From the IMG/VR virus record IMGVR_UViG_3300038428_000564, positions 1 to 38,680 of that record: a DNA stretch of 38,680 bases. The stretch is one strand, 5' to 3'. This document shows positions 1-38,680 of this stretch, piece by piece. The notes beneath the pieces were generated by a model. The model did no database searches and was not told the DNA's origin. It saw only the letters and a program-made list of their open reading frames with translations. This DNA is from a virus. Positions within the stretch are counted from its first letter, which is position 1. Each line of letters starts with the position of its first letter. A program made the position numbers and the translations under genes.

Positions 1-628
1 AAATAACAATAATCAATTTGTTGCAGCAGATTTAACTATTAATAGATTGAAAGGGAATGGTAGTGACCAATTTAATACATCAGTTGTGAAATTTTTAGAT
101 ACGGGAGTTTCGGGGTCAAATTATTCGAATGATAATACTGCTGGTCTTACTGTATATGCTTACACCACGGGCCTAAGTGCCGACGCTGGAACATATGAAG
201 CTGGTTATACAAACGATGATGGAAGTGATGGAGCTTCTATATCATTTCATGATAATAATGCTAATATTTTTCGTTTTTGGGCATTTAATCTTAATAATGG
301 GGGTTGTTTATTTAGTTCTACGGGTAGTGGTTAGTTGTCAGGAAATCGTATTTCTTCAACGGATATGAGAATGTATTTCGCCAATGCATCCATTGCACAC
401 TCACAAGTGGCAATAAATACTGGTCTAAATACAGGAGCAAGAGCCGCACATAATATATTTGTTCATGCTGTATATCACTGGAATGCTGGTGGTTTGGTTA
501 CATTCGGTGCCTCTCCATCCAGACTATCATTTGCGGCAATTCATGATGGTTTAACATCAAATGAATCAGGTTAATTTTTCAGTTTTATTCAAGCATATCG
601 TCAACAAATTGGTGGAGGTTGGGTATAA
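1..628 (+). pseudogene. Tail fibre C-terminal part with two in-frame stops (partial)
   Basis: The frame is open from the left edge, so the gene begins outside the window. It meets TAG at 332-334 and TAA at 572-574, yet the same frame continues with fibre-like sequence to a TAA at 626-628. The segment before the last break (RLSFAAIHDGLTS) and the one after it (FFSFIQAYRQQ) together resemble the common phage fibre ending 'dGLT..E...(Y/F)..vQ.fQ', so the pieces look like one original protein. The composition is rich in Gly, Ser, Asn and aromatic residues, as in beta-structured receptor-binding tips. Both breaks have the context GGT-TAR-TT. The gene may be decayed, contain sequencing or assembly errors, or be read through. 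It lies directly upstream of a second fibre gene. The fibre assignment is moderate; the two stops are directly visible. Confidence 0.6.
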
Positions 629-634
629 TTATAC
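623..634. promoter_or_regulatory. Perfect 12-base palindrome before fibre gene
   Basis: GTATAATTATAC is self-complementary, contains TATAAT, overlaps the last stop of the broken fibre frame and ends 3 bases before the ATG at 638. It could be part of a promoter or operator. It could also be chance in AT-rich DNA. Confidence 0.25.
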
Positions 635-637
635 GTT

Positions 638-2086
638 ATGGCAATACTTTATTATCCAGCAGGAAATTTTTTGGGAGCAAGAAACACGGCTAATCCGGGG
701 TTTGAACAAATTATTTTGAATAATAATCCCAGTACAGTATTTTATTTTGGAACGGGTTCAGGAATAAATGCCGTTACTGCATCAATGATGTTAATTACAT
801 CATCATATTCTACCACTTCATCTTGGACATTTGCATCAATCTCATCTTCGTATGCGAATTCTGCTTCTTTTGCAAATCAATCAATTAGTTCAAGTTATGC
901 TAGAAGTGCCTCGTGGGCACCGGGGACAACATCAAGTTCTTACAATTATCAAACAGGTTCATATACGTTACAAAATGGAGATTTAGGAACAAATGTTGTG
1001 GTAAATTCTTCTTCATTTTCCATAATAACAATTCCATCAGGATTATCTTCTTCATTTAACTGTAAATTTTATCAAAGTGGTTCAGGAAGAATAGTTTTCA
1101 CAGGGTCATTAGGAGTAAACATAAGAAGCGTAAACAACGTATTTTCATCCGCCGGGCAGCACTCAACCGTTAATCTTTATATAGGTAAAAGCGGAGAATA
1201 TATCCTAGAGGGAGATTTGGGTGACTTTAACGCACAGTTAGTTGGATGGGAAGATTTTTCATCATTAACTCCCGGCAACTACACTAATACGGGGTCAGGA
1301 TTAATTTTTACAACTGCCTCATTATGGCAATCATCGTGTATTACAGGCTCATTTTTTGTTGGTAGCGGGTCAGGATTTCATCTCAGTTCTAATAAATTGG
1401 CAACTTCACAATCCATAAATTATGTTCAATTTACAAGTTCCAATGTTTACTTTGGTAAAATGTTAAATGGAAATAATTACAATGTGGTTAGAATTGGGGC
1501 ATTAGGTGCTATGCCGGGAGGAACAACAACAGGTGGAGTAAATTCTTCTATGTTTCTTGGTTTACAACCGTGGACAAGTAGTACCAATCAATACATAATA
1601 TACATACAAAACTTTACATTTTACAATGCTCCTGCACCTGATGCGTGTTATGTTCCTAATACATCAACGGGATATAATGGTGGTAGAAATGTTAATGGGT
1701 CGTTTTCAGATAGTACACCTAAAACATTGGGTGGAGTTGTAACGCCGTCTTATATGGGTATGCCTATATTTGTTTCACCAAGAGCAGGATTTATAGGTAT
1801 GCAATTTAACAAGACAACGGGTAGTCTTTGGTCAATAATAGCATATCAAGGATATACTGATTTTGATTATACATATGAAGATTTAAGAATATGGTTGGAA
1901 ACAGGTAGAATGAATAAGCCATTTTCAAGAGCTGTCCAGCCGGGCGTTTATACTACTACTATTTCAGAATCTTTTGGCCTTTTGGATACAGCTACGTTTA
2001 ATTGGGCAACTAATCCCGGCGGAACCGATGCAAATACAAAACCAATGACATTTTATGCTTTTGGTGCAAGTAATTGTATATATTAA
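638..2086 (+). CDS. Tail fibre / receptor-binding structural protein
   Basis: This is a 482-residue protein, probably a trimeric fibre or tail-tip adhesin on the virion. The N-terminus (about 1-48) is a short attachment-like region. Residues about 49-108 are Ser/Ala/Tyr-rich with repeated SSSYA/SASFA-type units, a low-complexity shaft pattern common in environmental phage fibres. Residues about 109-195 (YTLQNGDLG to ILEGDLG) resemble a small beta domain often found in phage tail proteins, with P-SGL-S and G-IVFTG-LG-NI elements. The remaining 280 residues are Gly/Asn/Thr/aromatic-rich and probably a beta-sandwich binding domain. The ATG lies just after the broken upstream fibre frame. Receptor and exact fold cannot be read from sequence. 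Confidence 0.65.
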   Translation: MAILYYPAGNFLGARNTANPGFEQIILNNNPSTVFYFGTGSGINAVTASMMLITSSYSTTSSWTFASISSSYANSASFANQSISSSYARSASWAPGTTSSSYNYQTGSYTLQNGDLGTNVVVNSSSFSIITIPSGLSSSFNCKFYQSGSGRIVFTGSLGVNIRSVNNVFSSAGQHSTVNLYIGKSGEYILEGDLGDFNAQLVGWEDFSSLTPGNYTNTGSGLIFTTASLWQSSCITGSFFVGSGSGFHLSSNKLATSQSINYVQFTSSNVYFGKMLNGNNYNVVRIGALGAMPGGTTTGGVNSSMFLGLQPWTSSTNQYIIYIQNFTFYNAPAPDACYVPNTSTGYNGGRNVNGSFSDSTPKTLGGVVTPSYMGMPIFVSPRAGFIGMQFNKTTGSLWSIIAYQGYTDFDYTYEDLRIWLETGRMNKPFSRAVQPGVYTTTISESFGLLDTATFNWATNPGGTDANTKPMTFYAFGASNCIY

Positions 2087-2134
2087 ATTTTTAATTTTAT
2101 AAAAAAATATGTATTAAGTATAAGGTAAAAAGTT

Positions 2135-2428
2135 ATGAGTGAAAAAATCAAAATGACAGACGGTGAACTCGCAGAAGTTAAAATGTTACAAGAAAAGTTT
2201 CAGCACAAGATTTTTCAAATTGGGCAACTGACCATTCAAAAAATGGAAACCGCATCCACTATGAAACATCTTTCTGAACAGGAAATAAAATTGGAAGATG
2301 AATGGAATACGCTTAAAAAAATGGAGAACGAACTGATAGAAAAACTGTTGTCAAAATACGGTGAAGGCTCGTTGGATATGAGAGAAGGCACGTTTATTTC
2401 CGAGAAAAAGCCTTCGGTGACTTCTTAA
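2135..2428 (+). CDS. Small coiled-coil protein
   Basis: This is a 97-residue, charged, almost wholly helical protein. Residues about 8-80 show heptad-like spacing of Leu/Ile/Met with many Glu and Lys, ending in a short tail (YGEGSLDMREGTF). A weak AAGG lies upstream of the ATG. It sits between the fibre and sheath genes, so a virion or assembly-chaperone role is possible. I recognise no family with certainty. Confidence 0.6.
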   Translation: MSEKIKMTDGELAEVKMLQEKFQHKIFQIGQLTIQKMETASTMKHLSEQEIKLEDEWNTLKKMENELIEKLLSKYGEGSLDMREGTFISEKKPSVTS

Positions 2429-2474
2429 GAAAAATTGCGTTTTCAAAAACACAAATAATACACGTTTCAAAAAA

Positions 2475-2491
2475 TTGACAATATTTATATT
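2475..2491 (+). promoter_or_regulatory. Candidate late promoter of tail sheath gene
   Basis: TTGACA (2475-2480) is followed at once by ATATTTATATT. The same composite TTGACA-N-TATTTATATT recurs before the tail tube gene at 12689-12705. The sheath ATG is about 45 bases downstream. Promoter activity is inferred from recurrence and position. Confidence 0.45.
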
Positions 2492-2534
2492 TAGGTCATT
2501 TAAGATGACTACAAACCAAAAGAAATAAGAGAAT

Positions 2535-5500
2535 ATGCCAATACAAGAAGGTGGTACATTTAGCCCGGACAGAAACGTTGTGTCGCCCGGCGTTTTCACA
2601 AGAGAAAATAATCTGTCAGGTATAGCAGCGGGCGTTGCTAACATCGGTGGTGCAGTTGTGGCTCCATTTGCCCAAGGTCCAGCCTATTCACCAATAATTC
2701 TGACAGACGTGAATACATTAGCGAACATGTTTGGTAATCCCGACGGTGTTTATTATGGTCCCTACACCGCAGCTCAATATTTACAAGAACAGGGAATCGT
2801 AACGATTTGCAGAGTCGGTGGGTTGACAGGTTATCAGCAAAATTACCCATTTGCCCTATGGGCAGTAAAAGGTGAATGGAATGAAAATGAATCCGAAGGC
2901 GCTTTGAATAGTGCCGAATCATTTGTATATTTTTCAGGTAGTGTTACCAATCCAACGTATTCTTATGCTGAATCCATCACTTTCGTAAACACCAATTACA
3001 GTTCTTCCGCGACAAAAGTATTCAATATTGGTGGTGGTACTTCGGCTACACAATCAATATCAAGCTCATTTACCCAAAGTGTATTAACCATTAATAATCC
3101 AACCGTCACAATTACTTTTGCTGCCGGCGCAGCCGATGATACGGCTTTGAATCCGAATTCGACCAGCGGTAGTATTTTGTATTATGGACAAACAATTTCA
3201 TTGGGAACAGCCAATGTAATTTACGCAAGTGCAAGTTTATCCACAGTTTTGACTTCTTCGACGATAGTTACTTCACCGTCGTCTTCGACAGTTTATATCA
3301 ATTATGGTGTCAATACATCATCATTTTCATCATCAATAGCTAATGGAACATTTTCCGCTTCGATTATCAATCCTTCATCGGTATTTTTCCCGTTGGGAAG
3401 TTATCCTTGGGGTGGTTATGAAGCAGGTGTTGCAACCACTTTGGAATTTATCAGTTCCTCTTTGACGGTAAACTTGGGAACTTGTGGTTTTCCAACTATC
3501 AATTTAAGTGGTGTCATTACAGGTACTTTTGGTAATTTCAATGGCACATTCACAAGTCAAGCTTCAACCTTTAATCCGTGTATCCTGCCAAACGGCGCAT
3601 GGACGGGAAGTGGTGACATGAGATTACTTGCTGTATTAGCAGACACCGAAGCAGGCGGCATTCAAAATCTTGTCGCTCCGGGTTTCTATGGTTCCACATT
3701 AAGTATGACGAACCCGATTACCGGTAGTGGTGTCAATGTTATTCCACTTAATTACAGTCTGACATTAAAGAACAGTAATAGTTCGACACCTTACGGAATT
3801 TATCAATTTTCATTAAATAGTGAAGACCCAAGTTACATTACCAATGTTTTTGGTCATGTTCCTACAGTGGGTAATCCAGCCAAACAAGTTGCTGGTCAAA
3901 AGATTGAGGCAGCATATCTATATTCAATTTATGAGGATACTATTGCTGAAGTTGTTGATGAACGCGATCTTTGGATGATTGTCGGCGCAGCCCTTCCATC
4001 AGGTTCGTTGGCAGGCGCGCCGATGAATTTCACCGACCAATATTCATTTGCTCCATCAACGGGTGATAGTGCATTTTCAATTCAAGAGGCGGTCACTCCT
4101 TGGGTACTTTCCCAAGCCATTGCTTCCTACAATAGTGGTTCAGCTCCACACAGATTTGAATTGTTCAAAATCCACACCATTGCTGATGGAACTTATACAA
4201 ATACTCAATTTAAAGTTCAAATTAGTAATGTGAAGTTGGCGGGTACGGTTGCAGGTAGTGATTGGGGTTCATTTACCCTTACACTTCGCAAATACAGTGA
4301 TACTGATAAGCGTCCTGTCATTGTTGAACAATACAATAATTTGAACCTTAATCCTGACGACCCGAACTATATTGCTCGTATAATTGGTGACATGTATAGT
4401 TACATCAATTTTAATGGCAAAGTTATAGAGTTCGGAACCTATCAGAATAATAGTAAAAATATCAGGGTGGAAATGACGACTAACACTTATCCTGTGTCGG
4501 CTCTTCCTTATGGATTTGAAGCGTATGTCACACCAACAAACGGTGCCATGAGTTATTGGACGCCAACAATGAAATACACCAAGGCATCAGTTTATGGGTT
4601 GAATCCGGGCAAGTATCCATCAGGCATCACCTTTAACGATGCTCCTACAGGTGCAGATGCTGAATTGTTCAGTTTGTATCCACAAACAGGTTATCCAACC
4701 GTAACAGGAGTTGGCGCGGCGGAGAATAATGCACAATACATGGCTCCAATTCCATCATTTAATACGAGTGGTGTAACTTACTTGAGTACGGGAAGAAACA
4801 CCATATTTGCTTTGGATTTGGATTATGAAGTATATGGTGTAAGCACCGGTTCCTTCCTTCCAAGCGGTAGCAATGCTATTCCTGTAATATATGACCCTGT
4901 AAATGAACCAACCTATGTCAAAATGAGAAACTTTGTATTCGGTTTCCAAGGTGGTTTTGATGGTCAAAGTCCAGCCATTCCAATCAATGTCGGTGGTGAT
5001 ATCATTGCCGGTAACACTCAAGGTTTGGATTGCACAACCGTCAATTCTGCAGGTTCAATTGGATATAATCAAGCTATTACAGCCCTCAGTAACGCTGACC
5101 AATATGACATTAATCTTATTGTGACTCCGGGTATTATCTACGAAGAACACCCATATGTCACCAACTTGGTTGTTGACATGTGTGAGGCTCGTGGGGATTG
5201 TTTTTATATTACAGATTTTTATGTGGATGAAGGCAATCCATCTAACAGTCAGATTACTCAGGTTGTTGGTTATGCAGCTGAATTTGATACAAGTTATGCT
5301 GCAACCTATTATCCTTGGGTTAAAATCCTTGATACTTACAACAATTTGATTGTCACCGTTCCACCATCTGTGGTGTTGCCGGCAGTTTATGCCAATAACG
5401 ACAAGGTGGCGGCCGAGTGGTTCGCGCCAGCCGGTCTAAACCGTGGTGGTATTCCAATCGCTACTCAGGTAACGGACAGAACTACACACGAAGACCGTGA

Positions 5501-5921
5501 CGCGTTGTATGAAGGTAAAGTCAATCCTATTGCATCATTTCCGGGTTCCGGCATAGTGGTGTGGGGACAAAAGACATTGCAAAATGCCAACAATGCTACA
5601 AACAGAATCAACGTTCGCAGATTGTTGATTAACATCAAGAAATTTTTTGCTTCAACTTCACTTTATTTGGATTTTGAACAGAATGTGGCTTCTACCCGCA
5701 ACAAGTTCTTGAGCATTGTAAATCCATATTTGGAATCAGTGCAACAAAGGTCGGGTCTATACGCCTTCTTTGTCAAGATGGACGATACGAATAACACACC
5801 TGATATTATCGATCAGAATATACTTTATGGGCAGATTTATTTGCAGCCAACCAAGACGGCGGAATTTATCATCCTTGATTTCAATATTCTGCCAACGGGT
5901 GCAAGTTTCCCTAACGCATAA
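2535..5921 (+). CDS. gp18: Tail sheath protein (T4 gp18-like), enlarged
   Basis: This is the contractile sheath subunit that stacks around the tail tube and drives injection on contraction. The N-terminus has the sheath signature: a PGVF start, a region with GGAVVAPFAQGP, then VTICRVGG near residues 90-97. The C-terminal core is strongly typical, with WFAPAGLNRGG near residue 962, VNPIASFPG-G-VVWGQKTL near 997-1015, and a C-terminal tail with SLYLDFEQN and an ILPTGASFPNA end. At 1128 residues it is far longer than T4 gp18 (659). The extra length sits mainly in a Ser/Thr/Asn-rich stretch at about residues 125-350 and in further variable parts, probably surface-exposed insertions. A strong terminator follows. 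Unlike T4, the tube gene is not next; it lies 6.8 kb downstream. Confidence 0.95.
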   Translation: MPIQEGGTFSPDRNVVSPGVFTRENNLSGIAAGVANIGGAVVAPFAQGPAYSPIILTDVNTLANMFGNPDGVYYGPYTAAQYLQEQGIVTICRVGGLTGYQQNYPFALWAVKGEWNENESEGALNSAESFVYFSGSVTNPTYSYAESITFVNTNYSSSATKVFNIGGGTSATQSISSSFTQSVLTINNPTVTITFAAGAADDTALNPNSTSGSILYYGQTISLGTANVIYASASLSTVLTSSTIVTSPSSSTVYINYGVNTSSFSSSIANGTFSASIINPSSVFFPLGSYPWGGYEAGVATTLEFISSSLTVNLGTCGFPTINLSGVITGTFGNFNGTFTSQASTFNPCILPNGAWTGSGDMRLLAVLADTEAGGIQNLVAPGFYGSTLSMTNPITGSGVNVIPLNYSLTLKNSNSSTPYGIYQFSLNSEDPSYITNVFGHVPTVGNPAKQVAGQKIEAAYLYSIYEDTIAEVVDERDLWMIVGAALPSGSLAGAPMNFTDQYSFAPSTGDSAFSIQEAVTPWVLSQAIASYNSGSAPHRFELFKIHTIADGTYTNTQFKVQISNVKLAGTVAGSDWGSFTLTLRKYSDTDKRPVIVEQYNNLNLNPDDPNYIARIIGDMYSYINFNGKVIEFGTYQNNSKNIRVEMTTNTYPVSALPYGFEAYVTPTNGAMSYWTPTMKYTKASVYGLNPGKYPSGITFNDAPTGADAELFSLYPQTGYPTVTGVGAAENNAQYMAPIPSFNTSGVTYLSTGRNTIFALDLDYEVYGVSTGSFLPSGSNAIPVIYDPVNEPTYVKMRNFVFGFQGGFDGQSPAIPINVGGDIIAGNTQGLDCTTVNSAGSIGYNQAITALSNADQYDINLIVTPGIIYEEHPYVTNLVVDMCEARGDCFYITDFYVDEGNPSNSQITQVVGYAAEFDTSYAATYYPWVKILDTYNNLIVTVPPSVVLPAVYANNDKVAAEWFAPAGLNRGGIPIATQVTDRTTHEDRDALYEGKVNPIASFPGSGIVVWGQKTLQNANNATNRINVRRLLINIKKFFASTSLYLDFEQNVASTRNKFLSIVNPYLESVQQRSGLYAFFVKMDDTNNTPDIIDQNILYGQIYLQPTKTAEFIILDFNILPTGASFPNA

Positions 5922-5940
5922 CGTTAATCATTAAAAACAG

Positions 5941-5974
5941 AAAATCCCCAATCCGCAAGGTTTGGGGATTTTTT
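5941..5974 (+). terminator. Rho-independent terminator after tail sheath
   Basis: An 11-bp stem pairs AAAATCCCCAA with TTGGGGATTTT, with a 10-base loop, running into a T tract. It begins 20 bases after the sheath stop codon and separates the sheath from the accessory cassette. Confidence 0.9.
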
Positions 5975-5987
5975 ACTTAACAAATGT

Positions 5988-6000
5988 CTATTTATTATTA
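5988..6000 (+). promoter_or_regulatory. TATTTAT box abutting start codon of first NUDIX-like gene
   Basis: CTATTTATTATTA ends 2 bases before the ATG at 6003, and TATTTAT itself ends 7 bases before it. It follows the sheath terminator, so the next gene needs its own promoter. If this is a -10 element the mRNA would start at or very near the ATG. Confidence 0.4.
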
Positions 6001-6002
6001 AT

Positions 6003-6575
6003 ATGAACCCTGATACCAATTTGCCCCACTCGACACCACCAAAAAGGGGCGGTGTGAGATTAAACGTTAGAGGGGCGGGAGCATTAATTTTAGCCAAGGA
6101 CACAGGTAGATTGCTATTTGCTTTTCGTATTGCTGACCGCCATACACGACCACATCTTGTATGGAATTTGTGGGGTGGACCAGTAGAATCGAATGAAAAT
6201 CCCGAAACGAGTGTAGTGCGATGGTCAAAAATTCAAACAGGTTATAAAGGGCAATTTGCTGATGTAATACCATTATACACATTTTTCAATAACCAAACAA
6301 ATTTTAGATACCATAATTATTTGTTAATTGTAGAAAATGAATTTTGGCCAAGTTTAGACAGAAAGTTAACGGAAGACTATAAATGGGTCGAATATGGAAA
6401 GTGGCCGGACCCCCTTTATCCAACAGTCAGTGCCTTACTTCGTGAAAAAGGGCCTGAAATTATAAAAATAATTGAAAAGAATGCCATCAGGGAAAGTCTC
6501 TTATTAAAGGGTAACATAATTAAACTAAAAGATATTATAAAAAATATGATTTTGAGTGAGAAAGTGATTTATTAA
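6003..6575 (+). CDS. NUDIX-fold protein with degenerate catalytic box
   Basis: This 190-residue protein carries a NUDIX-like fold at about residues 22-150: GAGALILAKDTGRLL, then LWGGPVE, then an eroded box ending in QTGYKG. Aligned on the TG of the NUDIX box, Arg73 is kept. The three metal-binding Glu positions of MutT (E53, E56, E57) are Trp74, Ile77 and Gln78, so hydrolase activity is unlikely. Binding without catalysis is possible. The C-terminus carries an IKLKDIIKNMILSE peptide, a helix shared with neighbouring proteins and containing an (I/L)xE site. It is a paralogue of the next gene and of the middle domain at 7494. The start is the ATG next to the TATTTAT box; no Shine-Dalgarno site is visible. 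Confidence 0.7.
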   Translation: MNPDTNLPHSTPPKRGGVRLNVRGAGALILAKDTGRLLFAFRIADRHTRPHLVWNLWGGPVESNENPETSVVRWSKIQTGYKGQFADVIPLYTFFNNQTNFRYHNYLLIVENEFWPSLDRKLTEDYKWVEYGKWPDPLYPTVSALLREKGPEIIKIIEKNAIRESLLLKGNIIKLKDIIKNMILSEKVIY

Positions 6576-6576
6576 T

Positions 6577-7149
6577 ATGGATTTTCTTGATACCAAACCG
6601 CGTTCAAATTTGCCAAGTTCTAGTCCGCCAAGACGACTAAATGTGAGAAGGAACATCAGAGGGTCAGGCGCTTTAATATTGGCAAAAGACACAGGCCAAT
6701 TATTATTTGCTCTTCGGGCTAGCCGATACGTTGGTCCTGAAAGACCGCGTGAATGGAATTTATGGGGTGGAAGATTGTATCTTCATGAAAGCCCTGAAAT
6801 GGGTGTAATTAGAAATGCAAAAGAACAAACAGGTTATAAAGGAAATTTTGAAGACGTAACACAACTGTATTCATTTATAAGCCTTTATACAAATTTTAGA
6901 TATTATACTTATTTGTTGACGGTGGAAAATGAATTTACACCAACCATAGATAGAAAATTGATAGACCATTATCAGTGGGTGGAATATGGAGATTTTCCAT
7001 CGCCCCTTCATCCCGCCGTTAAAACGTTACTTGACAGAGCAGGTCACAAAATAAAAAATATAATCGATAAAATTTTTCTTAAAGAAAGTCTTGCAGACGG
7101 CACCCCTCATTCAATTAAATTAAAAAACCTAATAAAAGACTTGTGGTAA
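6577..7149 (+). CDS. NUDIX-fold protein, second paralogue, degenerate box
   Basis: This 190-residue protein is clearly related to the preceding gene: GSGALILAKDTGQLL, LWGGR, EQTGYKG, TNFRYYTYLLTVENEF and YQWVEYG all match in order. In the NUDIX box Arg79 is kept; the positions of MutT E53, E56 and E57 are Asn80, Glu83 and Gln84, so one of three metal ligands remains. It ends in SIKLKNLIKDLW, the same Lys/Leu helix that begins the next two genes. Its ATG lies one base after the previous stop, and the leader ATTTATTAATATG resembles that of the first copy, as expected for a tandem duplication. The substrate is unknown; loss of catalysis is inferred. Confidence 0.7.
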   Translation: MDFLDTKPRSNLPSSSPPRRLNVRRNIRGSGALILAKDTGQLLFALRASRYVGPERPREWNLWGGRLYLHESPEMGVIRNAKEQTGYKGNFEDVTQLYSFISLYTNFRYYTYLLTVENEFTPTIDRKLIDHYQWVEYGDFPSPLHPAVKTLLDRAGHKIKNIIDKIFLKESLADGTPHSIKLKNLIKDLW

Positions 7150-7164
7150 TAAGAACCGTAGGAT

Positions 7165-7497
7165 ATGATTAAATTAAAAGACATGATACCCAAGAAGTAT
7201 TTTTATCATATTACTCCAAAGAAAAATATTCCGAGTATGAAGATACATGGTATAGTTCCCAAACCCGACAAACCTGCTCCGTTTTGCAGTAAAGAAATTT
7301 GTCTGTTTGACAATAAAACCACGATGGAAGATGCTTTGATGAATTGGTTGGGTGATAAATTTGATGAAACCGAACCCTTGGTTTGCCTTACCATAAATGC
7401 TGCAGGACTAAAAATATATCCATCTGATGTGGGTTACGAATTTAGAACATTGGAACCCATACCGTGGAAAAACGTCGTAAAGATTGAGGATATATGA
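7165..7497 (+). CDS. Possible KptA/ADP-ribosyltransferase-fold protein
   Basis: This 110-residue protein begins MIKLKDMIPKK, the Lys/Leu peptide also found in the next gene. The body has FYHITPKKN-IPSMKIHGIVP near residues 13-31 and an ICLFD segment followed by TEPLVCLTINAAGL. This matches the pattern of small ADP-ribosyltransferase-superfamily proteins related to the RNA 2'-phosphotransferase KptA ('yHiT...l..Il..Gl.P'). His15 and Thr17 would be the NAD-contacting H-x-T. The ATG has a weak GTAGGAT upstream, and its TGA overlaps the next ATG as ATGA. The fold call is from pattern memory and needs a profile search. Confidence 0.5.
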   Translation: MIKLKDMIPKKYFYHITPKKNIPSMKIHGIVPKPDKPAPFCSKEICLFDNKTTMEDALMNWLGDKFDETEPLVCLTINAAGLKIYPSDVGYEFRTLEPIPWKNVVKIEDI

Positions 7498-9170
7498 TTA
7501 AACTGAAAAATCTTATAGGAGAATCCAAACCAAAAAACCCAAGAGTTGGTAAATGTTATGAACTTTCAGGCAGATATGTTTTGGAGCACCCCAAAGCCAT
7601 TCTTGTTCATGGCAGATTAATCAATCCTTTTAAACGGGGACTTACAGAACTCGACCATGCATGGGTTGAAGTGGGCGATGAAATTTTTGACCCCGTAATG
7701 GATATAATTTGGCCAAAAAATGTCTATGAAGATTTTTTTCATGCTAAACCAAACAAAAAATATTCTTTTATAGAGGTTGTAAAAATAGTGGATAGGGCGG
7801 AAAATTGGGGGCCTTGGGAAAACATAAATTTGACAGAAAATGAATCAGACGAAGAACATGCGGATGCATTGAGAAAAACGGGATTTTGGGGAAAAGCAGG
7901 AGCTGGGGCGTTAATCATGGCAAGAACCACGGGCAGGCTTCTGCTTCAATTAAGGGGCGACTACGTTGAACAACCCAATACATGGGGAGGTTGGGGCGGT
8001 GCAATTGATGCCGGTCTTTCACCTGAGTCGGCAATGCAAAAGGAAATTGAACAGGAAACAGGATTGAAAAGCAGTCAGATAAGGGAAATCATACCGCTTT
8101 ATATTTTCAGGCACCCAAGCGGATTTAGATATTATAATTTTTTGGTGACGGTTGATGATGAATTCATACCACGACCAAGCCCAACCAACGAATGGGAAAT
8201 CAGCGGTTTTCGCTGGGTGAAATATGGCCAATGGCCTTCCCCATTACATTTTGGTTTACAGATTTTACTTCAACGTTCAGGCAAAAAAATAAGAAAGATT
8301 ATTGATAAAAATTCCGAGGGCGGAAGGTTGGTCGAGGCAATTGACAAAGCTCACGAAAAGGCTGCGTTGGCCGCCATCCGATATGTGTGGCGTTTAATGC
8401 CTAGAGCGGAAAGATTTTACGAATATGATTTTTCCCTGTGGATGAGTAACGACGAACCCACACAAAAATTTGTATTAAGACTTGCTCAAATTCTTTATCC
8501 CAACGACCCCGATGCGTTTTACACCTTTTTTAACAAAGACATCATTCCCACATTGGAAAAATTGGAAGCGGTCAGGACTAAAAGGATTGGTAAAAAAATA
8601 GGCGATGACCCATTATTTTTGTTAAAATTAGCTGTTAAAAACAAAACTTGGGAAGGGGCAAAACAATCATTGATGAGCATATCGCCGGCTGCAACGTGGG
8701 CATACAAAGGTGGCAGAATCACCAATGAAGAGGCTGAAAACATGTTTGACCGGCTTTACAAAATCGCATTGGGCCAAACCATGTATGATGAAAGATATTT
8801 AAAATATTCGCCTCAATTGTCAACTTTGTCCGTGGACCACAACAACCCAACTGAAACCGTGTTTATTCAACATCTTGCAGGTCATTCTGCACAAAAATTC
8901 CCTGATAAAGTTAAAGTACATCGTGGTACAAATTCTCCCTTGGCCAAAATACGACCGGGCGATTTTGTTTCCTTTGACAAGGATTATGCAAGAACCTACA
9001 CCAAAAGTAGATACGGTACGGTTCATCAGGAAGTTTTACCATCAAAAGATTTAAGAGTTTACAAAATGGAACCGGAAAGGGATGAATTGATTTATTGGCC
9101 TGAAGGGCATCAAATCAAGCAGGTTACAAACGTTCCCACCTTCAGGGACTTTTGGGGCAAATGGCGATAA
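7494..9170 (+). CDS. Three-domain protein: Cys-His-Asp domain, NUDIX domain, ART-like C-terminus
   Basis: This is a 558-residue multidomain protein. Residues 1-11 are the MIKLKNLIGES peptide, with an LIGE site. Residues about 18-100 resemble a papain/transglutaminase-like fold with Cys21, His55 (DHAWVEVGD) and Asp66 (IFDPV). Residues about 133-270 are a NUDIX domain paralogous to the two upstream genes but less eroded: WGGAIDAG then KEIEQETGL, keeping Glu184 and Glu188 while Q187 replaces the middle Glu. Residues about 285-450 are helical. Residues about 470-540 look like an ADP-ribosyltransferase: KVHRGTN (Arg477), GDFVSFDKDYARTY, and ELIYWPEG (Glu531), in R...VS...E order. The start overlaps the previous stop and has GAGG 4 bases before it. 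Roles as host-modifying cargo are inferred. Confidence 0.6.
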   Translation: MIKLKNLIGESKPKNPRVGKCYELSGRYVLEHPKAILVHGRLINPFKRGLTELDHAWVEVGDEIFDPVMDIIWPKNVYEDFFHAKPNKKYSFIEVVKIVDRAENWGPWENINLTENESDEEHADALRKTGFWGKAGAGALIMARTTGRLLLQLRGDYVEQPNTWGGWGGAIDAGLSPESAMQKEIEQETGLKSSQIREIIPLYIFRHPSGFRYYNFLVTVDDEFIPRPSPTNEWEISGFRWVKYGQWPSPLHFGLQILLQRSGKKIRKIIDKNSEGGRLVEAIDKAHEKAALAAIRYVWRLMPRAERFYEYDFSLWMSNDEPTQKFVLRLAQILYPNDPDAFYTFFNKDIIPTLEKLEAVRTKRIGKKIGDDPLFLLKLAVKNKTWEGAKQSLMSISPAATWAYKGGRITNEEAENMFDRLYKIALGQTMYDERYLKYSPQLSTLSVDHNNPTETVFIQHLAGHSAQKFPDKVKVHRGTNSPLAKIRPGDFVSFDKDYARTYTKSRYGTVHQEVLPSKDLRVYKMEPERDELIYWPEGHQIKQVTNVPTFRDFWGKWR

Positions 9171-9192
9171 TTTTATCCTTGACGAATTTTCC

Positions 9193-9259
9193 GTACAATG
9201 TACATTTATAGTACTTCTAAAAAGTACCCAATAACACTGTATAACTTATAAAGCAGTAC
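9193..9259. other. Intergenic GTAC cluster with small hairpin
   Basis: The gap 9171-9322 holds no gene that I can see. It contains five GTAC tetramers (9193, 9200, 9211, 9224, 9256). Two of them form the stem GTACTT / AAGTAC with loop CTAAA at 9211-9227. No T tract follows, so it is not a typical terminator. It could be a protein-binding site or a weak RNA hairpin. Confidence 0.3.
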
Positions 9260-9307
9260 AAGTGTATCAACGATTTGATGAGTGTCAAGTTGTTTTAATG
9301 TTTAACT

Positions 9308-9320
9308 TATATTTATATTA
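9308..9320 (+). promoter_or_regulatory. TATTTAT box abutting HAD nucleotidase start
   Basis: TATATTTATATTA ends 2 bases before the ATG at 9323, and TATTTAT ends 6 bases before it. The arrangement matches the boxes at 5988, 13320, 14003 and 26062. No Shine-Dalgarno site lies between box and ATG. Confidence 0.4.
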
Positions 9321-9322
9321 AT

Positions 9323-9820
9323 ATGGAAAATTATAATAGAACGGTATATGTGGATATGGATGGAGTGTTGGCTGATTTTGAAGGTGGATTCTATAAACTT
9401 TCAGGAATTGACGTGAGAAACGTCTCGGACCCGGAGATGTGGGCAAAAATTGAAGCCTATGGAAAGGCCAAATTTTTTGCAGAATTGGAGTGGATGGATG
9501 GCGGGAAAGAAATATGGCAATTCGTCGCTAACAATTTTCTCAACGCAAAAATTTTAAGTGCTTTGGGGAAATCGGATAAAATAGATAAACAAACTACGCA
9601 AGGAAAATTGATGTGGTTGCGCCATAATATTCCTTCCTTACAATTGGAGGATATAATTTTGGTTGATAATAAACATAAAAAACGTCACTATTCCAAACCC
9701 GGAGACATAATTATAGATGATACAGAGATAGTGATACAGGGATGGATTAAGAAGGGTGGCATCGGCATCCTTCATAAGACTGCTTCTGACACCATTGCTC
9801 AATTGAAGCAATATGTATAA
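9323..9820 (+). CDS. HAD-family 5'(3')-deoxyribonucleotidase-like phosphatase
   Basis: This 165-residue HAD-fold hydrolase is likely to remove phosphate from nucleotides. Motif I is VYVDMDGVLADF with the nucleophile Asp11 and acid Asp13. A motif II-like ILSALG places Ser79. Lys95 is a candidate motif III residue. Motif IV is GDIIIDDTE with Asp132 and Asp133. Length and motif order fit the 5'-nucleotidase C family found in phages and bacteria, which may salvage deoxynucleotides during host DNA breakdown. It lacks the Lys/Leu tag seen in its neighbours. The start codon is set by the adjacent TATTTAT box; the next gene begins 16 bases after its stop. Confidence 0.8.
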   Translation: MENYNRTVYVDMDGVLADFEGGFYKLSGIDVRNVSDPEMWAKIEAYGKAKFFAELEWMDGGKEIWQFVANNFLNAKILSALGKSDKIDKQTTQGKLMWLRHNIPSLQLEDIILVDNKHKKRHYSKPGDIIIDDTEIVIQGWIKKGGIGILHKTASDTIAQLKQYV

Positions 9821-9835
9821 ACATTATTGAATGGT

Positions 9836-10279
9836 ATGGAAAAGAATAGATTAATAGAACAAGAGAAATTAAAAGACCTTGTTAAAAAAGTGTGGCAAAA
9901 AGTAAAGAAGGGGAAAGAGGGTGAGATTGAAGATCCAAACCAACTAAAATTGGATTTGCCCTCGGATGTTAGTCAGAAAAAAATACAACCGATGATACCG
10001 GGGTTAACATTTAAAGAAAAACGGAAAAAATACCTTTCTGATTTTTCAAAACCGCCGTTCTTCACCAATACAAGAAAGTGGCTGGATGCTAATTTTGAGG
10101 GGAACATTTATGTTGGTCCCGATTTAACCAAGTATGGATTTATGTTAAGTGGCTATCAAAAAATAAAGCCTTGGGAAAAGGTTAAATATCCATATTTGTT
10201 TGTGACGGAATTGGAAGATCAAATGCGAAGTTGGAATTTTGCCATGGCAAAAAAACTCGGCCTGACCGGTGAGGATTAA
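9836..10279 (+). CDS. Uncharacterised protein with Lys-rich N-terminal helix
   Basis: This protein has 147 residues from the ATG at 9836; a TTG three codons upstream (9827) is an alternative start. The N-terminus is a very basic helix (EKLKDLVKKVWQKVKKGKEG) like the tag helices of neighbouring proteins. The rest has a PMIPGLTFKEKRKKYLSDF segment and an aromatic-rich C-terminal half. No enzyme motif is visible and I recognise no family. It is followed by a GAGG-led gene 1 base after its stop. Confidence 0.55.
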   Translation: MEKNRLIEQEKLKDLVKKVWQKVKKGKEGEIEDPNQLKLDLPSDVSQKKIQPMIPGLTFKEKRKKYLSDFSKPPFFTNTRKWLDANFEGNIYVGPDLTKYGFMLSGYQKIKPWEKVKYPYLFVTELEDQMRSWNFAMAKKLGLTGED

Positions 10280-10280
10280 G

Positions 10281-11540
10281 ATGAATGTTGCCCTACTCCA
10301 ACAAATAGTGGATGAAGTCGTCAAGGAAGAAATGTTTAAAACATCTGAGTTGCAGGGACCATATACTGTTCATGTCAAGAAAGGCAGGTTAGCCGGTCAA
10401 ACTGTAATGGCTAATAAACATAAAGTCACAGGTGTCTATTATTATCTTAATCCGGACACAGGTACCGACGAACCGATTGGAACTGAAAACGATTTGAATG
10501 TTCAAAAGCAACAGGATGAAGGCGTGGGTTATGTTTACGCAAAAGACAGAGAAAAAGACCCCAAATCCATCCCCGGCGAACATTGGCGCATTAAATTTCA
10601 AAGCTCTAGTGACTTAAAAAAGCACGGTCATACGGAAAAATCAAAAGTGGATGAAGCCTCGGTTTCCAAAAAAGATATAAAAGGTGTTATAAAAGAACTT
10701 GTTGATGAAATGTGGGCCGACATAGGAACTGTTGTATCGGGTGGTGATGAAACTTTGCCGGATGATGAAAAAACATTGAAACCCACGGGTAGAGTGACAG
10801 AGCCGGGTGCAGATGAAAATTTGGTAAATTTGTATAGAAATGGCGGAGGCAAGACATCCATAGAGGCTCTTCCATCGGTTGGTGGGGCCATGTCTGAAAG
10901 ACGGAATGAAGGAAAAACTATGAAGAAAGAAACATTGATAAACCTTATTCATGAAGTAATTCAAGAAGTAAGATACGAAGATCCAGCATATAGAGAACAA
11001 CAAGAATTATTGGCCATGAGGAGAATACAATCATATGCTCATTGGGGAAAGATCCATGCATTAAAGCATCCCAACGAAGTTGTGGGTTTATTTGAAAAAA
11101 TTGCACAGGAAGTAGATGGATTGGTACAAGCCCATGAGAAGGGAAAAGAAGTTTCTCCATCAAATGTTCATGAAAGGGTTGTGAATGATGTCGCTGGATA
11201 TCAAAACCCAAAAATAATAAACCTAATGAAGAAAATTCAGTCTTATGCTCAGTGGGGAGTAACTAATGCTCGTGATAACAAGCCAAAAAGCAAGGCTAAA
11301 ATTGACTCGGCCTTCAAAGGTCTTATTTTGGATATAAATAATTTGATGCAAGCACACGCAAGGGGAATGTTTTCATTGGACAAAAATGGATTGAGGTCAT
11401 TAAAAGTGATGGAAGCATATGCTCATTGGGGAAATAATAATCCTCAAAAGCAGCCAAATGAAATTGTTGCAATATTTCAAAGAATTTTCAAAGAAATTAA
11501 TAAATTGATTCAGGCATACAAACCATCAGTTAGCCTATAA
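10281..11540 (+). CDS. Tagged repeat protein, three C-terminal repeats
   Basis: This protein has 419 residues. GAGG lies 6 bases before the ATG at 10281; an in-frame GTG at 10269 is an alternative. The N-terminal half starts MNVALLQQIVDEVVKEE and contains a second helix of the same kind, KKDIKGVIKELVDEM, near residue 133. A third, MKKETLINLIHEVIQEV, starts at residue 214, where ATG 10920 has AAGGA upstream and could be an internal start for a 206-residue protein. The C-terminal part holds three repeats built on (I/M)xxYA(H/Q)WG followed by a helix ending (L)(V/M/I)QA(H/Y). It could be two genes fused, or one gene with an internal start. Function unknown; the tags suggest packaging in the head. 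Confidence 0.6.
   Translation: MNVALLQQIVDEVVKEEMFKTSELQGPYTVHVKKGRLAGQTVMANKHKVTGVYYYLNPDTGTDEPIGTENDLNVQKQQDEGVGYVYAKDREKDPKSIPGEHWRIKFQSSSDLKKHGHTEKSKVDEASVSKKDIKGVIKELVDEMWADIGTVVSGGDETLPDDEKTLKPTGRVTEPGADENLVNLYRNGGGKTSIEALPSVGGAMSERRNEGKTMKKETLINLIHEVIQEVRYEDPAYREQQELLAMRRIQSYAHWGKIHALKHPNEVVGLFEKIAQEVDGLVQAHEKGKEVSPSNVHERVVNDVAGYQNPKIINLMKKIQSYAQWGVTNARDNKPKSKAKIDSAFKGLILDINNLMQAHARGMFSLDKNGLRSLKVMEAYAHWGNNNPQKQPNEIVAIFQRIFKEINKLIQAYKPSVSL
11019..11529 (+). repeat. Three diverged ~45-residue repeats inside the tagged repeat gene
   Basis: Units begin near 11019, 11226 and 11401. Each has a YAHWG/YAQWG core followed by a helix with LFEKIAQEVDGLVQAH, LILDINNLMQAH or IFQRIFKEINKLIQAY. The DNA of the cores is also similar (TATGCTCATTGGGGA, TATGCTCAGTGGGGA, TATGCTCATTGGGGA), which points to duplication within the gene. 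Confidence 0.8.
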
Positions 11541-12677
11541 ATGAGTAACATTGTAACAAAACTTCGCATTTACAATAAAACTTTGGACCCCAGCCTTTGG
11601 AACAAAAAGACCTTAAAGCCCGAAGTTAGGGAAGCCTTGTTAAAAGTGGCTGAGGATTTCTATAATTCCACCGATTTGAATGGTGATATTCATAATGTTT
11701 TGTTTTTGGGTTCATCCGCCAATTACAATTGGACTCCCACAAGCGACATAGATGTGCATATCGTTATAGACATTGCTGCAGAAAAAATCAATGAGGAATA
11801 TGCTAGAAAATTTATGGATGGCTTGGCGTTCAAATGGAATACCGAACATGATATTGAGGTAAAAGGTCATCCTGTTGAAGTCTATCTTCAAGACATACGG
11901 GAGCCAAACAGCACCCCACAACAAGCAAGGCCGGGAGCCTCAATTTATTCATTGTATGAGGGCAAATGGCTGTTAGCACCCAACCCACAAAATATTAAAT
12001 TGGATTCTGATAAAATTCGAAAAAAATTTCAACTCATAAAGAGAAAAATTGACACCTTGATTAAAACCGAAGATGTCGAACGGTTAAAATCGTTGATGAA
12101 ATCTATAAGAAACTATCGCAATACAGGATTGGCTAAAGGTGGAGAATTCAGTGTTGAGAACATTGTGTTCAAGGCTTTGCGACATAGTGGCGACCTTAAA
12201 AAAATGAAGGATACCATCAACAATATTTATGATAGAAAATTGAGTTTGCCTGAGGAAGGCCATGTTCTTGCCTACAAGAAAACAAAACCATTAAATGAAC
12301 AATTAGGAAAACCATTTCTTGTTGTCGGTGTAATTACTGACGATTTGAATGTAAAAAGTGCGGTAGATTATACAGGAAATTCGATGGACCATGTAAAGAT
12401 GACGAATACGTGGGATGTTTTAAAAGATATTAGATGGAGATATAAATCTAAAACTAACACGATATATTGGATGCCTCACGAATCGGAACCAACGACAAGC
12501 CAAAGAGAGGAAGTCATAGCCCATCTTCGTAGTAAATACAAAGTTATAAATCCGAGAGAAACGTTTGATGCAGGTAAATATGCTTTTGATGCTCATACTA
12601 TAGATGAATTTATAAATGAAATAGTTGACGATTGTGGCGGTATTTCTAATTTGTTCTTTTTTGCCAAAAAAGTGTAA
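11541..12677 (+). CDS. Pol-beta-type nucleotidyltransferase-like protein
   Basis: This 378-residue protein has a nucleotidyltransferase fold in the N-terminal third: LFLGSSAN (Gly57-Ser58) then SDIDVHIVID with Asp69 and Asp71, and a third acid at Glu113 in PVEVYLQD. This matches hG[GS]...DxD...[DE], so the metal site looks intact. Residues about 150-235 are helical and basic, as in substrate-binding parts of this fold. The C-terminal third (about 255-378) has a separate domain starting FLVVGVITDD and ends with DEFINEIVDD. The ATG follows the previous stop directly. The substrate (RNA end, protein or antibiotic-like small molecule) cannot be read. It is the last gene of the sheath-tube insert. 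Confidence 0.7.
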   Translation: MSNIVTKLRIYNKTLDPSLWNKKTLKPEVREALLKVAEDFYNSTDLNGDIHNVLFLGSSANYNWTPTSDIDVHIVIDIAAEKINEEYARKFMDGLAFKWNTEHDIEVKGHPVEVYLQDIREPNSTPQQARPGASIYSLYEGKWLLAPNPQNIKLDSDKIRKKFQLIKRKIDTLIKTEDVERLKSLMKSIRNYRNTGLAKGGEFSVENIVFKALRHSGDLKKMKDTINNIYDRKLSLPEEGHVLAYKKTKPLNEQLGKPFLVVGVITDDLNVKSAVDYTGNSMDHVKMTNTWDVLKDIRWRYKSKTNTIYWMPHESEPTTSQREEVIAHLRSKYKVINPRETFDAGKYAFDAHTIDEFINEIVDDCGGISNLFFFAKKV

Positions 12678-12688
12678 AAAAGCACAAA

Positions 12689-12706
12689 TTGACACTATTT
12701 ATATTC
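12689..12706 (+). promoter_or_regulatory. Candidate late promoter of tail tube gene
   Basis: TTGACA (12689-12694) directly followed by CTATTTATATTC is nearly identical to the element before the sheath gene. The tube ATG is about 27 bases downstream, with AAGGATGA in the leader. Confidence 0.5.
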
Positions 12707-12733
12707 AACATCACAAAATAAGGATGATTTTTT

Positions 12734-13225
12734 ATGGCAGACCTATTAAACAGCAACGAAATTTTTTGGACGGCATATGAACCAAAAACTCAAAACCGTT
12801 TCATTTTGTATATTGATGGTATTCCTTCCTTCTTGTTAAGAAAGACGGATAGACCACACATAGTACAAGAACGAAAAGCATTAGACCACATCAACCTTCA
12901 AAGATACTACAAGGGCAAGTCCATTTGGCAGGAAGTCACAATGGAATTGTATGATGCTATCGTTCCATCAGGCGCTCAAGCAGTAATGGAATGGATTCGT
13001 CTGTCACACGAATCTGTGACAGGTCGTGATGGTTATCAAGATTTTTACAAGAAAAACATCACCGTCAATGTTCTTGGTCCTGTGGGTGACAAAGTAGAAG
13101 AATGGACACTTGTGGGAGCTTGGGTATCAGACGGAACATTTAACGCAGTTGATTGGACTAATACGGGTGACCCATTAGCAGTTAATATCACAGTTAGCTA
13201 CGATTACGCGATTTTACAGTATTAA
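12734..13225 (+). CDS. gp19: Tail tube protein (T4 gp19-like)
   Basis: This 163-residue protein has the length of T4 gp19 and the tube-protein pattern: an N-terminal NRFILYIDGIPSFLLRK strand, a central RYYKGKSIWQEVTMELYD, then VMEWIRLSHES, and a C-terminal AVNITVSYDYAILQY. It polymerises into the rigid inner tube through which DNA passes, inside the sheath. It is transcribed alone, between its own candidate promoter and a strong terminator, which fits a gene needed in many copies. The separation from the sheath gene by an accessory cassette is unusual for T4-like phages. Confidence 0.93.
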   Translation: MADLLNSNEIFWTAYEPKTQNRFILYIDGIPSFLLRKTDRPHIVQERKALDHINLQRYYKGKSIWQEVTMELYDAIVPSGAQAVMEWIRLSHESVTGRDGYQDFYKKNITVNVLGPVGDKVEEWTLVGAWVSDGTFNAVDWTNTGDPLAVNITVSYDYAILQY

Positions 13226-13267
13226 TCATACTTATCGAATTACCTCGAATCATTCTTATTTAACTTC

Positions 13268-13297
13268 AACCCCAATCGAGAGAGATTGGGGTTTTTG
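13268..13297 (+). terminator. Rho-independent terminator after tail tube
   Basis: A 10-bp stem pairs AACCCCAATC with GATTGGGGTT, with loop GAGAGA, followed by a short T run. It lies 43 bases after the tube stop. An open frame read from 13286 would start inside this hairpin, so the next gene is started later. Confidence 0.9.
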
Positions 13298-13319
13298 TTT
13301 GTTACAAGAAATTTATCAA

Positions 13320-13326
13320 TATTTAT
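13320..13326 (+). promoter_or_regulatory. TATTTAT box before zinc-ribbon gene
   Basis: TATTTAT runs into an ATG (13325) and ends 4 bases before the preferred ATG at 13331. The same layout (TATTTATG, three bases, ATG) occurs on the minus strand at 34735-34722. Confidence 0.4.
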
Positions 13327-13330
13327 GATT

Positions 13331-14002
13331 ATGAAGAAATCCGACCTGAAACGGTTGATAAAGGAAATTTTGTTGGAAATGGGTGATGAAACCACCGACC
13401 CAAATGTGACCGGTCATTCTGGTTTCAAACCATTGAAAATGGAATACCGACCATATAAATGTTCCGTATGTGGAAATGTACAATCTCTTAACACAACTCA
13501 TTTGGGACCGGTTTTAGCTTATTGTGATAAATGCTCGTGGAAAAGGGATTTTGCAGGAAAGGAACATTCGCATTACATTCCCGCTTTAGGGTCGCACACT
13601 TATAGAATTTTTACATACGCCCCCTCTGTCGATGAAGATTTTACCTTGGGTTACAGCCACGGTATAGTTATTGATGACCCCACATTCTTGACCCGTGACC
13701 CATTAAACGACCCTGAAATGACAGGCAAAATAGATGAAGAAAAATATAGGTTCGATGATTTTCATTGGTTAGCTAACATGGCTGGATTTCACAAACCCAC
13801 CGACGTATATTACGGAACGGTGTTAATTGGAACCATTGAATCAACTCCAAGAGGGGATGGCTATGTAGTTATTTCTGTTCAGGGACCGAAAGGAACTACA
13901 CCCATAAAACCCTCGAAGCAAAATCATTTTAAGACAAAAAACGATGCAGCCAAGGTTTTACATCAAACATGGAAATTATTAAGACATGATGCTCAAGGTT
14001 AA
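13331..14002 (+). CDS. Tagged zinc-ribbon protein
   Basis: This protein has 223 residues from the ATG at 13331, or two more from the ATG at 13325. It opens with KKSDLKRLIKEILLEM, one of the clearest copies of the shared tag, with LIKE and ILLE sites. A four-Cys zinc ribbon follows (CSVCGN ... CDKCSW, residues about 41-62). The rest is a mixed alpha/beta region with HGIVIDDPTF and YGTVLIGTIE and no known catalytic motif. It is the first gene after the tube terminator and has its own TATTTAT box. The function is unknown; head packaging is proposed from the tag. Confidence 0.6.
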   Translation: MKKSDLKRLIKEILLEMGDETTDPNVTGHSGFKPLKMEYRPYKCSVCGNVQSLNTTHLGPVLAYCDKCSWKRDFAGKEHSHYIPALGSHTYRIFTYAPSVDEDFTLGYSHGIVIDDPTFLTRDPLNDPEMTGKIDEEKYRFDDFHWLANMAGFHKPTDVYYGTVLIGTIESTPRGDGYVVISVQGPKGTTPIKPSKQNHFKTKNDAAKVLHQTWKLLRHDAQG

Positions 14003-14009
14003 TATTTAT
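14003..14009 (+). promoter_or_regulatory. TATTTAT box before nucleotidyltransferase-like gene
   Basis: TATTTAT begins right after the previous stop and ends 6 bases before the ATG at 14016. It follows the same placement as the other accessory-gene boxes. Confidence 0.4.
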
Positions 14010-14015
14010 TGATAT

Positions 14016-15242
14016 ATGAAGAAAATAGGTATCTATCCGGGAAATTTTCAGCCGGCAACACAAGCACATTTAAGAGTTTATAAACAATTAAGAGCCATCG
14101 TGGGCCCTGATAGTTTTGTAGCCATCACTGACAGGGAACCCACCCCGGATGCACCATTGAATTTCGGTGACAAGGAACAAATTTGGGTCAGACATGGAGT
14201 ACCGGGCAGTTATATAGTAAAAGTAGCAACCCTTCCAATAGACCATGTGGAAAAAGCGTCGGAATGGAGGCCCACCGAAGTTTTTAACAATTTTTCAGGT
14301 GAACATACGGTGGCGATTTGTGTTTTGAATGAGCAGGAAGCAGGGTTATTTTCTAAAAGAAAAGGATACGTTCAACCCCAAAGTGGAATGACAGCCGGCA
14401 CACTTAAAGAAGTTCAGAACATTTTTAGAGAATTGGCTGATTCAGAAAAAGACCGTCAATCGGTAAAGCCGGAAGCCGACAAAGTAATGTGGATAAAGCC
14501 CGATGGTACTCCTCAATATTTTCAACCATATCGAGGAAATGAATATAATTTGAGACCTTTCAAAGAACATGCTTACGTTGTGATATTGGATGATTCAAGA
14601 ATTGACGGTAAACCAATCTCAACAGCCAATATTCGTAGTGTGCTGGGTTCTTCAAAATACGGAGATAAATCGAAAAAGAAATTTTTTAGGTGGGTGTTTG
14701 GCTGGTTTGACATCGGTTTGTACCAATTGGTGTCAGCTAAGTTTAAAATGGCTCATCAAGTTGCATCGCCGGAAAATACCCCACTACCACCGATTGCAAC
14801 AAATGTTGATAATAATAATTCCGGTCCAGCCACCGCATATCCACAGTCGGTTTCTAATTCCCGTGTTTACAATCCCCAAAGAAAATTGGAGGAATTGGTT
14901 TACGAAATTCTTGGAGAAATAATGGATGAAGATTATTCTACCACCATCAACGACCCATCTTCGTCTTCCACCGATGGCAATCTGACAGGAGGTATGGATG
15001 GTAAATCCCAAGAAAGTCCTGCACAGCAGAAAGCCAATGCAGCGAAAACAAAACAGTCTTTAGTTCAAAAGAAACAAAAAGCGGAAAGAGATTTAAAAGG
15101 ATTACAAACCGATTTGAAATGGAAACAATCGGATGTTTTAAGAAAAAGAAAAGATGAACTTCCGGGTAAGAGAAAAGAACTTGACACTTTAAACAAGCAA
15201 ATAGCTGCATCTTCGTCGGCTAATAATACTGCGGTGGTCTAA
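14016..15242 (+). CDS. NMNAT/cytidylyltransferase-like protein with tag and coiled-coil tail
   Basis: This is a 408-residue protein. Residues 1-250 have the HxGH-type nucleotidyltransferase pattern: IGIYPGNFQPATQAHL at 4-19, where the usual TxGH is TQAH (15-18), and ISTANIRSVL near 200, matching the ISSTxIR motif. This fold transfers a nucleotide to NMN, phosphopantetheine or sugar/choline phosphates; the substrate is unclear. A Pro/Asn/Ser-rich linker follows, then KLEELVYEILGEIMDED, a tag-like helix, then a Ser/Thr-rich stretch and a Lys/Glu/Gln coiled coil to the end. The Gly-to-Ala change in the HxGH motif may affect activity. The enzyme plus structural tail suggests a virion-associated enzyme. 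Confidence 0.6.
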   Translation: MKKIGIYPGNFQPATQAHLRVYKQLRAIVGPDSFVAITDREPTPDAPLNFGDKEQIWVRHGVPGSYIVKVATLPIDHVEKASEWRPTEVFNNFSGEHTVAICVLNEQEAGLFSKRKGYVQPQSGMTAGTLKEVQNIFRELADSEKDRQSVKPEADKVMWIKPDGTPQYFQPYRGNEYNLRPFKEHAYVVILDDSRIDGKPISTANIRSVLGSSKYGDKSKKKFFRWVFGWFDIGLYQLVSAKFKMAHQVASPENTPLPPIATNVDNNNSGPATAYPQSVSNSRVYNPQRKLEELVYEILGEIMDEDYSTTINDPSSSSTDGNLTGGMDGKSQESPAQQKANAAKTKQSLVQKKQKAERDLKGLQTDLKWKQSDVLRKRKDELPGKRKELDTLNKQIAASSSANNTAVV

Positions 15243-15246
15243 AATA

Positions 15247-15579
15247 ATGTTATTGCTCCTTTTAATCATAGTTGGCATTTTGTTAGAATTAATAATTCTA
15301 ATGGTGGGTGTCTGTTTTATTCTAAAATATTTTTCTAAAATAAAACCAATTACTTCTAATAATAATCTGACATCAGATACCATACGTGATGGTATCAAGT
15401 CGGCGGTTCAAGAAATTGTTTATGAAAAATCCCCACACGAAAAAAAGACAGGAATTCCAAGTTACATATATAGCACTTTGCAGCACGATGAACCTGTTCA
15501 ATCCGATGGCGATTTAATTCCATATAATTTGACAGAAAAAGAAAAGACCACGCTGAAAATGTTTTACAATAACGATTAA
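15247..15579 (+). CDS. Small membrane-anchored protein
   Basis: This 110-residue protein has a strongly hydrophobic first 28 residues (Leu/Ile/Val/Phe), read as a single N-terminal membrane helix. A Lys/Asn linker follows, then IRDGIKSAVQEIVYEK, which resembles the shared tag helix, then a polar C-terminus. It starts 4 bases after the previous stop, so it is probably co-translated with the nucleotidyltransferase-like gene. No holin or spanin signature is clear; either remains possible. Confidence 0.5.
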   Translation: MLLLLLIIVGILLELIILMVGVCFILKYFSKIKPITSNNNLTSDTIRDGIKSAVQEIVYEKSPHEKKTGIPSYIYSTLQHDEPVQSDGDLIPYNLTEKEKTTLKMFYNND

Positions 15580-15637
15580 AAAAGTCTGAAAAAATCGATA
15601 TTCGCCTATATATTCTTTTGAAAGGCAAAATTTAGTT

Positions 15638-16501
15638 ATGTCAGATAATAATCAAACCATCCCAATAAGGCGTCAAACAATCAATGTTCCCGACTTTGTT
15701 ACAAAGGCTGCTACCGATATTCCACAGCCAAAAGAGAGTAAATATCCTACAGAAATCATTCCTCTTCCAACCAAAGGCTGGTTTTATCCGGAAGGACATC
15801 CGTTGTCAACCGGAGAAATAGAAATCAAACAAATGTCCGCCAAGGAAGAAGACCTTTTGGCAAATCAAGAACTTATTAGAAAAGGCAAGGTTTTGGATAA
15901 ATTAATAGAATCTGTGATTGTCAATAAAGCAATAAAAATTGATGATATTTTGATTCCTGATTCCAATGCTATTTTTATTGCTATGCGAAGGCTTGCATAT
16001 GGTGACGAATATGAAGTCTTGGTTGATTGCCCCAAATGTTCAGTGCAAAACAAGGTAAATATCAACCTTTCAGAACTTTCATACAAATCTTTTAATTTTG
16101 ATGAACACCCCAAAGGTCAGAATAATTTTACATTTAAATTGCCTAGTTCGGGCATCACAGTGACCTATAAGTTGATGAGTAAGACCGATGAACAATCGAT
16201 AGACGTTGAATTAGCTCAACTAAGAAAAATTTCCAAAGATAATACCGGAGAACTTACCACCCGTTTAAAATACACACTCACTTCCATCGACGGTAATACT
16301 GACAGGGTTAATATTAGAAAATTTGTGGAGGAAAGAATGGTTGCCAAAGACAGTTTGGCACTTAGAAAGCACATGCGAGAATATAATCCCGATGTGGATA
16401 TGACTTTTGATTTTAAATGTTCTGAATGTGACTGTGAAAGGAGATTAGATATGCGCCCGTTAATGGGTTCCTCCTTTCTATTCCCTGACTCTAACTCCTG
16501 A
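15638..16501 (+). CDS. Baseplate hub assembly protein, T4 gp26-like family
   Basis: This 287-residue protein matches the T4 baseplate-hub family: IPLPTKGWFYPEGHPLSTGEIEI at about 41-63, MSAKEEDLLANQELIRKG, then DSNAIFIAMRRLAYG near 108-122. Cys131 and Cys134 (CPKC) and a C-terminal CSECDC cluster could bind zinc. The end FLFPDSNS is like the natural end of this family. It probably helps build the hub at the tail tip. The tape-measure and hub genes follow. Its last codons overlap, in the +1 frame, a second conserved-looking frame. Confidence 0.8.
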   Translation: MSDNNQTIPIRRQTINVPDFVTKAATDIPQPKESKYPTEIIPLPTKGWFYPEGHPLSTGEIEIKQMSAKEEDLLANQELIRKGKVLDKLIESVIVNKAIKIDDILIPDSNAIFIAMRRLAYGDEYEVLVDCPKCSVQNKVNINLSELSYKSFNFDEHPKGQNNFTFKLPSSGITVTYKLMSKTDEQSIDVELAQLRKISKDNTGELTTRLKYTLTSIDGNTDRVNIRKFVEERMVAKDSLALRKHMREYNPDVDMTFDFKCSECDCERRLDMRPLMGSSFLFPDSNS

Positions 16502-16727
16502 AGATAAAGTAAGGATTCATCAAGAAATTTTTCAATTGGTGTATAACAGTCATGGTGGTTTTACCCACGATGAGGTTTATACCATGCCCATATTCCTTAG
16601 ATATTTCTATTTGAAAATGTTGATTGACCAAAAAGAAAAAGAGGCAAATGAAGCGAAAAATCAAGAATCTGATATGACGCCAAAACCAAAAACGGTGGCT
16701 CGACCAAATATCAAGAAACCTACATAA
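16464..16727 (+). CDS. Small baseplate-associated protein, non-AUG start or +1 frameshift product
   Basis: The frame opens at 16464 after a TAA at 16461-16463 and runs to TAA at 16725-16727. It has no ATG upstream of the conserved-looking part TPEDKVRIHQEIFQLVY, which begins before the first usable near-start (TTG at 16536). The content HGGFTHDEVYTMPIFLRYFY is typical of a short protein that follows gp26-like genes in T4-like phages. Candidate starts are CTG (16485) or TTG (16536); alternatively a +1 shift from the gp26-like gene at TCC-TTT-C (16472-16478), where a Phe tRNA could slip from TTT to TTC. The C-terminus is charged and low-complexity. Confidence 0.55.
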   Translation, partial: WVPPFYSLTLTPEDKVRIHQEIFQLVYNSHGGFTHDEVYTMPIFLRYFYLKMLIDQKEKEANEAKNQESDMTPKPKTVARPNIKKPT

Positions 16728-16743
16728 TTCTTTTAGTTTTCCA

Positions 16744-16753
16744 CTATTTATAT
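16744..16753 (+). promoter_or_regulatory. Candidate late promoter of tape measure gene
   Basis: CTATTTATAT lies 25 bases before the ATG at 16779 and after the stop at 16727. No TTGACA is adjacent, unlike the sheath and tube copies. Confidence 0.35.
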
Positions 16754-16778
16754 GTAATAACGCCCAACGTGTATTCAT

Positions 16779-19259
16779 ATGCCTGAACCAAGAAAATCAA
16801 AACAAGAATTAAAAGAGGAAGCACAATTTCTTGAAAGTCTTGATAGTCGATACAGGGAAATGCTTAAACTTCAAGGTAAGGAGTTACAAGCGGAAAAAAG
16901 CCTTTTAGCTATGCAGAAGGCCCGATTGGAGGCAAAAAAGGAGGGGATGGATGCCAAAGAATATGAGATTAAATTGAATATTCTTAATACCGAAGAGAAA
17001 ATTTTAGGCCGAGGCAAAGCAAAAAGGGAAAATGTGGTTAAATTGCTTCAAGAACATGAAAGTCTTAGCAAGAGTCAGGATAAATTTTTAAAATCTCAGA
17101 AAAAATCTATAGAATTGGAAGAAATATTGGACACGTTGGGTCTTGGTAGATTGAACAGATTTGTTGGGTTATTAAAAGGAATGGGTACAGCTGAAGCGTT
17201 GGCTAAAGTAGCCTTCATCGGAACGCTTATTTACATTGCTAGGTTGGCTTATAATTTTCAACAAATAGATAAAGCGGCTGGAGGATTCAGAAAAACGATG
17301 GGTATAATAAGGGCTGATTCCGGAAGATTGGAAAAAATAGTCAGAGATGTTAATTACAATTTTGCTCACATCGGGGCCACCGCAGAAGATGTTTATAAGT
17401 CGGTTTTGGCTGTGACGGCGACATTAGGAAGTTCCAATGCAGTCACAACTAAGATGTTGGAAACAATGACGTTGTTATCGGCTCAGCTTGGAGTAGCTGA
17501 ATCCACGTCCGCTGAATTTTTAAGAGTTATGGGCCAAGTATCAAGGAATACGATGGATTCCCAAACCAACATGGCTTTATTTACTGCTAAATTGTCGGCA
17601 GCAGCAGGAACAAATTTGAATGAAGTCATGGGAGATATTGCTTCTGCATCTAAAACTGGATATCAATTTTTGAGTAGGGACCCACTGGCTCTTGCCAAGG
17701 CTGCAGTCGAGGCGAAAAAAATGGGCACGAATTTGGAATCGGCCACCCACACTGCATCTTCTTTGTTAAACTTTACCGAAAGTGTAAAGAATGAAATGGA
17801 GGCCAGCGTTCTTGTTGGAAAATCCATAAATCTTCAAAAGGCTCGTGAATTAGCTTATCACCGAGACATAAGAGGGTTGAATGCTGAAATTTTGAATGTA
17901 ATGAAGCAGACAAATTTTGAAAATCTCGACCCGTTCCAGCAAGACGCAGTAGCAAGGGCGTTGGGAAAATCGGCAGATGAATTGGCAAAAATGGCTCAAG
18001 CAGATAGGGAAATGAATGCCATGCGAAACAGTAAGGACAAATCAATAAAAGCTGAAGTTGCCGCCTACGATAAATTGGTCAATTCCAACAGGTCTATGGC
18101 TGATGCCACTGCAAAGGACTACAAAGCAAAATTAATGGCTTTGTCCAACGCGGAATCATTAAAAACCATTACTCTTGCTATTCATGCTATTGTTCAAAAA
18201 GGATTGTATCCTCTTTTACCGGTTATTGCTGGAATTTTAAAGGGCATAGGATGGACATTAGATTTTATAAATAATGGAATGGGAATGTGGGCAGGTTGGT
18301 TGGGACCAATCATAGACATCTTGGATGATATCGCCATATGGTTCTTTACCATAAAGAAACCACAACTTTTAATAGGACTTGGAAACTTGATGCAGAACGT
18401 ATTTGGGGTACCTTTAAAGCTAATTGAAGAAACCGTGCCCAAGGCTAGAGAATTTCTTCAATTGTTTGAGGGTCTTGGCAAAGGCGGGGGAATGTTTGCA
18501 AAATTATTTGGAGGATTAACTAAAATACCAGCCTTATTTAAAACAGTAAGTTCATCGTTTTCCATATTTGGTAAGGTTTTCGGATTTTTAAAACCGTTTT
18601 TGGGTTTTGGTGCAGCTTTGGGAAAATGGATAACTCCCATTGGTTGGATTATAACTGCGGTTATGTTTCTTGTAAATTTATTCAAACGCTTGTCGGGCAT
18701 AGGAGCGGCCTTTCATAAAGGTATTTTACAGGGAATATGGTTTGGGATAAAAGCCATTGGTCTTGCCCTTTATGACACACTCATTTCTCCGTTTGTCGAA
18801 GTATGGAAATGGTTGAAGAAAACGTTTTTTGGCAGTTCTCCATCCCAATTGGGATTGTTGATTGTTAAAGGAATACAAGCTGTCGGGTCAATGTTAATCC
18901 ATATGTTGCTGGCTCCATACATATCCGCATGGAAGTTGATTAAAAAGATTCCTTTCATATCACATTTGTTTGGGGGTAAAAATATAGCTGGAGCGATTAC
19001 TCCGGAGGCCAAGGCTACCATGAATGTGACAAAGAATAAGCCGGAAGTAGATGTCAAAAAATCATCTGACGCACTATCCAACACAGTCGATAACATGCAT
19101 GATGAACTTGCAAAGAGAATTTCAGCCATTGTTGATGCAATCAATGGTTTGAGAGATGATATGAAAAATGGGAAATTAACAGCAAATGTTTACATCGATT
19201 CACAAAAGTTGGATGCATTGATGGGCAGAAGATTAGCCTATACAGGTCAACTAACATAA
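16779..19259 (+). CDS. Tail tape measure protein
   Basis: This 826-residue protein sets tail length and is housed inside the tube. Residues 1-115 are a highly charged coiled coil. Residues about 135-440 are Ala-rich helices with tape-measure-like segments (ATAEDVYKSVLAVTATLGSS, LGVAESTSAEFLRVMGQVSR). Residues about 470-740 contain several long hydrophobic stretches (for example PLLPVIAGILKGIGW and WITPIGWIITAVMFLV) that may enter the host membrane during DNA passage. SSPSQLGLLIVKGI and the C-terminal GKLTANVYIDSQKLD are typical tape-measure elements. It has its own candidate promoter and is followed by baseplate genes. Confidence 0.85.
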   Translation: MPEPRKSKQELKEEAQFLESLDSRYREMLKLQGKELQAEKSLLAMQKARLEAKKEGMDAKEYEIKLNILNTEEKILGRGKAKRENVVKLLQEHESLSKSQDKFLKSQKKSIELEEILDTLGLGRLNRFVGLLKGMGTAEALAKVAFIGTLIYIARLAYNFQQIDKAAGGFRKTMGIIRADSGRLEKIVRDVNYNFAHIGATAEDVYKSVLAVTATLGSSNAVTTKMLETMTLLSAQLGVAESTSAEFLRVMGQVSRNTMDSQTNMALFTAKLSAAAGTNLNEVMGDIASASKTGYQFLSRDPLALAKAAVEAKKMGTNLESATHTASSLLNFTESVKNEMEASVLVGKSINLQKARELAYHRDIRGLNAEILNVMKQTNFENLDPFQQDAVARALGKSADELAKMAQADREMNAMRNSKDKSIKAEVAAYDKLVNSNRSMADATAKDYKAKLMALSNAESLKTITLAIHAIVQKGLYPLLPVIAGILKGIGWTLDFINNGMGMWAGWLGPIIDILDDIAIWFFTIKKPQLLIGLGNLMQNVFGVPLKLIEETVPKAREFLQLFEGLGKGGGMFAKLFGGLTKIPALFKTVSSSFSIFGKVFGFLKPFLGFGAALGKWITPIGWIITAVMFLVNLFKRLSGIGAAFHKGILQGIWFGIKAIGLALYDTLISPFVEVWKWLKKTFFGSSPSQLGLLIVKGIQAVGSMLIHMLLAPYISAWKLIKKIPFISHLFGGKNIAGAITPEAKATMNVTKNKPEVDVKKSSDALSNTVDNMHDELAKRISAIVDAINGLRDDMKNGKLTANVYIDSQKLDALMGRRLAYTGQLT

Positions 19260-19274
19260 CATACTTATTAACAT

Positions 19275-21668
19275 ATGCCAATTGCAACAACATCAGTGAT
19301 TAAACTTTCAAATTTTCCGCCAACGCTTCCGCACATACCGTTGAATTATCCTTCCGGCCCGGCTCCCGGAAAATTGGAATTGATTTTAAATGCGAACAGC
19401 ACCTATTTGTATCATGAGTTTAGTCCATACACCAATTACAAGGATAGTGTTTTGGCGAGCGTGCTTTCCGATAGACAACCATTTTTATACACTTACATCG
19501 ACCAATATCAAAACGGTTTATTTAATAAATTACCTCAATCTGTTCAATCGTTGGGTTCAATTGTAGGAATAACTCCCGACACAGTAAATGATGTTGTTAG
19601 AGTTTCCAATTTTATCATATCAACGTGGGGCGTTCAATTTTTAGTAACTCAAGCGGCTATTCAACGGTTGGCTCCATTTGATGAAACAAGGATTTACAAT
19701 CCACTGTCGCCTGTTCTTGCCACGGTTTATCCGTTGACTTTGGGGTTGGGAGACATGCCGATTAGACATATTGAAGGCGGTCTTTTGGGTCTTGCGAATT
19801 CAGTAACTTCAATTGTTGGTATTAATTTGGAAAGTGGATTTCAAACACCTGCCAGTACTGTCGGCAGTGCAGCGTTGCCGACAATTAATACAGGTCAAGG
19901 TAAAGGGTTGATTCGTGGCTCTGATGCCGCTAAGGGTGCGGCATCATTCCAATCAAAATGGCAACCGGCAAAGTCAACAAACGGGTCGATATTAAGTTCA
20001 GCATTGAATAATTTTGCAAGTTCCGTTCAAAGTTCATTTAAGGCATTTTTTGGAAGTGCCCCAAAAGCAAAAGGTATTTTCAGGTCGGATGAAGAAGGCT
20101 ATAAAATCATGTCGTTGGGTTTTGCAAATCTGTATCAACCTTGGTTTGCATCCGCCACCGACCAAGTGGATAAAATAAATACTTATGGTATGCCACCCAC
20201 CCCAAACAAAACCACGTTTGGAATCGTTGGTTCCCCACTCGGCACGGGCAATGCACAGACCGTATTTATAAAACAAAAACTTATATCGCTTCCTGATAGA
20301 TTTGTATATGTTCCGACTACGGATGGAATCGCTGGCTATGTTATTGGTACTAAAACAACAGGCTATGGTGCTGGTGATAAATATACGGATGTTATAGGCA
20401 GACAACCTCAAAGTAATGTGGATGGGTTGACTAATTCTGACGTAACATTACAGTATAGTTATTACATACAAGAATCTAATAATTACCCCACTAAACTTTC
20501 AGACCCGCAATCGTCCGGTGTGGCAGAAATTGAAAAACAACTACAGAGTGTTATTAATGATATAAATGCGGCACCCACATATAAAGTGTTTACAAACAAT
20601 TGGTCTTATCTGTTGCCCTATGGAAGTGATGCTAGATATGTTGGGTATGATAATTGGACAAGTAGAAAAGCAGCCGCAGATTTTGGAAAAGCGATAATTG
20701 GAAAAATAGGTACTGGAGAAGAGTACAATGCTGCTGCATCTGGCCCCACAAACAATGATACCACTATACCAAAAACAATTGATGTATATGGTTCAAAGAC
20801 AAACAATTTAAGAATGGCTACAACATTTATGTCTGACGGTATTAATATGTTGACGGTATTGGATTCGTCTCGGAATACGCCTGACAATGATTTGTTCAAT
20901 GCTGTTTATCCTAATTGGGTTGAATGGAAGCCATACAATGATGATTTGATCGCGTTCTTTTTTTATGATGTGGTAAATGACAAGTATATTCCATTTCGTG
21001 CCACCGTAAAAGGTATCTCGGAAGGTAACACTGCGTTTTGGGATGAGCTTCGTTTCATAGGAAGAGCAGACCAATTATATTCATATAATGGATTTAGTAG
21101 AACACTTTCTTTTACTTTTAATGTTGTAATTAATAGTGTTAGTGAATTGTTACCATCGTGGGAGAAAATCAATTATATTGCAAGTGCGGTCAAACCATCG
21201 AACTATACATCAGGTCAGGTTATAAATCAAGCTTTCAATAGATTTATTGTTCCGCCTATGTTTATGATAACCATAGGCGATTTGTATAAATTTCAGCCGA
21301 TGGTCATTACATCAATAAATGTTAATATTCCTGATGATGCTTCGTGGGAAACATTGAATGAAAATAATTCAATATTAGGTTGGAGTTATTTGAATGGCTT
21401 GGTTACTTCTCCAAATTTGGGCAAAAATTATGGTCAACTTCCGAGGGAAGTTGAAGTTGCTGTCACTTGCAACTTACTTGAAAAGGAACGTGCGATTGTT
21501 GGCGGTTCTCATTTTGGTCATGGACCAAGAGTTGATAATTGGGAAAATTTGAATGTTGATAGTCGATTCTCGACCGGCAGTGCAAATATTCCATATTTGC
21601 CTGTTCCAACAACATTGCATAAGAATTTCGTGGTATGGAATAATCCCGGAAGTTCTTTAAAGGCTTAA
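19275..21668 (+). CDS. Baseplate/tube-cap structural protein, gp48/gp54-like candidate
   Basis: This is a 797-residue protein. The N-terminal 250 residues are Pro/Ser/Asn-rich with helical stretches (TPDTVNDVVRVSNFIISTWG). The C-terminal part from about residue 590 has RTLSFTFNVVINS-SELLPSWEKINYIASAVKPSNY, then VPPMFMITIGDLYKFQPMVI and IPDDASWETLN. This arrangement resembles tail-tube-fold baseplate proteins that start tube growth, such as T4 gp48/gp54. The protein is about twice the size of those, with added central and N-terminal material. It lies between tape measure and gp53-like genes, as expected for a hub/wedge component. The exact orthology is uncertain. Confidence 0.65.
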   Translation: MPIATTSVIKLSNFPPTLPHIPLNYPSGPAPGKLELILNANSTYLYHEFSPYTNYKDSVLASVLSDRQPFLYTYIDQYQNGLFNKLPQSVQSLGSIVGITPDTVNDVVRVSNFIISTWGVQFLVTQAAIQRLAPFDETRIYNPLSPVLATVYPLTLGLGDMPIRHIEGGLLGLANSVTSIVGINLESGFQTPASTVGSAALPTINTGQGKGLIRGSDAAKGAASFQSKWQPAKSTNGSILSSALNNFASSVQSSFKAFFGSAPKAKGIFRSDEEGYKIMSLGFANLYQPWFASATDQVDKINTYGMPPTPNKTTFGIVGSPLGTGNAQTVFIKQKLISLPDRFVYVPTTDGIAGYVIGTKTTGYGAGDKYTDVIGRQPQSNVDGLTNSDVTLQYSYYIQESNNYPTKLSDPQSSGVAEIEKQLQSVINDINAAPTYKVFTNNWSYLLPYGSDARYVGYDNWTSRKAAADFGKAIIGKIGTGEEYNAAASGPTNNDTTIPKTIDVYGSKTNNLRMATTFMSDGINMLTVLDSSRNTPDNDLFNAVYPNWVEWKPYNDDLIAFFFYDVVNDKYIPFRATVKGISEGNTAFWDELRFIGRADQLYSYNGFSRTLSFTFNVVINSVSELLPSWEKINYIASAVKPSNYTSGQVINQAFNRFIVPPMFMITIGDLYKFQPMVITSINVNIPDDASWETLNENNSILGWSYLNGLVTSPNLGKNYGQLPREVEVAVTCNLLEKERAIVGGSHFGHGPRVDNWENLNVDSRFSTGSANIPYLPVPTTLHKNFVVWNNPGSSLKA

Positions 21669-21671
21669 TTT

Positions 21672-21977
21672 ATGAAAAGATATGATTCAACCGCAACAAT
21701 ACCAAGATGGGATGGTAAAAAAGTATATGTTACAACCCAATACCCTATTGTCGAGCCACAGGATAGTGATGCAATAGTCATATCCAATGATGCAGATTAT
21801 TTGGATAATCTTGCTTACAAATACTATAATGACCCTACGTTGTGGTGGGTTATAGCCTTGGTTAACAATCTTGGCAAGGGAAGAATGAGTGTTCCACCCG
21901 GTCGCCAATTGCGTATTCCAACAAATATCAATGATATTTTAGTACAATTTAATACCTTGAATTACAATTCACAATAA
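21672..21977 (+). CDS. gp53: LysM-like baseplate wedge protein, gp53-like
   Basis: This 101-residue protein has a LysM-type core: DADYLDNLAYKYYNDPTLWWVIALVNN followed by PPGRQLRIPTN. This is the phage baseplate form of the domain seen in T4 gp53 and in tail-lysin adaptor proteins. T4 gp53 is about twice as long, so this is a minimal version. It starts 3 bases after the preceding stop and ends 3 bases before the next ATG, so the three baseplate genes are probably translated together. Confidence 0.75.
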   Translation: MKRYDSTATIPRWDGKKVYVTTQYPIVEPQDSDAIVISNDADYLDNLAYKYYNDPTLWWVIALVNNLGKGRMSVPPGRQLRIPTNINDILVQFNTLNYNSQ

Positions 21978-21980
21978 GTT

Positions 21981-24656
21981 ATGCCAGCTCCTATAATACC
22001 GTGGCAACCTTCGAACATACCGATTGAGCTTCAAACTGAATTAAACAGAAGAAAAATCAATCGAAGTTTCAAATATGTTCAAAACCAACAAGCAAGTTGG
22101 GATGCGGAAACCGGCGATTGGAAAGAATATCGCGGCCCGATGGTTTCTTGGATACGTTTTTGTTCCAATGGTGCGGGTCATCCGCTTGTAACAGGTTCTT
22201 ATGGAGAAAACAAGGAACGATTTGTATTATATAGTGGCAAAGGATTTTATCAAAGTTATGGTTTTCAACCCCCAACATCCGCACCCGGTTCCAAGTATCA
22301 GGTGATTGGATATACTCCCGGCGATTATGAAAATGCTGATTTTGGTGAACCCCACACCATTGAAAATTCTTTGATACAACCGTCTGATGAACCCGTAAAT
22401 TATCCGATTCATGTACCACCACCTGAAATTTCAAGAATGGAAGTCACCGTTCAAAAGGAACTTTTTCGTCGCGCGCAGATTGAATGGGTTTGCTTTTCTT
22501 GGAAACAACTCGTTTATATGACGCCCTATTTTCTTGTTCCGGGCATAACCTGCATGGTGGAATGGGGATGGAATCTTTATAATATTCAGTCTTTGGTAAA
22601 TCTTGGGGACAAACAATTAATGAGACAATTATGGGATAACGCCTATCCTCTTTATACCAATAACATTCTTAAATCCAACGGTAATTACGATGTGGTTTAT
22701 GGTATGATTACCAATTTCAATTGGAGTATTGAAGGTAATAAAATACTTTGCACAACGGAAATCACTTCCAAAGACCGATTGTATTCGGGTATAGCCAAGG
22801 ATTATGGCCTGTCTGTGGAAAGTTCCACGGATAAAACCAAAAACGGTATCTTTCAATCACTTAAAGATTTTATAGATTACAGAGATACTTTAAAAAATTT
22901 GAGATCCCTTGCAACCGTGGCTCCCGTTGTAAGTACAGACCTTCTATCAAGAAACAACAAAGACCCGAATAATGGCATATGGTATGATATTTTGAATCCT
23001 TTGTTAAAAAAAGGAACGGTGGAACAACAGGCCATGAGAGCGCCATATATTTTTGGTGTTTTTTCAGGCAGGCCATCCGATGCTTATGACCAAAAAGGTA
23101 CCGAAATGTTTGGTAGTCCTAAAAATGGGGATTTTGATTTTGGTATAAAGGACAAGGACGATGCTAGTAACTTTTGGATTAATATGGGCTTGGTGACTTC
23201 AATTTTAAATTATTTTTCTGCTTTGGATAGTGGCGGTAAAAATGGTAACAACATGTTTGAAGTTGATATTCAAAATTGTGTAATAGGCGGGCATCCAAAC
23301 TTGGTTTCTTGTGACCCAAGAGTATTAATTCCAAATTATAAAGCGCCAAAATTTTTGTATGGTATTCCGGGATTGGTGGATAATGTGGGTGGTCTAGCCT
23401 ATAATCCCAATCCCAAGAATCCATATTCTTATCAAGTGGTAAACCCCACTCCTTTGACAAATGCTAGTTCCATTCAAGACCAAAAATTAGCCGAAGTATG
23501 TATGCAACCCGGTAAAAATTGTTATCGTGACAATTTGGACCCTATTATTAATTACAATAGGTATCGTTGGGCTAAAATAGCCAATAATGTATTTCAAAAG
23601 TCGCCCGTAGCTTACTATAGTTTTCCATCTAAAGAGAATTCAATAACGTTGCCTGTAAGTCTTAGAGGGTTGAACGGCAACGTATTGGAGAAAGACACAT
23701 CAGGATTACTTTCCAACGTCTATATTTCCTTTGGTATGTTTAAAGAAGCCATTGAAAACGAATCCAACGCGTCATACACGGACATATATAATCATATTTT
23801 ACAGGTTTTAATGAGTGCATCAGATGGCTTTTGGGATTTAATATTAGTTGATGTTGATGGAGTTCTTACAATAACGGACAAAAAATTTGTAGGAAGCCGT
23901 GACACAATAAATGACCGTGTATATTCTTTTGATTATTATGACGCAGACAGTATTATCAAAGCTATAAAATTCAGACCGGTATTGTCTGACGCACAAGCCA
24001 CAAGAACCATTTATGGGGAAGTCAATAATAAAAATTCCAAATATAAATACTTGGATAAGAATGATGTTTTGGATTACAGGTTTCGTGATGCAGTAATTGG
24101 CACTGTGGAAGATAAAACCCAAGGAGACAAACAGGGAGATTTGGATAAAAGGCAAACGGCACAAGGACAACAAATGGATTTGTTAAGTAATGTTCAGAAA
24201 ATCAATTATCAAAATGATGATGGGTCGCTGCAAATGTCATTAAGTCCATTCAGACAAAATTCCATTCCACCACCAAATACGCCTAGTGACATGCCTGAGG
24301 TCGTTAAATTGGTGCTACCGGACCCACAACTTCTTAGATTGTTGATAAACGATGGTGATTTTGACAATAATCCTAGATATTGTGCAGTTCAGCCGGGTAT
24401 TATTATCGAACTTACGTTGCAAGGTATAGGCGGCTTGAGAACATTTCAATATTTTACCGTAAGAAATCTTCCGGAGCCATATAGTGACCGAAATATCATT
24501 TTTCGCATAACCGATGTTATTCATACCCTTGAAGCAGGCAATTGGGAAACCACCATCAGAGCCCAGCCTTCTCCCTTGCGTAGCTTTATCAAGAGCAGGC
24601 TTAAAGGCCCTTATACCAATACCACCAATGGGTGGTTGCCTGACCCGCCAAATTAA
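21981..24656 (+). CDS. Baseplate hub protein (gp27-like candidate)
   Basis: This is an 891-residue structural protein. It has a hub-like domain near residues 155-275 (PEISRMEVTVQKELFRRAQI, PYFLVPGITCMVEWGWNLYN, GMITNFNWSIEGNKILCTTE). Near the C-terminus QPGIIIELTLQGIGGLRTF and IFRITDVIHTLEAGNWETTI form the usual hub ending, in which the protein reports on binding conditions and non-native integrity. The central region includes long Gly/Asn/Pro-rich loops. T4 gp27 is 391 residues, so this protein has large insertions. It closes the tail block. No lysozyme motif is visible here. Confidence 0.65.
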   Translation: MPAPIIPWQPSNIPIELQTELNRRKINRSFKYVQNQQASWDAETGDWKEYRGPMVSWIRFCSNGAGHPLVTGSYGENKERFVLYSGKGFYQSYGFQPPTSAPGSKYQVIGYTPGDYENADFGEPHTIENSLIQPSDEPVNYPIHVPPPEISRMEVTVQKELFRRAQIEWVCFSWKQLVYMTPYFLVPGITCMVEWGWNLYNIQSLVNLGDKQLMRQLWDNAYPLYTNNILKSNGNYDVVYGMITNFNWSIEGNKILCTTEITSKDRLYSGIAKDYGLSVESSTDKTKNGIFQSLKDFIDYRDTLKNLRSLATVAPVVSTDLLSRNNKDPNNGIWYDILNPLLKKGTVEQQAMRAPYIFGVFSGRPSDAYDQKGTEMFGSPKNGDFDFGIKDKDDASNFWINMGLVTSILNYFSALDSGGKNGNNMFEVDIQNCVIGGHPNLVSCDPRVLIPNYKAPKFLYGIPGLVDNVGGLAYNPNPKNPYSYQVVNPTPLTNASSIQDQKLAEVCMQPGKNCYRDNLDPIINYNRYRWAKIANNVFQKSPVAYYSFPSKENSITLPVSLRGLNGNVLEKDTSGLLSNVYISFGMFKEAIENESNASYTDIYNHILQVLMSASDGFWDLILVDVDGVLTITDKKFVGSRDTINDRVYSFDYYDADSIIKAIKFRPVLSDAQATRTIYGEVNNKNSKYKYLDKNDVLDYRFRDAVIGTVEDKTQGDKQGDLDKRQTAQGQQMDLLSNVQKINYQNDDGSLQMSLSPFRQNSIPPPNTPSDMPEVVKLVLPDPQLLRLLINDGDFDNNPRYCAVQPGIIIELTLQGIGGLRTFQYFTVRNLPEPYSDRNIIFRITDVIHTLEAGNWETTIRAQPSPLRSFIKSRLKGPYTNTTNGWLPDPPN

Positions 24657-24690
24657 AAACGGATTGACATTTTGCTGTTGAACTCTTATC

Positions 24691-26043
24691 ATGTCCAACA
24701 TGGTTAATAATTATAAAGATTTAATAAAAAAACTTCGTCACATTCCAATTGTTTTATGGGCAATTCCTTCCGATGAATTCCTTCATCCATGTGCTACCGA
24801 TGTTTCTGCGGTCTTTATAAAAGAGTTGGTTGATGGTGACACCTATTGTGTATCGTTTAATCATCCTGATTTGCCGCCCATTGTAGATAAAAAAACATTT
24901 ATTAACGATTTGAATGAAGTTCATGATGGTGGAAGAAAATGGGTATTTGATAAAAAATCTTTCATGCAACTTTTGCCGGTTGAAAGACTGTTGGATTTTG
25001 ATTTGTTAATCCATCTTCAAAAGGGACGAATAATAGACAAACAATCCCTTGAAACCCCAGCACATCAGTTTATTTATAGAACTAAACGGGAATGTGGTGA
25101 TTTAAACAAGGTTGTTCCTTTATTGAAACACAAGGAAGTGTTTGAAAAAATGTGTGCCGAAGTCTTTGACGCGGATACAAATATTTTGGAAGAAGGTTAT
25201 GAAAAAGAAAATGAAATCATTATAGAGACCTTGGCAAAGTTGGAGGCAAACGGTATTTATGTCAACGAAAATGATTTTGCAAAGCATTTCAATGCAAAAA
25301 TACAACCCAATGGATTAGTTTACAGTAAATATAATGTTTATACCAGTACAGGCAGGCCAAGTAATCACTTTGATGGTGTAAATTATGCGGCTTTGAATAA
25401 AGAGGATGGTTCGCGGTCGTGTTTTGTTTCTCGTTATGGTGATGACGGTATGATGGTATTGATTGATTATTCGGCTTTTCATCCGAGAATTATTTGCCAC
25501 ATCACGCATTTCCCTATGGATATCAATGAGGATATCTACAAATATTTGGGAGAAATGTATTTTCAGAGAAAGGTTACGGAATATGACATGGCTGAGATCA
25601 AAAGTATAACCATGCGACAATTGTATGGCGGGGTTGAACAAAAGTATGAGACCATCAAGTATTTCAGTAATTTGAAAGAATTTATAAATATTCATTGGGA
25701 AAAGTTCAAAAAGGATGGATTTACATTTACACCATTGTTTAGAAGAATTATCACTGATAAACATTTGAAGGAAGCTAATCCTGCAAAATTATTCAATTAT
25801 CTTCTTCAAGCTACGGAAACTGAAATTGCTTTGTCGGCGGTCAAGGTGGTAAATGAATATCTTGAAACCAAAAAAACAAAAGCAGTATTATACACTTACG
25901 ATTCCTTGTTGTTTGATTTTTATAAAGGTGATGGACAAACCGTTCTAACCGACATCATGGAAATAATGACCATGTGTAAGAGGTTTCCGATTAAAGTGTA
26001 TAAAGGTGAGTCGTATAATTCGATGGTTCAAATCTACCCTTAA
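24691..26043 (+). CDS. Small family A DNA polymerase with altered active site
   Basis: This 450-residue protein has the polymerase core of the Pol I family without a recognisable 5' nuclease and with only a possible remnant 3'-5' exonuclease (residues about 18-165, no DxE seen). YTSTGRPS at 217-224 matches the TSTGR(L/P)S segment. Motif A is IDYSAFHPRI (Asp259); the steric-gate Glu710 of E. coli Pol I is His264. Motif B keeps Lys304 and Tyr312-Gly at exact spacing, but Arg754 is Met300 and Phe762 is Met308. LLQATETEIALSA matches the piQGtAAD helix. Motif C is YTYDSLLF: Asp404 kept, His881 to Tyr, Glu883 to Ser. Both catalytic Asp remain, so it may work, but unusually. TTGACA at 24664 could be part of its promoter. 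Confidence 0.8.
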   Translation: MSNMVNNYKDLIKKLRHIPIVLWAIPSDEFLHPCATDVSAVFIKELVDGDTYCVSFNHPDLPPIVDKKTFINDLNEVHDGGRKWVFDKKSFMQLLPVERLLDFDLLIHLQKGRIIDKQSLETPAHQFIYRTKRECGDLNKVVPLLKHKEVFEKMCAEVFDADTNILEEGYEKENEIIIETLAKLEANGIYVNENDFAKHFNAKIQPNGLVYSKYNVYTSTGRPSNHFDGVNYAALNKEDGSRSCFVSRYGDDGMMVLIDYSAFHPRIICHITHFPMDINEDIYKYLGEMYFQRKVTEYDMAEIKSITMRQLYGGVEQKYETIKYFSNLKEFINIHWEKFKKDGFTFTPLFRRIITDKHLKEANPAKLFNYLLQATETEIALSAVKVVNEYLETKKTKAVLYTYDSLLFDFYKGDGQTVLTDIMEIMTMCKRFPIKVYKGESYNSMVQIYP

Positions 26044-26061
26044 TTTTGGGATTTTTAATAA

Positions 26062-26069
26062 TATTTATA
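26062..26069 (+). promoter_or_regulatory. TATTTATA box before tagged GTG-start gene
   Basis: TATTTATA follows the polymerase stop by 18 bases, and its TATTTAT core ends 4 bases before the GTG at 26073. Another TATTTATA occurs inside the next gene near 26218, so the motif alone is not specific. Confidence 0.35.
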
Positions 26070-26072
26070 GTT

Positions 26073-26516
26073 GTGACAAAGAATGATTTACGGCATCTTA
26101 TTAAAGAAGTAATAAATGAAGTCTTGCAAGAAAATATAGACTTACGCAAAAGTTGGGTCGTATTGCATGATATGGGTCATGGATGGTATCCGCAAATGGA
26201 AGGTGCAGGAAAACTTTATTTATATTCGCCTATCTTAAATAAAAGAAGCGTACATTTTTCTATTTTTTTAAAAGGAAAATTTAAATATTTTATTTTTCCT
26301 TCTGAGGATGATGCTATAAGAGCAAAAGACTTATTTAGAAGAATTTTCAACAGTTATGGTGGATCATGGCCAACGGTTCAATGGTCAATAGGACCAGCGT
26401 ATAATTATTTGGGTGGTGCTTATCATAAGGATGATAGACAATATTCTAACATGGATTTTTTATTAGGATATGAAGATGATGATGACGATGATGCAGATAA
26501 ATGGAAAAGAGGATAA
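26073..26516 (+). CDS. Tagged small protein with acidic C-terminus
   Basis: This protein has 147 residues from GTG at 26073; a TTG at 26070 is an alternative. It opens with TKNDLRHLIKEVINEVLQE, a clear shared-tag peptide with LIKE, VINE and VLQE sites. The body has aromatic and Gly-rich segments (VVLHDMGHGWYPQMEG, VHFSIFLKGKFKYFIF, VQWSIGPAYNYLGGAY). The end is a run of Asp (GYEDDDDDDAD). I recognise no family. It sits with another tagged gene between polymerase and gp32-like genes. Confidence 0.55.
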   Translation: MTKNDLRHLIKEVINEVLQENIDLRKSWVVLHDMGHGWYPQMEGAGKLYLYSPILNKRSVHFSIFLKGKFKYFIFPSEDDAIRAKDLFRRIFNSYGGSWPTVQWSIGPAYNYLGGAYHKDDRQYSNMDFLLGYEDDDDDDADKWKRG

Positions 26517-26538
26517 CTCTAAAAGTCAATAAAAATTT

Positions 26539-27237
26539 ATGAACAAAAAATTCCTTGAAAAAATTCTCACTGAGGTTTCATTAGACCATCGGGTGAAAGA
26601 TGGCATGTTCAATATTGAAGAAAATGACCATATGGAGGCTTTGCGTGATTATCTCACCAAAAAGGGTATTGATGAAGAAGAAGTTAGAAGGTTTTCCAAC
26701 AAGGTATTGGAAGGAAAATATCCTGAACGCCAAGCTTATAATACAAAGGGTATTTTGGTTACGTTTCCCACTCCGGAGTATAAAGCTGATGCTATAAAAC
26801 GAGGCACTCATTTTGAGGAAGACCCGACGAAAAAAGCTTCAAATATTTTTTCCGAACCAACCGCACCTTCACCAGCACCGGATAAGAAACCCGCTGCGGA
26901 ACCGGAACAAAAATCAAAGACCGAGCCAAAAACCAATCTTCCTGTTTCCCAAGCCGCGCCGCCTTCAGCCGATGCAACTGCAACGGAAAAACCAGTTCAA
27001 GCTAAAACCACCGCTGCCCCTCAACAGACACCCGCAGCTACGTCAGCGGCTGAACCTATCAAGGAACCCGATGAATTACCTTTACCGCCTCCAAAATCTC
27101 CGGCAGAAAAAGAAGCAGACAAAAATGCCATCAAAACAATGTTGAAAGGTGATGATTATATGTTGGATGAAGTTGTCCAATATATTATGTTTAACGCGCC
27201 ACCTTATATGTTGAATAAGATTAAGAAATTATTATGA
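26539..27237 (+). CDS. Tagged protein with Pro/Ala-rich linker
   Basis: This 232-residue protein starts MNKKFLEKILTEVSLDHRV, a tag-like helix with ILTE. Residues up to about 90 form a compact helical domain (DHMEALRDYLTKKGIDEEEV). Residues about 100-185 are a Pro/Ala/Lys/Glu linker of low complexity. The last 40 residues form a helical domain (DDYMLDEVVQYIMFNAPPYM). The pattern of two small domains on a long flexible linker suits a scaffold or head-core protein. Its TGA overlaps the next ATG, so the genes are probably translationally coupled. Function is not established. Confidence 0.55.
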   Translation: MNKKFLEKILTEVSLDHRVKDGMFNIEENDHMEALRDYLTKKGIDEEEVRRFSNKVLEGKYPERQAYNTKGILVTFPTPEYKADAIKRGTHFEEDPTKKASNIFSEPTAPSPAPDKKPAAEPEQKSKTEPKTNLPVSQAAPPSADATATEKPVQAKTTAAPQQTPAATSAAEPIKEPDELPLPPPKSPAEKEADKNAIKTMLKGDDYMLDEVVQYIMFNAPPYMLNKIKKLL

Positions 27238-27629
27238 ACGACAAGAGACAGTTGTTATGTACTTTCTCTTTAGCGACATCATTCAAATCAACCATAGAAG
27301 AAATCAAAAAATTTTACACGGTTTACAATAACTGTTTTTTTGTTTTCTCCAATGTTAATGTTCCTAAAGAAGTTTTCGTCACATACAACATATTAAGTCA
27401 AGACAAGGAGTTTCCAAAATTTCCAAATACTATTTCCATTCATCGAAAAAAGCAAACCAATACGCTCTATACTCTGAATGCTATGAATCAAATTATCAAG
27501 GATGAAAATGGCGGTGTCTTTGATAAAAACTTTTCGGTAAATTGGAATCTTTATACAAATGCTTTAATTATTACAGGCACGCCTGCAATCAGAATAATTC
27601 CCATCAAACTTTTGGAAATAGTGAATTGA
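27234..27629 (+). CDS. Conserved-looking small phage protein of unknown function
   Basis: This 131-residue protein overlaps the previous gene by ATGA. It has LLCTFSLATSFKSTIEEI at the start, then NTISIHRKKQTNTLYTLNAM and a C-terminal FSVNWNLYTNALIITG. The IHRK...NTLYT...N core reminds me of an uncharacterised protein of T4-like cyanophages, but I cannot confirm this. No catalytic motif is seen. A terminator follows. Confidence 0.55.
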   Translation: MNDKRQLLCTFSLATSFKSTIEEIKKFYTVYNNCFFVFSNVNVPKEVFVTYNILSQDKEFPKFPNTISIHRKKQTNTLYTLNAMNQIIKDENGGVFDKNFSVNWNLYTNALIITGTPAIRIIPIKLLEIVN

Positions 27630-27635
27630 TAAAAA

Positions 27636-27667
27636 CGCAAAAAAATAAAAACTTTTTGCGCTTTTTA
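27636..27667 (+). terminator. Probable terminator before gp32-like gene
   Basis: CGCAAAAA pairs with TTTTTGCG (8 bp) around a 9-base A-rich loop, followed by CTTTTT. It starts 7 bases after the preceding TGA and isolates the gp32-like gene. Confidence 0.7.
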
Positions 27668-27747
27668 TATGTTGATTTTTAAGTTTTTCTAGCGTATCTT
27701 TCATACTTATTAGTAACAAGACAAGACTTAACAAATATAGTTAACGA

Positions 27748-27790
27748 TTGACTTTTAGCTAATTAAACTAATTAAACGAAAGATATAATT
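27748..27790 (+). promoter_or_regulatory. Leader of gp32-like gene with UUAAA repeats
   Basis: TAATTAAAC is repeated exactly in tandem at 27760-27777, just before GAAAGATATAATT and the ATG at 27791. T4 gene 32 is autoregulated by gp32 binding cooperatively to an unstructured leader with UUAAA repeats next to the ribosome site. The same kind of sequence in front of the same gene suggests a similar operator. A TTGACT at 27748 may be part of a promoter. I could not identify the upstream pseudoknot that nucleates binding in T4. Confidence 0.5.
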
Positions 27791-28777
27791 ATGGCACTTA
27801 ACATGGATAAAGTTCGCAATAAACTAGCGTCATTCGACAAGACGAAAAAGGGCGGCAAAAAACTCACCGAAGAACAACAAGAACGAGTCGAAAAAATCAA
27901 AAAATACATTTGGAAGCCTGAACCGGGCAAACAAGTAGTTCGAATTGTTCCTTATCAATATACGCCTGATTTCCCATTTATTGAATTGAAATGGCACTAT
28001 GATTTCAATGGCGATAAAATAAGTTATCTAAGCCCTGCCAGCGTTAACCAACCCGACCCAATTGTGGAGTTGGCAAACCGACTTGAAAAAGTCAAGGAAA
28101 CTTGGCTCAAGGGTAGAAAAATGCAACCCAAACTAAGAACCTATGTTCCCATTGTCGTTCGAGGCAAAGAGGAAGAGGGTGTCAAGTTTTGGGGATTCGG
28201 CGCACGTGTCTGTGAACAATTGATGGCAGCCATCAATGAACCTGATTACGGTGACATTACGGATTTGAACAACGGATATGACATCACGGTTGATTTCAAA
28301 ACTGCGGAAGAATTGAAAGCAGATTTCCCTGACACCAAAATTCTTATCAAGCCAAGACCTCGTCCGGTGATTGACCCCGACCATCCAAAGACCAAGGAAA
28401 TCATGGAACTCATTACTAAGAAACAACCAAATATCTATGATATTTACAAACCTGCTTCTTATGATGAATTGGTCGCGGCCCTTGAAATTAAGTTGGAAAA
28501 TGAACATCGGGGTGTAAGTTCAGCCTCTTCTCCACGCGGTGCAGAAAGAACAGTAACAGCAATTACCCCTCCTGAACCGGAAGATGACAATGATGAAACC
28601 GTTGTTCTTCCCACCGAAGAGGAAATTGCTGCAGCCACCGCTCCAGCTCCCGTAGTGGAAGTGGTCGCTGCTCCAGCAACTCCGCCATCAACTCCTGTTG
28701 TTTCGCCTTCTGCAAAGAAAGCGAGCGTGCAGGATTTTGAAGCCGCATTCAAGAATATCTTCCCTGACAAGAAGTAA
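27791..28777 (+). CDS. gp32: Single-stranded DNA-binding protein (T4 gp32-like)
   Basis: This 328-residue protein coats ssDNA during replication and recombination. The N-terminal basic region (NMDKVRNKLASFDK and following) matches the cooperativity domain. The core starts YIWKPEPGKQVVRIVPYQY and includes FPFIELKWHYDF and VKFWGFGARVCEQLM. The Zn-binding Cys/His set of T4 gp32 is not obvious. The C-terminal part from about residue 245 is acidic and Pro/Ala-rich, with a conserved-looking tip DFEAAFKNIFPDKK, as expected for the protein-recruiting tail. It is the first gene of the replication block and is flanked by a terminator upstream and a hairpin downstream. Confidence 0.85.
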   Translation: MALNMDKVRNKLASFDKTKKGGKKLTEEQQERVEKIKKYIWKPEPGKQVVRIVPYQYTPDFPFIELKWHYDFNGDKISYLSPASVNQPDPIVELANRLEKVKETWLKGRKMQPKLRTYVPIVVRGKEEEGVKFWGFGARVCEQLMAAINEPDYGDITDLNNGYDITVDFKTAEELKADFPDTKILIKPRPRPVIDPDHPKTKEIMELITKKQPNIYDIYKPASYDELVAALEIKLENEHRGVSSASSPRGAERTVTAITPPEPEDDNDETVVLPTEEEIAAATAPAPVVEVVAAPATPPSTPVVSPSAKKASVQDFEAAFKNIFPDKK

Positions 28778-28800
28778 CTTGAAAAATAAAATAAAATAAC

Positions 28801-28834
28801 TTGAAATGCTGCGCCGAAAGGCGTAGCATTTCAA
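28801..28834. promoter_or_regulatory. 15-bp hairpin with GAAA tetraloop
   Basis: TTGAAATGCTGCGCC pairs with GGCGTAGCATTTCAA (one G-U pair) around a GAAA loop. There is no T tract on the + side, so it is not a typical + strand terminator; on the - strand it is followed by a T-rich run. It lies between the gp32-like stop and the next gene and ends right at a possible ATG (28835). It may be an mRNA 3'-end or processing structure, or may control the next gene. Confidence 0.65.
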
Positions 28835-28846
28835 ATGTACAAGATT

Positions 28847-29158
28847 ATGAAAAAACAAAAATCAAATACTAATTCGGTTTTAAACTCGATTTGGAACGAC
28901 CTTAGAAAATCAAAAGTAATGCCCGCAGCACAAGCTAGAGAAAATGTGAAAAAAGCAGGAGGCTCATTTAATTCTATACTTGATGATATAAGCAATCTGA
29001 TAGAAACTCTATCAGGTAGAGGGTTTACAAAAATTACTTATTCAACAAATAACATAGAAGACGAAAAGTTGAAATTAAAAGTAATACGTAAATTAAAAAA
29101 ACTTGGTTATAAAGTTGAATTGGATGAATTCGGTATATTTTGGAAAATTTCTTGGTAA
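28847..29158 (+). CDS. Small protein of unknown function
   Basis: This protein has 103 residues from ATG 28847. An ATG at 28835 abuts the hairpin and would add four residues, but leaves no room for a ribosome site. It is basic, with a helical N-terminal half (SVLNSIWNDLRKSKVMPAAQ, FNSILDDISNLIETLSGRGF) and a C-terminal alpha/beta unit (LKKLGYKVELDE, FWKISW). It is placed between ssDNA-binding protein and UvsX. I do not recognise the family. Confidence 0.5.
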   Translation: MKKQKSNTNSVLNSIWNDLRKSKVMPAAQARENVKKAGGSFNSILDDISNLIETLSGRGFTKITYSTNNIEDEKLKLKVIRKLKKLGYKVELDEFGIFWKISW

Positions 29159-29175
29159 AATAAGGTAAAATCTAT

Positions 29176-30327
29176 ATGCCAAAAGGAAAATCAGTTCATG
29201 TAGAAGGTGAAGTTGACAAGGTTCAAAAAGTTGAAAGAAGCGACCTTGCCGAACTTATTGTAAAAACAATGAACAAGTCGCAGACTGATGGCAGTCGTGT
29301 AGCCTTCTTTTTGGATGAACAAGAAGACCCTTCAATGGTTTCTGATTGGATTTCCACAGGTTCAACATTGCTTGACTTGGCTATTTCAAATAGAAAAAAT
29401 GGTGGTTTACCTGTTGGAAGAATTGTCGAATTACATGGCTTGGAAAGTACAGGTAAATCTCTTATCTGTGCTCACATTGCTGCTAATACTCAGAAAAAAG
29501 GTGGTTATGCTTTGTTCATAGACACGGAAAATGCGGCAGCGCCGGAATTTTGGAAATCGGTGGGTGTTAATATTACAGAAATGGGTTATGCAACTCTGTT
29601 TACAGTGGAAGAAATTTTTTCCAAGATTGAAGAAGTGATCGGAGCGGTAAGAAAATCCGATGGAGATATATTACTGACCATCATAGTTGACTCTCTTTCT
29701 CAAGCCTCATGTGAAACTGAAATGGAGTCTGCGCACGGCAAGGATGGATACAACACATCAAAGGCTATCATTATCAGCAAAGCCTGTCGAAAAATTACAG
29801 GTCTTATCGGAAGACAAAGGGTGCTTATAGTATTTACCAATCAGCTTCGCATGAACCTAAATGCTGTAAAATTCGGTGACAAGTGGATTGTGCCGGGTGG
29901 TAAAGCGATGGCTTTTGCTTCATCGGTTCGTGTCCGTCTTGGTAACACAGGTGCTTTAAAGAAAGGTAATAAAGTTATAGGTAACAATTGTAAAGCTGTA
30001 GTAACCAAAAATAGAATGGGGCCACCAAAAAGAAGTGCCTTGTTTGAAATCCATTTTGATTCAGGTATTCAGGACTTGAAAAGTTGGTTGGAATTCTTGA
30101 AAGAAAATGGTTTTGCTAAAAAAGTGGATGACAAGTATAACATCAAACTTCCATCCGAAACAATAAAACTGAGTGTGCCGGAATTTGTTGAGAAAATCAA
30201 CACCGACCAAAAATTCAAAGACGAGATTTATGATATCATAGCTGGTGAATATATCATGAAATACAGGAGTCCTGATTCCAAAATTGAAGAAGATGTTGAT
30301 GTGGATGAGAATGCTGATGAAGATTAA
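29176..30327 (+). CDS. uvsX: UvsX/RecA-like recombinase
   Basis: This 383-residue strand-exchange ATPase builds filaments on ssDNA and works with gp32-like protein in recombination-dependent replication. Walker A is GLESTGKS at 88-95, and Walker B ends IIVDSLSQ with Asp172. A RecA-type segment with VFTNQLRMN and VPGGKAMAFASSVRVRL follows, corresponding to the DNA-binding loop region and core end. The C-terminus is acidic (EEDVDVDENADED). The length matches T4 UvsX (391). AAGG lies about 11 bases before the ATG. No intein or intron break is seen. Confidence 0.93.
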   Translation: MPKGKSVHVEGEVDKVQKVERSDLAELIVKTMNKSQTDGSRVAFFLDEQEDPSMVSDWISTGSTLLDLAISNRKNGGLPVGRIVELHGLESTGKSLICAHIAANTQKKGGYALFIDTENAAAPEFWKSVGVNITEMGYATLFTVEEIFSKIEEVIGAVRKSDGDILLTIIVDSLSQASCETEMESAHGKDGYNTSKAIIISKACRKITGLIGRQRVLIVFTNQLRMNLNAVKFGDKWIVPGGKAMAFASSVRVRLGNTGALKKGNKVIGNNCKAVVTKNRMGPPKRSALFEIHFDSGIQDLKSWLEFLKENGFAKKVDDKYNIKLPSETIKLSVPEFVEKINTDQKFKDEIYDIIAGEYIMKYRSPDSKIEEDVDVDENADED

Positions 30328-30333
30328 TGCTAT

Positions 30334-30612
30334 ATGAAGTGGCACATAGAACAAAATAAAAAGGGAACAAGGTGTGTGATTACTTGTAACAAGGGTGTTT
30401 CATTTATTAGTGCAGAGGTAACATACATAGATAATTCAAAACATTATGAAGGTGCTGAATCAGTAAGTTTGATAGTGCCTTATAATTCTTGGAAAAGGAA
30501 AAAATCATTAAAAAAATGTACATGTGACCCCTATAAAAATGAATGTTGTGATATTTGCACAGGATATGCCGAAGCAAAAAGAAAAGGTAAACTGAGAGAC
30601 TCGGTAAATTAA
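30334..30612 (+). CDS. Small Cys-rich protein
   Basis: This 92-residue protein starts 6 bases after the UvsX stop. The C-terminal half has six Cys close together (KKCTCDPYKNECCDICTGY), which may bind zinc. The N-terminal half is a beta-like segment. No family recognised. Confidence 0.5.
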   Translation: MKWHIEQNKKGTRCVITCNKGVSFISAEVTYIDNSKHYEGAESVSLIVPYNSWKRKKSLKKCTCDPYKNECCDICTGYAEAKRKGKLRDSVN

Positions 30613-30628
30613 TTAAATTCATGGGAAA

Positions 30629-30790
30629 ATGAAAACAATAACACTTAAAGACGTAAATTATGATGATGCCACGATTTTGTTTGAAACCGACGACAAGGAA
30701 GATTTTAAAGTGACATTTGAATTTATTCAAGATTTAAACAGATACATTACAAAAGAATGGACATTTCATAAAAATGAAAACAGGAATTGA
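30629..30790 (+). CDS. Very small acidic protein
   Basis: This 53-residue frame starts at the ATG at 30629 (MKTITLKDVNYDD) and stops at TGA 30788-30790. It overlaps the next start by 17 bases. It fills an otherwise empty gap in the same direction, and its composition (Asp, Glu, Lys, Phe) is like its neighbours. No domain is visible. Confidence 0.45.
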   Translation: MKTITLKDVNYDDATILFETDDKEDFKVTFEFIQDLNRYITKEWTFHKNENRN

Positions 30791-31100
30791 AATAATATCG
30801 GAGGAGCGCCAACGTCAAATTACAGTTGAAGGTTGGACGGATGAACATGATGACAAACATGGTGCGGGTGAGTTGGCGTTTGCAGCCAAAGCTTACGCTG
30901 AACATGCGGGGTTTCAATCGGCTATTGAGGGCAGCGAATATGGAAAAGTAAAGACCAATTATATTCCTGATATGTGGCCGTGGGACCCCAAATGGTGGAA
31001 ACCCACCGATGACCGGATTAGAAATCTTGCCAAAGCGGGTGCATTAATAGCGGCCGAAATTGACAGACTTCAGCGACTTAAAGAAAAAGGAGATTTATGA
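30774..31100 (+). CDS. Conserved phage protein of unknown function
   Basis: This 108-residue protein has a recognisable pattern: SEERQRQITVEGWTDEHDD-H-GELAFAAKAYA, then WPWDPKWWKP and NLAKAGALIAAEIDRLQR. I remember this as a widespread uncharacterised phage/bacterial family; the His/Asp/Glu-rich helices could bind metal, as in nucleotide pyrophosphohydrolases, but that is not shown. It overlaps the next gene by ATGA. Confidence 0.7.
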   Translation: MKTGIEIISEERQRQITVEGWTDEHDDKHGAGELAFAAKAYAEHAGFQSAIEGSEYGKVKTNYIPDMWPWDPKWWKPTDDRIRNLAKAGALIAAEIDRLQRLKEKGDL

Positions 31101-31306
31101 CGGAGGTTGTTTTAAAAATTGATGGAAAATTATACAAATCATTCAATGACCCAAGCGATGCATGGGATTACTTCATCATAACTCTTAACCTTCCAAGTAG
31201 TATATTTACCATTAGAAAAGATATAGGTTGGTCTTGGGATAAATTACCCTTTAGATTTGGATGGAATGGAAAATTTTACGAAGTAGAAAAATCAGAAAGA
31301 CAATAA
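31097..31306 (+). CDS. Small protein of unknown function
   Basis: This 69-residue protein overlaps the previous stop (ATGA), so it is probably translationally coupled to it. It contains DPSDAWDYFIITLNLPSS and IGWSWDKLPFRFGWNGKFY, rich in Trp and Phe. No motif recognised. Confidence 0.5.
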   Translation: MTEVVLKIDGKLYKSFNDPSDAWDYFIITLNLPSSIFTIRKDIGWSWDKLPFRFGWNGKFYEVEKSERQ

Positions 31307-31326
31307 AATAGTTATGAGTGATAGTA

Positions 31327-31524
31327 ATGAAAATTTATAATTCAGAGAAAGAATATGATTTAAATCATCAAGTTTGTCCAAAATGTGGTAATGGAAGGAA
31401 TAATATGTTTAAAACTTGTGTATGGTTTATTTTTTATAAAGGTGAACCATATAAAAATGAAAACGAATGTGAATGTATGGAATGTGGTTGGAAGGGTATT
31501 GTTGATGATTTAATTGAAAAATGA
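31327..31524 (+). CDS. Small zinc-ribbon protein
   Basis: This protein has 65 residues from ATG 31327; a GTG at 31318 is an alternative. CPKCGN near residue 17 and CECMECGW near residue 49 form a four-Cys zinc ribbon. It is followed 3 bases later by the nuclease gene. It could be a small nucleic-acid or protein-binding factor. Confidence 0.55.
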   Translation: MKIYNSEKEYDLNHQVCPKCGNGRNNMFKTCVWFIFYKGEPYKNENECECMECGWKGIVDDLIEK

Positions 31525-31527
31525 ATT

Positions 31528-32592
31528 ATGATAGATAATAAACAATCTGACATTTTCTCAATATGGGAAAATCTCAAGTCAGAAAAAAAGTTAGCCCATG
31601 AAAAGGGACTGAACAGCATTATCAAAAAAGAAGTTTTGATAGTGGATGGAACAAATACGTTTTTGCGTTGTTTTGCCGCTATTCCTACACTTAATGATAA
31701 TGGATTACATACAGGAGGCATATCCGGTTTTCTAAAAAGTGTTGGTTACGCAATTAAACAATTCCAACCTGATAGATGCGTGATTGTTTTTGATGGTGTT
31801 GGTGGTTCCATGAAACGTCGGAAAATTTATTCCGAATATAAGGAACATAGAAAAACGAAAGTTCGCCTTAATAGAATATATGAGGACACATCGTTGGGTG
31901 ATGAAGATATTTCCCTGAAAAAACAATTTCAAAGATTGGTAATATATTTACAAAGTCTTCCTGTCAACGTTATTGCTTTGGATAATGTTGAAGCCGATGA
32001 TACGATTGCTTACTTGGCCTTGGATTCTTTCAAAGATTGGAATGCAATCATCATGTCATCTGACAAGGATTTTTTACAGATTGTAAATGACCATGTTAGG
32101 GTATGGAGTCCCACTAAAAAACGTATATATGGGCCTCAAGATGTATTAAATGAATATGGTATCAATTCACAGAATTTTGTCTATTTTAGAGCATTGTGTG
32201 GGGATGATTCAGATAACATCCCCGGTGTGCGGGGGTGCGGCCTAAAGACGGTTGTGAAGGCGTTTCCCATGTTGGCTGGGGATAGGGTGGAATTGACGGT
32301 TTTGAAGGATTATGCGATTGAATACAGTGGTAAATTGAAGGTTTACGACACCATTGTTAAGGATTGGCAGGATGTGGAAAGAAATTATGAACTTATGCAG
32401 TTGACGAATACGGCATTAACCACTATGGCTCAACTGCATGTGAAGGAAGTATTGGATAATCCTATTGCAAAACTTAACCGATTTGAATTAATAAAACAAA
32501 TGTCATCAGATAATTTGACAAACAACATCTACAATTTGCCAAATTGGATAAATGAATGTTTTAGCAAACTGAATAGTTTTGTGAGAGATTGA
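31528..32592 (+). CDS. 5'-3' exonuclease / RNase H-type flap nuclease
   Basis: This 354-residue nuclease of the Pol I 5'-exonuclease and T4 RNase H family removes RNA primers and 5' flaps. Acidic metal ligands are all visible: VDGTN (Asp40), VFDG (Asp89), EADDTIA (Glu155, Asp157, Asp158), SSDKDFLQ (Asp179, Asp181) and GDDSDNIPG (Asp226, Asp227, Asp229). KRRKIYSEYK-HR is the basic helix and GVRGCGLKT the helix-hairpin-helix DNA-binding turn. An N-terminal extension of about 34 residues precedes the core. As the PolA here lacks this domain, the separate gene supplies the activity. Confidence 0.9.
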   Translation: MIDNKQSDIFSIWENLKSEKKLAHEKGLNSIIKKEVLIVDGTNTFLRCFAAIPTLNDNGLHTGGISGFLKSVGYAIKQFQPDRCVIVFDGVGGSMKRRKIYSEYKEHRKTKVRLNRIYEDTSLGDEDISLKKQFQRLVIYLQSLPVNVIALDNVEADDTIAYLALDSFKDWNAIIMSSDKDFLQIVNDHVRVWSPTKKRIYGPQDVLNEYGINSQNFVYFRALCGDDSDNIPGVRGCGLKTVVKAFPMLAGDRVELTVLKDYAIEYSGKLKVYDTIVKDWQDVERNYELMQLTNTALTTMAQLHVKEVLDNPIAKLNRFELIKQMSSDNLTNNIYNLPNWINECFSKLNSFVRD

Positions 32593-32593
32593 T

Positions 32594-32887
32594 ATGGACA
32601 ACATTTCAATAGAACAAAAATTGACTAGAGAAAAGTTTGAAGAAATAATTCGAAGCTCTCAAGCAAATCATATAGCTGATGCTTCAAGGGAAGAGTTAGA
32701 TGGTCTATATGAAGCGTTTGTAAAATTGGTAAAATTATTAGAAGAAGAAAAAGAACCAATCAATCCTTCAAATGAAATTTTGGATGAAGACGAAGAAGAA
32801 AATGAAGATTTGAGTATATGTGAACAATGTGGTGAAAAAGCTTGGGATGGTTATATCTGTTATTCTTGTGGATTGAAAATAATATAA
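32594..32887 (+). CDS. Acidic protein with C-terminal zinc ribbon
   Basis: This 97-residue protein starts 1 base after the nuclease stop. Residues 1-60 are helical and charged, followed by an acidic run (EILDEDEEENED). The last 25 residues are a zinc ribbon (CEQCGEKAWDGYICYSCG). Function unknown. Confidence 0.55.
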   Translation: MDNISIEQKLTREKFEEIIRSSQANHIADASREELDGLYEAFVKLVKLLEEEKEPINPSNEILDEDEEENEDLSICEQCGEKAWDGYICYSCGLKII

Positions 32888-32888
32888 C

Positions 32889-32924
32889 AAAAGGCGTTGG
32901 AGAATAAAATCTTCAACGCCTTTT
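32889..32924. terminator. Bidirectional terminator between convergent genes
   Basis: A 14-bp stem pairs AAAAGGCGTTGGAG with CTTCAACGCCTTTT (one G-U) around loop AATAAAAT. T runs lie on the 3' side in both directions. It sits between the + gene ending at 32887 and the - gene ending at 32941. Confidence 0.9.
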
Positions 32925-32940
32925 GTGTGCAATCTAATTT

Positions 32941-33912
32941 TTAACCATTCCAATTTTTGGGTGGTTGAGCATATCCGTTTGGAAAACTTTGTGGTAAGTT
33001 AACGGCTAGTTTATTTGTAATAGGAATACCCATGCTGATTAGAGCTTCCCTTGAAGCATAGTAAATGTCAAACGATTGGGCCAAATATCCACGGTCAAAT
33101 GTGACATTGTGAACCTTGCTGTATTCTTTTCTGCCCCACTCTGTACCCATATCAAAGTCTAACTTTGGTTGTTCATATTCTACGTCTCCACAATAATTAT
33201 GAAGGTCATTACTACTGTCAGAACTAATCAAATTTTGTTGGCAACAATCTTTGAATTTTTCATTATCTGAGGTATTGAATGTATTTAACGCAACATCATT
33301 ATTATTGCAACAGGTATAGCTAACGTTGGATGTGTAAGTTGAACTGATATTACCTCCTGCTGACAATCCTGTTCCGCCACAGCCGGTAAGAGTATTATTA
33401 CCGCTGCTTATTCCACTAACTACATTATTGCCGCCCCATGTCCATGTATAATACGGCCAAGATGGCCACGGCTGATAATATGGCACGTAATATGGTACAG
33501 GGTTGTTAATAATTGTTGTGGTTACGATTGGTTCTTTTTCATAGAAAATTCTAAGGCCAATTACACCACAATTCTTTTCAGAACCATCTTCCTTTGATTG
33601 TGCGTAGGTTTTTCCATCGAATTTATAACCAAATTTAAACATGGCCCATTCACTATCTGAAAACCTGAACCCCTTTATTTTTTCAGAAGAATATGCATCA
33701 ATGATGTAACCTGTGTCGGTATCCGATGCTGCCTTGCCTGTAAGCACGTTCAGGCCATCCACTGAACCCACTGCAAGAATTCTCTTGTAATGATTGTTTT
33801 TTATTTCTATAACATATTCAGAGCCGTTTTTGGCTTCAATGTATGTTTTACCTTGGTGATTGTATTGTTTGCAACGATGGCCGTTGACCAATATATTGAG
33901 ATCAAAACTCAT
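32941..33912 (-). CDS. Secreted or virion-like protein with SVDGL domain and Cys-rich middle
   Basis: This 323-residue minus-strand protein has AAGGATAAAT directly before the ATG. Residues 1-130 match a family I know only as uncharacterised in bacteria and phages: ILVNGHRCKQYNHQGKTYIEAKNG, then RILAVGSVDGLNVLTGK, GYIIDAYSSEKIKGFRFSD and CGVIGLRIFYE. A Pro/Tyr/Trp stretch follows, then a Gly/Asn/Ser/Cys region with paired Cys (SYTCCNNND, KDCCQQN). The C-terminal 100 residues form another domain (GYLAQSFDIYYASREALISMG). The paired Cys suggest disulfides or metal binding. With the next gene it forms the only minus-strand block. Confidence 0.6.
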   Translation of the reverse strand: MSFDLNILVNGHRCKQYNHQGKTYIEAKNGSEYVIEIKNNHYKRILAVGSVDGLNVLTGKAASDTDTGYIIDAYSSEKIKGFRFSDSEWAMFKFGYKFDGKTYAQSKEDGSEKNCGVIGLRIFYEKEPIVTTTIINNPVPYYVPYYQPWPSWPYYTWTWGGNNVVSGISSGNNTLTGCGGTGLSAGGNISSTYTSNVSYTCCNNNDVALNTFNTSDNEKFKDCCQQNLISSDSSNDLHNYCGDVEYEQPKLDFDMGTEWGRKEYSKVHNVTFDRGYLAQSFDIYYASREALISMGIPITNKLAVNLPQSFPNGYAQPPKNWNG

Positions 33913-34010
33913 ATTTATCCTTATCTTTTAATTGTTGTAGTTTATTTAAAAGCGCCTCATACAGGCGATTTCATAGATTACATATACGATAAAAAGAAAA
34001 AGTCAATATT

Positions 34011-34724
34011 TTATTTCTGTTTTAATTTTGCTCTCTTTCTATAAATCACATGTTGTTTTTTAACTATATCCGAACATTTTTTACATATGGTTAATTTTTT
34101 CCCCTCCGGAGTTGTATAAAGAGGATTTTTATGACATATGGTGCATATGTTTTTTCTTAGATATTCAAGTCTTCTTAATTTAACTTCTTCGCTTTGTTCC
34201 TTGGCACAAGTAGCACATAATCGTAATCTTTTTCCACTAGCCGTAAGAACCCCCGGTTTTTTCCTGCAACGAAGGCAAATTCCTTTATCTATCAATCCTT
34301 GAACAAGCGCACGTCGTTGTTTGAGATGTTTTGTGCAATATGTTTTTGGTGTGCCATCTTTATTTTTTTCAGCAGGTGCACCACATTCTCCACACAAACC
34401 ATTCGCTATTCTTACCGCTCGGCGTTTTTTTATGTAAAAAACCAATCTTTGCTTCTCCGTCATTTTCTTAAGTGCTTCCATTTCTTTGTCTGTTAAAGTA
34501 TAGCCTTTTGGTATCCAAGGTTTCACCGCTTTTATTTTTGGTTGCACCGCTTTTGAAATAGGTTTTGTTTTTGGTAACAATGGGGTTGTTACTTGTGAAG
34601 GCGGTATTGCGATTTTGTGAGGAAACATCTTTAAGAACCTACGTGTATCATCGCTAAAGTCTTCCGTGTTCATTTCGGTGATTGCTTCTCTGATAAGTTG
34701 TTTTATATCCTCTTTGGTAATCAT
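34011..34724 (-). CDS. Tagged protein with three zinc-knuckle repeats
   Basis: This protein has 237 residues from the ATG at 34724, or two more from the ATG at 34730, which overlaps the TATTTAT box. It opens with ITKEDIKQLIREAITEM, a shared-tag peptide with LIRE. A Pro/Lys-rich linker follows to about residue 75. The C-terminal half has three Cys-pair units of about 40 residues: CGECGAP...C-KH, CLRCRKKPG...CATC and CTICHKNPL...CKKC, each followed by a Lys/Arg-rich helix. It is very basic and probably binds nucleic acid. It resembles DNA-compacting or injected DNA-binding proteins; that role is inferred. Confidence 0.65.
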   Translation of the reverse strand: MITKEDIKQLIREAITEMNTEDFSDDTRRFLKMFPHKIAIPPSQVTTPLLPKTKPISKAVQPKIKAVKPWIPKGYTLTDKEMEALKKMTEKQRLVFYIKKRRAVRIANGLCGECGAPAEKNKDGTPKTYCTKHLKQRRALVQGLIDKGICLRCRKKPGVLTASGKRLRLCATCAKEQSEEVKLRRLEYLRKNICTICHKNPLYTTPEGKKLTICKKCSDIVKKQHVIYRKRAKLKQK

Positions 34725-34728
34725 GGAC

Positions 34729-34735
34729 ATAAATA
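34729..34735 (-). promoter_or_regulatory. TATTTAT box before zinc-knuckle gene (minus strand)
   Basis: Read on the minus strand, TATTTAT runs into ATG (34730-34728) and ends 4 bases before the preferred ATG at 34724-34722. This mirrors the layout at 13320-13333 on the plus strand. Its presence on the opposite strand argues that the box is tied to gene starts, not to one DNA strand. The rest of the divergent gap 34736-34835 shows no clear element. Confidence 0.4.
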
Positions 34736-34835
34736 TATTTAAAATAAGTGTGTGATGAATTAAAAAAGGGTTAAATCGGTATAAAAAGTTTACTCTTTGG
34801 GTTCGTGGTGTAAAGTACCTAAACAAATAAAATAT

Positions 34836-36230
34836 ATGGAAGAGACAGACAATCTTAAAAAATACGGTAGTGAATTTCAATCCAAGTGCATAGCGTCATT
34901 GGTGACGGACTTGTTGTTCGTAGAACGAATTTTTGATATTCTTAGTCCTGATTATTTTGAATCAGATGCAAACAAATGGATAATCCAACAAATAATGGCG
35001 TATTTTCTTAAATACAAAGCGTGCCCCACGGCTCAAGTATTTAGAATTCAATTGGAAGAAATAAAAAGCGATGTGTTAAAAGCAGCGGTTTATGAACAAT
35101 TAAAAAATGTTTATGAACATTATATTGGGTCACAAGATTTGAATTTTGTGGCCGAAGAATTTTTGGAATTCTGCAAGAACCGGAAAATGAAAAATGCAAT
35201 CGTATCGTCCACGGATTATTTGAAGGTGGGTGATTACGACCAAATCAGAAGAGTGGTTGATGAAGCGTTAAAAGCGGGCATGGAAAGAAACCTCGGCCAT
35301 GAATATCATACGGAGATTAGCAAACGTATGTCGGCAATGTGTCGTGACACCATTAAGACCAATTGGGATGAAATTGACAAACTATTGGATGGTGGGTTGG
35401 CAAAAGGCGAACTTGGCTTTTTTGTCGGACCTGCAGGTAGTGGTAAAACGTGGTTTTTGACAAGAATTGGTGCAGAAGCAATGAAGGCCGGAAAGAACGT
35501 GGTCCATGTTACTATGGAATTAAATGAAAATTATGTCGGGTTAAGATATGACAGTTGTTTTACAGGTATCAATTTTCAGGATATTAGAACCCATATTGAT
35601 AAGGTCAAAGAGACCATTGAAGACATTCCGGGAAAACTGTTTATCAAATATTTTCCAATAAAAACAGTAGCGTCACATGCCATCAAAACACACATCGAAC
35701 GTATTCAAATGTTGACAGGTAATAAAATTGATTTGGCTGTGGTAGATTATGCTGATTTGCTAAAACCTGCCGTAGAAGATAGAAATGCAAATTCTTATAG
35801 TGAAGGCGGTTCCGTGTATGAAGAATTGAGAGCCGTTGCTGGTCAACTTCAAATACCCATTTGGTCAGCATCACAAGCAAACAGAAGCGGACATGAAGCT
35901 GAAACTGTTCAGGCTCATAATGTTGCAGACTCTTATAAAAAAATCATGACAGGAGATTTCATTGCGAGTATTTCTAGGAAAATGGAAGACAAGTTAGCAG
36001 GTGTTGCACGCGTTCACATTATTAAAAATCGTTTTGGTGCTGACGGAATGACGTGGCCCACATGTTTCGATGCTAGTAATGGAGATATAAAAATTCTTGA
36101 CCCTAACAGTTCCGAAGGAAGAAAATGCTTGGAAAAAATGAAAGACGGTGAAGACAAACTACAAGATTTGGTAAGAAATAATTGGAATCAAATCAAGAAG
36201 AATCGCCGCCAAAATATCGACGATGATTAA
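34836..36230 (+). CDS. gp41: Replicative DNA helicase (DnaB/T4 gp41-like)
   Basis: This protein has 464 residues from ATG 34836. The N-terminal 150 residues are helical with LSPDYF-SDANKWI, typical of DnaB-family N-domains. The RecA-like C-domain has Walker A GPAGSGKT at 198-205, DGGLAKGELGFFVG before it, a Walker B-type AVVDYADLL (Asp304) and IWSASQANRSG. It should form a hexamer that unwinds DNA at the fork. The C-terminus is charged. A TTG 13 codons upstream extends the frame but lies in the divergent promoter gap, so the ATG is preferred. The gp41-like primase partner is not in the window. Confidence 0.9.
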   Translation: MEETDNLKKYGSEFQSKCIASLVTDLLFVERIFDILSPDYFESDANKWIIQQIMAYFLKYKACPTAQVFRIQLEEIKSDVLKAAVYEQLKNVYEHYIGSQDLNFVAEEFLEFCKNRKMKNAIVSSTDYLKVGDYDQIRRVVDEALKAGMERNLGHEYHTEISKRMSAMCRDTIKTNWDEIDKLLDGGLAKGELGFFVGPAGSGKTWFLTRIGAEAMKAGKNVVHVTMELNENYVGLRYDSCFTGINFQDIRTHIDKVKETIEDIPGKLFIKYFPIKTVASHAIKTHIERIQMLTGNKIDLAVVDYADLLKPAVEDRNANSYSEGGSVYEELRAVAGQLQIPIWSASQANRSGHEAETVQAHNVADSYKKIMTGDFIASISRKMEDKLAGVARVHIIKNRFGADGMTWPTCFDASNGDIKILDPNSSEGRKCLEKMKDGEDKLQDLVRNNWNQIKKNRRQNIDDD

Positions 36231-36361
36231 TTGAATAGCGCTATTTTCTTGTACCCGAAAAAATTTCAAACACGAAAAAATAATTTTGTTTTAAACACGG
36301 TTTTAGAAAAATAAAATCCTAATTATTGCTCACGTAAAGAGAGATAAAAGATTTAGGATAT
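36231..36361. other. AT-rich gap between helicase and reductase genes
   Basis: No gene is seen. AATAGCGCTATT at 36234-36245 is a perfect palindrome just after the helicase stop, too short to be a firm terminator. ATCCTAA (36316-36322) can pair with TTAGGAT (36353-36359), which contains the likely ribosome site AGGAT just before ATG 36362; the 30-base loop makes this a weak candidate for translational control. Confidence 0.35.
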
Positions 36362-38680
36362 ATGAACGAAGACAATATGGTAAAAAAGACGGACTTCAAT
36401 AAGATTACAACACGATACGAAGATGTAAAGAAACAAACCACTAGCGAATACTTTAATGGAAATGAATTTTCCATAGATGCCTTCAACAAAAAATATTCGG
36501 CAGAAGACGGTGAAACTTATGTTCAAGCTTTAAAAAGAGTTTGTGATTATGTTGCATCCGTGGAGAAAACAGAGGAGCTTCAAAAATTTTGGAGTGAGCG
36601 ATGGTTTGATGAAATTTACAATGATTGGTGGCATCCAGCAGGTTCCATTATGCAAGGGGCCGGAACACATCGTAAAATTTCTTTGGCTAATTGCACAACA
36701 ATTTCGCTTGGTGCATTGCGCGACAATGAGGAATGGGACAGTCTTGAATCCATCATAAAAAATGCGGCTTATACTGTTGCAAAGTGTGCAGCTTACCGGC
36801 AGGGATTGGGTGTGGATTTCAGTCGTCTTCGTCCGAATGGAACAAAAGTTTTGAATAGTGCCAACAAATCGACGGGCGCGGTTCATTGGATGAAACACAT
36901 TGATGGCATTGGTTATTCTGTCGGTCAAAAAGGTCGCATTCCTGCTATGTTGTTTTCTTTAAGTATTAATCATCCTGACGTGGAAGAATTTATTACCGTT
37001 AAGAGTGATTATACCAAAATTCAAAATGCAAACATATCTGTTCAACTGACTGAAAAATTTTATAAGGCTGTCGAAGAAGACAAGGATTGGGAATTATCCT
37101 TTGAAGTTCCTGCTATTAAAAGGGGTGAAAAAATTTACATTGATGTCCATAGCATAGACATGGATACAAAACAAGAAAAAGACGGTAGATTTTACAAGAT
37201 TGCTACCCATGACAAGAAGAAGGAAATTTTTTCCAAAGTGGTCAAAGCTCGCAAGTTGATGGAATTGATTGCAAAAAACATGTATCAAAATGCTGAACCG
37301 GGAATTCAAAACATTGACATTGCTAGAAAATATTCCAATTCCGATTACATGTACAACCCAAAGGATGAATATGACAGTCGCATCATCGGAACAAACGCTT
37401 GTTCGGAACAATACCTCAGTCGTGAATCTCTTTGTGTTTTGGCTTCGCTTAACGTTGGTAGATTTTCAACTCTGCCGGAAGTTTATGTAAAACAACTTGA
37501 ACGAATCGGCACATCAATGAATCATTTTTTGGATAACGTCAATGAGTGTGAATTGGTGTATGAAACTTATGCAACCCCCCATCAAAGATTGGCCATTCAA
37601 AAGCTTCGAAGAACAGGTGCCGGCGTAACCAATATTGTTGGTTGGTTGTTGAAGAAAAACCTTGCATATGCAACCAAGGAAGCCAATGATGCCTTCGAGG
37701 AATTTATAAAACTTTTCAATTATTGGTTGTATTGTAGTTCTGAAATAAACGGAAAAGAAAAGGGCAATTTTGGTTTGTTTGACAAGGAAAAATGGAAATC
37801 TTCGCTATTTGTTCAGCGAGTGATTGAAGAGTCGGTTAAACTTCATGATAAATATGGTGTTCCAATTTTGATGGGAAATTCTGCTAGAAATGTGACCAAC
37901 AGTTCTATCGCGCCCACGGGTACTTTGAGTTTGATGTTTAGAAATTTGGTTATAAGTTATGGCATTGAAGCTGCTTTCTTCCTTTATTTTTGGAAGCGAA
38001 CAAGAATGGAAGGAGCATACAAGTATTATTTTAATGTTCCAAAAGTTGTCCGTGATGCATTTGAAGAGGCTGGTTGCCCAATACCGATGAAATCCGACAC
38101 CATTCGAGATGAATGGGATGGCCGCCATGGAAAACCAATTGCTGAATTTATAGAAAAAAATCTGACCAAAGTTGGAATCAAGTTCAAGGCTTCGACAGAA
38201 ATTAACCCTATGGATAAGCTTGAATTTATGTCTCAAGTTATGAAGTGGATAGATTCTTCCATATCAACTACTTATCTCCTTCCCACTGATTCCGATTGGA
38301 AATCTGTTTACAAATTTATTTTGGCTTCACATGAAAAGGAAGTGAAATCCATCGCGGCTTTTCCTGACAAAAAAATGTACGGTATTGTGTCCAATATAGC
38401 CTTCAAGGATTTGGCATTCAAGTTGAAGGAGGAAGGCATTGGAATCCATCATCAAAACTTTTCGGATGATGAACTTAAAGAACTGAATATATCCCGTCAA
38501 AAAATTAATACAGATTGCGCAGAAGCTCCTGAAAGACTTCCAACTTTGGATGCTGATATTTACGTTGTGAATGTCAAGGGAGAAAAATTCTGTATTGCTG
38601 TCGGCCTTCAAAATGGTCAACCTTATGAAATATTTGGTGGACATCTTAATGGTCTTGGATTGAAATCAAATTTCAAAAAA
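36362..38680 (+). CDS. nrdJ: Ribonucleotide reductase large subunit, class II (B12-dependent) type, partial
   Basis: The frame is open for 773 codons from ATG 36362 to the right edge with no stop, so the 3' end lies outside. It makes deoxyribonucleotides for phage DNA. Redox Cys111 (SLANCTTI), then GVDFSRLRPNG and SANKSTGAVHWM, the active-site NACSEQ (Asn345, Cys347, Glu349) and the partner Cys358 (LCVLASLNVG) are all present. APTGTLSLMF followed by SYGIEAAFF-YFWKR is the GTxS/GIEP region. The overall pattern fits class II (adenosylcobalamin) reductases better than NrdA, but class assignment rests on pattern only. No intein or truncation is seen. Class II enzymes need no small subunit, so one gene can suffice. 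Confidence 0.85.
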   Translation, partial: MNEDNMVKKTDFNKITTRYEDVKKQTTSEYFNGNEFSIDAFNKKYSAEDGETYVQALKRVCDYVASVEKTEELQKFWSERWFDEIYNDWWHPAGSIMQGAGTHRKISLANCTTISLGALRDNEEWDSLESIIKNAAYTVAKCAAYRQGLGVDFSRLRPNGTKVLNSANKSTGAVHWMKHIDGIGYSVGQKGRIPAMLFSLSINHPDVEEFITVKSDYTKIQNANISVQLTEKFYKAVEEDKDWELSFEVPAIKRGEKIYIDVHSIDMDTKQEKDGRFYKIATHDKKKEIFSKVVKARKLMELIAKNMYQNAEPGIQNIDIARKYSNSDYMYNPKDEYDSRIIGTNACSEQYLSRESLCVLASLNVGRFSTLPEVYVKQLERIGTSMNHFLDNVNECELVYETYATPHQRLAIQKLRRTGAGVTNIVGWLLKKNLAYATKEANDAFEEFIKLFNYWLYCSSEINGKEKGNFGLFDKEKWKSSLFVQRVIEESVKLHDKYGVPILMGNSARNVTNSSIAPTGTLSLMFRNLVISYGIEAAFFLYFWKRTRMEGAYKYYFNVPKVVRDAFEEAGCPIPMKSDTIRDEWDGRHGKPIAEFIEKNLTKVGIKFKASTEINPMDKLEFMSQVMKWIDSSISTTYLLPTDSDWKSVYKFILASHEKEVKSIAAFPDKKMYGIVSNIAFKDLAFKLKEEGIGIHHQNFSDDELKELNISRQKINTDCAEAPERLPTLDADIYVVNVKGEKFCIAVGLQNGQPYEIFGGHLNGLGLKSNFKK

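Follow-up and report, generated by a model that had tools for sequence, protein, structure and literature searches.

A tagged zinc-ribbon array on a phage contig as a candidate internal head protein

A minus-strand gene at 34011-34724 of a 38,680-b viral sequence (the window, i.e. the whole stretch of DNA analysed) encodes a protein combining a short N-terminal tag with basic cysteine-pair repeats, which raises the question of whether this protein is packed into the phage head and injected with the DNA. The reading favoured here, at a probability of roughly 0.6, is that of a late internal head protein whose tag resembles a capsid targeting sequence (CTS) and which is trimmed by a protease, ejected with the DNA and able to bind nucleic acid. 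The best reading of the source is a large phage of the T4 superfamily.

The zinc-array gene and its relatives

The gene is complete (237 codons plus stop), with its ATG at 34724 and its stop at 34011-34013, in agreement with the coordinates given in a preliminary description of this DNA. Its start was set at ATG 34724 because it is fixed by a late-promoter-like TATTTAT box (34729-34735, minus strand), which lies 4 nt upstream and overlaps an earlier ATG at 34730. The ORF caller had used an upstream TTG and, consequently, this ORF is absent from the scan for tags at gene starts and from the tally of box spacings but included among the 42 tagged starts discussed below.

The 237-aa product begins with MITKEDIKQLIREAITEMNTEDF. 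The tag, MITKEDIKQLIREAITE, occupies residues 1-17 (34674-34724, minus strand) and was delimited by its motif and by a helix predicted at residues 4-17; its sequence contains two L/I-x-E motifs, I11-R-E13 and I15-T-E17, after either of which a protease may cut if the rule of T4 gp21 applies. It is followed by a linker (residues 18-90, 34455-34673, minus strand), predicted to be disordered at residues 18-74 (pLDDT <50), and by the basic array (residues 91-237, 34014-34454, minus strand), assigned from predicted structure and composition (147 residues, among them 41 K+R, 10 D+E and 11 Cys; pI 10.2). Within the array, the minus strand encodes zinc ribbon 1, C111xxC114-x15-C130xxH133, at 34326-34394, zinc ribbon 2, C150xxC153-x16-C170xxC173, at 34206-34277 and zinc ribbon 3, C194xxC197-x16-C214xxC217, at 34074-34145. 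In the AlphaFold model, obtained with a three-row alignment (mean pLDDT 68.5), the protein from residue 91 onward is predicted to repeat a unit made of a zinc-ribbon hairpin and a long helix (pLDDT about 74-90), a long basic helix coming after each of the three ribbons Cx2C-x15/16-Cx2[CH].

The gene was found in three records only, namely the window and two others. The first, G001, is a 90,208-b record obtained by sequence from viral contigs; it holds locus L001, whose zinc gene (L001:7422-8672) encodes 416 aa comprising the tag and two modules of three repeats, of which the window protein retains one. The second, G034, is a 365,299-b jumbo-phage record reached through a sheath search, with a 448-aa relative (49849-51195, minus strand, E 2.8e-46) that has three repeats in its N-terminal part, the internal tag ITKNDFKQLIKEVIDEV at residue 221 (score 24.8) and two further Cys-pair units; its N-terminal tag is divergent and scores 4.1, below the threshold. 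G034 also encodes a T4-type prohead protease (phrog_207, E 3.1e-54) and a major head protein (phrog_138, E 7.6e-51). None of the 18 large or related records searched with query A2 contained a relative of the zinc protein, and two of 11 records picked mostly by sheath relationship (ten new ones and the already known G001) contained one, these being G034 and G001. Phage collections gave only LR745208.1 (E 0.05) and six unconvincing helicase matches, and plasmids none. The window, a 38.7-kb fragment, has no match to the T4 protease; no protease or head protein was found in G035, also a fragment (43 kb), which shares 28,335 b with the window at 99.986% identity, runs 14.6 kb further left and carries five class-B tagged genes in this extra part. 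The Pfam models PF03420 and PF07068 (T4 protease and gp23) matched in 0/17 relatives each, a search with no positive control and therefore uninformative.

The preliminary description had called the repeats zinc knuckles. Retroviral-type zinc knuckles (CCHC), CX2CX4HX4C, are likewise small zinc sites of basic proteins, but the spacing here, one Cx2C-x15-Cx2H and two Cx2C-x16-Cx2C, is that of zinc-ribbon-like pairs, and the name was abandoned. The repeats themselves do exist, and a dN/dS of about 0.21 in the codon comparison between the window and G001 indicates that the gene encodes a working protein with purifying selection on the Cys repeats.

Comparison with known families yielded no identity. 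No Pfam family exceeded its cut-off on the window protein. A RelB-like antitoxin (PF25734) was rejected, with 12.5 bits for the zinc protein and 17.5 bits for the 26046 ORF at a cut-off of 27, the matches covering the tag only; a defence-system protein was rejected since PADLOC returned none, and a known solved fold since no PDB match reached E<=0.001. The PDB sequence search likewise gave weak matches only, the best being NMD3 (E 0.067). Foldseek matched part of the model to phage proteins labelled in databases 'NMD3 family' and 'putative ribonucleoprotein' (ctrNG92), at E 1.3e-4 and 2.7e-3; such proteins measure 93-97 aa, and the best viral match was a 97-aa 'NMD3 family' protein. The Cys-pair spacing also resembles that of TIGR04272 (CxxC-x17-CxxC), which the G001 and G034 proteins match weakly (E 0.008, 15.9 bits and E 0.002, 17.8 bits, under the NCBIfam cut-off of 36 bits) and the window protein does not.

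The zinc gene adjoins a DnaB-type helicase gene in the window, in G001 and in G034 alike, and each time has the same minus-strand neighbour, which in the window encodes 323 aa with a weak DUF7918 match (32941-33912, same minus-strand insert) and is conserved at L001:8767-9741 and G034:48817-49743. No tag was found on this neighbour. Since the exonuclease and helicase genes are directly adjacent elsewhere (1-88 nt apart in L010, L015, L023, L026 and Mel-JY01), the zinc gene and its neighbour form a lineage-specific insert. Between these two minus-strand genes, after the zinc gene, lies a small hairpin, CGCCT-GTATG-AGGCG (33953-33967, minus strand), whose stem is kept in G001 with a compensatory pair change (CGGCT/AGCCG) and whose folding z-score is weak (only -1.5); it is a possible terminator.

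An insert present in some lineages only could also be a degenerate mobile gene of the HNH/endonuclease VII kind, reduced to its DNA-binding half after loss of the catalytic domain and joined to a tag by chance fusion, and in LR745208.1 (L003) four similar Cys-pair repeats, with K/R-rich stretches of 17-20 residues between them, precede a C-terminal HNH/endonuclease VII domain, with no tag seen. The selection on the gene (dN/dS about 0.21) and the retention of tag and box in two relatives speak against such decay, as does the lack of any HNH family match in the window protein and, by NCBIfam, of any HNH domain in the window, G001 and G034 proteins, which makes this origin very unlikely. The similar array before a nuclease domain in LR745208.1, the closest counterpart of this cargo, supports DNA contact by the zinc array, and together with the basic ribbon/helix repeats and the pI of 10.2 it puts the chances that the protein binds nucleic acid at about even.

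A tag family that includes genes beside the prohead protease

Two tag classes were defined, class A as K-x-[DE]-h-x-x-[LI][IV]-x-E-h-h-x-E and class B as MIKLKxLLxE. The recurrence of the tag noted in the preliminary description was borne out, the zinc-protein tag resembling those of the plus-strand class-A genes at 13331-14002 (MKKSDLKRLIKEILLEM) and 26073-26516 (VTKNDLRHLIKEVINEV, GTG start). The window has both classes, with class B exemplified by a NUDIX-domain gene at 7494-9170 (plus strand, MIKLKNLIGE), and a tag model without any G034 sequence among its seeds placed a class A or B tag at the start of 24 of the 474 G034 ORFs of at least 70 aa, as compared with 0 in interior controls (interior start-like codons in the same 474 ORFs). 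A few of these 24 look false (98973, 107765, 108753) and 334736 is the terminase. A looser regex applied to nine records matched 80 of 1057 N-termini, as against 62 of 3109 windows placed in protein interiors (OR 4.0, p 1.8e-15). Class-B tags also occur in Microcystis phage Mel-JY01, the closest isolate with a name in this analysis. One PSSM seed set was taken from the window, L001 and L007 and another from the window, L001, L052 and L099, so that tag matches in the seed records are circular in part (L001 belongs to G001 and L052 to G028); no seed came from G034 or G023, though L099 is related to the G023 head cassette. Loci overlap in the work with the first seed set, as do the window and G035 in the scan for tags at gene starts.

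Tags occur within the head cassette. In G034 the tag is present on both genes flanking the protease (339607 and 343723), and L052 has six tagged ORFs between portal and major head protein, one of which is orthologous to the protease-adjacent gene. Across ortholog families, whose members are not independent events, the regex matched the N-terminus of the gene just after the protease in 21/43, of the gene just before it in 19/35, of the head protein in 19/49 and of the scaffold in 9/36, and the C-terminus of the protease itself in 33/36. The genes before and after the protease are named by position only, PHROGs giving no usable match for the one before. The C-terminal match fits the C-terminal propeptide that, in published passages on SPN3US and T4, is removed from the proteases of these phages. 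No N-terminal match was obtained for portal (0/26), g376 (0/25), g174 (0/21), S21 (0/22) or g333 (0/16); g276 matched at its C-terminus in 17/28 and PhoH in 2/40 (N-terminus) and 6/40 (C-terminus).

The large terminase subunit, not known as a head cargo, matched at its N-terminus in 12/22 orthologs, and the motif is thus not exclusive. Together with the many tagged genes located outside the head cassette, this would suit a docking helix for some other partner, such as a chaperone, the RNA polymerase or the replisome, the proximity to head genes then reflecting general late function. We regard this as rather unlikely, given that the portal, neck/tail-position and S21 families are without the tag, that L/I-x-E stands at the tag junction and that the regex recovers experimentally proven T4 CTSs. 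Concerning the junction, L/I-x-E was found between tag and body in 26 of the 31 anchorable orthologs of the gene before the protease, a family in prohead-core position (35 distinct orthologs, four not anchored), against 509 of 4184 six-residue stretches (12%) in the same proteins; one tagged ortholog beside the protease, L052:3925, is without it.

T4 served as a control. Its IPII and IPIII were matched by the regex precisely within the CTS established by experiment, and gp24 and gp2 were matched too, with an overall yield of 15/210 N-termini and 10/413 interior windows. An L/I-x-E ending within residue 10 was present in 8 of 10 T4 prohead or internal proteins (not in IPI and gp23) and in 1 of 14 others, the DNA-end protector gp2; the fragment alt.-2, which stems from an alt duplication and is without L/I-x-E, was set aside. 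According to passages of PMC9026906, gp21 cleaves after L/I-x-E, the CTS consists of residues 1-10 of IPIII, and ejection is described for several T4 internal proteins. As stated in parts of PMC9391042, IPIII is active in the cytoplasm of the host in a form lacking its CTS, and passages of PMC3012670 describe a high diversity of T-even internal proteins behind a conserved CTS.

The system shares with T4 IPII/IPIII a short N-terminal segment ending in L/I-x-E and diverse cargo behind a conserved tag, but the tag described here extends further, over about 17 aa (K-x-[DE]-hxx-LI-x-E-hhxE), only its hh-x-E core can be aligned, and the cargo is a zinc-ribbon array. T4 Alt, a packaged ADP-ribosyltransferase with a short N-terminal propeptide, is also comparable, the window having a tagged NUDIX-domain gene (7494), although for the zinc protein itself no enzymatic domain was detected. 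A further comparison is with the ejection proteins of the giant phages SPN3US and phiKZ: published passages report that a T4-like protease trims many head proteins of such phages, and for SPN3US a protease with a C-terminal propeptide, as the C-terminal tag suggests here; the SPN3US propeptides span 20-254 aa, and these passages describe no repeated tag family.

A tag of this kind could also serve a component of the prohead core or scaffold that docks through it, acts in assembly and is then digested and expelled: tags do occur on scaffold-position and protease-adjacent genes, and T4 core proteins are cut to fragments most of which leave the head, according to passages of PMC9026906. However, the zinc gene belongs to a lineage-specific insert next to the DnaB gene, away from the head cassette, and its restriction to three records is at odds with core parts, which should be universal. 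T4 core proteins are not known to carry zinc arrays, and a core role is considered unlikely. Targeting of the zinc protein to the head by its tag is, on sequence grounds, probable. The earlier proposal that the protein is packed or injected with the DNA is supported by inference, from the tags on prohead-core-position proteins by the protease, the L/I-x-E junctions and the T4 CTS control.

No description of the tag, the box or multi-tag precursors was found in the open-access literature; the tag family, with its N-terminal, C-terminal and internal use and its zinc-array cargo, is a variant not found in print of a mechanism of known kind.

The TATTTAT box

As the preliminary description had it, the box recurs on the other strand, at 34735-34729. 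Its spacing to the zinc gene is 4 nt in G001, as in the window, and 5 nt in G034, and the two other N-terminally tagged class-A genes of the window have TATTTAT-N4-start, with boxes at 13320-13326 and 26062-26068. Counting both strands, the 38,680 b contain 23 copies of TATTTAT, about 3e-4 per position and strand, and three exact-N4 coincidences are therefore very unlikely, even with the post-hoc choice allowed for. In all nine records the spacing to the ATG shows a mild rise only at 4-6 nt, which indicates that exact N4 is a trait of this group and not of all relatives.

Near gene starts, sense exceeded antisense occurrences in the window (8 vs 3), G001 (16 vs 7), G034 (59 vs 34), G018 (26 vs 5) and G020 (27 vs 5), while no sense enrichment was seen in G011 (9 vs 8) and G019 (23 vs 26). 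The T4 consensus TATAAATA was rejected as the box, the sense-strand motif being TATTTAT (27 sense vs 5 antisense in G020). In the window, the box lies 27-46 nt before the sheath, tube and tape-measure genes and 4-7 nt before cargo-like genes, and none was listed at the RecA, exonuclease and helicase starts.

A box at 3-9 nt was found for 10 of 42 tagged starts and 42 of 609 untagged genes in four records (OR 4.2, p 0.0009). When the tagged genes were divided into those starting a unit (28 nt or more to the gene upstream, or no such gene) and those inside operons, the box was present in 10/17 and 0/25 respectively, pointing to a late promoter-like element used by the tagged genes that start a unit. 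TATTTAT is thus a general late-promoter-like element and not specific to tagged genes. The idea of a common programme for tagged genes holds in so far as the box marks many late unit starts; it does so irrespective of tags, and is lacking where a tagged gene lies within an operon. Late expression of the zinc gene would be compatible with a box common to the sheath, tube and tape-measure genes, and, judging from the spacing, its mRNA would probably be leaderless or nearly so.

Proposed route of the zinc protein and further tagged genes

Taken together, these elements suggest the following course. The TATTTAT box 4 nt before the ATG would start the gene's own late, probably leaderless mRNA. The 17-residue N-terminal amphipathic helix would act like the T4 capsid targeting sequence and bind the prohead core, so that, as proposed from the relatives, the protein would be enclosed while the head is built. 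A T4-type prohead protease would then cut after I-R-E13 or I-T-E17 and remove the tag, and the mature linker with its three zinc ribbons would stay with the packaged DNA and enter the host with it. There, in the least certain step, the mature part may bind nucleic acid, perhaps shielding the entering DNA or blocking an early defence, a role modelled on the T4 internal proteins. The shuffling of modules among the relatives resembles the diversity of those proteins and, by this analogy, suggests a part in host-specific conflict.

A wider proposal, which is held only tentatively, is that in jumbo phages of the T4 superfamily two interchangeable helical tags (K-x-[DE]-L-x-x-LI-x-E-h-h-x-E and MIKLKxLLxE) load about 20 proteins per genome, zinc arrays included, and that tags inside ORFs, as at residue 221 of the G034 zinc protein and in the window ORF at 10269, let the protease free several cargo units from one precursor. 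If the reading of the tags is right, they would be a second head-address signal for loading proteins, distinct in sequence from that of T4; they would reveal from sequence which of the many uncharacterised genes in large phages have products that reach the host as infection begins, and what these phages inject would become directly testable.

The ORF at 10269-11540 (plus strand) has three tag-like motifs near residues 7, 134 and 220 (scores 7.2, 9.2 and 26.6) and may be a multi-tag precursor from which several cargo units are cut; an internal tag-like motif is also present in the G001 counterpart of this ORF, L007:351-2207. NUDIX-domain genes stand in a row at 6003-9170 of the window (6003, 6577 and within 7494-9170), with IKLK-type C-terminal tails on 6003 and 6577 and MIKLK N-termini on 7165 and 7494, and their products are candidates for packaged nucleotide/NAD enzymes. 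Fusions of the tag to a cytidylyltransferase-like or 5'-nucleotidase-like enzyme were observed at G018 163485-165017 and G023 19047-19637 (loci L133 and L134); the window counterparts, 14016 and 9323, are without an N-terminal tag, and the 14016 protein carries a tag-like motif some 115 residues before its C-terminus instead.

A short family-A DNA polymerase gene (24691-26043, 450 aa, Pfam DNA_pol_A E 1e-9) lies between the tail and recombination genes of the window. A gene resembling that of ribosomal protein S21 (rpsU) stands between the protease and head protein genes in L031 (22183-22410) and relatives, and 27 ORFs in head-cassette loci match it by blast. The major head protein of Mel-JY01 (L031-L034) has at least 600 matching stretches and represents a very widespread head lineage.
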